Source of the DNA: Methanocorpusculum sp.
GTDB taxonomy: Archaea; Halobacteriota; Methanomicrobia; Methanomicrobiales; Methanocorpusculaceae
NCBI GenBank assembly: GCA_017408885.1
Contig: JAFQTT010000011.1
Location: 1 to 64,000 of the forward strand
Direction of reading: 5' to 3'
DNA length: 64,000 nt
Shown here: positions 1 through 64,000 of the stretch, in pieces
Numbering within the stretch: position 1 is the first letter of the stretch
How the letters are laid out: each line of letters starts with the position of its first letter
Notes under the pieces: model-generated
Database searches by the model: none
What the model was told of the DNA's origin: nothing
What the model saw: only the letters and a program-made list of their open reading frames with translations
Made by a program: the position numbers and the translations under genes

Positions 1-261
1 GATAGTACAGACTCCGCAGTAGGAACACTTTGCGGGGTCGACAGTGATCGGTGCGCCTTCAGTTGCACCGCGGGCGGCTGCGCCAACCATACCGAGGGAG
101 ATTGCTTCCTTCGGGCATGCGTCTGCACAGATACCGCAACCAGTACACTTGGATGCGTTTAACACGAGGTGGGAAACTTTCTTGAGGAGGCGCTGCTCCA
201 TAATGATAGTTTCGCCCTCAACCTTCGTGGAGAATTTTGGAAACATTGTGCTCATTGCCAT
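1..261 (-). CDS. fwdF: Formylmethanofuran dehydrogenase polyferredoxin FwdF, N-terminal part
   Basis: Partial gene that runs off the left edge. The visible 87 residues hold one complete 4Fe-4S motif, CTGCGICADACP, followed by GMVGAAARGATEGAP and the start of a second motif, CSYCGVC. This spacing and the GxVGAxARG stretch match the first repeat of FwdF/FmdF, the polyferredoxin that carries electrons in the formylmethanofuran dehydrogenase complex, the first step of CO2 reduction to methane. The ATG at 261 has GAGAGG about 8 nt upstream; a second ATG lies at 255. It follows fwdG by 17 nt, so the two are one operon. Function is inferred by family resemblance, since only the start is present. Confidence 0.8.
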   Translation of the reverse strand, partial: MAMSTMFPKFSTKVEGETIIMEQRLLKKVSHLVLNASKCTGCGICADACPKEAISLGMVGAAARGATEGAPITVDPAKCSYCGVCTI

Positions 262-278
262 AACTATTTCCTCTCTCT

Positions 279-638
279 TTAGTGCTCCTCTGGGGCTGCT
301 TCTGCTTTTGCAGAGGCTGCTTTTGGCGCTACAAGGCTGACAACTTCGTACGGGCATACTTCGACGCAGACACCGCAACCGGCACAAAGTGCGTGGTTGA
401 CATCGAGGCAGGTTGCCTTTCCGTCAAAGACTTTGTAGATTTTGTCGGTTGTTGCCGGGTCTACTGTGCAAAGTTCCAGTGCGTTGACCGGACATGCGAC
501 TACACAGTTGTTACAACCAGTACAGCGCTCCATGTTGATATGCATTGCAAAGGACATTTCTGTTGCACCAGTCTGTTCAAAGTAGTCCTCCAGAGATAAC
601 TCCAGAGCCATAACTGGCGGGTGGACTAATTCGACCAT
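279..638 (-). CDS. fwdG: Formylmethanofuran dehydrogenase ferredoxin subunit FwdG
   Basis: A 119-aa ferredoxin with two 4Fe-4S clusters, motifs CTGCNNCVVACP (about residue 39) and CAGCGVCVEVCP (about 84). The first motif with PVNAL after it is very close to FwdG, the small electron-transfer subunit of the tungsten/molybdenum formylmethanofuran dehydrogenase. The N-terminus is about 30 residues longer than a minimal FwdG, and the C-terminus ends in an Ala/Glu-rich tail. An internal ATG (codon 10) could be the true start; neither has a strong ribosome site. It is the first gene before fwdF, and an AT-rich spacer with a TATA-like element (complement of about 663-672) lies upstream. It could also be a generic 2[4Fe-4S] ferredoxin, but the fwdF neighbour argues against that. 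Confidence 0.8.
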   Translation of the reverse strand: MVELVHPPVMALELSLEDYFEQTGATEMSFAMHINMERCTGCNNCVVACPVNALELCTVDPATTDKIYKVFDGKATCLDVNHALCAGCGVCVEVCPYEVVSLVAPKAASAKAEAAPEEH

Positions 639-960
639 TATAATTCCGAGTTATGAACATAAATAGTATCTCAGAAGTGTTTTAATATTAGAACAAAAAC
701 AACACGACAAATAAATCACACAATATAAACATTACGGTTGATATTATATACTATTTGTTTGAGAAACATATTCGAAAATAATCGCGCGTCCAAACAGACC
801 TATATAAATAATTTTCCAATAGAATATATAATATAAAAATTAAAAAATACGCATAATATTTCTACATATATACATTGTCAGAATTGTTTAAATAAAATCA
901 GTTACAATAGGTATTATTGGAGATAATACGATACTCGTTATTTTTTCTCCTATCTCTGCA
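639..960. other. AT-rich intergenic promoter region
   Basis: About 320 bp without a gene, very AT-rich, between the divergent fwdG gene and the small-RNA candidate. It contains several TATA-like stretches on both strands (for example around 663-672, 742-750, 801-808 and 821-838). No repeat, hairpin or reading frame of note is visible. It probably holds the promoter and long leader of the fwd operon. Confidence 0.4.
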
Positions 961-969
961 GTATAAAAA
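961..969 (+). promoter_or_regulatory. TATA box of the small-RNA candidate
   Basis: GTATAAAAA sits about 27-30 nt before the point where the structured region begins (about 992). This is the normal archaeal TATA-to-start distance, and no start codon of a convincing gene follows. Confidence 0.45.
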
Positions 970-991
970 ATCATGTGGAAATGCGGTAGAT

Positions 992-1172
992 TCAAATGCC
1001 ATTGCCTGCCCAGCCTTTCCCGTTTTTTTCTCTCTGCAAACCCCAGGGAAACTCATGCCCTGACATACGACAGGATTTATCCTGTACCACTGTTCTACAT
1101 GTCATGCGCCGTGAAACAGTCACGGCAGGAATGAGTGCGGGATTCCAAGCACCCGCACTTGTATTTTTTTTT
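992..1172 (+). ncRNA. Candidate structured small RNA, about 180 nt
   Basis: The block has a TATA box at 961-969, a chain of stems and a T-run end. Stems seen by eye: CAGGG/CCCTG (1044-1048/1058-1062); ACAGGA/TCCTGT (1070-1075/1080-1085) nested in TGACAT/ATGTCA (1061-1066/1099-1104); GCCGTGA/TCACGGC (1108-1114/1120-1126); AGTGCGGG/CCCGCACT (1134-1141/1152-1159) followed by a run of T at 1164-1172. CCTGCC at 1005-1010 could close against GGCAGG at 1124-1129. GC content is well above the flanks. The only frame (60 codons) has no recognisable protein character. I do not recognise it as SRP RNA, RNase P RNA or a known riboswitch. It ends a few bases from the convergent reductase stop codon. Confidence 0.5.
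1134..1172 (+). terminator. Hairpin plus T-run terminator
   Basis: An 8-bp stem AGTGCGGG/CCCGCACT with a 10-nt loop, then TTGTA and nine T residues. It gives the 3' end of the small-RNA candidate. Confidence 0.55.
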
Positions 1173-1174
1173 AA

Positions 1175-2068
1175 TTAAAAGAGAGTTCCAAAGACAATGA
1201 TGTCATCTTCGGAGATGTTCTTTTCAATACCTGCCTTTAGAAGCGGAAGTTCAAGTTCGTGACCTATCTGTTCGACAATCATTTTTTCGAATGAGGCGTA
1301 GCGATAAATCCAGTCAACAATTACATCCACAACAGCAAGTGCCGCCTCAGGAGTTTTTACTGTAATCAGATGCTGACCAACCTTTGGATGACGTCCACGT
1401 TTTCCACCAAGTGTTATACGATATCCGATTGCAGCTGTTCCAAGTGTTCCAAAGACACAGGCTCTGACACAGGTTCCACATGAAAGACAGAGGTTTTTAT
1501 CCATTACAACACGACCTTCGCGGACACAGAGAGCCTCTTCTCTACAGTATTGAACACAGGTCCCGCAACCGGTGCAGTAGCCTTCGTCGCGATCTGGAGC
1601 ACAGATTCCAGTGATACCAATTTCGTTTAAGGTTTCACTAACACAAGAGTTAGGACAGGCTGACACTGCAATTCTTACTTTGCCAGGCATCTCCTTTCCG
1701 AAGTATTTTTTGTCGATTTCCTGCGCCAGACTAATGGTATCAATTACTGCAAGTTTACACCGCTCGGTTCCGGGACAGGCTGTGATATTGACAATCTCAT
1801 TTCTCTCAGCCCCAACCTGCCACCCTGCATCTGCCAAGGCATCGCCAAGTTCCGGAAGAACATGAGGATTGATATGCGGTATTTCAACAGTTTGACGGGT
1901 TGTCAGGTGAATGTCAGATAACCCAAACTGTTCGGTTACGTCACATAAGGTACGAAGGGCGGATGCAGTTGTGATTCCTGCCGGCAGTCTTAGACGGAGA
2001 GTTACTGCTGAGCCGTCGGCTTCTGTTATGACACCCCCTGCTTCATATATCGGATTTTTTGATTTCAT
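1175..2068 (-). CDS. Small siroheme sulfite/nitrite reductase-like protein with two 4Fe-4S clusters
   Basis: A 297-aa protein of the archaeal small sulfite reductase (Dsr-like) family. An N-terminal ferredoxin-like half-domain (residues 15-80) is followed by the siroheme/4Fe-4S motif CPGTERC (about 98-104) and CPNSC (about 138-142). A 2[4Fe-4S] insert follows, CTGCGTCVQYC and CLSCGTCVRAC (about 165-205), then the C-terminal domain. Unlike F420-dependent Fsr it has no N-terminal F420H2-oxidising domain, so electrons must come from another protein. The substrate (sulfite, nitrite or another oxyanion) cannot be read from sequence. It is a single gene, convergent with the small-RNA candidate, with AT-rich TATA-like sequence upstream. 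Confidence 0.85.
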   Translation of the reverse strand: MKSKNPIYEAGGVITEADGSAVTLRLRLPAGITTASALRTLCDVTEQFGLSDIHLTTRQTVEIPHINPHVLPELGDALADAGWQVGAERNEIVNITACPGTERCKLAVIDTISLAQEIDKKYFGKEMPGKVRIAVSACPNSCVSETLNEIGITGICAPDRDEGYCTGCGTCVQYCREEALCVREGRVVMDKNLCLSCGTCVRACVFGTLGTAAIGYRITLGGKRGRHPKVGQHLITVKTPEAALAVVDVIVDWIYRYASFEKMIVEQIGHELELPLLKAGIEKNISEDDIIVFGTLF

Positions 2069-2154
2069 ATATATTAATTGATATTCTTATTTTATATACA
2101 TATATCAGAAACAGACAATACACAATATAAATATATCCAATAGACATTCAATCT

Positions 2155-2442
2155 ATGGCAAGAGTTCAAAGAAAGGAAGTCAAGCGTGAGGCAATCAGCA
2201 TCCGTCTCACAACAGAAGCTAAAAACGAAGTCCTGTTTGAAATGAAGTGTCACAATTTTACCAGTTATTCTGCCTACTTTGAACACCTTCGTGAGGTACA
2301 CAATGCATCACCAATTGATGCGGCAGAATATGAAAAAACAAGACTAAATGCAGAACGTGCAGAAATTTGGATAAACACTGTTGGAAAAGAACTTGAATAT
2401 GTACTGATACAGCTTCAGTCATGCTTTCAGCGAAGACAGTGA
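2155..2442 (+). CDS. Small RHH-like DNA-binding protein
   Basis: 95 aa. Residues 8-50 (EAISIRLTTEAKNEVLFEM and following) fit a basic N-terminal arm, a short beta strand and two helices of a ribbon-helix-helix protein; the remaining 45 residues are predicted helical. Such proteins are common plasmid or virus copy-control and mobilisation regulators. The gene is alone, followed by about 500 bp rich in palindromes that could be its binding sites. It opens the accessory island. No specific family is recognised and the RHH assignment is inference from pattern. Confidence 0.6.
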   Translation: MARVQRKEVKREAISIRLTTEAKNEVLFEMKCHNFTSYSAYFEHLREVHNASPIDAAEYEKTRLNAERAEIWINTVGKELEYVLIQLQSCFQRRQ

Positions 2443-2934
2443 CAAGATAGATACACACTGCACACATGTGCAGAAATAAAATACAGAGGGAAAAACAGTG
2501 TGTGTATAGATGCCGCACACACCAGTTACCCAATTCATATATACTATTAAAAATAAAAAATAACAACAAGAAAAATACTGTTTTACAAAGATTTCTTTGA
2601 AAAAGAAAAGGCTGCACATGCATTTGTATGCATATACACACAAAATATTTTCATAACACATTTTATCTCCGCACATGTGTGCAAAATTGTGTGTGGAAAA
2701 TATCGCATGCGCAAAGCCCAAATTACAAAACCACCCACACAAAAAGCCGGAATTGCAATTAACCGTATACTGCAGAATATGTCACGGATTTCGAAAAACA
2801 ACCAACACCATGATAAAAACAGAAATTCAGAGACAAAACAAGCGTATACATATCCAAAACACAACCAGATATAGATTACAAAATACGCTCAGATTGTGTG
2901 ACACTATATATATTAAGCGCAGACAGAGGTTTAA
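2443..2934. repeat. Non-coding spacer with a cluster of TGTGCA-type palindromes
   Basis: About 490 bp without a credible gene. It carries several short inverted repeats of one flavour: CTGCACA/TGTGCAG at 2458-2473; GTGTGTG with CACACAC around 2498-2521; ATGCAT/ATGCAT around 2618-2634; GCACATGTGTGC around 2673-2684; and GTGTGTGG with CCACCCACAC further on. A TATA-like TTTAAATA lies at 2930-2937. The clustering suggests operators or an origin-like region for the neighbouring RHH proteins, but this is inference. Cysteine-rich minus-strand frames here look non-coding. Confidence 0.35.
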
Positions 2935-3129
2935 ATACCATTTTACTCAATCTTTTTTTCCGGTGATAGAACGAGAACGAATATCACACTCAGTATTTCT
3001 GATAAAAACCGGGGAGCATGGCTTGCCTGGAAGAACCGACCTGGAAACCGGAACACATCAGAATCAGTCATGCGTCTCATTCGGCGTGACCTTCATGAGA
3101 ATCCTCAAGGAGATGGCAACACGCTTTAA
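2935..3129 (+). CDS. Cryptic RHH-like reading frame without an ATG start
   Basis: An open frame whose translation has a typical ribbon-helix-helix look: TRTNITLSISDKNRGAW, then NRPGNRNTSESVMRLIRRDL, ending HENPQGDGNTL. The 'GNRxxSESVxxLI' helix pattern is common in small archaeal RHH repressors. The only ATG (3070) would leave out the strand. A TATA-like element at 2930-2937 would place transcription start near 2960, so a non-standard start or a lost start codon is possible. Its stop overlaps the start of the next gene, as expected for translational coupling. Low confidence that it is functional. Confidence 0.3.
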   Translation: MPFYSIFFSGDRTRTNITLSISDKNRGAWLAWKNRPGNRNTSESVMRLIRRDLHENPQGDGNTL

Positions 3130-3472
3130 CATCTACTTTGGGGATGACGAAGAAGGCATTTTAAGAGAAGGGAAAGCCGAAATCGAGAACCTTAGTGCCT
3201 TCTTCAAGGATGCTCTGAAAAAACGTCTGAAAGAATCCAAAAAGACAGAGGAGCAAGGAATCAATTCACAGAAAATCTTCGACAGAAAATTTGCAGACTT
3301 CCAAACAGAAGCTGACATCAGAAAAGTATTCGAAACAAAAGATGCCGCAAAGCCTGCACTGAAAAACCGTCTTGCAGAACTTAGACGGGCACACCCGAAA
3401 GAGTTCGAACAGATTAAAGACCAATTCAAAAAACGCTATCCGGCATATGCAAAACTCACAGAAGAACTATGA
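3113..3472 (+). CDS. Charged small protein, possible RHH N-terminus
   Basis: 119 aa, rich in Lys, Glu and Arg. The beginning (RFNIYFGDDEEGILREG, then SAFFKDALKKRL) has the strand-helix-helix rhythm of RHH proteins; the C-terminal two thirds is predicted as long charged helices. The start is uncertain: ATG 3113 (with AAGGAG immediately before it and overlapping the upstream frame) or ATG 3095. It overlaps the next gene by ATGA. No recognised family. The position in a tight co-directional run suggests one operon of a mobile element. Confidence 0.55.
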   Translation: MATRFNIYFGDDEEGILREGKAEIENLSAFFKDALKKRLKESKKTEEQGINSQKIFDRKFADFQTEADIRKVFETKDAAKPALKNRLAELRRAHPKEFEQIKDQFKKRYPAYAKLTEEL

Positions 3473-3861
3473 CACAGAAAACAAAAGAAGAGGGGGCGCA
3501 CATGACGACCAAATCAATGCAGATGTCCCGCTCTTCTATTACAGATTCGCACGCAGAGACCAAAAAAGTAACCCGCACAGAGGAACAAAGTGACAGAGAG
3601 CGGCTCATGGTTGACTGCCGCATAAGTGCAGATGCAAGTATCATAAACTTCATCTCGCACACCGGAATCCAGAGCCAGATGGGCATGCTCATGGAAACAA
3701 CAGCAAAAGCCGCAAGGAGCATACTGCTTCTCGCAGCAGACCGTGTTGGGCTGAGCACAGAAGTGTTCGAAAACGCCTGCATGGAAATCCATCTCCGATT
3801 TGCAGAACCTGAAACACTCTACCGGATATGCCAAATGGAGGAAGAAGATGGCAAAAACTGA
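3469..3861 (+). CDS. Hypothetical protein of the accessory island
   Basis: 130 aa with no family I recognise. A polar N-terminal 45 residues is followed by a helical core (ISADASIINFISHTGIQSQM, then AARSILLLAADRVGLS). It shares an ATGA overlap with the gene before and overlaps the HNH gene after it by 14 bp. A second start, ATG 3502, has a good ribosome site (GAGGGGG, 5 nt spacing) and may be the real one, which would give 119 aa. Nothing suggests an enzyme; a structural or regulatory role is possible. Confidence 0.5.
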   Translation: MTQKTKEEGAHMTTKSMQMSRSSITDSHAETKKVTRTEEQSDRERLMVDCRISADASIINFISHTGIQSQMGMLMETTAKAARSILLLAADRVGLSTEVFENACMEIHLRFAEPETLYRICQMEEEDGKN

Positions 3862-4360
3862 CAACCTGATTAGAGCAACAGACTTTGCCGTATTCTTAAA
3901 AGGAATGAGAGGCGACTGGGTAGTACACCCTGACACAGGGAGAATCTACTCCAACTCCATTGGAGATTTCTTAAAACCCTCGGTAAAAGCAGGATATCAG
4001 TCCCTGGTCGTAAACCTCAAAGACGGAGAACGCTACTATCAGGGAAGAGTGTCTCTTCACCGTGCCATATGGGTACTCTGCCGCGGAATCCCGCTCTCGC
4101 TCAACGCAGAGGTTGACCACTTAGACGGAGACCGCGAAAACAACCGCCTCGAAAACCTGCGGCTCGTACCGGCAGAAGAAAACACGGTTCGAAATCTCAC
4201 GTTCGAAGAAGCAGAAGAGATTCGAAAGAGAAGCAGAGAGGGTGTGTCCTGGAAAGTGCTCGCAGAAGAGTTCAAAATATCATATTCGACAATCCGCCGG
4301 ATACTTGCAGGCAAAACACACAAAGCCCCGACAAAGAAGCTGGTCTGCGGGAGGCTTTAG
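3848..4360 (+). CDS. HNH endonuclease with C-terminal HTH
   Basis: 170 aa from ATG 3848, preceded by GGAGGAAGAAG. Residues about 70-110 hold an HNH_3-type nuclease core: LHRAIW, VDHLDGDRENNRLENLRLV (the His-Asn-His pattern with N-x3-N). The last 50 residues (AEEIRKRSREGVSWKVLAEE, ISYSTIRRILAGKTH) form a helix-turn-helix like the DNA-reading tails of phage homing endonucleases. The target is unknown. Such genes are hallmarks of phage or plasmid DNA and support the view that this region was acquired. It overlaps the previous gene and abuts the next (TAG then ATG). Confidence 0.8.
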   Translation: MAKTDNLIRATDFAVFLKGMRGDWVVHPDTGRIYSNSIGDFLKPSVKAGYQSLVVNLKDGERYYQGRVSLHRAIWVLCRGIPLSLNAEVDHLDGDRENNRLENLRLVPAEENTVRNLTFEEAEEIRKRSREGVSWKVLAEEFKISYSTIRRILAGKTHKAPTKKLVCGRL

Positions 4361-4846
4361 ATGCCGACACAAACAGATGTCTGGCAGGCGCTTAGCTCTG
4401 CATTCCCTGAGCCGGATGACACAGACGCCTATCTTCCGGCACTTTACTACTCGCAGATGGCAGATTCTTTAGCGAGCCTCGCAAAGGTGTATGCTGATGC
4501 ATTCCGCGATGCTGTTTATCTGATTCAGAAAAACGGGTTGACATCTGAGCGCTACGCAATTGTGGAACACTTCCGCGAAACACGCCGCGTACGGTTAGAG
4601 AGAGTACGCGAAGACTACCCTGATATCTACTCTGACTTAATCCATCTGGATGGAAGAACAGCACAGAGCATCTTAGGAGCTTCGACACTCTTCCGCCAAT
4701 GTGTTGAGACCGCAGGCGAAGCGGCTGTGCTAGAAAAGGCGGTGATTACTGTCCGAGACTTGGAAGAAGCCTTAGGTGCTGAGTGTGCAGTGCCGTATCT
4801 GGAAGTTAAGAAAAGTCATGACTTCTTCGAGGTGGTTGTAAAGTGA
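4361..4846 (+). CDS. Hypothetical protein of the accessory island
   Basis: 161 aa, acidic, predicted mostly alpha-helical, no recognised domain. It starts directly after the HNH stop codon and ends in a GTGA overlap with the next gene, so the three are translationally coupled. Composition and lack of signal or membrane segment suggest a cytoplasmic protein. It could be a virion- or packaging-associated protein, but nothing in the sequence proves that. Confidence 0.5.
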   Translation: MPTQTDVWQALSSAFPEPDDTDAYLPALYYSQMADSLASLAKVYADAFRDAVYLIQKNGLTSERYAIVEHFRETRRVRLERVREDYPDIYSDLIHLDGRTAQSILGASTLFRQCVETAGEAAVLEKAVITVRDLEEALGAECAVPYLEVKKSHDFFEVVVK

Positions 4847-5034
4847 AAACATGGACTGATTATCCGGAACTCGCAGATGCAGATACATTCCGCAGGATTC
4901 TGGAAGAAGAAGGTTCATTTGATAGAATGGCAAAGCGGCTTGCGTGCGACAGAATGTCTGTTCGCCGTGCGGCTTTGGTGCATGGGATTAAAAGTCCGTA
5001 CTTTGTTGTGCCGAAATATCTTAGAGGGAAGTAA
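4843..5034 (+). CDS. Small helix-turn-helix peptide
   Basis: 63 aa with a GTG start that overlaps the stop of the gene before (GTGA). Residues 15-50 (TFRRILEEEGSFDRMAKRL, RMSVRRAALVHGIKSP) fit a helix-turn-helix of the kind used to recognise DNA ends or operators, with a basic tail. It is the last gene of the first island operon and is followed by two strong inverted repeats. The role is inferred only from the HTH pattern. Confidence 0.5.
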   Translation: MKTWTDYPELADADTFRRILEEEGSFDRMAKRLACDRMSVRRAALVHGIKSPYFVVPKYLRGK

Positions 5035-5080
5035 TTCTCTCTTCTTTTTTTTATTTGGTGGAAGTTTTCTCTTAGGCTCT

Positions 5081-5131
5081 GGACACCTTTGATAAATACC
5101 GCGTGGTCTGCGGTTCTCTCCAAAGGTGTCC
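5081..5131 (+). repeat. Long inverted repeat / hairpin 1
   Basis: Perfect 11-bp arms GGACACCTTTG (5081-5091) and CAAAGGTGTCC (5121-5131) enclose an inner stem ACCGC/GCGGT (5098-5102/5110-5114). It could be a transcription stop for the operon before, an RNA leader element for the gene at 5300, or a protein site. Confidence 0.6.
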
Positions 5132-5217
5132 TGTGGTATTGCAGACACCAACACAACTAATTTGAACCAGTTACTTCCTCCTTTATCACCTCACAAAACA
5201 AATACTATAATCAGAGA

Positions 5218-5267
5218 AGAGAAAGCAGACAATAAAAGCCTCTGCTTTCTCTCTAACCGCTTTTTTT
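5218..5267 (+). terminator. 12-bp hairpin followed by T-run
   Basis: Perfect arms AGAGAAAGCAGA (5218-5229) and TCTGCTTTCTCT (5241-5252), an 11-nt loop, then CTAACCGC and seven T (5261-5267). It looks like an intrinsic terminator or an attenuator, because the next gene begins only 33 nt later. Confidence 0.5.
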
Positions 5268-5299
5268 GTCTGCTCATCTCTTTTCGGGAGAAAACCAAA

Positions 5300-5791
5300 A
5301 TGCCAAGCAATCACAACTTTGAAGAGACTTCGGTCTCCAGAAACGCCAAAAGAACCTACGACAAAATCGCAGACGCAGACACCTTCGCATCCGTCGTCTC
5401 TGCATTCGCCGCAGACAGCACCATGGGGCTGACCAGAAAGGAAGCAAGCTCCGAAGTCTACAAGACCAGAATCGACTATTTCGACGCGGCAGGTGAGGAC
5501 AAGGGCTATCTCAACTTCTACGCGGCAGACAAGACCGCATACACCGACATGGCATCCCTTCTCACCGGAACTGAAGCCGCAGAGACCGCAGCAGGTGTTG
5601 GAGGCTCCGCATCCAAAGACGAAGGCGAAGATACCTGGAGCGCCAAGTATTCCTGCTCTCTTGGAGAAGACACCTTCACTGTTACCATCACCAGAGAGTA
5701 TATGCTCGTCAACGGCTTCGAGAAAGATGAAACTCTCGAAGCAGTCGAGGCATGGGCAGATACTGTTCCGGCTCTCGGCGGAACTGCATAA
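5300..5791 (+). CDS. Acidic hypothetical protein, possible structural protein of the element
   Basis: 163 aa from ATG 5300 (the frame is open further upstream but runs through the hairpins). The protein is acidic, Ala/Thr/Asp-rich, with an alternating polar-hydrophobic C-terminal half (KYSCSLGEDTFTVTITREYM) suggestive of beta structure. There is no signal peptide, membrane segment or recognised domain. Synonymous codons favour C-ending forms (ACC, ATC, TTC), unlike the other island genes, which fits a strongly expressed gene. With its own structured leader, a capsid- or tail-like product is conceivable but unproven. Confidence 0.55.
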   Translation: MPSNHNFEETSVSRNAKRTYDKIADADTFASVVSAFAADSTMGLTRKEASSEVYKTRIDYFDAAGEDKGYLNFYAADKTAYTDMASLLTGTEAAETAAGVGGSASKDEGEDTWSAKYSCSLGEDTFTVTITREYMLVNGFEKDETLEAVEAWADTVPALGGTA

Positions 5792-5912
5792 TCTCAAAAA
5801 AAGAATTGGCGAATTACTCGCCGAACCACTGGTTAGAGACCTCCTCTACTGGCTCTTATACATCTGCCTGATTATAGAAGAATATCTAATCAGACTGCTG
5901 ATTGAAGAATAA
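5784..5912 (+). CDS. Possible small hydrophobic peptide
   Basis: An open frame overlapping the end of the preceding gene encodes LLYWLLYICLIIEEYLIRLL near its C-terminus, one likely membrane helix with acidic ends. There is no ATG; CTG 5784 is the only upstream start seen. A small hairpin GGCGA/TCGCC (5808-5820) lies within it. It could equally be the untranslated tail of the preceding transcript. Confidence 0.2.
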   Translation: MHNLKKRIGELLAEPLVRDLLYWLLYICLIIEEYLIRLLIEE

Positions 5913-5935
5913 AAAAGGGAAATATATTGAAGAGT

Positions 5936-6961
5936 TTAGTATGCGTCCTTCTTGGACTTTGTTCTTCCGCCGTGGCGTCTCATCTCAGGTACCGGAAGCT
6001 CGGATCTGATATCCACGACCTCTTTAATCATATTTTCTTTTCTGATTCTAAGAAGCTCATTTAACACATCTTCCACACCCTCACCAGAGACAGTGGACAT
6101 ATTGAAGAACCCTTCATACTTCTTTACATCAGCCTTGTTTACAACAGTCACCATTGGAACAGAGGTGATTTCTTCAATCTCCTCTCTCAGCTTGAACTGT
6201 GCCTCAATCGAATATCCGCAGTTCTCACTTGCATCAATTACGAAGAGAACAATGTCAGCCACATATACTAAAGCATTAAGCGCCTGCTTTTCAATCGCGT
6301 TTCTCTCCTCGCCCTCACGGTCAAGCAGTCCCGGGGTGTCGATGAACTGAATCTTTCTTCTGCGCTCTGCAATTCTGTGTCCCACAATAATTCCCTTGGT
6401 TGTGAATGGATAGGATGCAATCTCAGGCTCTGCGGAAGAGACTAAACGGATGAATGAAGACTTTCCGACATTCGGGTATCCGGCAACGACAATCGTAAAC
6501 TCATCAGGATTGACGTGCGGCAGTTTGCGGAGAACATTTCTTACATCATTTAAGTAGTGAAGTGCATCATCTGCGCGGTGGATAATTGAGGCAATTCTTG
6601 CAACTGCACGGCGACGCTCAACCAGAGTGTCTGCCCTTCTCATGCCGGTTGAGATGAAGCGTCCGACATCGCGCACATTCTTTGCGGCCCATCCGACCAT
6701 GCCTAAGTTCATCTTCAGGTTATCCATGCCGAATAAGATATCGCATAAATCGCGGTAGAACGGCGGCAGCTCCTCAAAATTCGGGAAACTCTGGATGATA
6801 GCTACCAGCTTGTCGTGGGAAGCCTGCGTAATGGAACGCACGAAATCCTCGTCTGCACGGCGTTTATTGGTCTTTTCCCGCATCTTTTTCGCGGCACGGC
6901 GGAGAACGCGGTCTATTAATTCATCCGCAGTGGGGACTGTTGGTATATCGTCAAAGTACAT
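5936..6961 (-). CDS. nog1: NOG1-family GTPase
   Basis: 341 aa. An N-terminal helical NOG1 domain (residues 1-155) precedes an OBG-like G domain with P-loop GYPNVGKSS (about 162-170), G3 FIDTPG and G4 NKAD. NOG1 proteins bind the large ribosomal subunit during assembly; the archaeal members are about this length and lack the long eukaryotic C-terminal tail. The end is basic (RRHGGRTKSKK), consistent with rRNA contact. Its start is 53 bp from that of the divergent CBS/HTH regulator, so both promoters share that short gap. Confidence 0.9.
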   Translation of the reverse strand: MYFDDIPTVPTADELIDRVLRRAAKKMREKTNKRRADEDFVRSITQASHDKLVAIIQSFPNFEELPPFYRDLCDILFGMDNLKMNLGMVGWAAKNVRDVGRFISTGMRRADTLVERRRAVARIASIIHRADDALHYLNDVRNVLRKLPHVNPDEFTIVVAGYPNVGKSSFIRLVSSAEPEIASYPFTTKGIIVGHRIAERRRKIQFIDTPGLLDREGEERNAIEKQALNALVYVADIVLFVIDASENCGYSIEAQFKLREEIEEITSVPMVTVVNKADVKKYEGFFNMSTVSGEGVEDVLNELLRIRKENMIKEVVDIRSELPVPEMRRHGGRTKSKKDAY

Positions 6962-7014
6962 TTTCTACTAAACCCATTCCTTTATTAGTTTTGCAGTCAG
7001 ACAATTCACCAGAT

Positions 7015-7893
7015 ATGGATTTATCGCTGATACAAAAAGATATCCTTATTACTCTTATCTCGCTCTATCATCAATATTCGCATCCAATCAAAGGCGAAGA
7101 CATAGCTGAGATTATCAAGAGAAACCCTGGAACTGTCCGCAATCAAATGCAGGCGCTCAAAGTTCTCGGATTAGTGGACGGAGTACCAGGTCCCAAAGGA
7201 GGGTATCATCCAACCGCCCGCGCATACGGGGAGTTAAACATCACAAATGATTATTCTGAAAGTGATGTCCCGATTCAGAAGAACAATCTGGACATGGATG
7301 GCATAAAAGTTTCAGAGATTGCATTTACCACACTCACTCATGCTGACCTCTGCCATGCACTGATTAAGATTATCGGAAATGTCCGCGCGTTTGACATTGG
7401 AGACCGTGTAACTGTAGGCCCCACCCCGGTAAATAAACTGCTGATTAAAGGTGAAGTGTTTGGGAAAGATGAGATTAACAGTGCTCTTCTAATCTCAACA
7501 TCAGAGATGACAAGCCTTCCAAAAAAGCCTGTCAGAGACTACATGTCAATGCCGCTTATCTCGCTTGAGCCTGACATGACCATTGCATATGCTATGAAAA
7601 CGCTTCTCCAAAAGAAGATTCACGGCGCCCCCGTTCTCGAAAACGGAAATCTTGCAGGGATTGTAACTCTTACAGATATCGTAACGTCTATTGATAAGGG
7701 CATGACCGGTGAAAACCTGGTTCGCGAAATGATGGTAAAAGATGTCATAACAATCCCTGCTGACAGACGGCTCTATGAGGTGGTTCGCCAATTTAAGGAG
7801 CGCGATGTTGGAAGAGTAATAGTTGTGGACGGCGAAAAACCGGTTGGAATTCTGACCCACTCAGATATACTTCGTGTCTTCCCTGCGCTTTGA
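7015..7893 (+). CDS. HTH regulator with DUF293-like and two CBS domains
   Basis: 292 aa from ATG 7015; the frame is open upstream but runs into nog1, and MDLSLIQKDILITL begins the winged helix cleanly. Order: wHTH (5-75), a middle domain (about 90-165, VGPTPVNKLLIKGEV), then CBS 1 (DYMSMPLISLEPDMTIAYAM) and CBS 2 (MMVKDVITIPADRRLYEV). This is the COG2524 type of archaeal regulator; CBS pairs usually bind adenosyl nucleotides, so it may tie transcription to energy or SAM status. The target genes are unknown. Confidence 0.8.
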   Translation: MDLSLIQKDILITLISLYHQYSHPIKGEDIAEIIKRNPGTVRNQMQALKVLGLVDGVPGPKGGYHPTARAYGELNITNDYSESDVPIQKNNLDMDGIKVSEIAFTTLTHADLCHALIKIIGNVRAFDIGDRVTVGPTPVNKLLIKGEVFGKDEINSALLISTSEMTSLPKKPVRDYMSMPLISLEPDMTIAYAMKTLLQKKIHGAPVLENGNLAGIVTLTDIVTSIDKGMTGENLVREMMVKDVITIPADRRLYEVVRQFKERDVGRVIVVDGEKPVGILTHSDILRVFPAL

Positions 7894-7907
7894 AGAGACA
7901 AAACGGA

Positions 7908-7913
7908 TATATA
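7908..7913 (+). promoter_or_regulatory. TATA box of the PRC-barrel gene
   Basis: GGATATATAG, centred about 30 nt before ATG 7941, so the transcript is probably leaderless or nearly so. Confidence 0.55.
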
Positions 7914-7940
7914 GTTCACTAACCAACGAATAGTTAGATT

Positions 7941-8192
7941 ATGCAGAGTGAGCAGTTTACCCACAACATTCGCAGAAAGCGTGTAATGAGTACTGATGGA
8001 AAAATCATTGGTCAGATTAAAAACATCTCCTTTGATGCAAAGACAGGCCTCCTAAAACAGTTAGTTGTCCGCCCTGACGCAGGCTTTGACACTTCAGGTT
8101 TCAGAGTTGAGAATGATGCAATTGTTATCCCGTTCGATGCAGTAAAGGACATTACTGACTTTATTGTAGTCGACCGCTACATGCTTCGTTAA
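7941..8192 (+). CDS. PRC-barrel domain protein
   Basis: 83 aa, a single PRC-barrel: RRKRVMSTDGKIIGQIKNIS, then LLKQLVVRP, a strand pattern ending VIPFDAVKDITDFIVV. Archaeal stand-alone PRC-barrels are linked by recent work in haloarchaea to cell division (CdpB-type) or RNA-related roles; which applies here is not clear from sequence. It is a single gene with its own TATA box. Confidence 0.8.
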   Translation: MQSEQFTHNIRRKRVMSTDGKIIGQIKNISFDAKTGLLKQLVVRPDAGFDTSGFRVENDAIVIPFDAVKDITDFIVVDRYMLR

Positions 8193-8306
8193 ACAGGTTC
8201 TATATCCCTGCTTACTCGTTCTTTTTTTATTCCGATAGTTACCAATTTTTTCGCAGTTTAGGAGATGGTTATATTCTTCTAAGGCCAATAGATTAGCACA
8301 ATAAGT

Positions 8307-8888
8307 ATGCTGCAGGAAGAAGATAATGTCGTTGTCATAGAGCAGGGTTCGGTTCAGGCTCAAAAGATTGCAAAAGCTATGGCATCACCTACCGCCGGTG
8401 ATTTATTCAATACTTTATCTGACGGTCCACTCACAGCTACCGCTTTAGCCGAGCAGACCGGTTTTCCGCTTACGACGGTGAAGTATCATCTAAATAACCT
8501 GCTTGATGCGGATTTAATCGAGGTTGTGGACTCACGCTGGAGTGAGAAGGGGCGTGAGATGAAAATATATGGAGTAAAAGATCAGGTTGTGGTTTTAGCT
8601 CCAAGAAAACGTCCGGATGTAAGGCAGATTGTGGAACGATACGGAGTTATTGCAGGGGCTGTCACTATAGGCTGTGCTGTGCTTTTGGCGATTCCAAATA
8701 TGCTGTCCAGATATTTCCCTACGCAAAATCCAGGTGTGTCACTTGCCCGCGAGATTACAGAGGTCGCGCCGACATTTGATCTGATGGGCTTTATGCAGAA
8801 TGCAGTGCTGATTTTCTTCTGCGGGGCGATTCTTGTTCTTGCAGGAATGATGTTTTACGAGATTTACAGGACAAAGAAGCAGGATTAA
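8307..8888 (+). CDS. ArsR-like winged helix protein with C-terminal membrane segments
   Basis: 193 aa. Residues 20-90 form an ArsR-type winged helix (SPTAGDLFNTLSDGPLTATA, FPLTTVKYHLNNLLDADLIE). Two hydrophobic segments follow, about 108-130 (GVIAGAVTIGCAVLLAI) and 160-182 (AVLIFFCGAILVLAGMMF), so the DNA-binding head is tethered to the membrane. No metal-binding cysteines are seen. It probably senses something at the membrane; partner genes are not linked. Confidence 0.75.
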   Translation: MLQEEDNVVVIEQGSVQAQKIAKAMASPTAGDLFNTLSDGPLTATALAEQTGFPLTTVKYHLNNLLDADLIEVVDSRWSEKGREMKIYGVKDQVVVLAPRKRPDVRQIVERYGVIAGAVTIGCAVLLAIPNMLSRYFPTQNPGVSLAREITEVAPTFDLMGFMQNAVLIFFCGAILVLAGMMFYEIYRTKKQD

Positions 8889-9047
8889 GCCTCTCTTTTC
8901 TTTTTTTTTCTTTGTATTGTTTTTCGTGTGAGCTCCTGCATAGTTTTCAGGGAGGAAATACGCTCCATTGGTGATTTATAAAAAAGTCTTAGATACTTGG
9001 TGTAAAAAGAAAAGGGAGAAGAAAAATGAAAAACTGAGTAACCTAAG

Positions 9048-9938
9048 TTACTCGATATCGATGCCGTATTTTTTGGCGTTCTTGTCTGCGATTGCCTGAA
9101 TCTTTGCAATTTCAGCTTCATTTCTCTCAGGTCTGAAGAGGTGGCGGAAACGCTTCTGTGCCTGGAGGTATGCATCGACCGGGACACGCTTGACCTTCTT
9201 CTGGGATACAAGCTCACCGTTTTCAATCTCATAGTTTACCCAGAGACCGCATTCAACAGCCATTCTTCCGATTTCCATGGTCTTTGCGCTGTCGAATCCC
9301 CATCCGGTACAGCATGGTGCGTGAACCTGAATGTAGCATGGTCCAGGAGTGTTCATGGCTTTTTCAACCTTCTTCATCAGGTCCATCGGGTATGCCATAG
9401 TGGCGGTTGCAACGTACGGAGAACCGTGTGCTACTAAAATCTGCGGAAGATCCTTCTTCGGGCGGTTGTTACCGGTAGAGCATGCACCTGCCGGAGAGGT
9501 GGTGGTGTCTGCATCGTACGGGGTTGCACCGGAGCGCTGAATACCGGTGTTCATGTATGCCTCGTTGTCGTAGCAGATGTAGGTGAAGTCATGGCCGCGC
9601 TCGAATGCTCCGGAGATACAAAGCGTTCCAATATCAACGGTTGCACCGTCTCCTCCGATGACTAAAATCTTTTCCTTGCCGAGTCTTCCCTGCTTCTTTA
9701 AGGATGCCTCAATTCCGGATGCAAGTGCAGATGCGTTCTCGAACAGAGAGTGAATCCACGGAGTCTTCCATGCGGTTTCCGGATATGGTGTGGAGAAAAC
9801 CTCCAGACATCCGGTTGGGGAGACAACAATAGTGTTCTCGCCGGCACCCTTTAAAATCATGCGGACAGCAGCAGATGCTCCGCACCCTCCGCATGCACGG
9901 TGACCGCAGTCAAAGTTCTCAAGTTTTCTGTCGACCAT
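9048..9938 (-). CDS. porB: Pyruvate:ferredoxin oxidoreductase beta subunit
   Basis: 296 aa from ATG 9938, which follows porA's stop by 1 nt and has GAGGAGGTG upstream. It is the thiamine-diphosphate subunit: N-terminal [21 protein letters not shown] and [10 protein letters not shown] typical of PorB, then the TPP/Mg motif [10 protein letters not shown] and DNEAYMNTG. Conserved cysteines (C14, C17, CCTGWG near 220) hold a 4Fe-4S cluster. With porC, porD and porA it makes pyruvate from acetyl-CoA and CO2 in this autotroph. It is the last gene of the porCDAB operon. Confidence 0.92.
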
Positions 9939-9939
9939 T

Positions 9940-11097
9940 TTAGAGCACCTCCTCACGAAGTCCGTAGAACATATCGCCTTTGCCCTCTTCAGCGAGTGCA
10001 ACGATGTTCTTGATGTCGGACTTTCTGACATCACGGCCTCCGAGACCTAAGATGTAGTCATAAATTGGAAGGTCCATTCCATAGCATGCATCCTTCACTT
10101 CAAGAGCAACAGCTCCCTTTGCACCAAGGCTCACGTTCTTGTCAAGAACTGCAACACGCTTTGCGTTGCCTAAGAGTGCACGGAGATCCTCTGACGGGAA
10201 CGGACGGAAGCAACGGATTCCAAGAAGACCGACCTTCTTGCCTGCATCGCGCATCTCGTCAATTGCGTCCTTGATAGTTCCGCAGATGGAACCCATGGCG
10301 ATGAGAACAGTTTCTGCGTCTTCCATCTGGTACTGGGTGACAAGTTCAGAGTAGTCACGTCCGAACTTCTCGCCGAACTCTTTTCCGTACTTCTTGAAAG
10401 CTTCTGCTGCACGCTTTACTGCCTGGTCGTGCTCGTATCTGAACTCAAGGTAGTACTCAGGAGTTGCGTACATACCAAAGGAGATTGGATCGTTACAGTC
10501 AAGCTTCTGGTACGGGTTGAACTCTCCAAGGAATGCATCAACTGCTTCCTGGTCCGGGATGTCAACCGACTCGTAGACATGGGAGAGGATGAATCCGTCG
10601 AAGCAGACGAATGCCGGAAGCAGAATGTTGTGATCCTCGCAAATCTTGTATGCTAAGATGTGAAGGTCTAAGGCTTCCTGATTGTCCTCTGCGTAGAACT
10701 GGAGCCATCCGGAATCACGCATCATTATTGAGTCCTGCTGGTCGTTCCAGATGGAAAGCGGTGCGGAGATTGCACGGTTTGCAATTCCCATGACGATTGG
10801 GAGACGCATACCGGCAGAGTTGAAGACAACTTCTGCCATTAATGCAAGTCCCTGGGAGGTGGTTGCAGAATAAACACGGCTTCCTGCGGCAGATGCTCCA
10901 ATACATGCAGAAAGTGCGGAGAACTCTGATTCTACACAGATGTACTCTGCATCAAGTCTTCCGTCTGCGACGATAGATGCAAGACCTTCTACGATGTGGG
11001 TCTGCGGGGTGATTGGGTATGCGGAAATGACCTGCGGGCGGCAGAGACGAACGGTCTCTGCAACAGCGATAGATCCTTCCATAATTTGCATAGTCAT
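9940..11097 (-). CDS. porA: Pyruvate:ferredoxin oxidoreductase alpha subunit
   Basis: 385 aa. The N-terminal pyrimidine-binding domain has the alpha-subunit hallmark [15 protein letters not shown] and the catalytic-site region [12 protein letters not shown]; the C-terminal domain includes [15 protein letters not shown] and [13 protein letters not shown]. Length and motifs fit PorA rather than the 2-oxoglutarate or branched-chain enzymes. It starts 1 nt after the porD stop and ends 1 nt before porB, so translation is coupled. Confidence 0.92.
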
Positions 11098-11364
11098 TTA
11101 TTTTTCCTCCAAGTGCATGGAAATGGCTTTTGCCTTGTCCGGGCATTCCTCTGCGCACATTCCGCATCCCTTACAGAAGTCAAGATCGATTGCGTAGGTC
11201 TTATCTTCGTTCTGGGTGATACAACCCTCCGGGCAGATGAGCTGGCATGTTCCGCATTTGGTGCATTTTTCAGTGTCTAAGATTGGGTAGTAGACACGCC
11301 AGGAACCTGTTTTATTGTTTCTGCTCTGTCCTGGTCTTGCAGTACATCCGATTCCAAGCGGCAT
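11098..11364 (-). CDS. porD: Pyruvate:ferredoxin oxidoreductase delta subunit (ferredoxin)
   Basis: 88 aa with two 4Fe-4S motifs, CTKCGTCQLICP (about 34-45) and CKGCGMCAEECP (about 64-75). It passes electrons from the thiamine site to ferredoxin. The N-terminal GSWRVYYPI stretch is typical of PorD. Its ATG overlaps the last base of the porC stop (TAATG). Confidence 0.92.
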   Translation of the reverse strand: MPLGIGCTARPGQSRNNKTGSWRVYYPILDTEKCTKCGTCQLICPEGCITQNEDKTYAIDLDFCKGCGMCAEECPDKAKAISMHLEEK

Positions 11365-11909
11365 TAGTATGCTCCCTCCTTAATCATTTCATAAGCACGC
11401 TTTGCTGCGGCAAAGTTGGTTGCGGCAAGTTTTCCCGGGAATCTCTCCTCGATTGCACCTTTGAGTGCTTCGAGTGTGATTTCTCCGCTTGCTGCGGCAA
11501 ATGCTCCCATAAGGGTGGTATTGGTAATTGGGAGTCCAATTTCTTCAATCGCAATCTTGGTTGCGTCAAAGGCAATGACTTTTACTCCTGCTGGGACGTT
11601 GTACTCTCCCTTCTTTTCAGTATTGATAAGGACAATGCCTCCGTCTTTCATTCCGGAGAAGACGTTGACGTCGCGAATTAATGTGCTGTCCTGTACGATA
11701 ACGTAGTCCGGCTCGTAGACCTGGCTTCTCAGGCGGATCTTCTTGTCGCTGAACCGCACGAATGCCTGAACCGGCGCGCCGCGGCGTTCTACACCGAACG
11801 CCGGAAAGGCCTGGGAAAAGACGCCTGCTGTGAAGGCTGCTGTGGCAATAAGCTCAGCAGCGGTCACAGAACCCTGTCCGCCTCTTCCGTGGATGCGAAG
11901 TTCTCTCAT
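11364..11909 (-). CDS. porC: Pyruvate:ferredoxin oxidoreductase gamma subunit
   Basis: 181 aa from ATG 11909; a GTG at 11927 would add six residues but MRELRIHGRGGQGSVTAAEL is the standard beginning. The GRGGQG loop and ERRGAPV are the family signature; this domain contacts CoA. It is the first gene of porCDAB, with an AT-rich TATA-like stretch just upstream, divergent from nreA. Confidence 0.92.
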   Translation of the reverse strand: MRELRIHGRGGQGSVTAAELIATAAFTAGVFSQAFPAFGVERRGAPVQAFVRFSDKKIRLRSQVYEPDYVIVQDSTLIRDVNVFSGMKDGGIVLINTEKKGEYNVPAGVKVIAFDATKIAIEEIGLPITNTTLMGAFAAASGEITLEALKGAIEERFPGKLAATNFAAAKRAYEMIKEGAY

Positions 11910-12002
11910 AACGCATATATTTATCACGATTAATCAATATGAATTTGACGCCTCATTGTCTTCGCAGATTCTTTATTCCTGCCGCGCCAACATAGATTAT
12001 CT

Positions 12003-13172
12003 ATGCCGTCGAAATGTGCTGTCTGCAAGGGAAAAGGAATGTGCGGACTTCCTGCATGTCCCATTACCCGCAGGTTTCATGCGCTAAAAGAGACGAAACC
12101 GATATCTGAATACATGGGTGCATCCCCTTCGGTATTTGTCGGAAGCTTCGGCTATCCAAGAGTTGTCGGCGGCCCTTTAATGATTAATGATTCTGACAAT
12201 CCTTTGGACTGGGTGCGGCAGAAGCTTTCGATTGATGATATTGTCTCTATTCGCTCCCGGACAATCCGCGGAGGAAAGGAACTTGATGTGAAGGTGCCGG
12301 ATGTTGGAAAAGTACAGGAGATTGCACTCTCATACAAGCCGCTGGATGTTGAAGTTGCCTTTACCAAACCGATTCAATTCGATGTATCGTTTGACGGTGA
12401 TGTAACGCCTACCGGACTTTCCGGCGAGATGAAGCGCCTTGATGTGATTGACAATGCAAAGGTGTCACGAATTGTTGACTCCTGTACGTCTGATACTGAC
12501 CTTAAGGCGACAGAGGCTGCCAGGATTATGTTTGAGAACGGAACGGATGTGTATAAAATAACCAATCTGCTCTCGGCAGGTCTTCTGGGTATTGAGAAGA
12601 ACCGCAAAGTTGTTCCAACCCGCTGGGCAATTACCGCAACGGATGATATGCTTTGTTCGTCATATAAGGCAGAGGTTTTAAGGTGTCCGGCCCTTCCGGA
12701 ATATGAGGTGTTCTGTGATACACTTCATGGAAATACTCTGTGTTTTATTCTGATACCTTCGAATGATTGGCGTTTTGAAATGATTGAACGCTGGCAGAAG
12801 AAATCTCTCTGGGCAGATGACGAGGAGACAATTATTGTCGATGGGGAGAAAGGCAAGACAAAACGCGAATACTCTCCAATCGGCGGTGCATATTATGCAG
12901 CACGACTTGCGGTTCTCGAGTATCTATATTCAAGAAAAGCCTGTGCGCGTGTAATTTGTATTCGTGATATCTCCGGGGAATACTGGGCTCCCCTTGGTGT
13001 GTGGGTTATACGTGAGGCATCACATGCAGCTCTTGCAAAAAATCCGAATCGCTTTGGAACACTGTCAGAGGCTGTAACTGCTGCATCCACTGCACTTGAT
13101 ACTAGCTTCTGGATTTCAAGAATGGGGCTTTTGAGGGATATTCGACAGCAGAAAACACTTTTCGATTTTTGA
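12003..13172 (+). CDS. nreA: NreA-like DNA repair protein with PCNA-interaction motif
   Basis: 389 aa. The N-terminus has the zinc-type motif CAVCKGKGMCGLPACPI (residues 5-21) and the body fits the archaeal Nre family. The last eight residues, QQKTLFDF, are a textbook PIP box for binding the PCNA clamp, as described for haloarchaeal NreA/NreB in DNA-damage repair. The motif is at the extreme C-terminus, as expected. It is a single gene divergent from porC, followed by a bidirectional hairpin terminator. Confidence 0.85.
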   Translation: MPSKCAVCKGKGMCGLPACPITRRFHALKETKPISEYMGASPSVFVGSFGYPRVVGGPLMINDSDNPLDWVRQKLSIDDIVSIRSRTIRGGKELDVKVPDVGKVQEIALSYKPLDVEVAFTKPIQFDVSFDGDVTPTGLSGEMKRLDVIDNAKVSRIVDSCTSDTDLKATEAARIMFENGTDVYKITNLLSAGLLGIEKNRKVVPTRWAITATDDMLCSSYKAEVLRCPALPEYEVFCDTLHGNTLCFILIPSNDWRFEMIERWQKKSLWADDEETIIVDGEKGKTKREYSPIGGAYYAARLAVLEYLYSRKACARVICIRDISGEYWAPLGVWVIREASHAALAKNPNRFGTLSEAVTAASTALDTSFWISRMGLLRDIRQQKTLFDF

Positions 13173-13213
13173 TTTTCTGGTTTTTTTCTGTGTTGTGTTG
13201 TTCTGCAGAATAT

Positions 13214-13239
13214 CCCTCTTTTAATTATTAAAAGAGAGG
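13214..13239. terminator. Bidirectional hairpin between convergent genes
   Basis: CTCTTTTAA (13216-13224) and TTAAAAGAG (13228-13236) pair, with GGG/CCC partly extending the stem, between the nreA end and the convergent regulator at 13254. Confidence 0.5.
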
Positions 13240-13253
13240 GAGGGTTGGTTAGC

Positions 13254-13496
13254 TTATGCAGATGCAGTCTGCTGGGTTGCTGCCATGGTGTTTGGTAAGT
13301 ACAGCATCTGTCTTGCATCACGGAAGTTGAATTTTTCGATGATTAATCCGTTTTCCTTTAAGCGGCGGAGTGCATATCTGACAGTGCGTGGTGCAAGTCC
13401 GGTTGCCAGAACAAGATCTTTGTGGGTCTGTGAGCCGGTTACTTCCAGGTGCTGGAGGATGGTGATACAGGATTGAGGCATTGTTCTTCTTTGCAT
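13254..13496 (-). CDS. Small winged-helix regulator
   Basis: 80 aa, essentially one winged helix: SCITILQHLEVTGSQTHKDL, APRTVRYALRRLKENGLI and a wing ending QMLYLPN. The start ATG 13496 is chosen because a TATA box (complement of TATATAAA, 13518-13525) is centred 26 nt upstream; the upstream part of the frame would overlap the promoter. MarR/TrmB-like small regulators of this size are common in archaea; the target is unknown. Confidence 0.75.
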   Translation of the reverse strand: MQRRTMPQSCITILQHLEVTGSQTHKDLVLATGLAPRTVRYALRRLKENGLIIEKFNFRDARQMLYLPNTMAATQQTASA

Positions 13497-13517
13497 ACAT
13501 AATAGTCGTCGTTGAAA

Positions 13518-13525
13518 TATATAAA
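13518..13525 (-). promoter_or_regulatory. TATA box of the winged-helix regulator
   Basis: TTTATATA on the minus strand, centred about 26 nt before ATG 13496, implying a leaderless transcript. Confidence 0.6.
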
Positions 13526-13646
13526 TCTTTCCTGCATTGTTCTGAACCTGACGAACAATACTACACACCCCAGTGAATTGTTCGTTAATTACCATATTAA
13601 AATCTGTGAAGATAGATTAAAAGTCCTGCAAGATAAATATTAATCT

Positions 13647-14009
13647 ATGCTGACCGGAATGGAGAAAAAAGCCCTTGGCGTGCTTTTTGTTGTTGTCATA
13701 ATTCTCATCATTTTCTATCTCTGCTTTGGCGTACTATATCCTAACGCCGGAGTTGTACAGTACACACCAGACACACCAGAAAAAACGCGCGTAACATATG
13801 AGGGAATTATTCTCGAATCAAAGATAACTTCGACCGGCGGACATGTGCTTTTGGATGTCTCAGGAGTTACTGTGTTTGTAGAAGGCGGGGCAGATAATAT
13901 ATTCTATAAAACTGGAGACCGCATTCGTGTGACAGGAATTGTTGAAACTTATGCCGGTTCAAGAGAGATATCAGTTGGTACAACCGGCTCCATTTCACTT
14001 ATCGAATAA
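13647..14009 (+). CDS. Membrane-anchored OB-fold protein
   Basis: 120 aa. One N-terminal membrane helix (GVLFVVVIILIIFYLCFGV, about residues 11-30) is followed by an OB-fold: VTYEGIILESKITSTGG, HVLLDVSGVTVFVEG, GDRIRVTGIVETYAGSREI. The pattern matches the tRNA/helicase-type OB domain used for nucleic acid binding, here facing outside or anchored inside the membrane. The function is unknown; small secreted OB proteins also bind non-nucleic ligands. Confidence 0.7.
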   Translation: MLTGMEKKALGVLFVVVIILIIFYLCFGVLYPNAGVVQYTPDTPEKTRVTYEGIILESKITSTGGHVLLDVSGVTVFVEGGADNIFYKTGDRIRVTGIVETYAGSREISVGTTGSISLIE

Positions 14010-14047
14010 CCGGTGTTTATTTTACAGGAAGAAACCAAATCCTATGT

Positions 14048-14455
14048 ATGACTGAATACCCAAAACCGGGAGACACTGTTGATCTTCTGACATTGAGAGA
14101 TCTTCGCGTCCGCGAAAAAATCAATGTCTACCTTTATATGGATGAAGAAATCGCGAAAAACTCTACAGTAGAAGAAGATATCAAAAAATACCGGTTCACT
14201 GATATGGATTTTCGACCTGTCTTAGAGATTGAAGACTGGTTTAAAAATATGCAGAAACAGATGAAGCAGATTGTAGGTCCTTCTGCAAACGTTGAGCAGA
14301 TGTTAAAGGAACAGCCGCTCTCAGCAGAGATTATTGACACGGGTGTCTTGGAAACTCCTGTTGGTCTTCGTCCATATCTCAAATGCCTTCTCCCGTTCCT
14401 TGATGAAATGGAGGAGATTGAGGTTCGGCAGGCAACCGGAATTAAAAATCAGTAA
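14048..14455 (+). CDS. Conserved hypothetical protein
   Basis: 135 aa, soluble, no signal or membrane segment and no recognised motif. Mixed alpha/beta pattern with acidic C-terminus (LLPFLDEMEEIEVRQATG). It starts about 40 nt after the OB-fold gene and precedes the regulator at 14495. Coding status is supported by codon bias like the neighbours and lack of competing frames; I cannot assign a function. Confidence 0.6.
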   Translation: MTEYPKPGDTVDLLTLRDLRVREKINVYLYMDEEIAKNSTVEEDIKKYRFTDMDFRPVLEIEDWFKNMQKQMKQIVGPSANVEQMLKEQPLSAEIIDTGVLETPVGLRPYLKCLLPFLDEMEEIEVRQATGIKNQ

Positions 14456-14494
14456 TATTTTATAGAACAGCAATCCATATTGTTTTATAAAACT

Positions 14495-15442
14495 ATGCCT
14501 TCCGACAGACTTCTCCAAAATGTCGTAAGTATCCTTCTAATGACTGGATACAATGTCTCAGAGCGCTGTGAGATTCGTCCACGCAGTTTTGACCTGATGA
14601 CGACAAATGGAGAAAATCTGTTTGTGATAAAAGTTGTTTCCCAGATAGACAGCGTAAATGAGGATGTGGCATGGGATCTGGATAAAATTGCCCGCCATCT
14701 TCACGCAGTCCCTCTCATTATCGGAGAGCGCGCCCGCGACATTCCATTAGAGCGCGGAGCAATATACCTTAGATACGGAATCAACGCGATATCTCCTGCA
14801 ACACTTTACGATTATCTGGCAGAAGGAGAGATGCCTCTTGTTTATGCATCTCCGGGCGGGCTTTATGTAAATATTGATGCCGACCGTCTTCGTGAGCTTC
14901 GCGAAAGCATGGCCATGTCCTTGGGAGACCTTGCTCATGCTTTGGGAGTTTCAAGGCGAACTGTCAGTAAATATGAAAGCGGCATGGGAACAACTCTTGA
15001 GATGGCAATGCGTCTTGAGGAGTTTTTCGATGACGATATCGTAATGCCGATAGACCTGTTAAATTACGTACCTGTCGAAGAGGAAAGAACCCCTGCGTCT
15101 CTTCCATCTGCCAGAACTGAGGGTGAGACACAGGAAAAACCAGAAGAACACCTGCGTTCAATTGGAATCAGTGTACACGAATTAAGACGCGCACCGTTCC
15201 ACGCGTTTGCTGTGTTTGAGAATGAAACGATTCTCACATGTTACGGAACTCCTCAGAAGACTGTTCAGAGAGCCGAACTTCTTGGAAATATATCTCAGAT
15301 TTCAGGTACCCACTCTCTTTGTGTTGTAACAGACTACAGCAAGGAAAAGAAGATTGGAACTACTCTTGTTATCGGGGACAAGCGGCTTAAGGATGTTGAG
15401 GACGGAGAGGATTTACTGTCTATGGTTGCTGAACGCTCATAG
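14495..15442 (+). CDS. COG1395-type transcriptional regulator
   Basis: 315 aa from ATG 14495, with a TATA-like ATTTTATAG at 14457-14465. The N-terminal 110 residues fold like a restriction-endonuclease/Mrr-type domain (FDLMTTNGENLFVIKVV). A Cro/C1 HTH follows at about 130-170: LRELRESMAMSLGDLAHALG, SRRTVSKYESG. The C-terminal 100 residues recur in this archaeal family. It is probably a DNA-binding regulator; the signal is unknown. Confidence 0.8.
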   Translation: MPSDRLLQNVVSILLMTGYNVSERCEIRPRSFDLMTTNGENLFVIKVVSQIDSVNEDVAWDLDKIARHLHAVPLIIGERARDIPLERGAIYLRYGINAISPATLYDYLAEGEMPLVYASPGGLYVNIDADRLRELRESMAMSLGDLAHALGVSRRTVSKYESGMGTTLEMAMRLEEFFDDDIVMPIDLLNYVPVEEERTPASLPSARTEGETQEKPEEHLRSIGISVHELRRAPFHAFAVFENETILTCYGTPQKTVQRAELLGNISQISGTHSLCVVTDYSKEKKIGTTLVIGDKRLKDVEDGEDLLSMVAERS

Positions 15443-15486
15443 AGAGAACCAGAAACTATTATTCTCTCTATGGTCAATATATAATT

Positions 15487-15750
15487 ATGGCTTCAGGAAA
15501 AACATTACTCGCGGCAGGAATCCTTGTCGGATGGATGTTTTGCGTAGCCATTGTTATGATTCTGGCGCGACTGATAAACATTGAAATCTTTTTCGTGCTC
15601 TGGTTAATTGGAGCATTGATTATTACAGAATTCATTTCTCTCTCGACCCTTCGTCCGAAGTGGAGAACTTATCAGTTGGTTCTGCTTGGAACAGGTGTTG
15701 GAATCTTTGGCATCATTATCCTGATGAAGGTCATTGATATTATTCTATGA
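15487..15750 (+). CDS. Small three-helix membrane protein
   Basis: 87 aa with hydrophobic segments about 8-28, 33-50 and 62-86. No recognised family. It overlaps the next gene by ATGA (15747-15750) and heads the envelope gene cluster. A TATA-like ATATATAAT lies at 15477-15485, although too close to the ATG to serve a leaderless start. Confidence 0.6.
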   Translation: MASGKTLLAAGILVGWMFCVAIVMILARLINIEIFFVLWLIGALIITEFISLSTLRPKWRTYQLVLLGTGVGIFGIIILMKVIDIIL

Positions 15751-17417
15751 AACGCCCTGCAATTCTTCCATTTGTCCTTGCGGGACTTGCACTTATTCTC
15801 TTTGCAGTAGTTCTTGGACTCAGCGGAGGAACAGTTCTCTATGAAGCATCAGATGATGCATTTTCTCCATCTCACAAAGATGTTAGCGCAATCTCTGTGA
15901 TGACAACGGAAGAAGCTGAGACGATTAGTCCTCTCATGATGGAAATCATGAAGCAGAGTCTGAAAACAGCTCTCGAGATTGATGCAAAAGACTTTGAGTT
16001 CTCTGAGCGTGAACTGAAAAATCTTGAAAATATCGTAAATCGGCTGAAAACCAACAATGGAAAAATCAAACTTGGCAACACAGAGATTAATGATTTCCGT
16101 ATTTCATCTGAAGAGTTAAGCATTGCCCTTGAGGTATTAAACTCAGACATTGCAAGGATAGAAGAGATTCGACAGAACATCCGTAACGGCGCAGTGAGTT
16201 CTTCTGATTTATCATCTCTCTATGCAGAGATTCAGCAGTTATCCAAAGAAATCAGTCTGACGGCTGATACTTACTCTGAAACTGCGGAAACAATGATTGA
16301 GATTGCTCAGAATCAGAATCTTGACACATCATCTCTGGAAGAGTCGATTGATGTGGTAAAGAAATTTGCAGAGTCATCACTTTCCAGTGTTGGTTCGATG
16401 AGACCAAGTACTTCAGACTTGAAAATTCTCTTCACACTTTCTGGAGATACGTTTGCGTATGGTGACACTCTGGTAATCGAAGGAACATCCCGTTTATCAG
16501 GTCTGCATGAGATTTATCTTGACACACGTGTGTGGGGTTCAGTAAATTTACCAGAACCAGGTTCCTTCTCTAAGAGTTTCAAGATTACCAATGTCTCCAA
16601 AGGACAGCATACTATTTCCATTCTGAGTCAGGGACATACTTCCAAACAGGACACCATACGTGTAATCACAACTAACACCACGATATTCATTGATTCTGCA
16701 AAAGTGAGCGGAAACTCGGTTGAAATCACAGGAGGTCTGAAGACTGTTCATGACATTTGGGTATCCGGTGCAAAAGTTGACGTGTATGCTGATGGTGTAG
16801 GTCTTCTTGGAACAAGCACTACGAACAGCAACGGAGTATTTTCAGTTCAGGCAGAACTTGAAGACGGAGAATATCAAGTGTATGCTGAATTCTCTGACTT
16901 CTCTTTCCCGCTCGAAGAAAGTGTGAGTGAGCCAATCACAGTGAAAGTCTCATCATCCTTCCTTCTTCCAATCTTAGGGGCAGCAGTTCTTGGTGTTGCC
17001 GCATTTATTGGCGTTAGGATTTTCAGGAAGAGAAAGATATCTTCAATCCCTGAAGCTGTTGGATTTGATGTTGATGTTGTACGGGCAGTAACACCATCCC
17101 CTGCAAAAGGAATTGTAAAAGCAATCCGAAAAATCATTAGTGGACATGCAAAGATTGAGGACTCAGACAAACTGCGTGTTCTCTACCGTGAGACCATATC
17201 TCAAATTGCCTCATATGAGGAGATTAGGGACATTGAGGTAAAGACACCGCGCGAGATTCTTAGTGAAATATCTATGCAGACTTCAGGAATCAGTTCATTT
17301 ATGACAGAATACGAATATCTGCATTATGCAGACGTCACGGTTTCAGAAACCGATTTGGAGAAGATGAAAAATCTTGCCGCAGAAATTCTGGAGAGTTATC
17401 ATGAAGAAAACAGCTAA
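15747..17417 (+). CDS. Surface protein with coiled coil, Ig-like repeats and cytoplasmic DUF4129-like domain
   Basis: 556 aa. Signal or membrane helix at 8-28; a long helical, coiled-coil-prone ectodomain (about 45-215); beta-rich Ig-like modules (about 225-400: GDTFAYGDTLVIEGTSRL, later VSGNSVEITGGL); a membrane helix (FLLPILGAAVLGVAAFIGV, about 405-424); then a cytoplasmic domain ending KTPREILSEI and FMTEYEYLHYAD that resembles DUF4129. Proteins of this plan are common next to MoxR/DUF58 genes. It may be a sensor or scaffold in the envelope. It overlaps the genes on both sides. Confidence 0.7.
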   Translation: MKRPAILPFVLAGLALILFAVVLGLSGGTVLYEASDDAFSPSHKDVSAISVMTTEEAETISPLMMEIMKQSLKTALEIDAKDFEFSERELKNLENIVNRLKTNNGKIKLGNTEINDFRISSEELSIALEVLNSDIARIEEIRQNIRNGAVSSSDLSSLYAEIQQLSKEISLTADTYSETAETMIEIAQNQNLDTSSLEESIDVVKKFAESSLSSVGSMRPSTSDLKILFTLSGDTFAYGDTLVIEGTSRLSGLHEIYLDTRVWGSVNLPEPGSFSKSFKITNVSKGQHTISILSQGHTSKQDTIRVITTNTTIFIDSAKVSGNSVEITGGLKTVHDIWVSGAKVDVYADGVGLLGTSTTNSNGVFSVQAELEDGEYQVYAEFSDFSFPLEESVSEPITVKVSSSFLLPILGAAVLGVAAFIGVRIFRKRKISSIPEAVGFDVDVVRAVTPSPAKGIVKAIRKIISGHAKIEDSDKLRVLYRETISQIASYEEIRDIEVKTPREILSEISMQTSGISSFMTEYEYLHYADVTVSETDLEKMKNLAAEILESYHEENS

Positions 17418-18471
17418 AATTATCACAGTGCTTCTCCTGACAATGTTGCTCTCAGCAGTAGTTGTCCCTGCTGTATCAGCAGATACTTCCATGCAGCCAT
17501 GGGAAGAGGAGTTTTTAAACAAGTACGGTGAGTACTGGATGTACGAAGAGTATGGAAATGTATGGTTTGATTACTTCTACTATGAAGATGACATGGACAC
17601 ATACAACGAACTTCTGCAGAAATACCAGATGTTATGGGAGTTGTATGATAAATTCCCATCTTCATTAGAGTTCTGGGAAGCAGAGTTCCTGCTTGAGTAC
17701 GGCAATATAGAGATGTACGAAGAGTATGGAGAATACTGGTTCGATTATTACCTCTACAATGAATATCAGCCGGAACGTTATGCCGAACTTTCCAGAATGT
17801 TTAAGGAGCTGAAAGCAGAGCATACTGAATTAGAGATTATTGAAAATCCTATTCAGAATGAGACTAACATAACTACATCGAATATTACCAATATCACTCT
17901 CCAGAACACAACAAATACCACTGTCCTAAATATCACCAATACAACTATTCAGAATGTCACAGAAAAACCGGAACAGAATGTAACAGTACCACTGGATTCG
18001 GATAATGAATTTCCGGTTGTTCCGCTTGTTATTGCTGCAATATTAGTTGTTCTTCTTGCTGCAGCAGGAGCATTCATTTTCGTAAAACAGAAGCGCTCTG
18101 CATCTGACAACACTGAAGATTTACCATCTAAGCCCGTAGTTGAGCCTGTAAAAGATGAAGTAAAAGCCGCAGCAGTCAAATCTGAAGATACAGAGAAAAC
18201 AGTTGAGGTTCCTGTAATCAAACCGAAAGCAGAAGTTCCGCTTACCACACCAAAAGAGTGTTATTCAGCAGTAGCTTCATCTCTCGCAGATAAACACGGA
18301 ATCCCGCACAGTGAGTCCCTCACACCAAGACAGCTTCTCGAATTTGGAGAACCAACCGCTGAATTAACTGAGTTCATCAAACTCTACGAGCAGATTCGCT
18401 ACGCACCAAAGACAGGCGAAGAAGATATCGCAAAACTTGCAGAACTCACAAGGAAAATTCTAAAACAGTAA
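17401..18471 (+). CDS. Secreted/anchored protein with twin Trp/Tyr-rich repeats and DUF4129-like tail
   Basis: 356 aa from ATG 17401, overlapping the previous stop by 17 bp. Signal peptide 1-25 (AVVVPAVSA), then two repeats of about 60 residues: WEEEFLNKYGEYWMYEEYGN and WEAEFLLEYGNIEMYEEYGE. A linker full of N-x-T sequons (NITNITLQNTTNTT) is likely N-glycosylated. A membrane helix (about 205-228) leads to a cytoplasmic tail with LTPRQLLEFGEP and LYEQIRYAP, DUF4129-like. It shares this tail type with the gene before, so the two may be alternative surface subunits. Confidence 0.7.
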   Translation: MKKTAKIITVLLLTMLLSAVVVPAVSADTSMQPWEEEFLNKYGEYWMYEEYGNVWFDYFYYEDDMDTYNELLQKYQMLWELYDKFPSSLEFWEAEFLLEYGNIEMYEEYGEYWFDYYLYNEYQPERYAELSRMFKELKAEHTELEIIENPIQNETNITTSNITNITLQNTTNTTVLNITNTTIQNVTEKPEQNVTVPLDSDNEFPVVPLVIAAILVVLLAAAGAFIFVKQKRSASDNTEDLPSKPVVEPVKDEVKAAAVKSEDTEKTVEVPVIKPKAEVPLTTPKECYSAVASSLADKHGIPHSESLTPRQLLEFGEPTAELTEFIKLYEQIRYAPKTGEEDIAKLAELTRKILKQ

Positions 18472-18475
18472 TCAC

Positions 18476-19330
18476 ATGAGAAAACTTACCGTTGTTGCCC
18501 TAATCGTAGTAATCCTCACAGCTGCTGTTACCCTTGGGCAGTTTGCCGGAACCTCAGATGAGTATTCACGATATAATTCCGGATGGAACGGAACATCAGA
18601 ATTTTTCGGTGACATATCTGACGCGCAGTGTGTGTGGGATGCTAAGGACATAAGCGGTAAGTCCGGCATCATGCTTCTCATAATTGCCCCGTCAGCTGAC
18701 TTCACAGGAGAGGGACTTTTAGAATATCTGCAATCCGGAAACACACTTCTCATATTTGATCAGGAAGGAAACGCAAACTCTTTCCTGACAGATATTGGAT
18801 GCAGTATACAGGTGCATGACGCAGAAGTACGTTCATCTAATATGGAGTACAAGGATTCCGGTCTGTTCCGTGCAGATGTTCTGGTAAACCTACTTGGAAC
18901 AAATGTTTCACATCTCTTCTTCAACTACCCTGGATATGTTACCGGAGGAGAGACGATTATCCAGACATCACATCTTGCATGGGTTGACAAAGACGGAGAC
19001 AACTCCGCAGACAAAGATGAGACACTGAAAGTTTATTCCCTTGCGGCATCAGAAACTATTAGCAACGGAAAGATTGTTGTTATTGCCGACCCGTCACTAT
19101 TTGTCAACAACATGCTTGACAGAAAGCACACGGAAAACATGGCTGTACTCTCTGCTCTCCTTGCAGAAGACATGTATGTTTATCAGGCAGAAACAAAAAC
19201 CACAGACGGAGGGGGAATTACAGGGTTACTCTCCCTCCTTCATAAGTTCCCGGCAGCAGGAGTTGGGCTCTTTGGCATCATCTTCCTTGGAGGAGGAATC
19301 ATTTACCTTTGGAGAAGGAGTAAATCATGA
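18476..19330 (+). CDS. DUF4350-like membrane protein
   Basis: 284 aa. An N-terminal helix (residues 4-22) and a C-terminal helix (about 255-278) flank an external GATase-like domain: SGIMLLIIAPSADFTGEGLL, SGNTLLIFDQEGNANSF, and GKIVVIADPSLFVNNML. This is the DUF4350 pattern (IFT52/GIFT-related fold) regularly found with MoxR and DUF58 genes. It lacks obvious catalytic residues. Its stop overlaps the moxR start (ATGA). Confidence 0.75.
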   Translation: MRKLTVVALIVVILTAAVTLGQFAGTSDEYSRYNSGWNGTSEFFGDISDAQCVWDAKDISGKSGIMLLIIAPSADFTGEGLLEYLQSGNTLLIFDQEGNANSFLTDIGCSIQVHDAEVRSSNMEYKDSGLFRADVLVNLLGTNVSHLFFNYPGYVTGGETIIQTSHLAWVDKDGDNSADKDETLKVYSLAASETISNGKIVVIADPSLFVNNMLDRKHTENMAVLSALLAEDMYVYQAETKTTDGGGITGLLSLLHKFPAAGVGLFGIIFLGGGIIYLWRRSKS

Positions 19331-20289
19331 GTGAAAAAACAGATATGAAAGAAGTACGCGAATTCTACGAAAAGATGCAGGAGTCTCTGCAGAAGTTTAT
19401 CGTAGGATATGATGAGCTTATTAACACATTAACCATTGCCCTCTTAAGTGACGGCACGATTATCATCGAAGGAGTTCCGGGAACAGCAAAGACCAGTGCC
19501 TGCAAACTCTTCGCTAAAAAGATTGGCGGAACTTTTGGCCGTCTGCAGGGTGCTGTTGATATTCAGCCGATTGATATCCTTGGAATGCGGACATATACTA
19601 AAGAAGGCGGTTTCACCTTTACCAAAGGTCCTGTATTCTCAAACATCTTCTTAGTAGATGAGATGAACCGCTTAACTCCAAAGGCACAGGGTGCTCTTCT
19701 TGAGGCTATTGCAGAGCGTCAGGTAACCATTGATAACGAGCGTTACCAGCTTAGCAGTCCATTTATGGTTATCGCCACTCAGAACCCGTATGAAATGGAA
19801 GGTACCTTCATGCTTATCGAAGCACAGAAGGACAGATTCACCTACAACGTACAGGTAAACCCGCTTTCTGCCGAGGACGAGATGAAAATCCTTGCCCGTG
19901 ATATGAAGCGGGATTTAGATTTAAAGAGTCTGCTTGCCAAAGAGATTGCCATTACAACTCCAGAGAATATCGCAAAAATGCAGGAAGCTGTCCGCACAGT
20001 CTATGCAAGTGAGGATATCTTAGGATACATTGCAGATTTAGTAACTGCAACCAGAAAACACAGTGATGTAAAACTTGGAGTCAGTACCAGGGGCTCTCTT
20101 GCCCTCCTGCGCGGAGCTCAGGCATATGCCGCAATTCAGGGAAGAGATTATATCATCCCGGATGATGTAAAACACCTTGTTCCATATGTTTTCTCACACC
20201 GCATTATGCTGAAACGTGAGGCACAGCTTACAGGTGTTACAGTACCATCTGTTATCTCTGCAATTCTTGAATCAGTCCCAGTGAGATAA
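19327..20289 (+). CDS. MoxR-family AAA+ ATPase
   Basis: 320 aa. Walker A GVPGTAKTS (about 50-58), Walker B FLVDEMNRL, sensor IATQNPYEMEGTF, and the C-terminal lid with YIIPDDVKHLVPYVFSHR, all as in MoxR. MoxR ATPases act as chaperones that remodel VWA-type proteins; the DUF58 gene just downstream is the expected partner. It is a full-length, intact copy. Confidence 0.9.
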   Translation: MSEKTDMKEVREFYEKMQESLQKFIVGYDELINTLTIALLSDGTIIIEGVPGTAKTSACKLFAKKIGGTFGRLQGAVDIQPIDILGMRTYTKEGGFTFTKGPVFSNIFLVDEMNRLTPKAQGALLEAIAERQVTIDNERYQLSSPFMVIATQNPYEMEGTFMLIEAQKDRFTYNVQVNPLSAEDEMKILARDMKRDLDLKSLLAKEIAITTPENIAKMQEAVRTVYASEDILGYIADLVTATRKHSDVKLGVSTRGSLALLRGAQAYAAIQGRDYIIPDDVKHLVPYVFSHRIMLKREAQLTGVTVPSVISAILESVPVR

Positions 20290-20294
20290 GCAGT

Positions 20295-21587
20295 ATGTAT
20301 CCAACCCCGCTTTCCCTTCTCCTTCTCCTTTTTGCGGTGCCGGCATTTGTATATGCATGGCTTATGAACAGTGGGAATGCTGCTGCTGTCGGGCTTGGTA
20401 TCCTTGCTTTTCTTCTGATTCGCGGTCTCTCTTTCCTGAAGGAACTGCGCTCATATACTGAATCTCTTATAATCTCCCGTGAAGCAGACTCTGCAATTTT
20501 AACTCAGGGAGGGCACGTCCGGGTAACGACATCAGTTTCCGCCAAAAAAACAGACCTCTCTGTATCTATCTCTGATGTTCCGCCGACAGGTTCTGTTCTT
20601 GTTCAGGGAACTCTCGACATAAAAAACGGAAATACAGAATACCTTCTAAGAATTCCTGTTTCCGGCCGCTCTTCCTTTGGAGGAATCTCTGTTTCAGCTC
20701 AGGATTCGTTCTTCAAAACAACAATCCCTGTACCTTATGCAAAATCCCCCGAGCTGAAGGTCTATTCTGCAGGAATCGCTGCGACCTTTAATCAGGATGG
20801 ATTTTCACCAATTGATGATGCCAAAGAGCGCGATTACTTTGCATTAATTTCCGGAACTGAGGCAAGGTATTACCGCCCATATGCTGTAGGAGACAATGTA
20901 TCAGATATCAACTGGAAGCTTTCTGCAAAATATGACGAGCTCTATGTTCAGATGAGAACTGATTCTTCAGGGGCTAATCCAATTCTGGTTTTCGATTTGC
21001 CGGAAGAAGGAACTCCTGAAAAAACAGTTGCCGCTTTTGCTGATGCGGCTGTCGGTGCTATTGAGCGGCTGAACAGGAGAGATTCATATCCTGTTATTGT
21101 CTACAGTGGTGCAGACTGTCTCTGGATTGGAACATCTAAGCATAAGGAGGAGATTTTCGCACGTCTTTCCCTTGCCGGAAAAATACGTCGCGAAACCGCA
21201 CTTTTCCGTCACAGACATGTTGCATCACTCATGAAAGAGGCATCTTCTATTCCGGAGAAAAATGACTTCTCAGTGAAAATCAAGAATGCATTATCTTTCT
21301 CCCACAAGAGATACCCGACCACATTTGAGCAGAACATCAAACACATCACCTCTGAAGCAACGCTTTTAGAGAACTCTGAGCGTACTTCTCTTGATGATAC
21401 CAGCATCTATGTAGTCTCCTGTGCTCTTGGAGATATCAGTAATCTCTCCTATCTTATCGCTGACGCAACAGTACAGCAAAGAGACGTAGTCTTCATTCTT
21501 GGAGGAATCCGTGATACCGAGCGTGAAAAGCAGGTCATATCTGCACTCTATTCGGCAGGGGCTGCATCTGTGGAGGTTCTGTCATGA
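20295..21587 (+). CDS. DUF58 (VWA-like) protein
   Basis: 430 aa. Two N-terminal membrane helices (about 5-40), a beta-rich part, then the DUF58 core RYYRPYAVGDNVSDINWKL and NPILVFDLPEEG, followed by a VWA-like fold. DUF58 proteins are the usual MoxR clients. The spacer from moxR is 5 bp. It ends in an ATGA overlap with the next gene. Confidence 0.85.
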   Translation: MYPTPLSLLLLLFAVPAFVYAWLMNSGNAAAVGLGILAFLLIRGLSFLKELRSYTESLIISREADSAILTQGGHVRVTTSVSAKKTDLSVSISDVPPTGSVLVQGTLDIKNGNTEYLLRIPVSGRSSFGGISVSAQDSFFKTTIPVPYAKSPELKVYSAGIAATFNQDGFSPIDDAKERDYFALISGTEARYYRPYAVGDNVSDINWKLSAKYDELYVQMRTDSSGANPILVFDLPEEGTPEKTVAAFADAAVGAIERLNRRDSYPVIVYSGADCLWIGTSKHKEEIFARLSLAGKIRRETALFRHRHVASLMKEASSIPEKNDFSVKIKNALSFSHKRYPTTFEQNIKHITSEATLLENSERTSLDDTSIYVVSCALGDISNLSYLIADATVQQRDVVFILGGIRDTEREKQVISALYSAGAASVEVLS

Positions 21588-22027
21588 TTTCAAAAGTATT
21601 TGCAATACTCTTTGCTGTCTTTGGTGTACTTCTTGCATGGACATCAACATACATCCCGGCAGCAATATTTGCCGTATTGTATCTTGTCTTCTTCTTTATT
21701 CCGCTGAAGAACTTCGAGACACGTTTTATCCTGATTGCCGCATCAGGTCTTCCGCTTATCTTAGCATCAGGAAACCCGATATTTACCGGAATAGTATCAC
21801 TTATCCTTCTGCTTTCTCTGCTGAGCGTAACTGATGCTCTGTCCAGAAAAACCATTGTCTTTGCTGTGGTTTCTGCTGTTGCTGCCGGGCTTTGTGCTTT
21901 CCAGTCCGCGGCAGTTGTTGCTGTAATAATTAGTATCGTCTTCGTAATTCTTGGTGTATATATCCTCTTTATTACTGAGTACAGAATACGGAAAAAACTC
22001 AGGGTGAATCCTCATGAACGTATTTAA
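21584..22027 (+). CDS. Multi-spanning membrane protein of the envelope cluster
   Basis: 147 aa with about five hydrophobic segments over almost the whole length and a short basic tail (RIRKKLRVNPHERI). No recognised family. It overlaps both neighbours, so it belongs to the operon. Confidence 0.6.
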   Translation: MISKVFAILFAVFGVLLAWTSTYIPAAIFAVLYLVFFFIPLKNFETRFILIAASGLPLILASGNPIFTGIVSLILLLSLLSVTDALSRKTIVFAVVSAVAAGLCAFQSAAVVAVIISIVFVILGVYILFITEYRIRKKLRVNPHERI

Positions 22028-22793
22028 AAACACTACCCACCTTGCTTCAGGAATACTCTTTGCCGCATCAGTTGTGGTTTTCCTGATTACTGCTCTGACC
22101 AACCGCGGAGATATGACAAGTGCAGTCCTTGTACTCTGCGGATTTATGCTCCTCGTAACAGGAGTGTTTATTCTGATTACTGCAGAACGTACTCCAATGC
22201 CGGCGTTCTTAACAGAACTTATGCCTGTTCAGGGAACTGTAAACCTTGCGCGCGCATTCGCAGACTTAGGTGTTACAAGCAGTACTCTTCACCGCTATCT
22301 TCCGGAATCAGGCAATGTAATCCAGATTAACCCGGTAACCGGCGGAAAAATCCCAAACCTTCCAGAAGATACAACATTTATCACCATTGGTGAATGGAAC
22401 GGTATTTCATACCCTGCAATCTCCTCTCCACTCCTTATGAAACTGAAAAAGGATGATCATTTATCTGTTCCAAAGAACAACTTCGAGATGCTCTCCACGT
22501 GTCTTTCTGAGGTATTCTCAGATTGCCTTGCTGTTGCAGAAAAGGTTTCTGTGGTTAAGAATGACAAATCCATTGTCATTACACTGAATAAGTTCTCCCC
22601 TGTATCTCTTTGTCAAGCAATACAGGAGATATCTCCAAAATGCTGTACTATGGTAGGATGTCCTATCTGCAGTCTTGCGGCATCTATTATTGCAGAAAGT
22701 GAAGAGATGGATGTATTATCAGACAGCGCAGAACTTTCAGGTACTACTCTTACGCTTGTATTCAGTCTATATGCTTCCGAGGTGCGCGCATGA
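22014..22793 (+). CDS. Membrane protein with cysteine motif
   Basis: 259 aa. Two N-terminal membrane helices (about 12-30 and 36-58) are followed by a soluble domain of about 195 residues. Near the end is PKCCTMVGCPICSLAASI, four cysteines in CC-x4-C-x2-C spacing that could bind a metal or cluster. No family recognised. It overlaps the gene before by 14 bp and the gene after by ATGA. Confidence 0.6.
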   Translation: MNVFKNTTHLASGILFAASVVVFLITALTNRGDMTSAVLVLCGFMLLVTGVFILITAERTPMPAFLTELMPVQGTVNLARAFADLGVTSSTLHRYLPESGNVIQINPVTGGKIPNLPEDTTFITIGEWNGISYPAISSPLLMKLKKDDHLSVPKNNFEMLSTCLSEVFSDCLAVAEKVSVVKNDKSIVITLNKFSPVSLCQAIQEISPKCCTMVGCPICSLAASIIAESEEMDVLSDSAELSGTTLTLVFSLYASEVRA

Positions 22794-22969
22794 GTGATAC
22801 TGATAAAATTGATCACCCGCGTATGATATTCGGCGCGGTTGGTTTAGCCATGGGTGTAGCCACCCTGGTTCTTTCCATTCTCAATGCGGTTGAACCTGAC
22901 ACAGCTGTTTTATTCCTGTCAATTAGCGTAATCTGTTTTGGAATATCTGCTTTGATGCCAAAACGTTAA
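22790..22969 (+). CDS. 59-aa two-helix membrane protein
   Basis: A short gene that an ordinary length cutoff would miss. It starts with MSDTDKIDHPRMIFGAVGLA and ends FGISALMPKR. Two hydrophobic helices (about 13-32 and 40-55). The ATG overlaps the previous stop (ATGA), as between most genes in this operon, which strongly supports it being real. It closes the nine-gene envelope cluster. Confidence 0.65.
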   Translation: MSDTDKIDHPRMIFGAVGLAMGVATLVLSILNAVEPDTAVLFLSISVICFGISALMPKR

Positions 22970-23010
22970 CTGTTAATATCTGAATTCACATACAAGAGGA
23001 TATCAGGAAC

Positions 23011-23595
23011 ATGCTTTACGAACTGTATGAAAAACGAATTAGAGACGGTTTAACAGTTTTTCCAAGAGAAATTTGTCTCATGATTTCAGGAGATGAATTG
23101 GAAAGAGATTCATCTAAACTTCTCGAAATTCTGCAGTGGGTAAAAGAATTTCCAGAAATAAAGTCCTGCATCATCCACATAAGCTCAGACTCTGAATACA
23201 TCCAGCTCCCGCTTTCAGAGATGGAAAAATACGCATCAATTCGCGTTAGTTCATCTCATGGTGAAGAGATGTACGGATGCGGAGCTTTGGATGTTCTAAT
23301 TGTTATCGGTAAATGCGGCAGACAGGAAATTTGTGATGCTGTATCAAAAATTGCAGAGTCTGGAATATCTCCAGAGGATATTACAGAAGAAACAATTGAA
23401 GAAAATCTGCTCTACAAAGTAACACCTGACTTCATAATTAAGACCGGTGGAAATCACCTAACAGACTTTTTAATCTGGCAGTCGGTATATTCAGAACTTT
23501 TCTTCTGTGATGTGAACTGGCACAAATTCCGTTATGTTGATTTCCTGCGGGCACTTCGTGACTTCCAGTCCAGGCAGCGCAGATTCGGTAAGTGA
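23011..23595 (+). CDS. cis-Prenyltransferase-like subunit lacking the catalytic N-terminal motif
   Basis: 194 aa. The C-terminal half is clearly UppS-like: PDFIIKTGGNHLTDFLIWQS, YSELFFCDVNWHKF, FLRALRDFQSRQRRFGK. The N-terminal catalytic block (normally xxMDGNRRxA, with the Asp that binds pyrophosphate) is replaced by ICLMISGDELERDSSK. The chain ends in RFG, an R-x-G motif like the one that non-catalytic Nus1/NgBR subunits lend to their catalytic partner. It is likely a non-catalytic partner of a heteromeric polyprenyl diphosphate synthase that makes the lipid carrier for glycosylation. No catalytic partner is in the window. Confidence 0.7.
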   Translation: MLYELYEKRIRDGLTVFPREICLMISGDELERDSSKLLEILQWVKEFPEIKSCIIHISSDSEYIQLPLSEMEKYASIRVSSSHGEEMYGCGALDVLIVIGKCGRQEICDAVSKIAESGISPEDITEETIEENLLYKVTPDFIIKTGGNHLTDFLIWQSVYSELFFCDVNWHKFRYVDFLRALRDFQSRQRRFGK

Positions 23596-23599
23596 GAAC

Positions 23600-23609
23600 A
23601 ATTATATAT
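23600..23609 (+). promoter_or_regulatory. TATA box of the signal peptidase gene
   Basis: AATTATATATT centred about 29 nt before ATG 23635, which implies a leaderless transcript and argues for that start over the TTG six bases earlier. Confidence 0.55.
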
Positions 23610-23634
23610 TCTCACATCAAACCCCTTTTTGCGT

Positions 23635-24288
23635 ATGTCGCTTCAAGACCTTCTTCATCCAAAAAGTGAGGGTGCATCTTTTGTCAGAGACATTATCGTA
23701 ATTCTGCTGATTGTTGCAGGAATTGGTATTGTTCTTTTTGGTGTATCCGGAACCTGGCCCGCATTGGTTGCGGTAGAGTCAGGAAGTATGGAACCGAATC
23801 TTCCAACTTACAGCCTGGTTTTCGTTGTAGATGAAAACCGCTTTGGCGATTGGATGACGCAGGAGGAAGCGCAGGCGTCTGATGCCTCAAAAGTTTTCAA
23901 TGAGTATGGCGATGTAATTGTTTACCAGCCGAATGGTATGACTGGTGTAACGCCCATTATCCACCGGGCAATCACCACAGTTACGAAAGAAGAGTCCGAA
24001 GCACTCGGCTTTACAGGAGATGCAGCACATGCTGGTGTTATCACGAAAGGAGATAATGAAGTAACTAATCCATATCCAGATCAGTTCGGAAGTTTTCCAG
24101 GATATGGCATCTCCAGAATGGAGCCGGTGAAGGAAGAGTGGATTGTCGGTAAAGCTGTCTTTGCCATTCCGCTTATTGGATGGGTGCCCCTCCATCTAAT
24201 CGAAAGTATCCTGATTGCTGCGGTAATTATTGTCTGCATTGAGGTTGTAAGCAGGATTCTTGCAAAGCGCAAGAACCAGAAGAGGTAA
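23635..24288 (+). CDS. Signal peptidase I (archaeal Sec11 type)
   Basis: 217 aa from ATG 23635. Membrane helix 1 at about 20-42; the catalytic serine in VESGSMEPN (about residue 52), a histidine in IIHRAI and aspartate in TKGDNEVTNP, the Ser-His-Asp arrangement of archaeal enzymes in place of Ser-Lys. A second membrane helix at the C-terminus (LIESILIAAVIIVCIEVV). It removes signal peptides at the outer face of the membrane. cofH follows by 2 nt, possibly co-transcribed. Confidence 0.88.
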   Translation: MSLQDLLHPKSEGASFVRDIIVILLIVAGIGIVLFGVSGTWPALVAVESGSMEPNLPTYSLVFVVDENRFGDWMTQEEAQASDASKVFNEYGDVIVYQPNGMTGVTPIIHRAITTVTKEESEALGFTGDAAHAGVITKGDNEVTNPYPDQFGSFPGYGISRMEPVKEEWIVGKAVFAIPLIGWVPLHLIESILIAAVIIVCIEVVSRILAKRKNQKR

Positions 24289-24290
24289 TC

Positions 24291-25376
24291 ATGAACGTCA
24301 ACACAATTCTGTCAGATGTCCTTTCCGGGGCAAGAATGACTGAAGAGGAGGCCGCGTTTCTTTTCAGCCTGAAAGGACGTGATGTCTGGAAAGTAGCAGA
24401 AGCCGCAGATGAGCTTCGCGAGAGAAAAGTAGGAGATGCGGTGACCTATGTCCGCAATATGAATATTCACTTAACCAACATCTGCAAGAACAGATGCGGT
24501 CTTTGCGGATTTGGAAGAAAGCCCACAGAGCCTGACGCATTTTGTTTTACGGATGAGGAGTTTCGTGAGCACTGTCGGGATGCTCTTTCCAGGAATGTCA
24601 CAGAAGTCTGTTATCTTGCAGGAATTCACCCTGCATTTACGATAGAGAACTATGAAAATATCATCAGAACTTTCCACGAAGTAATTCCAGGAGTTCACGT
24701 GCACGGATGCAGTCCGGATGAGATTTTGTATGCGGCAGAAAGAAGCGGCATTACAACGAAGGAAGCGCTTATCCACTTAAAAGAAGCAGGTCTGGGTTCT
24801 GTCCAGGGAACGGCAGCAGAGATTCTGGTTGACCGTGTCCGAAAGATTATCTGCGAGAAGAAACTTCCAACTGCTGAGTGGGTGAGAATTATCCGCGAGG
24901 CGGCAGACTTGGGATTCAAGGCAACGTCGACAATTATGTACGGTTCGGTGGAGACGGATGCAGAACGCGCTGAGCACTTACGCATCCTTCGCGACCTTCA
25001 GGATGAGACGCATGTCTTTGAAGAGTTGGTGCCGCTTTCTTTCCTGCACAAGAATACTCCGTTAGAACAGGCAGGTATTGTAAATCACGGAGCAACCGGC
25101 AGACAGGATGTTTTACTCGTTGCAGTATCGCGCTTGTTCATGGATAATGTCAACAACATTCAGGTTCCCTGGTCGAAGATTGGTCAGAAGATGACTGAGG
25201 TCTGTTTAATGGCAGGCGGAAATGATGTTGGCGGAACTATGTTTGTGGATTCTCTCTCCCGCGAGGCAGGAACCGCAGAAGGTACTGACTACTTCAGCCC
25301 TGAAGATATGCAGATTATGTGTGAGGATATGGGACGCGTGTTAAAACAGAGAGACACGCTCTATCACATTCTTTAA
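24291..25376 (+). CDS. cofH: FO synthase subunit 2 (CofH)
   Basis: 361 aa radical-SAM enzyme, cluster motif CKNRCGLCGF (about 62-71) after MNIHLTNI. Motifs HPAFTIENYENI, VHVHGCSPDEI and TSTIMYGSVE are characteristic of CofH, the 5-amino-6-(D-ribitylamino)uracil:tyrosine hydroxyphenyl transferase of F420 biosynthesis. MqnC/MqnE are relatives, but a methanogen needs F420 and has no menaquinone. The partner CofG is not in the window. Confidence 0.92.
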   Translation: MNVNTILSDVLSGARMTEEEAAFLFSLKGRDVWKVAEAADELRERKVGDAVTYVRNMNIHLTNICKNRCGLCGFGRKPTEPDAFCFTDEEFREHCRDALSRNVTEVCYLAGIHPAFTIENYENIIRTFHEVIPGVHVHGCSPDEILYAAERSGITTKEALIHLKEAGLGSVQGTAAEILVDRVRKIICEKKLPTAEWVRIIREAADLGFKATSTIMYGSVETDAERAEHLRILRDLQDETHVFEELVPLSFLHKNTPLEQAGIVNHGATGRQDVLLVAVSRLFMDNVNNIQVPWSKIGQKMTEVCLMAGGNDVGGTMFVDSLSREAGTAEGTDYFSPEDMQIMCEDMGRVLKQRDTLYHIL

Positions 25377-25386
25377 CTTTTTTTGA

Positions 25387-25562
25387 GGATATCTAACAAC
25401 CCCTATTTTTCAAAAAGTTATCTTGAACACTTGAACATAGGATCTCCCCGCCTCAAACCACTCCGCACCCCTTATTACAGAGAAAATATTTTCACGACTT
25501 TATTTTTGAAAAGGGGTGCGGGGCGGCGACTCCGGCGCGGAGCCGCCCGCGGTGGGATATCC
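25387..25562. repeat. Palindromic MITE-like element
   Basis: About 176 bp bounded by GGATATC (25387-25393) and GGATATCC (25555-25562). Inside, CCGCACCCCTT (25463-25473) pairs exactly with AAGGGGTGCGG (25511-25521), and TATTTTTCAAAAA near the left matches TTTTTGAAAA on the right in inverted order. A GC-rich stem GGGCGGC/GCCGCCC (25521-25527/25542-25548) adds a further hairpin. The left 37 bp resemble 57876-57912. No protein is encoded. It is probably a short non-autonomous repeat family or a large RNA hairpin. Confidence 0.5.
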
Positions 25563-26060
25563 TATATGTGGTTAGAATGAAATGTCTGACTTTTATTTTA
25601 AGTAAGGACAAAAAGTGTGAGAGATTTTTCATTTTCTGAAACATAATTAAATCCTACTTTTTTAGGAACTAAATCTTACTCCAGACAATCAATTCAACCT
25701 CCATATTTTTCATAAAACAAATCGGCAAATTGCATAATATTTTAATTCCATTCATAATTGCTGTTTAATCCTATTGTATAAGGATTAAAACACCAAATAA
25801 ATCCATCAAAAACACACGCGCATATGTCTCAAAACACCAAACAGACTGCGCACAAAACCCAAAAATGAATCACCTCCGGCACACTTTTTCAACACAAAAA
25901 TCCCACCCTATCACATCTACAACACAACATACGCTTTTCTAAAAATACAAACAAAAACAGCCAGATTCGCAGTACCGCTTCCCCCCAGAACAGGATAACC
26001 AAACAACCTGGCTCATAAGAGCAGGGGAAGCAGATATCTGCAATATATATCCATGAAACC
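25563..26060. other. Non-coding AT-rich spacer
   Basis: About 500 bp with no credible gene. It is A/C-rich on the plus strand between about 25690 and 25980. A perfect palindrome CAGATATCTG lies at 26032-26041 and a TATA-like ATATATAT at about 26042-26049, which could serve the structured stretch that follows. Confidence 0.35.
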
Positions 26061-26071
26061 TACTGGATTAT

Positions 26072-26167
26072 TCAATGCATGCTTTGCCCCATGCGGGCAC
26101 AGAAGATACAGCAGGAATCTGCCGACACAAACCGCTAACGTCGGGCAGATATTGACACGGGAAAAAG
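26072..26167 (+). ncRNA. Candidate small structured RNA
   Basis: Starts about 27 nt after the TATA-like ATATATAT (26042-26049). Stems: TGCCC/GGGCA (around 26085-26100) and a long one, ATCTGCCGAC paired with GTCGGGCAGAT (around 26116-26152, one bulged G). The block is more GC-rich than its surroundings. A 26-codon frame is present but looks non-coding. There is no T-run after it on this strand, so the 3' end and even the strand are uncertain. Confidence 0.3.
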
Positions 26168-26261
26168 AATTAAAAACCGTTTCCTGTTGATCTGTATAAC
26201 TGCACTAAATTATAGGTCCTGAAAGGTAAAATAGATTCCCCCAGATTTGGGGGAAGATTGT

Positions 26262-26753
26262 TTAGTTCATCAGGAAGATGGTGCCGGTGAGAACCGTTGC
26301 AAAGGTTACCCAGAGGATGTAGGGAATAAGCATCCATGCAGCTGCACGGTTTATCTTCCAGAAGTAAACAATTGTTGCAATCAGAATAATCCACAGAAGG
26401 ATAATATCAATGAAGGCGCCAAGGAGCATGTGTGCTCCAAAGAAGAGGAAGGACCAGAGGATGTTTAAGATGAGCTGAACTGCGAAGAGAATCAGTGCGG
26501 TTTTTCCTGTCATGCTCTTTCTGTCGGTTACAAAGACCATTCCTGCGGCAACACCCATTAAGATGTAAAGGATTGTCCAGACAGGAGCAAAGAGCCAGTT
26601 CGGCGGCTGGAAGAACGGTTTGTTTAATTCGAAGAACCATGCAGATTCAACAGCCGGCATAGTAACCATGCTGCCGAGAAGTCCTGCGGCAAGGCAAATA
26701 AGAATTCCAATTACCACAGGCAGTACAAACGGTTTGATTTTTTCTGTCTGCAT
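26262..26753 (-). CDS. tspO: TspO/MBR family membrane protein
   Basis: 163 aa with five membrane helices. The signature is PFFQPPNWLFAPVWTILYI in helix 2 and the tryptophan-rich later helices. The start at 26753 is set by a TATA-like TTTATTTAA about 27 nt upstream. TspO proteins bind tetrapyrroles and act in stress or porphyrin signalling; in a methanogen with abundant F430 and corrinoids a tetrapyrrole role is plausible, but that is inference. Confidence 0.88.
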   Translation of the reverse strand: MQTEKIKPFVLPVVIGILICLAAGLLGSMVTMPAVESAWFFELNKPFFQPPNWLFAPVWTILYILMGVAAGMVFVTDRKSMTGKTALILFAVQLILNILWSFLFFGAHMLLGAFIDIILLWIILIATIVYFWKINRAAAWMLIPYILWVTFATVLTGTIFLMN

Positions 26754-26835
26754 ACCAGTATTTATCGCTGGTAAATTAAATAAAGAAAGGGATTGCGGCA
26801 AAAAAAGGGAAATGAAACGATAGATTGGGGTGGGT

Positions 26836-28086
26836 TTAGACCCATCCGCGGAGTTTCATTGCCTCAACAACACGCTCGACTGCGACAACGTATGCTGCCT
26901 GGCGCATATTGATGTTGTATTTTTCAGCTGCTGCATAGACATTTGCATATGCGGCAGACATTGCTGCGTCGAGTTTTGCATAGACATCCTCGACAGTCCA
27001 ATAGTGCATGTACATGTTCTGAACCATCTCATAGTAGGAGACAGTAACTCCTCCAGCATTACAGAGGAAGTCCGGAATTACATGGACGCCGTTCTTGTGG
27101 AGAACTTCATCTCCTTCCGGAGTGGTTGGACCATTTGCAAGTTCACAGATGACCTTTGCCTTAACGGTTGCTGCGACTTCTGCATTGATTGCTCCCTCTT
27201 CAGGTGCTGCCGCAACGATGATGTCAACTGGAAGAGCCATGACTTCATTGTTGGTGAGTTTTGGAAGTCCCTTGTATCCAACAACAGAGCGAGTCTCTTT
27301 CTTGTGTTCCATGAGAGCTTCGACATCGAGACCAGCTTCTTCATAGACACCGCCTTTGGAGTCAGTGACAGCCACGACTTTGCATCCGAACATGTCACGG
27401 ACGAGAGTTGCTGCAAAGCTTCCTGCGTTTCCGAATCCAAGAATTGCAACAGTTGCGCCTTTGAGATCAAGGTTGAGTTTCTTTGCGGCCTCACGGAGAG
27501 TGTACATACCACCCTTTGCGGTTGCATCGCTGCGACCAAGAGATCCGCCAACGAGAATCGGCTTTCCGGTAACGACACCGAACTGGTTCTTGCCCTGAAT
27601 GGTGGAGTACTCATCCATCATCCATGCCATAATCTGACCATTGGTATATACATCAGGTGCCGGGATATCTACATCCGGACCAAGGTTCTGCCACATTGCG
27701 CGGATGTATCCACGGCTTAAACGCTCGAGTTCACCGTCTGACATCTCCTTCGGATTGCAGACAATACCGCCTTTTCCTCCACCAAGCGGGAGTCCAAGGA
27801 CAGAGCCCTTCCAAGTCATCCATGCTGCAAGTGCGCGGACAGTATCGATTGTCTCGTCCGGGTGGTATCTGATACCTCCCTTGTATGGACCAAGTGCATT
27901 ATTGTACTGGACACGGAATCCCTGGAAGACTTTGGTGGTTCCATCGTCCATTTTGACCGGAATTGATACCTGAATCTGTCTCTGCGGCTGCAGGAGGATA
28001 TCGACAACGCCCTGTTCGAGGTTCAGGATTTTTGCGCAATCCAGAAGCTGCTGCTGGGCCATTTCAAACGGATTTACCTTAGACAT
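26836..28086 (-). CDS. gdhA: Glutamate dehydrogenase
   Basis: 416 aa, full length. Substrate lysines in KGGIRYHP and GGGKGGI, catalytic aspartate in IPAPDVYTNG, and the dinucleotide loop GFGNAGSFAA (about 208-217). It interconverts 2-oxoglutarate plus ammonia with glutamate; cofactor preference cannot be decided with confidence. AGGA precedes the ATG. It stands alone. Confidence 0.93.
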   Translation of the reverse strand: MSKVNPFEMAQQQLLDCAKILNLEQGVVDILLQPQRQIQVSIPVKMDDGTTKVFQGFRVQYNNALGPYKGGIRYHPDETIDTVRALAAWMTWKGSVLGLPLGGGKGGIVCNPKEMSDGELERLSRGYIRAMWQNLGPDVDIPAPDVYTNGQIMAWMMDEYSTIQGKNQFGVVTGKPILVGGSLGRSDATAKGGMYTLREAAKKLNLDLKGATVAILGFGNAGSFAATLVRDMFGCKVVAVTDSKGGVYEEAGLDVEALMEHKKETRSVVGYKGLPKLTNNEVMALPVDIIVAAAPEEGAINAEVAATVKAKVICELANGPTTPEGDEVLHKNGVHVIPDFLCNAGGVTVSYYEMVQNMYMHYWTVEDVYAKLDAAMSAAYANVYAAAEKYNINMRQAAYVVAVERVVEAMKLRGWV

Positions 28087-28377
28087 GGTTATATTCCTGC
28101 CATATTACGGTGGGGGTATTCCCTTTCCGTGTTGTGACATTATATGTTTGCATAATATCCTATTAAAATCTATTCGACTGACAATGATTTAGGCGAAGAA
28201 TATTGCACAGAATCAAAAAAGAAAGCAGAAAAGCCGAATAAAAAATTTCAGTCTCATGCGTGCCGCGTTCAGTGGCACAGATTAGCACACACATGGTTTA
28301 CTCTGTGATGTATGTCATTTGTCGCGCGTGATACAAATAACATCTTAAACAACGCAAGACAAACAAGTAGTAACAAA

Positions 28378-29703
28378 ATGGATATGAACTGGCTGATTCC
28401 GGTTATTGCGGCTCTAATGGTGTATGCCTGCATATACTATTATCTCAAATCCAGAAAGGTTCTGCCGCACGTGATTGATTTTATGGGTCCGTGCATTATG
28501 ATAAAGACCGAGAAGGTCGGTTTTTTTGATAAACTGGCACGTCCAAAAAAACTTCTCTATGCATATGCATCAGCGGGTGTTCTTTTAACGGTTATATGCG
28601 GTGTTGTTGTAACAGTACTCTTTGTGGTGTCTGGTATTTTGTCTCTGACAGTTCCAACAGAGCCTATCCCCCCGCAGGATTTACTGCTAATCCCAGGATT
28701 AAACAGTTATGTTCCATCAACATTTGCAGTCTGGTTTGCCCTCGTTTTTGCGATGGTAATCCATGAAGCAGGGCACGGTATAATCTCACGCGTTGAAAAT
28801 ATGCGTGTTAAGTCAACAGGTCTTTTGACGCTTATTATTCCAATAGGGGCTTTTGTTGAGTCTTACGGTGAGGATGTTGAGAAAGCCCGCCTTGGATCGA
28901 AGCTTCGTATGTTTGCAGCAGGCATTACAAATAATATTGTAATAGGTGTTCTCTGTCTTCTGCTTCTTGCAGTGTTTCTTGGAATGGCTGTACCTGGTGA
29001 CCATCCATATGTGTATGGTGTTTATTCAGGTTATCCTGCAGAAGAGGCAGGTGTTCCCCCAGGACTGATTGTAACAGACATCGATGGAATAGCTGTTTAT
29101 TCACTTGACGATATTACAACTGCAATGTCTAATACAAAGCCAGGGCAGGTTGTAACTCTCTCAGGCGAGTACAAAGGTGAAGCTCAGTCATATGATATTA
29201 CACTGGCTTCAGTTCCTGATGATTTACAGTCTACAATTACCAGTGCTGACAGTGAAGCAGGATATCTTGGAATCTCATTTATGGAACCTAAGAGTCTGAC
29301 AAGTGCAGTTGATATGCTCACACACCCGAACTCATTTGCAGAGGCGGCAGGTTCGTTTATGACATTCCTGGTACTTCCGTTATCATCAATGATGGGTGCA
29401 GATGTTTTGAGCTTTATTGTAGCTGACATACCGGATTCTGCAATTCTTGCTGCTCCATTCTTTGGATACTGGGGTGTTGTTCATCTGCTGTTCTGGTGTG
29501 CATGGCTTAATCTGCTTCTCGGAATCTTTAATGCTCTGCCGCTTGGAGGTTTGGATGGAGGGCAGATGCTTCGAGAAACACTTCGGCATTTCTGCCGTAA
29601 AGTTGGATGGAATGAAAACAGGGCTTTGAAGATTTGCGGAATGGTTACCTATGTACTGGTTCTGATTATCATTTTGCAGATTATAATGCCGTACATGTGG
29701 TGA
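28378..29703 (+). CDS. Site-2 protease family (M50) membrane metalloprotease with PDZ domain
   Basis: 441 aa from ATG 28378 (the frame extends to 28312 but the extra residues are polar and precede the first helix). Helices at about 4-22 and 60-90. Zinc motif HEAGH in MVIHEAGHGIIS, a PDZ domain at about 200-290 (GYPAEEAGVPPGLIVTDIDG), and the second zinc ligand in LPLGGLDGGQML. It cleaves substrates within the membrane, often releasing tethered regulators; the membrane-anchored HTH proteins elsewhere in this window are possible substrates, though this is speculation. Confidence 0.88.
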   Translation: MDMNWLIPVIAALMVYACIYYYLKSRKVLPHVIDFMGPCIMIKTEKVGFFDKLARPKKLLYAYASAGVLLTVICGVVVTVLFVVSGILSLTVPTEPIPPQDLLLIPGLNSYVPSTFAVWFALVFAMVIHEAGHGIISRVENMRVKSTGLLTLIIPIGAFVESYGEDVEKARLGSKLRMFAAGITNNIVIGVLCLLLLAVFLGMAVPGDHPYVYGVYSGYPAEEAGVPPGLIVTDIDGIAVYSLDDITTAMSNTKPGQVVTLSGEYKGEAQSYDITLASVPDDLQSTITSADSEAGYLGISFMEPKSLTSAVDMLTHPNSFAEAAGSFMTFLVLPLSSMMGADVLSFIVADIPDSAILAAPFFGYWGVVHLLFWCAWLNLLLGIFNALPLGGLDGGQMLRETLRHFCRKVGWNENRALKICGMVTYVLVLIIILQIIMPYMW

Positions 29704-29770
29704 GAGCACACCAATTCTAGAAATAGTCTGATAAAAGGATATTGAAATACTTAAATCAGATTGCTTTTCG

Positions 29771-29802
29771 AGGAGTGGCATCAAACACTCCTAATCTTTT
29801 TT
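29771..29802 (+). terminator. Hairpin plus T-run terminator
   Basis: AGGAGTG (29771-29777) pairs with CACTCCT (29786-29792), then AATC and six T. It ends the protease transcript. Confidence 0.55.
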
Positions 29803-29836
29803 GAAAAAAAATAGTTTCTGAATCCCGGAATGGGTC

Positions 29837-31048
29837 TCAGAAATCAGTCATAACGCGGAACTGGTCGATTTCTTCGGAGTCAAGTTCTGCGAGGAAGCTC
29901 TCTGCAGCGTTCTTAATGTCTTTGCTTGCAGTGATTGCGCGTCCGACAACAACGATGTCTGCACCTGCTGCAATTGCCTTCTTAACAACCGGCTGTCTGA
30001 TACCGCCTGCAGTTGCAACAAGAATCTTTGCGCCGTACTTCTGACCGACTTCCTTAATCTTTAAGATGTCGCCCCAGCTGTACTCGCCGGATGCTTCCTT
30101 GTCGATTGCACGGTGCATCTCAACATACTGCGGAAGGAGTGCTTTGCCGCCCATCTCGCCAAGTTTCTCGATGAGCTTTGCCGGCTCTTCAACGTTGAGC
30201 ATATCGATGATTGCATAGATACCGCACTTCTTTGCTTCCTTGATGAATGCTGCGATAGTCTCAATTGGTGCAAGACCGGATACAACAGCTGCATCTCCGC
30301 CTGCGTTGGAGACCATGCGTGCCTCGAGGTTTCCAGTGTCTAAGGTCTTTAAGTCTGCAACAATGAAGCAGTTTGGTCTGATCTTTCTAATCTCACCAAT
30401 GACAGAGAGACCGAACTGCTTGATAAGCGGAGTTCCTGCCTCGAAGATGACGTGGTCGTTCTGCGGAACGCTGGTTAAAACGCGCTCGACCTGTCTCATG
30501 TCGACTAAATCCATGGCGACCTGCAGGTACGGCGGGTTCCAGAGTCTGTGTACCTTGAATCCCATAACTCCGTGTGCTGCTCTGTCCTTCTCCTTTAAGA
30601 CGGTTGCTGCATCCGGGAACTTGTCAAGTGCACGGGAAAGTGCAAGACGGGTTGCTCCGTAGTTGAAGCGGTAGAGCTTGTTGAAATCTTTTGCGGACGG
30701 GTCGATGAAAACGCTTGCAACAATAACATTCTCTTCGATGTCGATTCCGTCAAAGACTCCGTCTTCTAAGGCATCTGCGATTGCTTTGGAAACTGCAGCC
30801 TGTGCCGGGCCGAAAATCTGAGTAACCTGTTCGCCGTGCTTTAAGGTTACCTTCGGAACGATAAGGACTGCCGGCTTTGGCAGAAGGTTCGGGCGGATAA
30901 CACCAAGAAGCGGGGTGTGACCTGCAGAAAGCTGGGTTAATCCGTTTGCAAATGCGCTTCCGACCGGTCCGTTCTTGTCGCCGATCATAAGGTCGATGTG
31001 AGCGAGTTCTGCTCCATCGCCAACGAGTGCTTCTCCAATTAAGAACAT
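29837..31048 (-). CDS. fae-hps: Bifunctional formaldehyde-activating enzyme / hexulose-6-phosphate synthase
   Basis: 403 aa fusion. Residues 1-165 are Fae ([38 protein letters not shown]), which condenses formaldehyde with tetrahydromethanopterin. Residues 166-403 are Hps ([50 protein letters not shown]). In methanogens this fusion supplies ribulose-5-phosphate from fructose-6-phosphate while capturing the formaldehyde released. It is single, divergent from the phosphate genes. Confidence 0.93.
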
Positions 31049-31202
31049 AAGAACAAATCTCTACAGTAAGTTATGTCGTTTGAAAAGATAAACCCAGTCG
31101 TTCAAATCAGCACGAGCACACCATATAATCTCTAGAATCTCTATAGTTTATAGAAGAAATCTTCATAGTAATATCAAACAAAATAAAAAGGCAGATTCAA
31201 TA

Positions 31203-31832
31203 ATGAGTTTCAAAGACCTTTTCACGCCGCAGGACACAGTCTTTTTCAACCTGTTTGAAGAACAGGCGGAAATTGCCTGCGAAGCATCCGCACAGCTTGT
31301 TGCCATATTCGAAGACTACACCAATGTTGAAGCAAAATACCGCGCATTAAAAGACATTGAACACAAAGGAGATGCAACTACCCACAAAGCATTCGACGAA
31401 CTCAACAGAACATTCATCACTCCGCTCGAGCCGGAGGAGATTTCCCGTCTGGTATCTTCTCTTGACAATGTCGTTGACTTCATTGATGAGGGTGCACGCC
31501 TTTTATTAACCTACAATATTACTCAGCCTGACCGCTTCATGCTCGATTTCGCAAAATGCATTCAGCAGGGTGCTGCAGAAATCAAGACCGGTGTCTCCTG
31601 TCTTCGTTCATTAAAGGATCCTGAAATTGTCAAGGGATGCTGTATAGAGATTAACCGTCTGGAAAATGTAGCAGATGAACTGCTGACTGCAGCATTAAAG
31701 AATCTCTTCCAGTCCAATGATGCTATCACCATCATCAAGCTCAAGGACATCTACGAACACTTCGAAGCCGCAGCAGATGCCTGTGAAGAAGTTGCAAACG
31801 TCTTAAGCGCAATTCTTATCCGCCACACATAA
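31203..31832 (+). CDS. DUF47 (PhoU-like) phosphate transport accessory protein
   Basis: 209 aa, all helical, PhoU-like bundles with EHKGDATTHKAFDELNRTFI and LDNVVDFIDEGA, the metal-binding acidic motifs of DUF47. It is placed 2 nt before a PiT permease gene, the standard arrangement in which DUF47 controls the transporter. Confidence 0.9.
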   Translation: MSFKDLFTPQDTVFFNLFEEQAEIACEASAQLVAIFEDYTNVEAKYRALKDIEHKGDATTHKAFDELNRTFITPLEPEEISRLVSSLDNVVDFIDEGARLLLTYNITQPDRFMLDFAKCIQQGAAEIKTGVSCLRSLKDPEIVKGCCIEINRLENVADELLTAALKNLFQSNDAITIIKLKDIYEHFEAAADACEEVANVLSAILIRHT

Positions 31833-31834
31833 TC

Positions 31835-33034
31835 ATGGATGTTCTTTCAACTGTACTGGTAGTCGCGGGAATTGTAATTGCTCTGGCATTCAACTTCTCC
31901 AACGGAAGAAATGATGCCGCAAATACGATAGCAACAGTTGTCGCGACCCATGCCTTATCACCCAGGAAGGCGATTATTATCGCCTCTATCTGTTGTTTCT
32001 TAGGACCGTTTGTGTTCTCAACAGCAGTTGCCAAGACGATTGGAAAAGGCATTGTTAATCCGGAATTCCTCAGCCCGCTGATTTTATTTATTGGTCTGTG
32101 CGGTGCTGTTGTCTGGGTGAATATCTGTTCCCACTATGGAATTCCTGTCTCCTCTTCACACTCGCTTGTCGGAGGTCTGTTAGGTGTCGGTCTTGCAGCA
32201 GGAGGGGCAGCATATATCTACTGGCCGACAGCAGAGATGTTTTTTGGCATGCTGAAGTTCTTAGGAATCGGTGTTGTTGTCGGAGTTCTCTTAGGAATCC
32301 TCCTTGCAATTCTCTGTAAGGATAAGATTCGCTCTATGGCTCTCTTAGGCGGAGTAGTCGGATTTGTTCTTGCACTGCCGGTTGCTATGATTACTACAGG
32401 CTTCCAGTTCTCCGGTCTTCTCGCCATTCTGCTGTTCATCTGTGTATCTCCGGTTCTTGGTCTGATTGTATCCTTCCTGTTTACCTCAGTCTTAACCAGA
32501 ATCTTAGCCCGCTTCTCCAAGCACCCGATGAAGCTGAACAAGTGGTTCCAGAGAGCACAGGTGCTCGGATCAGGTTTCCAGGCAATGAGTCTTGGAGGAA
32601 ACGATGCACAGAATGCAATGGGAATGATTTTCGCAATCCTGGTATCTGCAGGATTCCTCTCCTCCGGTTCGGAACTTCCGCTCTGGGTAATTCTAGCTTC
32701 TGCTCTGGCAATTACTCTTGGTATTCTTTCCGGAGGCTGGAAGGTTATCAAGAAACTCGGTTCCGGCATTACCCGCATTATGCCGTATCAGGGATTCTCC
32801 GCAGCCGTCTCAGGTGGTGCAGTTCTTTCCTTTATGACCATGTTCGGTGTCCCGGTTTCCACTACCCACTGTGCGGCAGGTTCTGTGATGGGAACAGGTG
32901 TTACCCGCGGTGTGGGTGCAGTTAACTGGAGAACTGTTCGTCAGATGGTAACTGCATGGGTTATTACAATTCCGTGTGCAGGTATTGTCTCCTTTATCGG
33001 ATACACTGTCCTGTCATTAATATTCGGGTTCTAA
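31835..33034 (+). CDS. pitA: PiT-family inorganic phosphate transporter
   Basis: 399 aa, about ten membrane helices. The two PHO4 signature repeats are NFSNGRNDAANTIATVVAT (about 21-39) and SLGGNDAQNAMGMIF (about 250-264). It couples uptake of phosphate to a cation gradient. It is co-transcribed with the DUF47 gene, and a hairpin with T-run overlaps its stop codon. Confidence 0.92.
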   Translation: MDVLSTVLVVAGIVIALAFNFSNGRNDAANTIATVVATHALSPRKAIIIASICCFLGPFVFSTAVAKTIGKGIVNPEFLSPLILFIGLCGAVVWVNICSHYGIPVSSSHSLVGGLLGVGLAAGGAAYIYWPTAEMFFGMLKFLGIGVVVGVLLGILLAILCKDKIRSMALLGGVVGFVLALPVAMITTGFQFSGLLAILLFICVSPVLGLIVSFLFTSVLTRILARFSKHPMKLNKWFQRAQVLGSGFQAMSLGGNDAQNAMGMIFAILVSAGFLSSGSELPLWVILASALAITLGILSGGWKVIKKLGSGITRIMPYQGFSAAVSGGAVLSFMTMFGVPVSTTHCAAGSVMGTGVTRGVGAVNWRTVRQMVTAWVITIPCAGIVSFIGYTVLSLIFGF

Positions 33035-33046
33035 ACCCACTTTTTT
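33026..33046 (+). terminator. Terminator overlapping the pitA stop
   Basis: GGGTT (33026-33030) pairs with AACCC (33034-33038), followed by ACTTTTTT. The stop codon lies in the loop. Confidence 0.5.
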
Positions 33047-33083
33047 CTGAATCCTTATTAGCATTTAGAGCACATCATAATAC

Positions 33084-33770
33084 ATGCGAATAGCTCTAAC
33101 CCGTGTTGCTGAGAAATCAGGAGATGATAAGCACCTTTTTGCAGCATTTGGTCATGAGGTAAAGATTGTATCACCCTTGTCAGCTGAACTGCATTCGAAC
33201 GCGGTTCAGCAGTTTGTACTTGCGGCAAACGATAAGCAGTTCGATGCAATTTTCTTTACGAGTGCATATACTGCAGAGGTTTGTGCTCCGATTTTGTCAC
33301 GGGATATTGCAAAAACCTGCAGAATAACAGCCATTGGTCCAAAGACAGCAGAAGTACTGCATAATTTCGGAATTGCCGCAGAGACTCTGCCTTCATTTTA
33401 TTCAAGAGATTATGTACCGCATTTGGGTGAATGGATTTATGGAAAATCCGTCGCTCTTCCAAGAGCAGCCGTACCGAATCCGGATTTGATAAATTCGATA
33501 GAGGAGGCAGGAGGTATTGCATATGAGTACCGTATTTACTCCCTTACTCCGACAAATACTGTTCTTGATGTTGCTGACTGTGATGCTGTTCTTTTTACCA
33601 GTTCATACTCGTTTAAATCATCTGTAATGGATTTTGGCGGAAGAGAAATTATGCCGCTTGCAATTGGAGAAATTACAGCATGTACCATGCGTGATTATGG
33701 AGTTGAACCGGTGGTTGTTGGTGATGGGTCTTTGAAGGGGACGCTCGAGGCTTTGGAAAAGATGATTTAA
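33084..33770 (+). CDS. hemD: Uroporphyrinogen-III synthase
   Basis: 228 aa with two Rossmann-like domains: ALTRVAEKSGDDKHLFAAFG, FDAIFFTSAYTAEVCAPIL, ITAIGPKTAEVL, and DAVLFTSSYSFKSSVMDF. It closes hydroxymethylbilane with inversion of ring D, on the path to siroheme, F430 and cobamides. Sequence identity between HemD proteins is low, but the SxxTA and AIGxxT positions fit. No other hem genes are adjacent. Confidence 0.85.
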   Translation: MRIALTRVAEKSGDDKHLFAAFGHEVKIVSPLSAELHSNAVQQFVLAANDKQFDAIFFTSAYTAEVCAPILSRDIAKTCRITAIGPKTAEVLHNFGIAAETLPSFYSRDYVPHLGEWIYGKSVALPRAAVPNPDLINSIEEAGGIAYEYRIYSLTPTNTVLDVADCDAVLFTSSYSFKSSVMDFGGREIMPLAIGEITACTMRDYGVEPVVVGDGSLKGTLEALEKMI

Positions 33771-33818
33771 GTTCTTAGAACCATCAACTTCATACTATTG
33801 CTTAACTAATAATTATTC

Positions 33819-34520
33819 ATGAACACGTCCGAAAATATCGTCCCGGCATCACAGATGTTTGCATGGGAAATGGCCCATGCATCTCCGGTAAACGGGGCAA
33901 ACGGACGATGCAGAACTCCTTTTGGAATATTCTCAAAAGAGACAGCATACATTGGAACATTAATCGAAACGGTGTCTTCGGGAGACAAAATAGTATCCCT
34001 TCGAATGAGTGATCCAACAGGAATATGCGTAGTAAATATTGACCCCAGAGCAGAACAACTCTTTGAAATCGCCAAAGAACTTGACATCCCGTCTTTCGTT
34101 TACGTGTATGGGACAATCAGAACAAGAATGTCCGGCAAAGCACCTGCAGCTGAAATATCTGCAACAGTCATTAAACCTGTATCCCGCAATGCAAGAAACA
34201 GCTGGATTTTGGAGACAGCAAAAGATGCCGCAGGTCGTTTGTCCCGCGGAGAGGAGGAAGAAAGAGAAGAGTATCGCTCTCACTTAATCAACGCTGTATC
34301 ATCTGCAAAACCTGCCGAAAAGAAGCAGGTTATCTCTGATGAGGAAGTTCTCTCGATCATCGAATCGCTCTATGAAGGAAAGAGAGCTCAGCGTGATAAA
34401 GTACTCGAAGCCATGCAGGAACGCGGAATGACAAAACAACAGGCAGTAGAAACTATTGCCCGCTTGATGGAAGAAGGCGAATGTTACGCCCCGAAACCAG
34501 ATTTCATAAAACTCGCCTGA
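33819..34520 (+). CDS. RPA-associated OB-fold protein (COG3390)
   Basis: 233 aa. An OB-fold at about 40-125 (AYIGTLIETVSSGDKIVSLR, PTGICVVNIDP, FVYVYGTIRTR) is followed by a charged linker and a winged-helix end (SIIESLYEGKRAQRDKVLEA, AVETIARLMEEGECY). This is the layout of archaeal RPA-associated proteins that join single-strand DNA binding complexes. It is co-directional and closely spaced with the phosphoesterase and helicase genes, a DNA metabolism cluster. Confidence 0.8.
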   Translation: MNTSENIVPASQMFAWEMAHASPVNGANGRCRTPFGIFSKETAYIGTLIETVSSGDKIVSLRMSDPTGICVVNIDPRAEQLFEIAKELDIPSFVYVYGTIRTRMSGKAPAAEISATVIKPVSRNARNSWILETAKDAAGRLSRGEEEEREEYRSHLINAVSSAKPAEKKQVISDEEVLSIIESLYEGKRAQRDKVLEAMQERGMTKQQAVETIARLMEEGECYAPKPDFIKLA

Positions 34521-34521
34521 T

Positions 34522-35280
34522 ATGGAACCGGAATTTTACCCGACAGGGCCTGCTGTAGGCATCGAACGGCGTGAAAAAGTCTTGGCTATAGCCGACCCGC
34601 ATTTTGGCGTGGAAGCAGACCTCCACAGAAAAGGACTTCACTTCGAAAGCCGCAGTGCACTGCGTCTTGAGCGGCTGATGGAAATTATCGAGGAAAGTGA
34701 CCCGGATTATCTGGTGGTATTAGGCGACTTAAAGCACATGATTCCATATGTCACCAGACAGGAGAAAGCCGAGATGCCGCAGATTCTGCGTACTATCCGC
34801 CGCGAAACTGAGTTTCGGCTTGCCCCTGGAAATCATGACACAGGGCTTGAACATTATCTTGAAAAAGACGAGCTTCTCCCTGCGTCAGGAGCTGTCATTG
34901 ATGGTACCGGATACTTTCATGGACACATGATTCCTGACGAATCGTTATTTGGACACTTAATCGTTTGCGGACATCACCACCCGGTGGTAAATCTCTATGA
35001 CGATGTGGGGTGTGCTCTTCGCGGAACACCTGGATACCTGCTTGCCGAGGTTGATACAACAGCGTGGACTGATGTTCAGCCTGAGTCACCAACACGCGTT
35101 CTTCTTGTTCCAGCGTTCTATGAACTAGCCGGAGGAATGGATGTGCGTTTGATTCCTGGAAGTAAAGTATCTCCTATTGCAAAAGCAATCCGCCCTGAAA
35201 CCGGAGAAGTGTTTTTGAAGGATGGAACATATGTTGCACCATTTACAGAGCTTCGACCCGACCCCCTGGAGTTAAAATGA
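34522..35280 (+). CDS. Metallophosphoesterase (COG1407)
   Basis: 252 aa calcineurin-like phosphoesterase: DPHFG (about 25-29), GDLKH, GNHD and GHHHP are the metal-binding blocks. In archaea this family is regularly encoded immediately before an Lhr-type helicase, as here (ATGA overlap). A nuclease or phosphodiesterase role in DNA repair is likely but the substrate is unknown. Confidence 0.85.
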   Translation: MEPEFYPTGPAVGIERREKVLAIADPHFGVEADLHRKGLHFESRSALRLERLMEIIEESDPDYLVVLGDLKHMIPYVTRQEKAEMPQILRTIRRETEFRLAPGNHDTGLEHYLEKDELLPASGAVIDGTGYFHGHMIPDESLFGHLIVCGHHHPVVNLYDDVGCALRGTPGYLLAEVDTTAWTDVQPESPTRVLLVPAFYELAGGMDVRLIPGSKVSPIAKAIRPETGEVFLKDGTYVAPFTELRPDPLELK

Positions 35281-37985
35281 AAGCTGTAGAAGAACTTAGA
35301 AAAACCCTGCATCCAAAACTTCAGGCTGTTCTTGAGAAACGCGGGTTTGATGATTTTTCAGAAATTCAGCTAAGAGCAATCCCGGAGCTGATTAAGGGAG
35401 GAAACGCGATTTTAATCGCCCCCACCGGAAGCGGCAAGACTGAAAGCGCTTTGCTTCCTGTATTTCACAACATGCTCTCCAAAGCGCATCCAGAAGGCTT
35501 TACCGCACTATATATCACACCTCTTCGTTCCCTTAACCGCGATATGATGAATCGCCTTGAGTGGTGGGGAAAAGAGCTTGGGATTCGGATTGCTGTCCGC
35601 CACGGAGATACAACACAGAATGATCGACGCAAACAGGCAGCAAACCCGCCTGATCTTTTGATAACCACACCTGAAAGTATTCAGGCAATGTTCATGGGCA
35701 AAGTGCTTCGAAAACACCTTGCAGGCGTTCGCTATGTAATTGTTGACGAAATTCATGAACTCGCAGCATCCAAACGAGGATGCCAGCTCTCCGTTGCCTT
35801 AGAGCGGATTGTCGAACTCGCCGGAGATTTCCAGAGGATTGGAATCTCTGCAACCGTTGGAAATCCTGAGCTTGTAGGAAAGTTCCTCTGTGGAAAACGT
35901 CCATGCCAGGTCGTGGCTGTCCCTGTTGCAAAAACCCTTGACCTATCAGTTCGCTTCGCTGGAGAAGGATTTGGCGAACAGGTAAAACTTATCGAGAAGT
36001 GCATCGACTCGCACACTTCATCTCTGGTTTTCACAAACACCAGAAGCGTTGCTGAAGCTATTGGAAATGCTCTTGTTTCCCGCGAAGACATTGATGTGCA
36101 TCACGGCTCTCTTTCCCGAGAGGTGAGGGTGGATGCGGAAGACCGTTTTAGAAATGGGCTGACACGCGGAATGATTTGTACAAGTTCCATGGAGCTTGGA
36201 ATTGACATTGGTCAAATCGACCATGTTGTGCAGTTCAATTCACCAAGAGAAGTTGCACGCCTTATGCAGAGAACAGGTCGAGCCGGACACCGAATTGGTG
36301 CGGCATCCAAAGGAATGATTCTTGCAACCGGATTTGACGATATTTTAGAGTCAATGGTTGTGGTCCGCCTTGCAACTGAAAATCGCCCGGAGAATGTCAG
36401 GCCGCACATTAATCCGGCTGATGTCATTGCAAATCAGATTGCAGCACTCGCGGTTGAACGCGGTGAAATTTCAATCGAGAACATCGAAAAGATTTTTGAT
36501 CGATGTTATTGCTTTGAAAATGCAGGAGAACTAATCCGTGATGTCATAGCCCAGATGGAGAAGCACTATCTTATAAGAACTGAAGACGGGATGGTGATAA
36601 CTAAAGCAAGAGCACGCAAATACCTCTCACTGAATCTCTCAATGATTGCGGATGAGAAGAAGTGTGTCATCTTCGATGTCATCTCCAGAAAGCCAGTTGG
36701 AACGCTTGATGAGTCTTTTGTTATCAGCTGGATTAGTTCTGGAGCAGTCTTTGTTGCCCGCGGGCAGGTGTGGCGTGTTTTAGAGCTTGAGGAAAACAAG
36801 GTCATGGTCGAGCCTGCAAAGAATGCGAAAGGAGAACTTCCGTCATGGGAAGGAGAACAGATTCCTGTTCCATTCACTGTAGCTATGGAAGTTGGAGCAC
36901 TTCGAAGAACACAGGACTTTGCAAGTTACCGTTCTGATGAGCGGTCTGTTACCTTCGCACAGAAAACGCTTGATGAGATGAAGAAGAACCGCTCGATTAC
37001 CGCGACTGACAAGCTTATTGTCTTAGAAGATGCTGATGAAGGTGTTGTGGTGAATCTATGTGCGGGACATAAAGTAAACGAGGCAATTGGGCGTGTATTG
37101 TCGATTCTAATCTCAGCACGCTATGGCTCGGCTGTCGGAATTGAGACGAATGCGTACCGTTTCTATCTCAGACTTCCAAAGCATCTGGCAGCACCTGATG
37201 TAGAAGAGATTTTCCACACTTTAGAGCCTGAACATGTAGAGGGAATATTACAGCTTGCGTTAAAGAAGACGTCTCTTTACAAATGGCGTCTGGTGCAGGC
37301 GGCAAAGAAGTTCGGGGCGATTGATGCGGATGCTGATTATGAGAAAATCAGTATGAACCGCTTACTGGAATTATTCGATGGTACAATTGTTGAGCGCGAG
37401 GCGTTCCGCGAGTTGTTCTTCTCAAATATGGACGTGGAAGGTGCAAAGGAGATTGTCCGCCGCCTCAAAAATCATGAGATGGAGACGAGAACAAGCCGCT
37501 TATCGGTAATTGGCGCTCAGGGACTTTTCTCTGAGCGTGATATGGTAACACCCCCTGGAGAAGACCAGGCAATTATCGAGTCAGTTAAGCACAGGATTGC
37601 AGAGCAGGATGTGGTTCTTGCATGTATGCACTGTAGAAAGTGGAAGTCGAGAACAAAGACAGGACGGGTTGCAGAACAGCCTGTGTGTCCTGTCTGCGGT
37701 GCCAAACTAATTGCTGTTCTAAAGCCTTATGAAGAACCTATGTTTTTGGCTTTGAAGAAAAAGACGCTGACAACTGAAGAAAAGGAAGCAGAAAAACGAA
37801 TGATGAAGAATGCAAATATGGTTCTCTCAAGCGGTCGTGATGCTGTGATTGCTTTGTCAGGCAGAGGTGTCGGTCCTGATTCAGCAGCACGTATCTTAGC
37901 TACATTTGCGAAGGGAGACAACTTCTACCGCGAGATTTTGAAAGCTGAGAGAAGATTTGTACAGACACACCAATATTGGGGTTAA
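35277..37985 (+). CDS. Lhr-type DEAD/H-box helicase
   Basis: 902 aa. Motif I APTGSGKTES (about 45-54), motif II DEIHE, motif III ISATVGN, motif VI QRTGRAGHR; then the Lhr winged-helix and core C-terminal domains. Near the end a zinc-like pair CMHCRKW ... CPVCGAK. It unwinds RNA:DNA or DNA forks in repair. The final codons lie within a tandemly repeated 84-bp unit, but the reading frame ends in the first copy (THQYWG then TAA), so the protein appears intact. Confidence 0.9.
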   Translation: MKAVEELRKTLHPKLQAVLEKRGFDDFSEIQLRAIPELIKGGNAILIAPTGSGKTESALLPVFHNMLSKAHPEGFTALYITPLRSLNRDMMNRLEWWGKELGIRIAVRHGDTTQNDRRKQAANPPDLLITTPESIQAMFMGKVLRKHLAGVRYVIVDEIHELAASKRGCQLSVALERIVELAGDFQRIGISATVGNPELVGKFLCGKRPCQVVAVPVAKTLDLSVRFAGEGFGEQVKLIEKCIDSHTSSLVFTNTRSVAEAIGNALVSREDIDVHHGSLSREVRVDAEDRFRNGLTRGMICTSSMELGIDIGQIDHVVQFNSPREVARLMQRTGRAGHRIGAASKGMILATGFDDILESMVVVRLATENRPENVRPHINPADVIANQIAALAVERGEISIENIEKIFDRCYCFENAGELIRDVIAQMEKHYLIRTEDGMVITKARARKYLSLNLSMIADEKKCVIFDVISRKPVGTLDESFVISWISSGAVFVARGQVWRVLELEENKVMVEPAKNAKGELPSWEGEQIPVPFTVAMEVGALRRTQDFASYRSDERSVTFAQKTLDEMKKNRSITATDKLIVLEDADEGVVVNLCAGHKVNEAIGRVLSILISARYGSAVGIETNAYRFYLRLPKHLAAPDVEEIFHTLEPEHVEGILQLALKKTSLYKWRLVQAAKKFGAIDADADYEKISMNRLLELFDGTIVEREAFRELFFSNMDVEGAKEIVRRLKNHEMETRTSRLSVIGAQGLFSERDMVTPPGEDQAIIESVKHRIAEQDVVLACMHCRKWKSRTKTGRVAEQPVCPVCGAKLIAVLKPYEEPMFLALKKKTLTTEEKEAEKRMMKNANMVLSSGRDAVIALSGRGVGPDSAARILATFAKGDNFYREILKAERRFVQTHQYWG

Positions 37986-38237
37986 GCCGAAGGCGCATGC
38001 CCCCAAGGCGTCGCGGGCATACGGGCGGGTGAGAGAAGATTTGTACAGACACACCAATATTGGGGTTAAGCCGAAGGCGCATACCCCCAAGGCGTCGCGG
38101 GCATACGGGCGGGTGAGAGAAGATTTGTACAGACACACCAGTATTGGGGTTAAGCCGAAGGTGCATGCCCCCAAGGCGTCGCGGGCATACGGGCGGGTGA
38201 GAGAAGATTTGTACAGACACACCAGTATTGGGGTTAA
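37946..38237. repeat. 84-bp tandem repeat, 3 full copies plus a partial fourth
   Basis: Units begin at 37946, 38030, 38114 and 38198, with a period of exactly 84 bp and only a few substitutions (for example CAATATT/CAGTATT). Each unit holds the last 13 codons and stop of the helicase gene (about 40 bp) followed by about 44 bp of GC-rich DNA with an ATGCCC/GGGCAT stem. The last partial copy carries the TTAA that is the stop of the convergent ATPase gene. It looks like expansion of a helicase/ATPase junction. Confidence 0.9.
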
Positions 38238-38953
38238 TCCTCAAACAATTCATCAAACAGCTTTTCTCTGTTTTCGAGAAACATCTTTGTTATCTGGTAG
38301 CTTTCGGTCTCTTCGTATGATACAGGAGATACTTCACCATTCGAGAATGAATAGATGTCAGCACCAGGCAGTCCAAGCAAGATTGGCGAATGCGTTGCGA
38401 TAATAAACTGCGAACCTCTTTTTGCCATCTCGGAGATTATCAGCAGAAGGCTTAACTGCCGCTGCGGAGACAGGGCAGCTTCTGGTTCGTCCATGATGTA
38501 GATTCCGCGGCGGTTTTCGAACTCCTGGAAGAAGGAGAGGAAACTTTCTCCGTGCGACTGAGTATGCAGGCGCTTTCCGCCGTATTTTGTGCCGTACTGT
38601 TCGGCGGCGGTTGCGACATTGAAGAAGCTTTCTGCGCGGAAGAAATATCCTGCCTGAGGACGGTGAATTCCTTTACTGATGTGAAGAGCTGACGCCAGGT
38701 CATGTGTTTCAGCATAGGTACTGAAGTTATAGTTCAGCGTTCCGCCTTCTGCGTTGAATCCGTAAGCGACTGCCAACGCTTCAATCAGAGTGGACTTTCC
38801 TGAGCCGTTTTCGCCGACAAAGAAGGTCACCGGATTTTCAAACCGGAAGGTATCCAGACTGCGGACGGAAGGTATGCTGTGCAGAAAGGAATACTCCGGT
38901 ACTTTGTCCCAGTTGATTTTGAACTCACGAATGAATAGACTGGAGAGTTCCAT
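38234..38953 (-). CDS. AAA/ABC-type ATPase (COG3910)
   Basis: 239 aa. Walker A GENGSGKST (about 46-54), a signature-like HTQSHGESFLSFFQ, Walker B IYIMDEPEAALSPQRQ and switch histidine in IATHSPILLG. Stand-alone ATPases of this type are related to overcoming-lysogenisation and SMC-like proteins; the function is unknown, although defence or toxin-antitoxin links have been proposed for relatives. It starts 1 nt after the PPOX gene stop. Its stop codon lies in the last tandem repeat copy. Confidence 0.85.
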   Translation of the reverse strand: MELSSLFIREFKINWDKVPEYSFLHSIPSVRSLDTFRFENPVTFFVGENGSGKSTLIEALAVAYGFNAEGGTLNYNFSTYAETHDLASALHISKGIHRPQAGYFFRAESFFNVATAAEQYGTKYGGKRLHTQSHGESFLSFFQEFENRRGIYIMDEPEAALSPQRQLSLLLIISEMAKRGSQFIIATHSPILLGLPGADIYSFSNGEVSPVSYEETESYQITKMFLENREKLFDELFED

Positions 38954-39442
38954 TTACTGGCTCTTTGCACGTACGAGTTCGATGGCCTCTTTTCCTGTCA
39001 GGTGTTCGATTTCAAGAACGAACACACACATCTTATCGAGATTTCTCTCAACAGTTGCAGCAAGTTCTTCAGCAAATCCCGGACGATACTTTGCGCCAAG
39101 TATTTTTGCAGCATCGCGTGCTTCGTCACGATCAAGTATTCTAATCTTTCCAAAAGCTACAACGCTTCTGAAATATGTGGTGTACTCGTCAGGGATGATT
39201 TCATCTTTTTCAACAACACAGAAGGAAGCTTTGTTTGAGTTTTTTATTGCATCTATTTTGTGACCGGATAAAGCACTGTGGAAGATAATTCTGTTTCCGT
39301 CAAAGACGTAGCTCATAGGTACTGCATACGGATATCCCTCGTCACCTGAAAGGGCAATGACACCGGATGTGCCATGTTCAAGAACAGATTTCGCATCGTC
39401 TTCTGATAACTGCTGTTTTATCCTTCGCATTGGGCGAAACAT
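38954..39442 (-). CDS. PPOX-class flavin-binding protein (NimA-like)
   Basis: 162 aa, a split beta-barrel FMN binder: GVIALSGDEGYPYAVPMSYV, IIFHSALSGHKIDAI, ASFCVV. The match is to the pyridoxamine-5'-phosphate oxidase-like family that includes nitroimidazole-resistance proteins and F420/FMN reductases. Starts at 39442 or 39430 (codon 5) are both possible. It is coupled with the downstream ATPase gene. Confidence 0.85.
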   Translation of the reverse strand: MFRPMRRIKQQLSEDDAKSVLEHGTSGVIALSGDEGYPYAVPMSYVFDGNRIIFHSALSGHKIDAIKNSNKASFCVVEKDEIIPDEYTTYFRSVVAFGKIRILDRDEARDAAKILGAKYRPGFAEELAATVERNLDKMCVFVLEIEHLTGKEAIELVRAKSQ

Positions 39443-39490
39443 AGAATATTGTGTGCTGTATGGAAAAGAAATGGTTTCGGAAAAAAAAGA

Positions 39491-39676
39491 TTAGTGTCTA
39501 TCCGAAAGCAGTACGCCTCTGGATGCCACATCCTCATAGGGAAGCTCGTGGAACAGAACAATAATGGCCTCCTTTGGAAGACCGGTAATTCTGGAAAGCT
39601 CATCCGTGAACACACGGGCAGTTTCCGCCTTCTGTTCCTTTGTCATATTGCAGACCTCAAGAGTAATTACCGGCAT
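39491..39676 (-). CDS. 4-oxalocrotonate tautomerase family protein
   Basis: 61 aa starting MPVITLEVCNMTKEQK; the proline after the initiator Met is the catalytic base of this family, so ATG 39676 (not two codons upstream) is the start. RITGLPKEAIIVLFHELP matches the second half. It begins 2 nt after the guaA stop and so is read from the pyrG-guaA transcript. The substrate is unknown. Confidence 0.85.
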   Translation of the reverse strand: MPVITLEVCNMTKEQKAETARVFTDELSRITGLPKEAIIVLFHELPYEDVASRGVLLSDRH

Positions 39677-39678
39677 GG

Positions 39679-41205
39679 TCACTCGTACTCGATAGTTGCC
39701 GGCGGTTTGCTTGTGATATCATAGAGAACACGGTTAACGTGTTTGACCTCATTGATGATACGGCTCGAAATCTTTTCGAGAACCGGGAACGGAATCTGTG
39801 CCCAGTCTGCTGTCATGAAGTCAGTGGTTTCTACTGCACGAAGAGCCACTGCGTAATCATAGGTTCTCTCGTCACCCATGACACCAACGCTTCTCATGTT
39901 GGTGAGTGCTGCAAAGTACTGGTTGATTGCGCGGTCAAGACCTGCGTTTGCAACCTCCTCACGGAAAATTGCATCAGCATCACGAAGGATGTCGAGCTTC
40001 TCTTTGGTTAAGTCTCCGATAACACGGATAGCAAGTCCCGGTCCCGGGAACGGCTGACGCCAGACCAGATAGTCCGGGATGCCAAGCTCTGTTCCGGCAC
40101 GGCGTACCTCATCCTTGAAGAGAATTCTAAGCGGTTCGACAAGCTCCTTGAAGTCCACGTGATCCGGAAGACCGCCGACATTGTGGTGACTCTTGATGAC
40201 TGCGGCATTTCCAGGTCCTGACTCGATTACATCCGGGTAGATAGTTCCCTGAACAAGGAAGTCGACTGCACCAATCTTCTTTGCTTCTTCCTCGAAAACA
40301 CGGATGAACTCTTCACCGATAATCTTTCTCTTTCTCTCCGGGTCTGTAACTCCGGCGAGTTTGGAGAGGAAACGCTCCTCTGCATCTACGCGGATTAAGT
40401 TGATGTCGAACTGTTTTCTGAAAACTTCTTCGACCTCATCGCCTTCGTTCTTGCGAAGCAGACCATGGTCAACGAAGATACATGTAAGCTGTTTTCCAAC
40501 TGCCTTGTGGACAAGAACTGCTGCAACCGATGAATCAACTCCGCCGGATAATGCGCAGAGAACCTTCTTATCACCAATCTTTCTTTTAAGTTCTGCAATG
40601 GTGTCATTGACGAAGGAGGACATCTTCCACTCACCTTTGCATCCGCAGACGTTGTAGAGGAAGTTGGAAATCATCTTTGTTCCTTCCGGAGTGTGCATAA
40701 CCTCCGGGTGGAACTGAACACAGTAGATTCCCTTGTCCGGGTTCTGCATTGCAGCAACCGGGCAGACAGGGCTTTCCGCAATGATGGAGAAGCCTTCTGG
40801 AACCTCAGTGATTCTGTCGGTGTGGCTCATCCAGCATGTGGTGTTTGAAGGTACTCCTTCGAAAATCTTGGAAGGCTTGACTGTAATTTCAGTTCTTCCG
40901 TACTCGCGTGTGTCAGCAGAGGTGACTGTTCCACCAAGCGTGTGTGCGGTAAGCTGTGCTCCGTAACAGATTCCAAGAACCGGGATTCCGAGTTCAAAGA
41001 CACCTGCATCTACACGCGGTGCGTTTTCGGCATAGACACTGGCAGGTCCTCCGGTGAAGATGATACCGGAGTAGTTTCCTGCTTTAATCTCATCAAGAGA
41101 TACAGTACACGGTTTTACTTCGCAGAAGACATTTGCTTCGCGGACGCGGCGGGCAATAAGCTGATTGTACTGTCCGCCGAAATCGAGAACAAGAATTGAC
41201 TCCAT
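39679..41205 (-). CDS. guaA: GMP synthase (glutamine-hydrolysing), fused form
   Basis: 508 aa from ATG 41205. N-terminal glutamine amidotransferase with [15 protein letters not shown], the nucleophile cysteine in GICYGAQ and HPEV; then the PP-loop ATP pyrophosphatase [11 protein letters not shown] (about 215-225) and the GMPS C-terminal dimer domain ending [10 protein letters not shown]. Many methanogens carry two separate genes for these halves; here they are one chain. It converts XMP to GMP. It starts 1 nt after pyrG ends. Confidence 0.93.
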
Positions 41206-41206
41206 C

Positions 41207-42790
41207 TTACTCTTTCCTCTGGCTGTCGCGGCAGGCTGCCACAAATCCAACAAACGGTGCTGATGTTCTCGTTGGTCTGGAGCGGAACTCCGGGTGGAAC
41301 TGGGTTGCAACGAAGTACGGGTGGTCGTCGAGCTCTAAGGCTTCCATTCTGCGGCCGTTTCTTCCAACAAACTTCATGCCCTTTGCTTCAATTTCATCGA
41401 TATATGCCGGGTTTACTTCGTATCTGTGGCGGTGACGCTCAGTAACTTCAGTTTCCCCGTAGAGTTCAGCAAGGCGGCTTCCCTCTGCGATTGAAACTTT
41501 GAAATCTCCAAGGCGCATGGTGCCTCCTAAGTCCTCAACACCTTCCTGTTCTGGAAGGAGTGCGATTGCATGAGTTCCTTCTCCCATCTCTTCGCTTGTT
41601 GCGTCTTTGTATCCGACAACATTTCTCATGAACTCGATGACACAAAGCTGGAATCCAAGGCAGATGCCAAAGAGCGGCTTTTTGTTTTCGCGGGCGAAGC
41701 GAATTGCTTCAATCATTCCCTCGATTCCACGGTTGCCGAATCCGCCCGGAATCAGGATTCCGTCAAGGTCGCGAAGGTCTTCTTCGGTGTACTGTTCTGC
41801 ATCAAGCCAGTGAATGTCAACTTCGGTTGAAAGTTTGCGTCCTGCGTGCTTTAATGCCTCTTTGATTGAAATGTACACGTCTTCCACACCATATTTGGTG
41901 ATGATACCTACAGAGATGCGGCTTGTGTACTCGCGGGAAACAACCGAGTACCAGCTGTTGTCTGCCTCTCCAGGTTCTAAGTGCAGGAGTTTTAAGAGAA
42001 CATCTGCCATTCCATCCTTTTCGAGCTCGAGCGGGACAAGATAGGTGTCAGGTGCAGTTCTTGCACTAATGACAGAGTTGGTGTCAACATCACAGAAGGA
42101 TGCAATCTTTCTCTTGGTGGAAGGGGAAATTGGATAGGAGCTTCTTCCGACAATGACGTCTGCTTCGAGACCTAACTCGCGAAGGGCTTTTACCGAGTGC
42201 TGAGTTGGTTTTGTCTTTAAGTCTCCCATGGTGTCTGCCGGAAGGAGGGTTACGTGGACTAATGCAAAGTCACCGTTTCCATGCTCCCAGTGCATCTGGC
42301 GGACTGCCTCAAGGAACGGCATGCTTTCGATATCCCCGACAGTTCCTCCGACTTCGACGATACAGATTTCTGCGTGGTTTCCTTCTTTGTCAGTCCAGGT
42401 CTCAGCAGCACGTCTGATTCTGTCTTTGATTTCATCGGTGATGTGAGGGATAATCTGAACGGTGGCGCCAAGATAGTCTCCGTGGCGCTCTTTGGTGATT
42501 ACGGACTGGTAGATTTTTCCAGTCGTTAAGTTGTGGTCGGAGGTGAGTTCGATGTCTAAGAAACGCTCGTAGTTTCCAAGATCAAGGTCGGACTCGCCGC
42601 CGTCTTTTAAGACGAATACTTCACCATGCTGTGCAGGGTTCATGAGTCCTGCATCGATGTTGAGGTACGGGTCAATTTTTACGCTCGTTACGTGGTATCC
42701 TCTGTTGATGAGGATGCGTCCTATGGATGCGGCAGTAATTCCTTTTCCAAGTCCGCTCATTACTCCTCCTGTAACTACGACATATTTCAT
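41207..42790 (-). CDS. pyrG: CTP synthase
   Basis: 527 aa, full length. Synthase domain [40 protein letters not shown]; glutaminase domain with GICLGFQ and FHPEF. It makes CTP from UTP with glutamine. It is the first gene of a pyrG-guaA-tautomerase run. The C-terminus is trimmed, ending RDSQRKE. Confidence 0.95.
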
Positions 42791-42896
42791 TTGTGTTTCC
42801 CCTTCATGAAATGAATAGTACTATTATGTTGGTTTCGGTCAGTATTAAGGATAGGGGAGAGGAGGTTTGTAAAGGTGGAAAATAAGTTGAGGTCAT

Positions 42897-43784
42897 CTAC
42901 TCTGACAATGAGTAGTAAACCGTGTTTTCTCTTTTTTCAGATAAGACAATTCCATCCTCTTCAAGCTTTGCAAGATGCCAGCGAAGAGATGATGCAGATA
43001 TTCCTGTTTCTGCTTCGAGTTCAGATAATATCATTGGTTTTTTCTCAAGCGCGGACATAATTGCCGCCGGTTTTTCTTTTGCGCGGGCGGCGTTGATTAT
43101 GTCTGTCTCTGCCAAAGATTCATCTGCCGGGTAGTATCTGACAGTTTTGTGATATGGTGTTTCGCGTATTTTGTTTTCGCTTACGAGTTTTTGTATGTGG
43201 TGTACCGTTGAGTTTCTTGAGTATCCGGTATTTTTCACGACATCTGCTTCACTGCATCCGGGATGTTCTTCGATGTAATTCTGAATATGTATTCTCCTTG
43301 GTGCGGGAGATACAGAGCGGACAAAGTTTACTGATAAGAGTACAGCGCCTGAGAGAATTGGAACCCATCCAAATATTTTCAGAGCCGCCGCAACAATTTC
43401 AGCCGTACTCATAGCATAACATGCATCAACTTTGCCAAGAGAATATGTTTCACCGTTAAATGACAGAATCCGCCCTCCATATTCATTGAAGATATAATCA
43501 GCTTCATCTCCGGAGATTCCACCGTCAGGAATAGTATCAGAGAAATAAACCTTCAACATACCTCCGCCAGCTTCCAGAATTGATAGAAATTCAGGGCAGT
43601 CCGCTAAGTCCTCAGCCGTAAGATAGAGTATCTCGCTATCTTCTTCTGGTTCGGACGGCATTACATGTATTAGAGAATCTGGATATGGGACAACAACGAA
43701 CTCGCTGACAAAGCCCCCTGACAGGATAAGGAGAATGCCTGCCAAAATAATAAAGAGTGGAATTATTATCTTTTTCTTATCCAT
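42897..43784 (-). CDS. Membrane-anchored sensor with two winged-helix domains
   Basis: 295 aa. Helix 1 at 7-30, an external domain (about 31-120) with FLSILEAGGGMLKVYFSD and GRILSFNGETYSLG, helix 2 (about 128-150), then two winged helices: YIEEHPGCSEADVVKNTGYS and SELEAETGISASSLRWHLAK. The external domain resembles the secreted protein encoded at 43842, and the cytoplasmic half is paralogous to the product at 44298. It probably controls genes directly from the membrane. A TATA box (complement of about 43807-43816) puts it at a leaderless start, with ATTGGGCA just beyond. Confidence 0.8.
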   Translation of the reverse strand: MDKKKIIIPLFIILAGILLILSGGFVSEFVVVPYPDSLIHVMPSEPEEDSEILYLTAEDLADCPEFLSILEAGGGMLKVYFSDTIPDGGISGDEADYIFNEYGGRILSFNGETYSLGKVDACYAMSTAEIVAAALKIFGWVPILSGAVLLSVNFVRSVSPAPRRIHIQNYIEEHPGCSEADVVKNTGYSRNSTVHHIQKLVSENKIRETPYHKTVRYYPADESLAETDIINAARAKEKPAAIMSALEKKPMILSELEAETGISASSLRWHLAKLEEDGIVLSEKRENTVYYSLSE

Positions 43785-43818
43785 GAATGTCTATTTAGTC
43801 ATAAGACAATATAAAAAA

Positions 43819-43826
43819 ATTGGGCA
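43819..43826 (-). promoter_or_regulatory. Shared promoter element, copy 1 (one mismatch)
   Basis: ATTGGGCA on the plus strand (TGCCCAAT on the gene strand) directly upstream of the TATA box of the regulator at 43784. It differs by one base from the ATTGGACA in the three neighbouring promoters. Confidence 0.45.
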
Positions 43827-43841
43827 TTTTCCAACACCCGC

Positions 43842-44243
43842 TTAAGGCATTGGAGGTGCCAGACCAATAGGCCCTAAAGAAACATGGTACAGCTTTCCGT
43901 CAAACGAGAAGTAAGTCTCCCAATCAAAGCCCGAAATGGAATAATACTCCTCAGGCGTCATCTCACCGCTTGGATGGATGTTGAGATAAGTATCTCCGTT
44001 TTCAAGAGCTCCAATTAAAACCGGATACTTCTCGCGGTAGGATTCCGTTAATGGAATTACCTCAAAGGAGCTATCCGGATTATCTACGGCATCTATTTTC
44101 AGGAAAGATATTGGATATGGATACTCATCTCCATCAGAGTCTGGTGTGTCCGGAGTCTTCCAGAAATCGTTTGCGCCTGCAAAAATCGCAAACCCGACGC
44201 AGCAGAGAAGAACTATCAGAATTATTGGGATTATTTTTTTCAT
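43842..44243 (-). CDS. Secreted protein sharing the regulator's sensor domain
   Basis: 133 aa with a signal peptide or anchor (IIPIILIVLLCCVGFAIFAG, residues 4-23). The body has YPVLIGALENGDTYLNIHPS, TPEEYYSISGFDWETY and FSFDGKLYHVSLGP, which aligns by eye with the external domain of the neighbouring regulator (EFLSILEAGGGMLKVYFSD, then NGETYSLG). It is probably a ligand or competitor for that sensor. TATA (complement of 44264-44273) is centred about 26 nt before the ATG. No known family. Confidence 0.7.
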   Translation of the reverse strand: MKKIIPIILIVLLCCVGFAIFAGANDFWKTPDTPDSDGDEYPYPISFLKIDAVDNPDSSFEVIPLTESYREKYPVLIGALENGDTYLNIHPSGEMTPEEYYSISGFDWETYFSFDGKLYHVSLGPIGLAPPMP

Positions 44244-44276
44244 AACTGAATATTCACCCTGTCTTAATATAAAGAG

Positions 44277-44284
44277 ATTGGACA
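44277..44284 (-). promoter_or_regulatory. Shared promoter element, copy 2
   Basis: ATTGGACA (plus strand) 3 nt beyond the TATA box of the secreted-protein gene, in the place of the BRE. The flanking GGAAACA partly matches the longer conserved block at copies 3 and 4. Confidence 0.55.
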
Positions 44285-44297
44285 GGAAACAACATAA

Positions 44298-44993
44298 TCA
44301 CCTGAGTACTGAATATCTGACAAGCTTTCCACTCTTTTCTGAAACGATAACACCATCCTCTTCCATCCGTGCAAGGTGCCAGCGAAGAGATGAAACAGAA
44401 AGACCAGTCTTTTCTAAAAGTTCAGACATGGTAAGAGCGTCTTTGCCAAGAGCTTCCAGAATGATTGCCGGTTTTTCTTTTGAGGTTACGGCATTGAGCG
44501 TGTCCTCTTCTGCTGTCTGAATAACCGGCGGATAATAGCGGACAGTATTTCTATACGGCTTTTCGGCAACGCGGGTCTCTCGAACAAGCCGTTTCAGATG
44601 ATGTGCAGTAGAACTCCTTGAGTATCCAAGATATTTTACAATATCAGATTCACTGCTCCCCGGATGCTCTTCAACATACATCTGAATCTGCATTGCCCGC
44701 GATTCAGGAGCAGTTGAACTGACAGAACGGGCAAAATTAATCACAATCAGAATACATCCTGCGGCTGTCAAAATCAGACCGGTTGGTCCTGTAAAGTCAG
44801 AAATATCATTTCCCGGAGGGGCAGGAGGTGCTTCGGGATTTATTGGCTGATTGGGGTCAGCCGGTGTCGGGTCAACAGGAGTAGGATCAATTTGGGCAGG
44901 GCCATCAGTACTTATTCCTGACAAGGCAGTGATTAGAAGAAGCCCAATTCCGCATATCAAAAGAAACACAGAGACCATCTTTCGTATTTTCAT
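44298..44993 (-). CDS. Membrane-anchored regulator with two winged-helix domains, paralogue
   Basis: 231 aa from ATG 44993 (TATA complement of 45014-45023, about 26 nt upstream). Helix 1 (8-26), a short proline-rich external loop (DPTPVDPTPADPNQP) in place of a folded sensor domain, helix 2 (about 68-88), then MYVEEHPGSSESDIVKYLGY and LLEKTGLSVSSLRWHLARME. The cytoplasmic half is closely similar to that of the 42897 product. It may respond through a partner, as it has no sensor domain of its own. Confidence 0.8.
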   Translation of the reverse strand: MKIRKMVSVFLLICGIGLLLITALSGISTDGPAQIDPTPVDPTPADPNQPINPEAPPAPPGNDISDFTGPTGLILTAAGCILIVINFARSVSSTAPESRAMQIQMYVEEHPGSSESDIVKYLGYSRSSTAHHLKRLVRETRVAEKPYRNTVRYYPPVIQTAEEDTLNAVTSKEKPAIILEALGKDALTMSELLEKTGLSVSSLRWHLARMEEDGVIVSEKSGKLVRYSVLR

Positions 44994-45026
44994 AATTGAA
45001 ATTTTACCGAGGTATAATATAAATTG

Positions 45027-45048
45027 ATTGGACAAAAAACAGCAGAAC
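45027..45048 (-). promoter_or_regulatory. Shared promoter element, copy 3 (long form)
   Basis: Begins ATTGGACA and continues AAAAACAGCAGAAC. Bases 45028-45048 are identical to 45875-45895. It sits 3 nt upstream of the TATA box of the paralogous regulator. Confidence 0.6.
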
Positions 45049-45085
45049 AGACAGTAAGGTTTGTTAAAAAAGAAGAATGGTGATA

Positions 45086-45841
45086 TTAGTATACAATTGG
45101 ATGCTCTAACATCCAGATATATTCCTCAAATCTTTCCTGACTAAGGTTTAGTACACGTGCAATTTCAGTATGATATCCAAGCATGTCCTCAACAAAGATA
45201 TACTCCCAGTGTTCATGGAGACCATCTCTGCGTTCTGCATCTTTGAGATATCCAGTTTTTATATCGTCCGCGATTTCTAAAATCTCTTCATTGGTCAATC
45301 CAAGAGAATATATTCTATTTACATTTCCCAAGTCCACTTCCACAACAACAATGCCGGGTTCTAATGGAATTCTTGGCGCACCATGTTCTTCAAAATGATC
45401 TGGCGGTGCAATCAGGTCTTCCACAATAGTCTCATGTAATTCCTGATCAATATTCAGCATCCGGCTTACTTCAGTTTGGAATGCAACAATGTCATCGATT
45501 CTGACCTCTGTATCACTTCGTTTTGCATCTTTGAGATAAACAGTATCGAGTTCTTCTGCATAGAATGAAATCTCTTCTTCAGTTAATCCAAGATTATAAT
45601 TTACATTTAAATCAGACAGGAATGTCTCCACACTTGAAATAATTTTGTAATATGTTGGCGGGGCATCCGGGTCAATCTGTTCTAAATCGAAGTAATACAG
45701 AGAATCTTCATCAATTGGAGGTGGTGTCATAGGTGGAATAGGTGTTTGAGGCTGATTTCCAGAATCCGGATTCTGCACACATCCCGCAGAAAGAACAACT
45801 GCGAGAATAAGCATGATTAGAACAACAAACAACTTTCTCAT
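45086..45841 (-). CDS. Lipoprotein with an internal duplication
   Basis: 251 aa. Lipobox VVLSAGC (Cys 21) followed by a Pro/Thr linker. Two similar halves: YNLGLTEEEISFYAEELDTV and YSLGLTNEEILEIADDIKTG, each followed by YLKDAxRxD and a helix with TEVSRMLNI or TEIARVLNL. It is probably anchored at the outer face of the membrane. Its promoter (TATA complement of about 45860-45868) carries the same long element as the regulator at 44298, so they are likely controlled together. No known family. Confidence 0.7.
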   Translation of the reverse strand: MRKLFVVLIMLILAVVLSAGCVQNPDSGNQPQTPIPPMTPPPIDEDSLYYFDLEQIDPDAPPTYYKIISSVETFLSDLNVNYNLGLTEEEISFYAEELDTVYLKDAKRSDTEVRIDDIVAFQTEVSRMLNIDQELHETIVEDLIAPPDHFEEHGAPRIPLEPGIVVVEVDLGNVNRIYSLGLTNEEILEIADDIKTGYLKDAERRDGLHEHWEYIFVEDMLGYHTEIARVLNLSQERFEEYIWMLEHPIVY

Positions 45842-45873
45842 GATAGAAAATCTGCATGAGATATATTAAGGAT

Positions 45874-45895
45874 ATTGGACAAAAAACAGCAGAAC
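45874..45895 (-). promoter_or_regulatory. Shared promoter element, copy 4 (long form)
   Basis: A 21-bp identity with 45028-45048, starting ATTGGACA, just upstream of the TATA box of the lipoprotein gene. Confidence 0.6.
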
Positions 45896-45940
45896 GGGCA
45901 GGCTGACTTGTGGTAAAAAAAAAAGTTAAAGTGGAGGGAG

Positions 45941-47392
45941 TTACTCCTGTGGAGGAACTCTTCTGACCATGAGCTTCACATCACCGGTACCGAGCTGAAT
46001 CGGCTGACCGACGATAACGTTCTCGGTAACACCTGAGAGCTCATCAAACTCGTGTGCGATTGCCGCATCGAGTAAGTGGTTGACGGTAACTTCGAAGCTT
46101 GCACGGGAAAGAACCGATTCTTTCTCGCCTGCAATACCGTGACGACCAATCTGCTTGACTTCACCATCCATACACATGATGTCAGCCACTAACATAATGT
46201 GTCTGCGGTCAACACTGATACCCTGTTCCTTTAAGGTTGCGTATGCTTCATCGATTGTTGCTGCACGTGCTGCCTCAATACCAAGGGTGGATGCGATTTC
46301 TGCGATATTGTTTGTCTTGGTTCTCTGACAGTCAACACCTTCGATTTCGAATACGTCCTTTAAGTTCGAACCTTCTGTGTGGAGAATGTACTCATCGTTC
46401 TCTTTTCTTACCACAACACGGCGGATGTCATCGATACCCTGAACGATAACCTGTCTGACGTGTTCTGCAAGCTGGAAGAGGTTCTGGTAGGAGTCCTCGT
46501 TCTTCGGGATGAACTTTAAGATACCCTCAACCTCGTCAGTTTCGACTTCGAATTCACGGTAGTGACGCTTGTCGCGAATCTTCTGCGGTGCCTTTGCAAG
46601 AACTTCGGATAATGCAATCTTTCTCTTCTTACAGACATCCTTGTTGACCTGCACAAGAACGCACATCTCTGCGATATCGGTTTCAATATCTCCGAACTCG
46701 TGGAGCGGTGCTGCTTCAATCTTCCATGAAACTTCACGTGCCTTGTCACGGCTCTCGCGGTAGTCCTCATCAAGGAAGATGGTCATAGTAGGAGTGGACG
46801 GCTCCTTTCTTGCGTCCATAATCTCGATAAGACGCGGCAATCCAAGGGTAACGTTAATTTCAGCCACACCCGCGAAGTGGAAAGTACGCATGGTCATCTG
46901 AGTACCTGGTTCACCAATGGAGTGTGCTGCGTTGATACCGACAGCTTCACACGGCTGAACACGTGTCATCTGGAACTCGCGTTTAATGCGGGCGAGAATC
47001 TCTTCGAACTGCTCGTCGGTGACATCCTTTCCTGCGTCATGCTTGGAAATTAAAATCTTCACCAGGTCAGTGGTTGTCGAAACCGGCAGGTTCTCATCAA
47101 TTAAACGCTGGATTCTTGCGTGGAGATGATCTAAGTTAAGCTCTTCGAGCTCTTCTTCGGTCTTTGCTTCAACCCACTTCTTGGTCAGTTCAAAGAGGGT
47201 TTTTGGAAGGTTCCAGGAAAGAATCTCCTGTGCAATTGGTGACAGAACCTCTTCTTCCTTCTTTGCCTTCTTGGAACGGCTCTTCTTTTCAGAAGCGTCT
47301 TCGACAACTGCCTCTTCTAAGACCGGTTCTTCAACAACCGGTACTTCTTCGAGTGCCTCGTTGACCTTTTCCTCTAAAGACTTCTTTGCCAT
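45941..47392 (-). CDS. rpoA2: RNA polymerase subunit A''
   Basis: 483 aa. The body matches A'' ([18 protein letters not shown] with the trigger loop, [36 protein letters not shown]). The first 50 residues are a low-complexity Val/Glu/Lys tail ([14 protein letters not shown]), and the total length is some 80-90 residues above what I expect for A''. It is the last gene of the polymerase operon, immediately after rpoA1. nusA, rpl30e and rpsL genes, which often follow it in archaea, are absent here. Confidence 0.95.
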
Positions 47393-50071
47393 TTAGATCT
47401 CCTCCTTTAAGACAGACTCAGCAATACCTTTAACATCGACCGGCTGACCGGATGCGGACTTTGCCGGGTCAGTACCGTCTTCACCATAGACGAACTGGAT
47501 AATCTTGCCGCCGGTACTTCTGACAGTTCCATCGTATGCGACCTTTAAGTCCTGAAGTGCGTTAATCATACGGCGCTGCAGGTAACCGGACTGGGAAGTA
47601 CGAACTGCAGTATCGACAAGACCTTCTCGACCTCCGATTGCGTGGAAGAAGAACTCGGTTGGAGTTAAACCTGACTTGTATGAGTTTCTAACGAAACCGT
47701 GTGCTCCGGCTCCCTTGTCTCCGCGCTTGAAGTGCGGCAGAGTTCTGTCCTCATAACCTCTGGACAGACGCTCACCACGAACTGCCTGCTGACCGATACA
47801 TCCTGCCATCTGTGCCATGTTCAGCATAGAACCACGGGCACCGGATACAGCCATAACCACAGAGGAGTTTTCGAAACCTAAGTGTCTGGATGCGATGTCA
47901 CCAGTACGGTCACGAGCTTTACCGAGCTGACTCATGAGCTGTAACTCTAAGGTTTCTTCCGGAGTTCTTCCCGGCATCGGTTCTAAGTGTCCCTGTTCGA
48001 AGATGGAAATCTTCTGTGCTGCATCGGACTCTGCCTGATCTAAGACATCGCGAATCTGCTTGTGTTCGTTCTTTCCAAGGTCAGTATCGTTGATACCGTA
48101 GCTGAAACCGTTGAGCATGATTGCACGAATGGACAGCTTGGTTAAGTCGTCAATGTAGTCGCGTGCTCTGCGGGTACCGTGCAGACGGATGATTCTGTTC
48201 AGGATAGTTCCATCCATAGCACCGACAGACTTCTTGTCGATGGTTCCGCATAAGAGCTCACCGTCAACGATTCTGACGAATGCGTCGTTTGGACAGCCTG
48301 CTTCGGAGTCCTTGGTACACGGGTTGCAGTTCTGACAGCAGGTTGCTTTGTAGAACATGCTGACATCCTTCGGCAGAATGACGGAGAATGCCTGTTTGTT
48401 GCTCCAGTACGGAACGCCGTCAACAATCTTGCCCGGTTCCGGCATCTTGTCCATCTTGGTGTACTTTAAGAGGTACAGGAACTCGGACTTGGTGTACCAT
48501 TTGGTCTGGTTGGTTAAGATGAAGATACCGGAGATGTGGTCGTGAAGACCGCCGATAATCGGTGCTCCGAATCTCGGGGATAAAATGTTCTCCTGAACAG
48601 CGACCAGAAGCTCTGCTTCTGCACGGGCTTCTTCGGTCTGCGGAACGTGTAAGTTCATTTCATCACCATCAAAGTCTGCGTTATACGGTGGACATACTGC
48701 CGGGTTTAAGCGGAATGTTCTGCCGTTCATGACCTTGATTCTGTGGGACATGATAGACATTCTGTGAAGAGACGGCTGACGGTTGAAGAGAACGATATCG
48801 CCGTCACGCAGCTGTCTGTCAATCTTCCATCCCGGCTCAATCATTTCCGCAACGGTGTCACAGTTTCCTTCCGGTCCTGCAATCAGTCTGATTCTTCTGC
48901 CGTCAGGTCTGTTTACATAGTTTGCACCGCACGGGTCGCGAAGGGTTGGTCTGTGCGGACCAATGCGAATCATTGCGCGGATATCTTCGATGTTCTGTTT
49001 GGTAACTCTGACCGGAACGGACATCTCGTTTGCGATAGCGAGCGGGACACCGACCTCACCAACGGAAAGGTTCGGATCTGGGGAGATAACGGTACGTGCG
49101 GAGAAGTTGACACGCTTACCGGACAGAGATCCTCTGAAACGTCCGTCCTTACCCTTTAATCTCTGGGATAAAGTCTTGAGCGGACGGCCTGAACGGTGTC
49201 TTGCCGGCGGACAGCCTGCGACTTCATTGTCGAGGTAGGTTGTTACGTGGTACTGAAGTAACTCCCATAAATCTTCAATAATGAGCTGCGGTGCGCCTGC
49301 ATCCTGGTTTTCTCTGAAGCGCTGGTTGATTCTGATGATATCAACAAGCTTGTGGGTTAAGTCATCTTCGGAGCGCTGACCGTTTTCAAGGATAATGGAC
49401 GGGCGGACAGTTACCGGCGGGACAGGAAGTACAGTTAAGACTGCCCACTCTGGTCTTGCTACGTCCGGGTCGATTCCAAGAAGTCTGAGGTCGTCGTCGG
49501 TGATGCGCTCTAAACGCTCACGGATGTCTGCGGAGGTTAACTTCTGCTCGGTCTTGATGGTCTTTCCGGTGTTCTCGTCAACAACGGAGATGACTTCAAC
49601 AAAGGAGGTCGGCTTTTCGAAGTTAATCTTATACTGCTGTTCTCCACAGTATGGGCAGACGCGCTCTTTCTTAACATCCTTTTCACCGATGGTCTCGGCG
49701 GAGTACGGGTCATCCTCTAATGCAGAGAACTTTTCAATCTCTTCCTTGTCAAGGAGAAGTCTTCCGCAGTCACGGCAGGTGATACGGAGCAGTTTTCTGA
49801 TTAAACGGGTGTATCCAACGTGGATAACCGGTTTTGCAAGGTCAATGTGACCGAAGTGGCCCGGACAGTCACCCTGCTTCTGACCGCATGTCTTACAGCG
49901 AAGTCCTGGGTCAATGACACCAAGGCTCGGATCCATTAATCCCTTCGGGTACGGGAATCCGTCGTCATCATAGGTGTCAGGCCAGATGACCTTACAGACA
50001 CTCATGTCGCGGATCTGTTTCGGGGAAAGAAGACCGAACTCAATCTTTCCGATTCTCTTTGGCGAGGTCAT
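47393..50071 (-). CDS. rpoA1: RNA polymerase subunit A'
   Basis: 892 aa. The catalytic loop [12 protein letters not shown] (Mg-binding aspartates), zinc motifs [17 protein letters not shown] and CRDCGRLL near the N-terminus, and [18 protein letters not shown] near the end. It is the larger half of the beta'-equivalent. Its ATG overlaps the rpoB1 stop (ATGA), and it ends right before rpoA2. Confidence 0.97.
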
Positions 50072-51981
50072 ACCATATCCTCCAGTTTCAGTCTCGGGGC
50101 TATACCCATACTCTTCATCTCATCAAGCAGGAGCTTGAATGCGTAACTCATCTCAACTTCGTAAATGTCAGTCTCTGCACCGCAGGCAAGGCATCTGGTT
50201 GCCTTCTGCTTTGCGTCGTACATAGCAACCATTCCGCAACGTGCGCAGACGTACTGCTTGACTGCATCGGATTCGTCTAAGAGACGTTCCTTTAATGCCA
50301 TAGCTGCTCCGTGTCCAATCATGACATCACGCTCCATTTCTCCGAAACGAAGACCTCCTTCACGTGCACGTCCTTCGGTTGGCTGGCGGGTTAAGACCTG
50401 AACCGGTCCGCGGGATCTTGCGTGCATCTTGGTAGATACCATGTGGTACAGCTTCTGGTAGTAGATAACACCGATGTAGATATCTGCGTGGAATCTGCGT
50501 CCGGTGATACCGTCGTACATGACTTCACGACCGGTGTGTGCGAATCCAGCCTGGTTTAACTGGTGACGGAGAACCTGTTCACGGGTTAAGGTGCTGTTCT
50601 TGACGTCCTTTCCAATCTCCTTGTCCTTTAAGAGGCGCTCACGTGCGAACGGAGAGTCGAAAATCTGTTCTACAGAGGTCTTACGGAAGGAGGTTGCGTT
50701 AACACGGGAACCTTCAAGGGATCCTGCTTTACCGCCGATCATCTCGAGCATGTGACCAATGGTCATACGGGACGGGACTGCGTGCGGGTTGATGACTAAG
50801 TCAGGGGAGATACCTTCTGCAGTGAACGGCATGTTCTCCTGCATGGTGATTAAACCGCAGACACCCTTCTGTCCGTGTCTGGATGCGAACTTGTCGCCGA
50901 TTTCAGGGACACGAAGATCACGGGTTCTGACTTTGACGAGGCGGGAGGAGTTCTCTGACTCGGTAACGATAACAGTATCGACAATACCAGTCTCGTTGCT
51001 TCTCATGGTGATGGAGGTGTCACGGCGCTTCTCGACAGCTAAGAGTTCTCCGGTTGGCTCTTCAAGGAAACGCGGCGGAGAGGTCTTTCCGATTAAGACA
51101 TCCTTCTCTTTGACAATGGTCTCAGGGTTGATGATACCGTCGACATCGAGGTTCACGTAGGATCCAGGTCCGTGGGATCCGGTGATGTCATCTTCCGGCT
51201 TTTCAATTCTGTCAACCTGTCCTCCTGGATATCTGCGCTCTTCTCCTTCATAGGTTCTGAAGAAGTGGGAACGGCCTACACCGCGTTCAACGGATGCCTT
51301 GTTGAAGATAAGTGCATCTTCAATGTTGTATCCTTCGTAGGAGATGATAGCGACACAGAAGTTCTGTCCCTGCGGGCGTTTGTCAGATCCGACTAATTCG
51401 GCTGCCTGGGTGTGAACCATTGGAACCTGTGCGTAATGAAGCATGTGTCCTCTGGTGTCCGGGCGAAGTTTCATGTTGGACTGGGCAAAACCTAAGGCCT
51501 GCTTAATCATACCTGCACCCATTGTAACACGCGGAGATGCGTTGTGCTCCGGGAACGGAACGTGTGCTGCTCCGATACCAAGGATTAAGGACGGGTCGAT
51601 TTCTAAGTGGGTGTGTTCAGGCTTTAAGTCCTCTTCCTGAACTGCGATGTATAAATCGTCTTCTTCTTCTGCGTCAATGAACTCAATCTTACCCATCTTG
51701 ATGAGGTCCATGAATTCATAAACACCGTTTCTGACGTTTTCAACATCTTCCTGGGTGACGGTTGGCACGCCGTTTTCGACAACGATTAACGGTCTGCGTG
51801 CACGTCCTCTGTCAGTGTTGATGACGATTTCGTTACTGTAGTCTTTGTAGGAGATGTTGACTTCAGTTGAAACCTGTCCTGAACGTCTCATCTGGCGGAA
51901 GTGACGGGTGAATCCTTCTGCATCGTCGACTTTTCCGATTAATGCACCGTCAACGAATACACGGGCCATTTTCTTCTCCAT
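50068..51981 (-). CDS. rpoB1: RNA polymerase subunit B' (C-terminal half of B)
   Basis: 637 aa. [20 protein letters not shown] and [13 protein letters not shown] are the conserved active-centre regions, and the C-terminal zinc site is CARCGMV ... CLACGAE. B is split in this lineage into B'' and B'. The start at 51981 (2 nt after rpoB2) gives [12 protein letters not shown]; an ATG four codons later is also possible. Confidence 0.96.
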
Positions 51982-51983
51982 AT

Positions 51984-53534
51984 TTACTCACTCCTGATTG
52001 GCTGGATATCCATACCCTGGATTACGCGAAGGATTTCGTCTTCGTCGGTTCCTTTGCTGATTTCAACAAGCTGTGCGAAGTTCTTTACTAAACCGCAGTT
52101 CGGTCCTTCCGGAGTTTCGGATGGGCAGATTCTTCCCCACTGGGTTGGGTGAAGATCACGGGCTTCGAAGTGCGGCTGGGAACGGGAAAGCGGGGAGATG
52201 ACACGGCGCAGGTGGGAAATGACAGACATGTGATCGATTCTGTCCATAAGCTGCGAAACACCGGTTCTTCCTCCGACCCAGTTTCCGGTTGCGAGCGGGT
52301 GGATTAAACGCTCGGTTAAGACATCTGCTCTGACGACGGTTCCAATGGCTAATTCTCTGTGGCGCATGCTGGCGCGTTCGAGCTGGTATTTGACATCGCG
52401 GGTGAGTCTGTTTAAGGAGATACGGAAGAGGTCTTCCATTAAGTCACCGGCGAGCTTTAAGCGCTTGTTGGAGTAGTGATCTTTGTCGTCGATTCTTCTC
52501 TTGCTTAATGCAAGGTCGAAACAGGCTTCTGCCATGCGTCCGAGGAATTCTGCTTTTGCGACACGGACGTCACGTGCGTACTCTGCGTAACCCTCGTCTC
52601 CCGGTTTTAAGTTTGCCGGGATTAAGTAGTTTAAGTGCGGGAGGAGGTAGCTGTCTAAGACAAACTCTGCACGCTTTCTCTGGTAGTCTTTGGTCTGGTT
52701 TGGTGCGAGTTTCTTTCCAACATACATGATACCTTCTTCTACGGTTGCGCACTCGCTTTCTTCGAGGTTCTGCATCATGTAGGTTAAGATGTCTTCGTCA
52801 AGGGAGACAGCAGATACGATTTCCTCATCAGATTCAAGTCCTAATGCACGCATTAAGTCTGCGAATCTGAGGTGTCCTGCAACGGACGGGAAGGAGACGT
52901 CGAGGAGGTTTTTCTTGTTCTTCTCGACTACGACGAGTGCACGGTATCCTCTGAACTGGGAGAAGACTTTTGCTACGTGAATCTGTTCGTTGTAGCGTTC
53001 GGTGTACTCGGTCATGATCTTGTTGGATGCTAAGTCCTCTAAGGTCATTAAGACACGCTCGGTTCCGTTTACAATGAAGTATCCTCCCGGGTCGCATGGG
53101 TCTTCACCCTGTTCGGTTCTCTCGTCAATGGAGAGGCCGCAGAGGTTACAGACTTTAGAACCAATCATAACCGGGAGCTGTCCGATGGTGGTTTCCTGAA
53201 CCGGGAATACTTTGTCTCCCTGGTGGAGGGTCATTTCAAGGACCATTGGTGCTGCGTAGGTTAAGTTTCTAAGACGTGCTTCGGTTGGATAGAGTTTGCT
53301 CTGGGAACCGTCTGCTTCACGTACAATTGGTTTTTCAACGCGGATGTTTCCGAGTTCAACCCAGACCGGCTCCTGGTTTTTGCCGCGGTTGACGATTTCG
53401 GTTTCCACAATTCTCTGTTCGTCAACGACCTTCTGGAGGTTGTGCTCGATGAAGTGGTTGTACGAATCAAGCTGGTGGCGGGCTACGTGTTCCTGGGAGA
53501 AGTACGCGCCTGATAATACGCTTCTGTCGATCAT
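51984..53534 (-). CDS. rpoB2: RNA polymerase subunit B'' (N-terminal half of B)
   Basis: 516 aa. [20 protein letters not shown] and [20 protein letters not shown] are typical; it ends in the fork region [20 protein letters not shown], where the split occurs. It lies between rpoH and rpoB1 with a 2-bp gap to the latter. Confidence 0.96.
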
Positions 53535-53549
53535 GATTTTCTTCCGTGG

Positions 53550-53798
53550 TTATTTCTTCGGCCGTCTGACGACAAGGCGGTAAGAGGTTGCCTCACCTGC
53601 TGTCTGGCTTTTTCTGATAATACGAATGACATTTCCGGGTTTTCCGCCGCAGGCTTTGATAGCCGGGTCGTCGTGGTAAATCTTCGGAAGCTGGTCTTCG
53701 CTGATGTCGAAGGTCTTCAGAAGGTCGGTCACCTCTTCACCGGTCATGATCTGATGGTCCGGGACCATCTCATGAAGTAATACATTGAGTCGTGTCAT
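53550..53798 (-). CDS. rpoH: RNA polymerase subunit H
   Basis: 82 aa; [20 protein letters not shown] and [20 protein letters not shown] are the RPB5-like C-terminal domain. It is the first gene of the operon, with AGGAG 7 nt before the ATG. The spacer between it and the tRNA gene (53799-54007) is about 210 bp and presumably holds the promoter. Confidence 0.95.
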
Positions 53799-54007
53799 AT
53801 AGCTCCTAATCAGATTCCTTATTTCTGGATACTTTTGTCTTGCTGCTGATTGTTCTGGTAGCTGTTTCTTTTGGTAAAAAGTGTGTTTCTTCGGCGTTTT
53901 TTGATACCCAACGGGTCGCCGGTGGAGTGAGTTTTAAAAAGCACGCCCAAGACAAATGAGATAGCGTTCTCTTTGGAGTTGCTATTTCAAAAAATCCGGG
54001 TGTGAAG

Positions 54008-54081
54008 CGGGCCATGAGGGATTTGAACCCCCGACCTGCGGATTAAAAGTCCGTCGATCTGCCTGACTGATCTAATGGCCC
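54008..54081 (-). tRNA. tRNA-Lys (anticodon TTT)
   Basis: 74 nt. Acceptor stem GGGCCAT (54081-54075) pairs with ATGGCCC (54015-54009); anticodon stem-loop CGGA-CTTTTAA-TCCG with TTT; T-arm GGGGGTTCAAATCCC. The 3' CCA is not encoded. A TATA box (complement of 54104-54113) lies about 27 nt upstream. Confidence 0.95.
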
Positions 54082-54103
54082 GAGAGAGTTTCCAGAGAAA
54101 CTG

Positions 54104-54113
54104 CTTAAATAAA
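54104..54113 (-). promoter_or_regulatory. TATA box of tRNA-Lys
   Basis: TTTATTTAAG on the minus strand, about 27 nt before the first tRNA base. Confidence 0.6.
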
Positions 54114-54252
54114 TAGGCAGTATTAGGATATAAAGGTATCGTGCATGGCAGGTTCTAGTCATTTGAATTAGTGGGAAATGCTCTGCATGATGTGGCTCAA
54201 AGTATGCAAAGGGTGGAGTTGATTTGCTGCTTTTGCAAAACGCGCAGATGGT

Positions 54253-54957
54253 CTATCCTTTGGTAATCAATCCAACATCAACCTCTGCCCGCACAATCCT
54301 CGGCAAAACACCAAATCTTCCAACCCAGTCTCCGCACACAGCATACACTCCACAAAGAGAACTGTCCTTTGGCACAACCTCTTCGAAATTTTCCGGTGTT
54401 ACAACATTACACAAAGAAGTTGCCCAGGCATCAGCTTTCGAGGGATTTCGCGAGAAACAGACAACTGCATCTGCTGTCCCGAAAGATACGGAAGGGCCAA
54501 CGGTCGCAGATGAAGTACATATTCCAAGAACCTCATTTTGCGGCGGAACAACAAACGCAAACTTTCCAGAACTTGGTGCAGTGCCTGCAAAAATACCAAC
54601 ACGTACATCTCTGTCGGATATGAGAACAATATCCCCTCCATTGTCGATTAAGCCAAACGATGCGCCGGATTTGCGCATTGCTTCAACTCCTGCCCAGGCA
54701 ATAGATGCCGCAACCGAGGCCATAGGACCTACAGATGCCTCAAAACCTGCCTCAGCCATCCGGGAAACAGTAACGGACGAACTTTCAGGGACCAAAACAG
54801 GTTCATATGTCATCTGGAAGAAAGGCTCAACACTAATATACTCCTCAAGCTCATTTCTGGCGGCAAGCATACCTTCCTTTGCCGCATTTATGTGCTCTTT
54901 TGAATCTGCTAAAATAGTTGTGATGGTTTCGCGAAACGCGAAATACTCGCGAATCAT
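54253..54957 (-). CDS. COG2122/UPF0280 protein, homocysteine-synthesis partner
   Basis: 234 aa from ATG 54957, which overlaps the upstream stop (TGATG). ApbE-like fold: SVGPMASVAASIAWAG, IDNGGDIVLISD, GTAPSSGKFAFVV. In Methanosarcina the COG2122 protein (MA1715, from memory) acts with the COG1900 and NIL-ferredoxin proteins to make homocysteine from aspartate semialdehyde and sulfide. All three are adjacent here in one operon. Confidence 0.85.
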   Translation of the reverse strand: MIREYFAFRETITTILADSKEHINAAKEGMLAARNELEEYISVEPFFQMTYEPVLVPESSSVTVSRMAEAGFEASVGPMASVAASIAWAGVEAMRKSGASFGLIDNGGDIVLISDRDVRVGIFAGTAPSSGKFAFVVPPQNEVLGICTSSATVGPSVSFGTADAVVCFSRNPSKADAWATSLCNVVTPENFEEVVPKDSSLCGVYAVCGDWVGRFGVLPRIVRAEVDVGLITKG

Positions 54958-55343
54958 CACTTCAGAATGCTTAACGCACGCTGCGGACAGAACTCTGCAC
55001 AGCGTCCGCATAAGACACAGCGTTCCGGTTCAACACGGAGTTTCCAGTCTTCATCAAATGAAAAGACTTTCTTCTGACAGATGCTGATGCAAAGACCACA
55101 GTCGACACACTCGGTTACATTGTGTGATACAGCATTTTTCTGAACGCGAATAGACACTCCTGGTTTGGAAAGAGCAGCAATAAATCTCTCCGCATCCTCA
55201 TCTGCAACACTGATAAGTGTCCATCCTTCATCACCGTCGATTACGGCGCGCTCGATATTTGCAGCAATACCTGTTTCAAGAATTGCAAGAGCGATTCCCG
55301 GCTCCTGAACGCCGATCCTGTCAAACTCAACCTTCAGTTTCAT
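54957..55343 (-). CDS. NIL-domain ferredoxin, sulfurtransferase iron-sulfur subunit
   Basis: 128 aa. N-terminal NIL domain (residues 1-70, EPGIALAILETGIAANIERA) then 2[4Fe-4S]: CVDCGLCISICQ and CVLCGRCAEFCP. It matches the MA1822-type partner of the methanogen aspartate-semialdehyde sulfurtransferase. It is 3 nt after the sulfurtransferase gene. Confidence 0.88.
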   Translation of the reverse strand: MKLKVEFDRIGVQEPGIALAILETGIAANIERAVIDGDEGWTLISVADEDAERFIAALSKPGVSIRVQKNAVSHNVTECVDCGLCISICQKKVFSFDEDWKLRVEPERCVLCGRCAEFCPQRALSILK

Positions 55344-55346
55344 GTC

Positions 55347-56849
55347 TTAGCTCCTCCTTCCGACAAGGTCGCCTAAATCATAGGAGTTCAAAAGACCAAG
55401 TACACGGCGGTTCTTATCAACAACCACAAGAGAGCCTATGTTGTGTTTCTGAAGAGCGCGGGCGGCGAAGTCTACAGGTGAGTCTGGGCTGATTGTGATG
55501 ACATTTTTGGTCATAATCTCAGCAACGGATAAATCCTGCTCGTCGTTTGCGAATGCTTTTGAAACATCGTAGGTGGTAACAATTCCAATCACACGGTTCT
55601 CGGCATCAATTACAGGAAGGTGGTTGGTCTCTCCAACTAAGAGTCTTTTTGCTGCCTCTTTTACACTTTCCTGGCCGGTGATTGTGACAAACTTTGTCTC
55701 CATCAGTTCGGAAACATAAACTGTGTTTCCTTTCTCTGCCATTGGACGGTTACGCTTTACAGCATTAATCGGCCGGCTTGCGAGGGCCATGGTGAAAGTT
55801 CCGTTTTCAATCCTCTTTCCAAGTTCTGCTGCTACTTCGCGTGCCTTCTTGAAACTGGAAATCGGTGATGTTCTAACCTCTTCTCCGTTGATTTCAACAG
55901 ATCCGCTCTTAAGTTCTGCGTAAGTTACCTTGCGGACAGCTGGTCTGTCGCGTGATGGTGTTCCGTAGTCAACGATTTCTGTGACTAAATCCTCGTCGCG
56001 TACTGCGGTGTGTTTTACAATCTCTTCATTTAAGAGCGGGATTGGAATGCCGATTCCAACATACATCGTAACACCGTATCCAGTCATGGTTGCAGCACGG
56101 ATGAAGTCTGTTGACATCTCCTTCATGTTTCCGGAAGTCATCAGTGTGCCAAATCCGGCGCCCGGAGAGTGCTGGGTTCCTTCGCCAATGACAATTCCGT
56201 CTGCACCTCCGATGAAAATCGGAGTTCCGGAACCAATAACAGAGTAGGTCGGATCGTTTGGAAGCGGGGATAAACATCCGGCTCCGGAGTATGTGATGTT
56301 TCTGTGTCCTGGAAGCAGATATCCCATATAGGTCTTAATAGGTCTGCTTCCCATATTTGTTGCGGCGCTGTAACACTGGTAGGAGTTTCTCGGGTTTACC
56401 ATTATTGCCTGATTAAGCTCGTCTAAGGTAAACTCATTTGTGATTGATTTTCTCGGATAGCAGTCCGTTCCTTTTGCCCTTGCCTCGAGTTCAACGGATT
56501 TTCCGCTGATGAAGTCCTCGATAACATGTGCTCCTCCGTAGTCGGAGTGGAGAGTTTCTGATTCCTGGGTCGCTCCAAGATAACAGTCAACCGCAGCAAC
56601 GCCTGCATGAGCTTCAACACCGTTTAAGTACATCTTCTCCATGCGGATAGGAAGTTCCGGATGTCCGAAGTTGAAGAATGCACCAGAAGAACACATAGCG
56701 CCGAAAGTACCCGTTGTAACAACGTCTACTTCCTTCAAAGCGCCTGCTGTGCCGAGTTCTTCGACAATATCAGGCATTTCTTCAGCCGTTGCTACACGAA
56801 CACTTCCATCACGAATTCTTTCATTAATTTCGTCGATGGATTTGTACAT
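55347..56849 (-). CDS. L-aspartate semialdehyde sulfurtransferase (COG1900 + CBS)
   Basis: 500 aa. DUF39/COG1900 domain (1-370) with cysteines in GAMCSSGAFF (about 53) and GTDCYPRKS (about 130), which match the two functionally important cysteines I recall from MA1821; then two CBS domains (SELMETKFVTITGQESVKEA and AEIMTKNVITISPDSPVDFA). It makes homocysteine in place of the missing classical pathway. ATG 56849 is chosen because a TATA box (complement of 56874-56882) lies 28 nt upstream; the ATG at 56873 would be inside it. Confidence 0.9.
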   Translation of the reverse strand: MYKSIDEINERIRDGSVRVATAEEMPDIVEELGTAGALKEVDVVTTGTFGAMCSSGAFFNFGHPELPIRMEKMYLNGVEAHAGVAAVDCYLGATQESETLHSDYGGAHVIEDFISGKSVELEARAKGTDCYPRKSITNEFTLDELNQAIMVNPRNSYQCYSAATNMGSRPIKTYMGYLLPGHRNITYSGAGCLSPLPNDPTYSVIGSGTPIFIGGADGIVIGEGTQHSPGAGFGTLMTSGNMKEMSTDFIRAATMTGYGVTMYVGIGIPIPLLNEEIVKHTAVRDEDLVTEIVDYGTPSRDRPAVRKVTYAELKSGSVEINGEEVRTSPISSFKKAREVAAELGKRIENGTFTMALASRPINAVKRNRPMAEKGNTVYVSELMETKFVTITGQESVKEAAKRLLVGETNHLPVIDAENRVIGIVTTYDVSKAFANDEQDLSVAEIMTKNVITISPDSPVDFAARALQKHNIGSLVVVDKNRRVLGLLNSYDLGDLVGRRS

Positions 56850-56873
56850 AATATCTGTATTCTTTCTTTTCAT

Positions 56874-56882
56874 TCTATATAA
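56874..56882 (-). promoter_or_regulatory. TATA box of the homocysteine operon
   Basis: TTTATATAG on the minus strand, about 28 nt before ATG 56849; the start codon choice rests on it. Confidence 0.65.
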
Positions 56883-56949
56883 ATTGAAGTGTTCCCCTCA
56901 CAGATTCAGAAATGCTTTATTTACTACCGGACAATATTTATGAATCTGT

Positions 56950-57864
56950 ATGTCTGCCTATACTTTAGATGATGTATCGTATGCTGTGTCTCTTTGCGGT
57001 CTCTCGGAATCTGAGGCCTCTGAACTTCTTGAGAATGTGAATAAAACCGGTGAGAATGTTTCTCTTGAGCTCCTTTTCAAGTATGCGGATTTCATGGTGA
57101 AGACTGATTCTCCAAGAATTGATTCGTGTGATATTCCGGCAGGCAGACTTTGGTATATCGAGCCTTTTTGCGGGAGTACAACCTATGTAATCGAGACTGA
57201 AGACAGGCTTGTTCTGGTTGATTCCGGTTTCCCGTGCTATGCAGAGCAGCTTCTTTCAACGCTTCGTTCAATCTTCCCTGATTATGACGAAAGAAAGAAG
57301 GATTTGATTTTAACACACATGGATATGGATCATGCAGGTTTGCTTTCAGGTTTTGAAAACATCTGGATGAGCAATACTTCTTATGAGGATTTCTTAGGCC
57401 GTGCTGACGGTAAGCCGAACCTTCGTGAAAGACATCCTCTGCGAACACCTGTTTACCGCATAAGCAGCCTTCTGTCCCGGGATATTTCAGTAAATACTGC
57501 ACGGATGCGTGCTCTAAATACATTTGAGCCTGATTCTTCCAAACCGCTTTCATATATCGGTACGTTAAACATAGGACCTCTTTCATTTGCGGTCTATGAG
57601 ACATCGGGCGGACATGTGGCGGGTTCGATTATTCTCTATGAACAGGCAAACAGGATTGTATTTGCAGGAGATACTCTGGTGAATCCTTCTGATATGGCAA
57701 AGAGCCAGATGGAGTTTATTCAGATGGGAACAGCAATGCTTGGAACTATGAATGCTGATTCTGCAAAGGCGAAGGCTGAACGTTCTGAGTTTTTCGCGCT
57801 TCTTGATGCCGGAGGGTGGATTCTGTGTCCGGGGCACGGCTTCCCTATCAGACATCAGATTTGA
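56950..57864 (+). CDS. Metallo-beta-lactamase fold hydrolase
   Basis: 304 aa. Zinc motif THMDMDHAG (about 118-126), ETSGGHVAGSIILYE, FAGDTLV and PGHGFP are the MBL metal ligands. The first 60 residues form a helical extension. TATA-like sequence at 56912-56919. It divides from the sulfurtransferase operon by about 100 bp (divergent). The substrate is unknown; glyoxalase II-like and flavodiiron-like relatives are possible. Confidence 0.85.
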   Translation: MSAYTLDDVSYAVSLCGLSESEASELLENVNKTGENVSLELLFKYADFMVKTDSPRIDSCDIPAGRLWYIEPFCGSTTYVIETEDRLVLVDSGFPCYAEQLLSTLRSIFPDYDERKKDLILTHMDMDHAGLLSGFENIWMSNTSYEDFLGRADGKPNLRERHPLRTPVYRISSLLSRDISVNTARMRALNTFEPDSSKPLSYIGTLNIGPLSFAVYETSGGHVAGSIILYEQANRIVFAGDTLVNPSDMAKSQMEFIQMGTAMLGTMNADSAKAKAERSEFFALLDAGGWILCPGHGFPIRHQI

Positions 57865-57875
57865 TGAATAAGGTA

Positions 57876-57950
57876 CTTGAGGATTTCCAACAACCTACTA
57901 TTTTTGAAAAAGAGGAAATTAGTTATTCCCTGCATTTTAGTTGGATATCT
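57876..57950. repeat. Short palindromic element, relative of 25387-25562
   Basis: TTGAGGATTTCCAACAACC (57878 on) then CTATTTTTGAAAAAG resembles the left end of the 25387 element at about 33 of 37 positions by eye. It ends GTTGGATATC (about 57940-57949), an imperfect inverted match to its own start. It lies after the MBL gene. Confidence 0.4.
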
Positions 57951-57994
57951 TTCTCTTCGCAATCCTCTTATCTTAACACAGCAAACAAACAATC

Positions 57995-58339
57995 ATGACA
58001 AACCCGCCAGTAGAAGCACAGCCGGTAGTCCATCTGGATGAGACAAACTTCAACACCTTCACCTTAAAGATACCAAATGTTGTAGTCGACTTCTGGGCAG
58101 AGTGGTGTGGCCCATGCAGATACTTCGCCCCAATTTTTGAAGAGACCGCAAAAGAGTATCCGGAAGTTCAGTTCTGTAAATGCAACACTGACGAGAACAG
58201 ATGGATTGCTCAGGAATTACAGATTAACTCGATTCCGACAATCATGTATATCCAGAACGGAACTGTTCAGAAAATCAGACTTGGCGCAATCAGTCAGGAG
58301 AAGTTCCGCGAAGAGCTTGATTCAGTATTCCGTTCATGA
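57995..58339 (+). CDS. trx: Thioredoxin
   Basis: 114 aa, thioredoxin fold: VVDFWAEWCGPCRYFAPIFE with the WCGPC active site (about residues 36-40), cis-proline in INSIPTIMYI. It reduces disulfides in the cytoplasm. The stop overlaps the helicase start (ATGA). Confidence 0.93.
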   Translation: MTNPPVEAQPVVHLDETNFNTFTLKIPNVVVDFWAEWCGPCRYFAPIFEETAKEYPEVQFCKCNTDENRWIAQELQINSIPTIMYIQNGTVQKIRLGAISQEKFREELDSVFRS

Positions 58340-60447
58340 GTACTTTTTCAAGGCTTCATCCGGTTCTACAGGAGATTTTACTATCCGGTCTTAAATGGGA
58401 CACCCTCCGCGAAGTTCAGGAGGAATCCCTTTCAGCGGTTGCTTTAGGAAATGACATTCTTGTTTTAGCTCCAACAGCAGGAGGAAAGACCGAAGCCGCT
58501 TTCCTCCCGGTAATTGATTCTATTCTAAAAAATCCGACAGGACATCTATCTGCGGTTTACATCTCGCCTCTGAAAGCTTTAATCAACGACCAGACAGAAA
58601 GAGTGCTCTCCCTTGCAAGGCGTGCAGGGCTTGAGGCTGCCGTTCAGCATGGAGATATATCAGATTCCGAGAGATGGAAGTTTCAGTCCGGCGAAGAACC
58701 GGATATTCTTCTGACAACCCCCGAATCTTTGGAGGTTCTTTTATCCTCACGCGACTCTCGCAGCGCATTTTCTCATCTTAGATTTGTTATCATAGATGAG
58801 ATTCATGCATTTATTGAGACATCCAGGGGTGTTCATCTAAGATGCCTTATTGACAGGCTTTCATTCGCGTCGGAAAATCACATAACAAGAATTGGTCTCT
58901 CTGCCACTGTCGGAAATCCAAAGGAGCTTCTATCCTGGATGTCTTCTAAGGATAGAAATCAGAAGCTGATTTCAATACCGTTTCCTCCTTCAAAAAAAGA
59001 GTTCTCATTTGTTGTCGAGCCGGATTTTTTCACTCGCGCTTCAGCGGCAGCAGATGCAGTTCGGGGAAAAAAATCGCTTATATTTGTAGAAAGCAGAAGC
59101 CTTGCCGAGAGACTGATTGAGCCGCTCAAAGATATGCTCTCCAATGTTTTTATACATCACTCGTCGGTGAGTCCTGATGACCGTAAAGCGGCTGAAGCTT
59201 CCTTTGATTTAGGTGGTGAGACTTGTGTTATCTGCACGAGTACTATGGAACTTGGAATCGATATCGGAGATTTGGATTTGGTAGTTCAGTTCGGTCCGCC
59301 TCTTTCAGCCGCTTCATTTCTCCAGAGACTTGGAAGAACCGGAAGACGGGACAAACCGTCAAAAATGGTCTTTATTCTCCAAAACCCCTGCGAACTGCTG
59401 ATTACATCTGCTGCGGTTGAGTCTGCAATGCAGCATAAATCAGAGTCACTTCACCCTCCGGCATTTCCAGCAGATGTTCTGGTTCAGCAGCTCTTAATCC
59501 TCCTAAAAGGAAATACAGGACTTGGCAAGCGGCAGATTATATCATCCTTATCTGCTCTTACACCTTTTTCCGGCATACCAAAGGAAACAATCGAAGACAT
59601 CATTTCATATATGGAAGAGTGCGGATATCTGTACCGTTCAGGAGATTTGTATATTGCAGGGGCAAAGGCCGAGGCTGAGTTTGGAAAATCCAACTGGAAG
59701 GCATTAATCTCAGTAATTCAGGACACAGGAGGGTATCTGGCGGTTCTTCCTGATGGAACTGTTGTGGGTACCCTTGACGCCCGTTTTGTTGCAGGAGATC
59801 CAGGAAGGACTTTTACTTTCACGGGAAAGACATGGAGGCTTTTGCATCGAGACGATATCCACAGACGCGCTTTGATCGAGCCGTCATCTGCATCAAGCGG
59901 ACTTAAGCGTCCTTTCTGGGGTGGAAGCGGAAGTGGGGCATCACTTTCCATGCTTCTATGCTTTGGTGTTTCAGAAATTATTTCGCGCAGAAAAACCCTC
60001 CTGCCTCTTCCAAAAAACGAAGCAGAAATGCTTGAGAATCTAATTCTTAGTCTTCCAGACGATATAACACCTGGAAAACTTCATGTAAGAACCGAGCCTG
60101 AGGTAAACGGCTGGTCTGTTGTTGTCTCGACATTTGCAGGAGAGACAGTGAATCGGGTTATTGCATATCTTTTGAGGCAGAATTTATCTGGAAGACATGA
60201 GTTTAAGGTAACACCTTTTGCTTTGCGTATATTCGGCTTCGAAAGCCCTGATGCCGGATATGATGTGTCACGCACGCTTATTGAGATAAGTGAAAACACA
60301 TATTTATTTGATGAACTGCCAAAGCTTCCGGACAACTTATGGAAGTTTTCTGTCTGCCTGCCTGATAATGTTAAAAAAGAGATGGCAAAAGCCGAATATT
60401 ATCAGACTGACAAAGTCAGGGAGATTCTGTCCGGCTTAGATTTCTAA
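58336..60447 (+). CDS. Second Lhr-like DEAD/H-box helicase
   Basis: 703 aa. Motif I APTAGGKTEAAF (about 43-54), DEIHA, LSATVGNPKELL, GIDIGDLDLVVQFG and QRLGRTGRR; an Lhr-type C-terminal part is present but shorter than in the 35277 protein, with no zinc motif. It is co-transcribed with thioredoxin. Its last 32 bp overlap the convergent FKBP gene. Confidence 0.88.
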   Translation: MSTFSRLHPVLQEILLSGLKWDTLREVQEESLSAVALGNDILVLAPTAGGKTEAAFLPVIDSILKNPTGHLSAVYISPLKALINDQTERVLSLARRAGLEAAVQHGDISDSERWKFQSGEEPDILLTTPESLEVLLSSRDSRSAFSHLRFVIIDEIHAFIETSRGVHLRCLIDRLSFASENHITRIGLSATVGNPKELLSWMSSKDRNQKLISIPFPPSKKEFSFVVEPDFFTRASAAADAVRGKKSLIFVESRSLAERLIEPLKDMLSNVFIHHSSVSPDDRKAAEASFDLGGETCVICTSTMELGIDIGDLDLVVQFGPPLSAASFLQRLGRTGRRDKPSKMVFILQNPCELLITSAAVESAMQHKSESLHPPAFPADVLVQQLLILLKGNTGLGKRQIISSLSALTPFSGIPKETIEDIISYMEECGYLYRSGDLYIAGAKAEAEFGKSNWKALISVIQDTGGYLAVLPDGTVVGTLDARFVAGDPGRTFTFTGKTWRLLHRDDIHRRALIEPSSASSGLKRPFWGGSGSGASLSMLLCFGVSEIISRRKTLLPLPKNEAEMLENLILSLPDDITPGKLHVRTEPEVNGWSVVVSTFAGETVNRVIAYLLRQNLSGRHEFKVTPFALRIFGFESPDAGYDVSRTLIEISENTYLFDELPKLPDNLWKFSVCLPDNVKKEMAKAEYYQTDKVREILSGLDF

Positions 60448-60859
60448 CCAGAGTTATATTATAGGTAATCGTCTCTCCAGCTAAGGGGTGATTTCCGTCA
60501 ACAATAATTTTTGTTGGTGTCACTTCTGCAACAATTACTCTGCATTTCTGTCCGAATACTTCGACAGGAATGATGTCTCCAACTGCGGGCTCTTTTTCAA
60601 GCTTCAGCTTCTTTCTCTTGATTGGAACGACAAGCTGTTTTTTGAACTTACCGTATGCCTTCTCAGGAGGCAGAACAACAGTTACAGTCTCTCCTTCCTC
60701 CTTTCCAATAAGCGCTTCTTCAAAGGCAGGGTTAATCTGCTTCTGCCCAAGAGTTATCTGAACAGGCTCACCTGCTGTAGTATCTTCAAATATTTCTCCG
60801 CCAGGCCTTATGCTTTGGAAGTGGAGAAGCAGTGTGTCATTATTTTCTGCTCCGGTCAT
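60416..60859 (-). CDS. FKBP-type peptidyl-prolyl isomerase (SlyD-like)
   Basis: 147 aa. FKBP core LLLHFQSIRPGGEIFEDT, LGQKQINPAFEEALIGKEEG, then the insert-in-flap region and VDGNHPLAGETITYNI, the conserved SlyD ending. It acts as a folding chaperone. It is convergent with, and overlaps, the helicase gene. Confidence 0.9.
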   Translation of the reverse strand: MTGAENNDTLLLHFQSIRPGGEIFEDTTAGEPVQITLGQKQINPAFEEALIGKEEGETVTVVLPPEKAYGKFKKQLVVPIKRKKLKLEKEPAVGDIIPVEVFGQKCRVIVAEVTPTKIIVDGNHPLAGETITYNITLVRNLSRTESP

Positions 60860-60939
60860 GTAAAAATTATTTGTCCTCTCTGCATTTCAGTGTTTTGTAA
60901 ACAGAATCACCTTATAGTTTGGTGTCAAATAGATATTAC

Positions 60940-61665
60940 ATGAATAGAATATGGTCTCCAGGCCTTCCTGAGCCTTCGGTCAGGACTGTTGCTGATATGG
61001 AAAATGTATTGGCTGTTCGTCCGTCCAATATGGATCCTGAAAAACCGCTCTACTATATGTATCGGGATCTCTATAAGACTCATGGAGACCACACATGGCT
61101 TGAACGCCATCACCTTCGATATGATATTACGAGGATTCCGCCTGGAGTTATCAACGGAGAATACACCAAAACCAAAGGACATTACCACCCGAAAAATCCT
61201 GCCGGAATCGCCTATCCAGAAGTATATGAGGTTCTTTCTGGCTATGCATTCTATCTTCTTCAGAAAGCTGACAGAAGTGATGTCATTGTTGTTCCTGCCC
61301 ATGCAGGGGATGTTGTGTTAATCCCATCTGGATATGGACATGTGACAATCAATCCCGGACGCGAGGAGCTTATTATGGCAAACCTTGTATCCACTGACTT
61401 CTCTTCGGAGTATGGGGAAATCAATGAGATGCATGGTGCTGCATACTATTACATGAAAAAAGGAGGATGGGTGCCGAATGAAAACTATGGAGATCCGATT
61501 CCAATCCACACACTTCTTCCATCTCCTATTCCGGAATTAGGTCTTGTTGCCGGACGTTCACTCTATGATATGGTTGGAACGTCTGATACGCTTGATGTTA
61601 TGAACCATCCGGAAAAGTTCCAGAACGAGATTGGTAAGTTCTGTGCAGAAAAAATCGGGTTGTAA
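60940..61665 (+). CDS. pgiA: Cupin-type glucose-6-phosphate isomerase
   Basis: 241 aa from ATG 60940 (TATA TTATAG at about 60912-60917). Cupin metal ligands in GHYHPKNPAGIAYPEVYEVL and GYGHVTINPG. It interconverts glucose-6-P and fructose-6-P. This cupin form is typical of Euryarchaeota and unrelated to the bacterial enzyme. It links to the fructose-6-phosphate used by Hps. Confidence 0.93.
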   Translation: MNRIWSPGLPEPSVRTVADMENVLAVRPSNMDPEKPLYYMYRDLYKTHGDHTWLERHHLRYDITRIPPGVINGEYTKTKGHYHPKNPAGIAYPEVYEVLSGYAFYLLQKADRSDVIVVPAHAGDVVLIPSGYGHVTINPGREELIMANLVSTDFSSEYGEINEMHGAAYYYMKKGGWVPNENYGDPIPIHTLLPSPIPELGLVAGRSLYDMVGTSDTLDVMNHPEKFQNEIGKFCAEKIGL

Positions 61666-61706
61666 TACCCGAATCTTTTTTATCATCACAGCGTCTATTT
61701 ATTAGT

Positions 61707-62711
61707 ATGGCTAAGAAAAGACGATCGAAAAAATCACAGAGGCAGATAAAGAAAATTGTCAGCCTGTTTTTGGGTCTGATTGTTGTTATTGCTGTTGGAT
61801 TTTTCGGTGTTGAGTATATGGGCGGCGAGAGTTCGCTTGTGCCGCTCGTTACTGATGAGAAGGCTTTCTCGATGCATGTAATCGACATGGGGCAGGGAGA
61901 TTCTCTTCTTCTCTCAAAGGATGGAAAATATGCTTTAATTGATGCCGGAGAGACTATGTCTCCTGGTGAGCGTGAATCACGTGATGCAATCTTTGACTAT
62001 CTTGATTCGCTTGGTGTGAAGAGATTGGAGTTCCTTCTCTTAACACATCAGGATTATGACCATATCGGTTCAGCAATTGATGTCCTAAAGAAGTATGATG
62101 TAGGTGTTGTTTATGACAACGGAGTTGAGCACACCTCAAAGACTTATGAGAACCTTATGACATACTTAGTCGAAGAGGATGTTAACTATAAGGTTGTAAG
62201 AGATGGTGATCGTATCTCTTCTCCATGGGGCGATGTCTATATTGAGGTGTTGTCTCCGCCTCAGGATTTAATCTATGCAGGAAAGAAGCCGGATGTAAAT
62301 GAAAACTCTATTGTCCTCAAAATCACCTACGGTGAAGTCACCTATCTCTTAACCGGAGATGCCGAGGACAAGGCTGAAGAGTACATATTATCGACTGCTG
62401 CAAATATTGATGCGGATATTTTAAAGGCAGGACATCACGGCAGTTCTTCGTCTTCGACAATGGATTTCCTCTACAGAGTAACACCTGATGTTGTTGTCAT
62501 TAGCTGCGGTGAAGATAATGATTATGGTCACCCGCACATCGAGCCTCTCGAGAACTTTGCGAAGTTCACAACAGCAGATAAAATCTTTAGAACCGATATC
62601 GACGGTGATGTTGTTGTGACAACTGACGGTAAAGAGTACTCAGTTAAGGTCAGAAACAGTCCGCACGATGCATCAAAGATTCTCATCTCCGGAAACGGGG
62701 TGAAGGTGTGA
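61707..62711 (+). CDS. Secreted ComEC/Rec2-like metallo-hydrolase
   Basis: 334 aa. A basic N-terminus and one membrane helix (about 18-40), then an MBL domain: HVIDMGQGDSLLLSKDG, THQDYDHIG (zinc ligands), LTGDAEDKAEEYIL and LKAGHHGSSSS. This is the hydrolase part of ComEC without the channel. It probably degrades extracellular DNA strands or other polyanions outside the cell. Confidence 0.88.
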   Translation: MAKKRRSKKSQRQIKKIVSLFLGLIVVIAVGFFGVEYMGGESSLVPLVTDEKAFSMHVIDMGQGDSLLLSKDGKYALIDAGETMSPGERESRDAIFDYLDSLGVKRLEFLLLTHQDYDHIGSAIDVLKKYDVGVVYDNGVEHTSKTYENLMTYLVEEDVNYKVVRDGDRISSPWGDVYIEVLSPPQDLIYAGKKPDVNENSIVLKITYGEVTYLLTGDAEDKAEEYILSTAANIDADILKAGHHGSSSSSTMDFLYRVTPDVVVISCGEDNDYGHPHIEPLENFAKFTTADKIFRTDIDGDVVVTTDGKEYSVKVRNSPHDASKILISGNGVKV

Positions 62712-62935
62712 AACTGTTTGTAACAGTGGATTCGATTGAGGGAAACCTCGCAAATCTCCTTCTTAGAAGAGAGAAGGATGAACGTCCGCTTGGTGTGTTT
62801 CCGCTCGAGACTCTGCCGGAAGGTGTTGAAGCAGGAGATATTCTCTCTCTGAAGTTCGAGGCTGAGCCTGAGGAAACAGAGGCTGCACGAAAGCGTGTTT
62901 CTGAGATTCGGAAAAAACTGCTGGAAAGGCAGTAA
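62708..62935 (+). CDS. DUF3006 protein
   Basis: 75 aa, GTG start overlapping the stop before. The fold pattern FVTVDSIEGNLANLLLRRE, PLGVFPLETLPEGVEAGDIL is DUF3006, which regularly follows ComEC-like hydrolase genes. Function unknown. Confidence 0.85.
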   Translation: MKLFVTVDSIEGNLANLLLRREKDERPLGVFPLETLPEGVEAGDILSLKFEAEPEETEAARKRVSEIRKKLLERQ

Positions 62936-63339
62936 ATCTATTTTTTAATCATGAGTGAAAAGAGAATAGAGTACTACTGAATAGACCTGAAGAAAATGAT
63001 GCGTGCCATAACGTCTCATTGTTTTCTCACTTTCTATCTCTCCAAACTCACCTGTGAGATGTCTCGCACACATTCGCGCGTTTTGTAAATTTACTCCAAA
63101 TCTATTGCACACATATCAAAAATCAGTTCAACAAACCAACTCAAAACCCGCATATCATCCACATTTTCAAAAAGTGTCAAATAATTGACCGATATCAGCT
63201 TCGCTTCATGTCGAACAAAACCCATCATAATCCTATCTAAAACCCCCAAAATAACCAAATAAATCACATTAATTCGTCAATTGGCGCAAAATCACGCCGA
63301 AAGACTATTTAACACCACTATCGAACACTTTTTAGAAAT
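62936..63339. other. Intergenic spacer
   Basis: About 400 bp, AT-rich, without a credible gene. A short hairpin GGCG/CGCC (around 63283-63299) and a TATA-like CTATTTAAC (63304-63312), about 30 nt before the next ATG, are the only features seen. Confidence 0.4.
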
Positions 63340-64000
63340 ATGTCTTCAACATCCCAGAAACCATTAATTCGCGGCCTCACATATCCTGACCACGTCCAAA
63401 ACTCACTCTACAGCATGTTCGAATATGGAATGTCACGCGTTGGAAAAAATGCCGAAGCATACCAGTACTTCTCAAACAAAGTCACCTACGGACAGCTCAT
63501 GGATGACATCCACGCATGCGCAGCAGGACTTCTCGAACTTGGCGTCAAAAAAGGAGACTTTGTCACAATCTGCCTCCCAAACATCCCGCAGTGTGTAATC
63601 GCCCTCTACGCAGTAAACCGCATTGGCGCAGTATGCAACCTCGTACACCCGTTATCAACCAAAACCGAAATCGAAAAAGCAGTAAACCTAACAGAAAGCC
63701 GCTTTGCATTTACATTCGAACTAAACGAAGGACACTTCGATGGACTTTGCAAAACACTCATCCGATGTAAAACCTCAGAGTACTTCCCAAAAAACCCCAA
63801 AGGGTTCATAATGAAAACCGCATACAACTTCTCTGTCAGAAAAGCAAAACGTACTGATGGGGCTGTCCTCTGGTCTTCTCTAATCTCATCCGGCAGAAAA
63901 TCACTCGCCAAAAAACCACTCCCGAAAAACACCGTCAAACCATCCGACACAGCAGCACTCATGTACACCGGAGGAACAACAGGAGATGCAAAAGGCGTTA
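63340..64000 (+). CDS. AMP-binding acyl-CoA synthetase, N-terminal part
   Basis: Partial, 220 residues before the window ends. Starts MSSTSQKPLIRGLTYPDHV; the substrate-independent parts are VTYGQLMDDIHACAAGLLEL, ICLPNIPQCVIALYAVNRIG and the P-loop YTGGTTGDAKGV at the very end. It belongs to the AMP-binding family that activates fatty or other carboxylic acids; the substrate cannot be told. Codons favour A- and C-ending forms, somewhat unlike its neighbours. Confidence 0.88.
   Translation, partial: MSSTSQKPLIRGLTYPDHVQNSLYSMFEYGMSRVGKNAEAYQYFSNKVTYGQLMDDIHACAAGLLELGVKKGDFVTICLPNIPQCVIALYAVNRIGAVCNLVHPLSTKTEIEKAVNLTESRFAFTFELNEGHFDGLCKTLIRCKTSEYFPKNPKGFIMKTAYNFSVRKAKRTDGAVLWSSLISSGRKSLAKKPLPKNTVKPSDTAALMYTGGTTGDAKGV

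What the first reader, a model, noticed from the sequence alone, without database searches (positions are those of the whole stretch)
42897..45895. Four-gene membrane signalling unit with a shared promoter element
Two paralogous membrane-anchored double winged-helix regulators flank a secreted protein whose body aligns with the external domain of one regulator. A lipoprotein with an internal duplication lies next to them. All four promoters show ATTGG(A/G)CA directly upstream of TATA (43819, 44277, 45027, 45874), and two copies are identical over 21 bp. This implies self- and cross-regulation and a ligand or competitor relation between the secreted protein and the sensor. I know of no described system of this form.
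Basis: partly seen in the sequence, partly recalled or inferred. Interest (0 to 1): 0.75.

Follow-up and report, generated by a model that had tools for sequence, protein, structure and literature searches.

The report
Archaeal membrane-regulator regulon with shared operator
In a gut-type methane-making archaeon, a family of membrane-anchored gene switches appears to control its own genes and a set of cell-surface proteins, some of which carry the same outer sensing domain as the switches; the shared DNA signal is real, but what is sensed remains unknown.

Summary
The window comes from a Methanocorpusculum genome. Two paralogous membrane-anchored double winged-helix regulators (P0001, P0003), a one-helix-anchored protein (P0002) related to the TM1 plus outer-domain half of P0001, and an internally duplicated lipoprotein (P0004) each have TGYCCAAT directly upstream of TATA, 40-42 nt before ATG. 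The 8-mer count alone is not unusual in the window. The promoter-positioned form occurs 13 times in this genome, 53 times in six genomes including it, 13 times in the other 27, and its reversed control 0 times in all 33. Two patterns together give 16 such promoters here, before regulators, surface proteins and lipoproteins (one leads only a 28-aa ORF). All eight outer-domain genes found here lie in element-led units. An unselected second half-site exactly 10 bp upstream makes a one-turn direct repeat, which suits two tandem winged helices. Best reading: a self- and cross-activating regulon of transmembrane regulators, functionally resembling bacterial co-component systems. P0001's sensor half was exchanged or diverged sharply between close relatives (27% identity) while its DNA-binding half stayed at 94%. 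DNA binding, direction of regulation, signal and the role of P0002 are inferred.

The parts
42897..43784 (-). P0001: TM helix, outer sensor domain (about residues 31-130), TM helix, two tandem winged helices
   Evidence: Pfam PF24266 and HTH_5 above cut-off; AF2 model shows TM1, ectodomain, TM2 and two wHTH modules
43310..43784 (-). exchangeable sensor half of P0001
   Evidence: 27% protein identity to the G015 orthologue in TM1 and ectodomain against 94% for the wHTH half; DNA identity falls to 59-75% only over the 100-bp bins 43300-43799
43842..44243 (-). P0002: N-terminal TM helix (4-24) plus the same outer domain, no DNA-binding part
44298..44993 (-). P0003: paralogous regulator with a short proline-rich outer loop instead of the sensor domain. 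The TTG extension to 45035 runs over the operator and is not taken as the start
45086..45841 (-). P0004: lipoprotein-like protein with an internal duplication
   Evidence: paralogues at other element-led loci
43808..43836 (-). operator and TATA of P0001: TGTTG-N5-TGCCCAAT-N3-TTTATATT
44266..44294 (-). operator and TATA of P0002: TGTTG-N5-TGTCCAAT-N3-TTTATATT
45016..45044 (-). operator and TATA of P0003: TGCTG-N5-TGTCCAAT-N3-TTTATATT
45863..45891 (-). operator and TATA of P0004: TGCTG-N5-TGTCCAAT-N3-CTTAATAT

Best explanation
P0001 and P0003 belong to a Methanocorpusculum family of transmembrane one-component regulators. Each regulator's two cytoplasmic winged helices bind two TGY half-sites one helical turn apart (TGYKR-N5-TGYYCAAT), just upstream of BRE/TATA of leaderless-type promoters. 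Bound there they recruit TFB/TBP and activate their own genes, each other's genes and a regulon of surface proteins and lipoproteins. The outer domain is a protein-interaction or ligand-sensing module. Stand-alone, membrane-anchored copies of the same domain (P0002 and others) act as co-sensors or modulators of the regulators, and the sensor half can be exchanged while operator recognition is kept. Shown: gene anatomy, the element, its spacing, recurrence and clade restriction, the half-site repeat, domain homology, and divergence of the sensor half. Inferred: that the regulators bind the element, activation rather than repression, exchange rather than fast divergence of the sensor, and the role of P0002.
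For: Element with TATA and ATG at fixed distance: 13 in G000, 53 in six genomes including it, 13 in the other 27, reversed control 0 in all 33. Those six are the top six of 33 by best E-value of a P0001 match. In G000, 13 of 17 strict sites lie 40-42 nt before an ATG, all before membrane or secreted proteins, including 4 of 8 double-wHTH genes. All 8 ectodomain genes found in G000 are in element-led units, 6 directly and 2 as the next gene. A half-site not used in selection: G at -9 in 25 of 29 sites; TG at -10 in 13 of 24, YGYB in 15 of 24 against a permutation maximum of 6. A different regulator clade has its own 10-bp repeat TTGATCACACTTGATTTAAT: 8 of 9 hits with up to 2 mismatches lie before its own genes. 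Only one TFB gene was found. Activator sites in archaea typically lie upstream of BRE (passages of PMC5512572 and PMC4158304).
Against: No binding or expression data. Three of eight double-wHTH genes in G000 lack either element form at the promoter position (one has TGTTCAAT at -79 of its ORF start). Class A is not one clade on the tree: it needs 5 changes, and one class-A row (L117, G021) lies apart. The P0004 orthologue in G021 lacks the element. Most ectodomain genes read outside the six genomes show no TGYYCAAT. Four of the 17 strict hits do not fit a promoter. The operator's AAT may overlap BRE, so repression is possible. Paralogous promoters may share the element partly by descent, and related genomes are not independent.
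Confidence: 0.6

Rival explanations
1. The regulators are autorepressors: binding over the BRE-proximal site blocks TFB, and an outer signal relieves repression of the surface-protein regulon.
For: The second half-site TGYYCAAT reaches to within 3 bp of the TATA box and probably overlaps BRE; archaeal repressors can block TFB/TBP (PMC5512572 passage).
Against: The upstream half-site is conserved one turn further from TATA, a position typical of activators.
Confidence: 0.25
2. The element is an unusual core-promoter sequence read by basal factors (an alternative TFB) rather than by these regulators.
For: It sits at or next to the BRE position directly before TATA.
Against: Only one TFB gene was found in a 90.5% complete genome; the element has a second half-site upstream and is largely confined to genomes with this regulator clade.
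Confidence: 0.07
3. The shared element is only a relic of recent gene and promoter duplication with no regulatory meaning.
For: The 22-bp identity of the P0003 and P0004 promoters could be a local duplication: in G015 no P0004 gene lies before P0003.
Against: The non-orthologous ectodomain sequences aligned are only 16-36% identical to P0002, yet in G000 six of eight such genes keep element, spacing and TATA and the other two follow element-led genes. P0002 keeps TGTCCAAT in the four genomes that have P0003 and not in the two that lack P0001 and P0003 at the locus.
Confidence: 0.08
4. P0002 is a ligand or competitor (decoy) for the P0001 sensor, rather than a co-sensor.
For: P0002 resembles the TM1 plus sensor half of P0001, has the same operator, and other stand-alone copies occur in the regulon and, in G017, next to a regulator with the same domain.
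Against: It has an N-terminal TM helix and may stay anchored. G020 and G022 keep P0002 without P0001 or P0003 at the locus, and G021 keeps it beside P0003 without P0001 (assemblies 83%, 69% and 92% complete), so it is not tied to P0001. In this species the two domains have diverged.
Confidence: 0.3

Closest known systems
Transmembrane transcription regulators (TTRs), Demey et al. 2023, PMC10269533 (abstract and passages seen)
   Same: One polypeptide with TM region and DNA-binding domain; the paper reports enrichment in Methanomicrobia
   Different: Here two tandem wHTH after the second TM, a shared operator, a regulon and an exchangeable outer domain; the passages seen describe no such archaeal system
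Co-component systems VtrA/VtrC and ToxR/ToxS, Kinch et al. 2022, PMC9214523 (passages seen)
   Same: Membrane-tethered regulator with a neighbouring outer partner that has an N-terminal TM helix or signal; fast-evolving outer domains
   Different: Separate promoters instead of an overlapping operon, partner carries the same domain as the regulator, archaeal double wHTH, no shown heterodimer, no shown lipocalin-like fold
ArnR/ArnR1 of Sulfolobus, PMC6396743 (passages seen)
   Same: Archaeal membrane-bound paralogous one-component regulators of surface-structure genes
   Different: N-terminal HTH, HAMP, sensor domain and two C-terminal TMs, inverted-repeat boxes TCGAC-N5-GTCGA; different architecture
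EarA of Methanococcus, PMC5512572 (passages seen), and TFB-RF1 of Pyrococcus, PMC5937170 (search listing only; also described in the PMC5512572 passages)
   Same: EarA sites immediately upstream of BRE/TATA; TFB-RF1 recruits TFB to a weak BRE, and the same is suggested for EarA
   Different: Not described as TM-sensor regulators in the passages seen
PF24266 HTH_HVO_0163_N
   Same: First winged helix of P0001 and P0003 scores above the Pfam cut-off
   Different: Family name only; a search for the locus name gave one paper, seen in the listing only

Membership tests
Transmembrane transcription regulators | predicted TM region and DNA-binding domain in one protein | tested here: met
   HTH families above cut-off; hydrophobic segments starting at 3 and 134 in P0001, 3 and 69 in P0003; AF2 of P0001
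Co-component signal transduction systems | membrane-tethered transcription factor | tested here: met
Co-component signal transduction systems | neighbouring gene with N-terminal TM or signal and an outer domain | tested here: met
   P0002, TM helix 4-24 plus ectodomain
Co-component signal transduction systems | overlapping or co-translated two-gene operon with partner downstream | tested here: not met
   P0001, P0002 and P0003 do not overlap and each has its own element and TATA
Co-component signal transduction systems | lipocalin-like or VtrA-like fold of outer domains | tested here: inconclusive
Co-component signal transduction systems | obligate outer-domain heterodimer | not testable with these tools
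   no complex prediction on hand
PF24266 HTH_HVO_0163_N | score above Pfam gathering cut-off of 31 bits | tested here: met
   38.6 and 42.8 bits
MsvR | NCBIfam equivalog cut-off of 220 bits | tested here: not met
   27.1 and 33.8 bits
Archaeal activators acting upstream of BRE (EarA, TFB-RF1 type) | binding site immediately upstream of BRE/TATA | tested here: inconclusive
   The putative site has that position in 29 non-redundant promoters, but binding is not shown
Archaeal activators acting upstream of BRE (EarA, TFB-RF1 type) | shown recruitment of TBP or TFB | not testable with these tools
   needs in vitro transcription

The most novel reading that the evidence does not exclude
A self-propagating sensor-copy regulon: a methanogen genus carries membrane regulators whose outer sensor was captured from stand-alone surface proteins, keeps sensor and surface copies under one direct-repeat operator, and exchanges sensor halves between regulators while output stays fixed. 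Surface repertoire and its sensing would thus co-evolve as one expandable family.
Probability: 0.35. Interest if true: 0.78.

Novelty: new variant of a known kind. Interest (0 to 1): 0.62.

Why it matters
To my knowledge few archaeal membrane-bound regulators have known operators or targets (recalled, not searched as such). Here a predicted operator, its 10-bp direct-repeat geometry, a candidate regulon and natural variants (sensor exchange or divergence, cassette loss) come together, so the system can be tested with one DAP-seq or RNA-seq experiment. It would show how a genus described in print as ancestrally host-associated (title of PMC10035134) may control its surface proteins.

Tried and rejected

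A general rule that every double-wHTH gene has the element was rejected: in the tree of 85 rows 58 were labelled with none of the three forms. By eye, not tested, many of these seem to follow a secreted-protein gene. At least one of the 58, G021_L114, was mislabelled because of an over-long ORF, and one, G026_L121, has the variant TGACCAAT at 41. A general rule that a regulator's sensor resembles a non-regulator protein was not borne out: of 90 regulators 83 had enough N-terminal sequence to be tested; 6 hit stand-alone proteins and 18 hit only one ORF of L222, which overlaps a regulator ORF and is apparently part of it. Outside the genus no fusion of ectodomain and double wHTH was seen in 16 fetched loci chosen from the longer hit list; two of these loci hold a separate double-wHTH gene.

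Papers: passages found by terms in PMC10269533, PMC6396743, PMC9214523, PMC5512572, PMC4158304 and PMC10035134; search listings only for all others. Searches in which a description of this system could have appeared; I saw none in the rows listed. The listings are capped and the library lacks most subscription papers.
Full report
WHAT IS THERE. The window (contig C11 of a 1.55-Mb, 13-contig genome) is archaeal: the cassette lies between the RNA polymerase A'' gene and CTP synthase (names by recognition). Relatives of the same genus are named Methanocorpusculum: contigs of the same length as G015:C19, G015:C24 and G023:C113 are titled Methanocorpusculum parvum SIG11 and Methanocorpusculum sp. 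RGIG8706 from a water deer colon. Gene order on the minus strand is rpoA2, P0004, P0003, P0002, P0001, pyrG, guaA.

THE PROTEINS. P0001 and P0003 are 52% identical over the second TM helix and two winged helices, with PF24266 and other HTH families above cut-off. An AF2 model of P0001 (6 sequences, mean pLDDT 78, pTM 0.38) shows TM1, an alpha/beta outer domain, TM2 and two complete winged helices. P0003 has a proline-rich loop in place of the outer domain. P0002 has a TM helix at 4-24 and an outer domain (mean pLDDT 74.6, pTM 0.56; blocks of ten between residues 51 and 120 average 73-93). Both models have the same main order, strand-strand-helix-strand-helix-strand-strand; the P0001 model has an extra short helix and an extra short strand. 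The models were not superposed. Profile comparison of six P0002 orthologues with three P0001 sensor halves gives probability 99.4, E 1e-21, aligned from the first residue. P0004 has an internal repeat and a lipobox-like LSAGC (motif recalled).

THE ELEMENT. In gene sense the element is TGYYCAAT, 3 bp, then a TATA box, with ATG at 40-42. If the TATA box is centred at -26/27 (PMC5512572 passage), transcription would start at or near the ATG, a leaderless-type promoter (inference). In the window alone the 8-mer is at chance. Genome-wide TGYYCAATN4TTWWWW gives 17 hits and 0 controls in G000; over 33 genomes of the family my sum of the table is 97 hits and 19 controls. Of the 17, 13 have an ATG at 40-42 and all 13 lead membrane, secreted or lipoprotein genes; the other four do not fit (start codon at +82, +190 and +57, the last for a 47-aa ORF, and one with no ORF). 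With a TATA-like stretch and the ATG spacing built in, G000 has 13, G015 7, G020 6, G021 14, G023 9, G026 4, the other 27 genomes 13, control 0. In G000 this set has three sites that the first lacks and lacks three that the first has, so 16 in all; one of the 16 leads a 28-aa ORF. These six genomes are also the six with the lowest best E-values for P0001. Genomes rich in other double-wHTH matches (G012 15, G016 15, G017 13, G032 14, fragments included) have 0 such sites, though under looser rules one promoter-like site was seen in G016 before a lipoprotein-like gene. In the fetched loci, which were chosen for family members or sites, 48 of 54 element-led genes have a hydrophobic N-terminus, against 17 of 62 non-overlapping ORFs of the window.

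GEOMETRY. In 29 non-redundant sites chosen only on TGYYCAAT, AT-rich TATA, ATG spacing and an ORF of 60 aa, position -9 is G in 25 and the stretch -10 to -6 reads TGYKR. In a stricter set of 24, TG stands at -10 in 13; the next best shift has 6; the YGYB count of 15 compares with at most 6 in 2000 shuffles. All four window copies have it: TGTTG, TGTTG, TGCTG, TGCTG. A 10-bp direct repeat is what two tandem winged helices on one face of the helix would read (inference). Two other regulator groups point the same way. TGCTTARA stands before six regulators at 45; in the four of these promoters printed TGTTA or TGCTA lies 10 bp upstream, a fifth (L219) reads AACTA there, and the sixth was not read. 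TTGATCACAC-TTGATTTAAT stands before the long regulators of G012, G016, G017, G030 and G032: 8 of 9 hits with up to 2 mismatches in 33 genomes lie before those genes; the ninth, in G029, was not examined. On a tree of 85 winged-helix sequences the operator labels need 8 changes against a shuffled mean of 25.7; class C is one clade with full support, class A needs 5 changes and class B 2. Near copies and shared descent inflate such figures.

THE REGULON. G000 has eight double-wHTH genes: four with TGYYCAAT (P0001, P0003, C3:344102, C9:7241), one with TGCTTAAA (C2), three with neither at the promoter position (C3, C7, C9:160489). It has eight ectodomain genes at E <= 0.001: six directly behind the element, two as next genes (C3:245641 starts 9 bp after the stop codon of an element-led lipoprotein gene; C4:19529 directly follows an element-led gene). 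Two P0004-like genes at C3 belong here too: the 222-aa paralogue, and the 145-aa ectodomain protein, which resembles P0004 only at its N-terminus. In other genomes of the genus most ectodomain genes that I read have no TGYYCAAT, so the link of domain and element is a feature of this clade.

NATURAL VARIANTS. P0003-P0002-P0001 is conserved in G015 and G023 (in G023 P0001 is cut by a contig end); G021 has P0003-P0002. P0002 has TGTCCAAT in the four genomes with P0003, and a changed sequence in the two that lack P0001 and P0003 at the locus: G020, where rpoA2-P0002-pyrG is contiguous and P0002 is 95% identical, reads ATTCCAAT, and G022 reads TTTTCCAAG. G020 is 83% and G022 69% complete, and in G020 the deletion junction itself may have removed part of the operator, so this is suggestive only. 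Between G000 and G015 P0001 is 94% identical in the winged-helix part (129 of 137) but 27% in the outer domain (27 of 100) and TM1 (8 of 30); DNA identity falls to 59-75% in the bins 43300-43799, against 78-97% in the other full bins of the region. The G015 and G023 sensors are orthologous (62 of 93) and near P0002 (36 of 85 for the best pair); the G000 sensor scores best with the sensor of the 453/456-aa regulator (27 of 70 in G023, 26 of 70 in its own genome and in G015). This fits exchange of the sensor half; fast divergence is not excluded.

ORIGIN OF THE OUTER DOMAIN. It has no fitting Pfam model, and no clear PDB match by sequence or fold. It occurs in 48 of 150 genomes sampled from the order, at E <= 1e-6. 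In 16 loci fetched from outside the genus it was in proteins without a double wHTH, most with a hydrophobic N-terminal stretch by eye. Capture of a surface domain as sensor is therefore the simpler reading. A second case: the 456-aa regulator also shares a 146-aa stretch with the N-terminal part of a reprolysin-like metallopeptidase (32%, E 1e-14).

MECHANISM. Activators in archaea typically bind upstream of BRE and help recruit TBP or TFB; EarA sites lie immediately upstream of BRE in a methanogen (passages). I therefore favour activation with positive feedback over repression, roughly 65 to 35. P0002 could be partner, modulator or competitor; its retention without a P0001 gene in three genome assemblies (G020, G021, G022) argues against a pure P0001 decoy.

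KNOWN OR NEW. It is a member of the broad class of transmembrane transcription regulators. It works like a co-component system but fails the operon criterion and its fold relation is open. I found no description of this regulon in the listings of nine searches; in a Methanocorpusculum genome paper the words transcription and regulator do not occur in the main text held.

Noticed in passing
L103 3145-4512 (G000 C3) and L116 6914-8269 (G021): A 456-aa membrane regulator shares a 146-aa outer stretch (32%, E 1e-14) with the N-terminal part of a reprolysin-like metallopeptidase.
   Followed up: partly
G012, G016, G017, G030, G032 upstream of the long regulator genes (L128, L129, L131, L132, L133): A second operator class, TTGATCACACTTGATTTAAT, almost exclusive to these genes: 8 of 9 hits with up to 2 mismatches in 33 genomes.
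   Followed up: yes
window 37896-38403: Overlapping ORFs with a repeated unit (YRHTNIGVKPKAHAPKASRAYGRVREDL and its other frames) that look like a tandem DNA repeat; a similar stretch lies near C4:19950.
   Followed up: no
window about 8307-8885, + strand: Another winged-helix protein with a hydrophobic C-terminal part, weakly matching the family profile (E 5e-7).
   Followed up: no
L167 about 5805-5931 (G000 C4:19804): An element-led 28-aa ORF, MNKKILYLILGAAIFFIILEVILYLQYI, perhaps the remnant of a regulon gene or a small TM peptide.
   Followed up: partly
L108 about 3500-3600 (G015): The sequence before P0003 looks like the 3' end of rpoA2 although the upstream neighbour is an antiporter-like gene, perhaps a rearrangement scar.
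   Followed up: no
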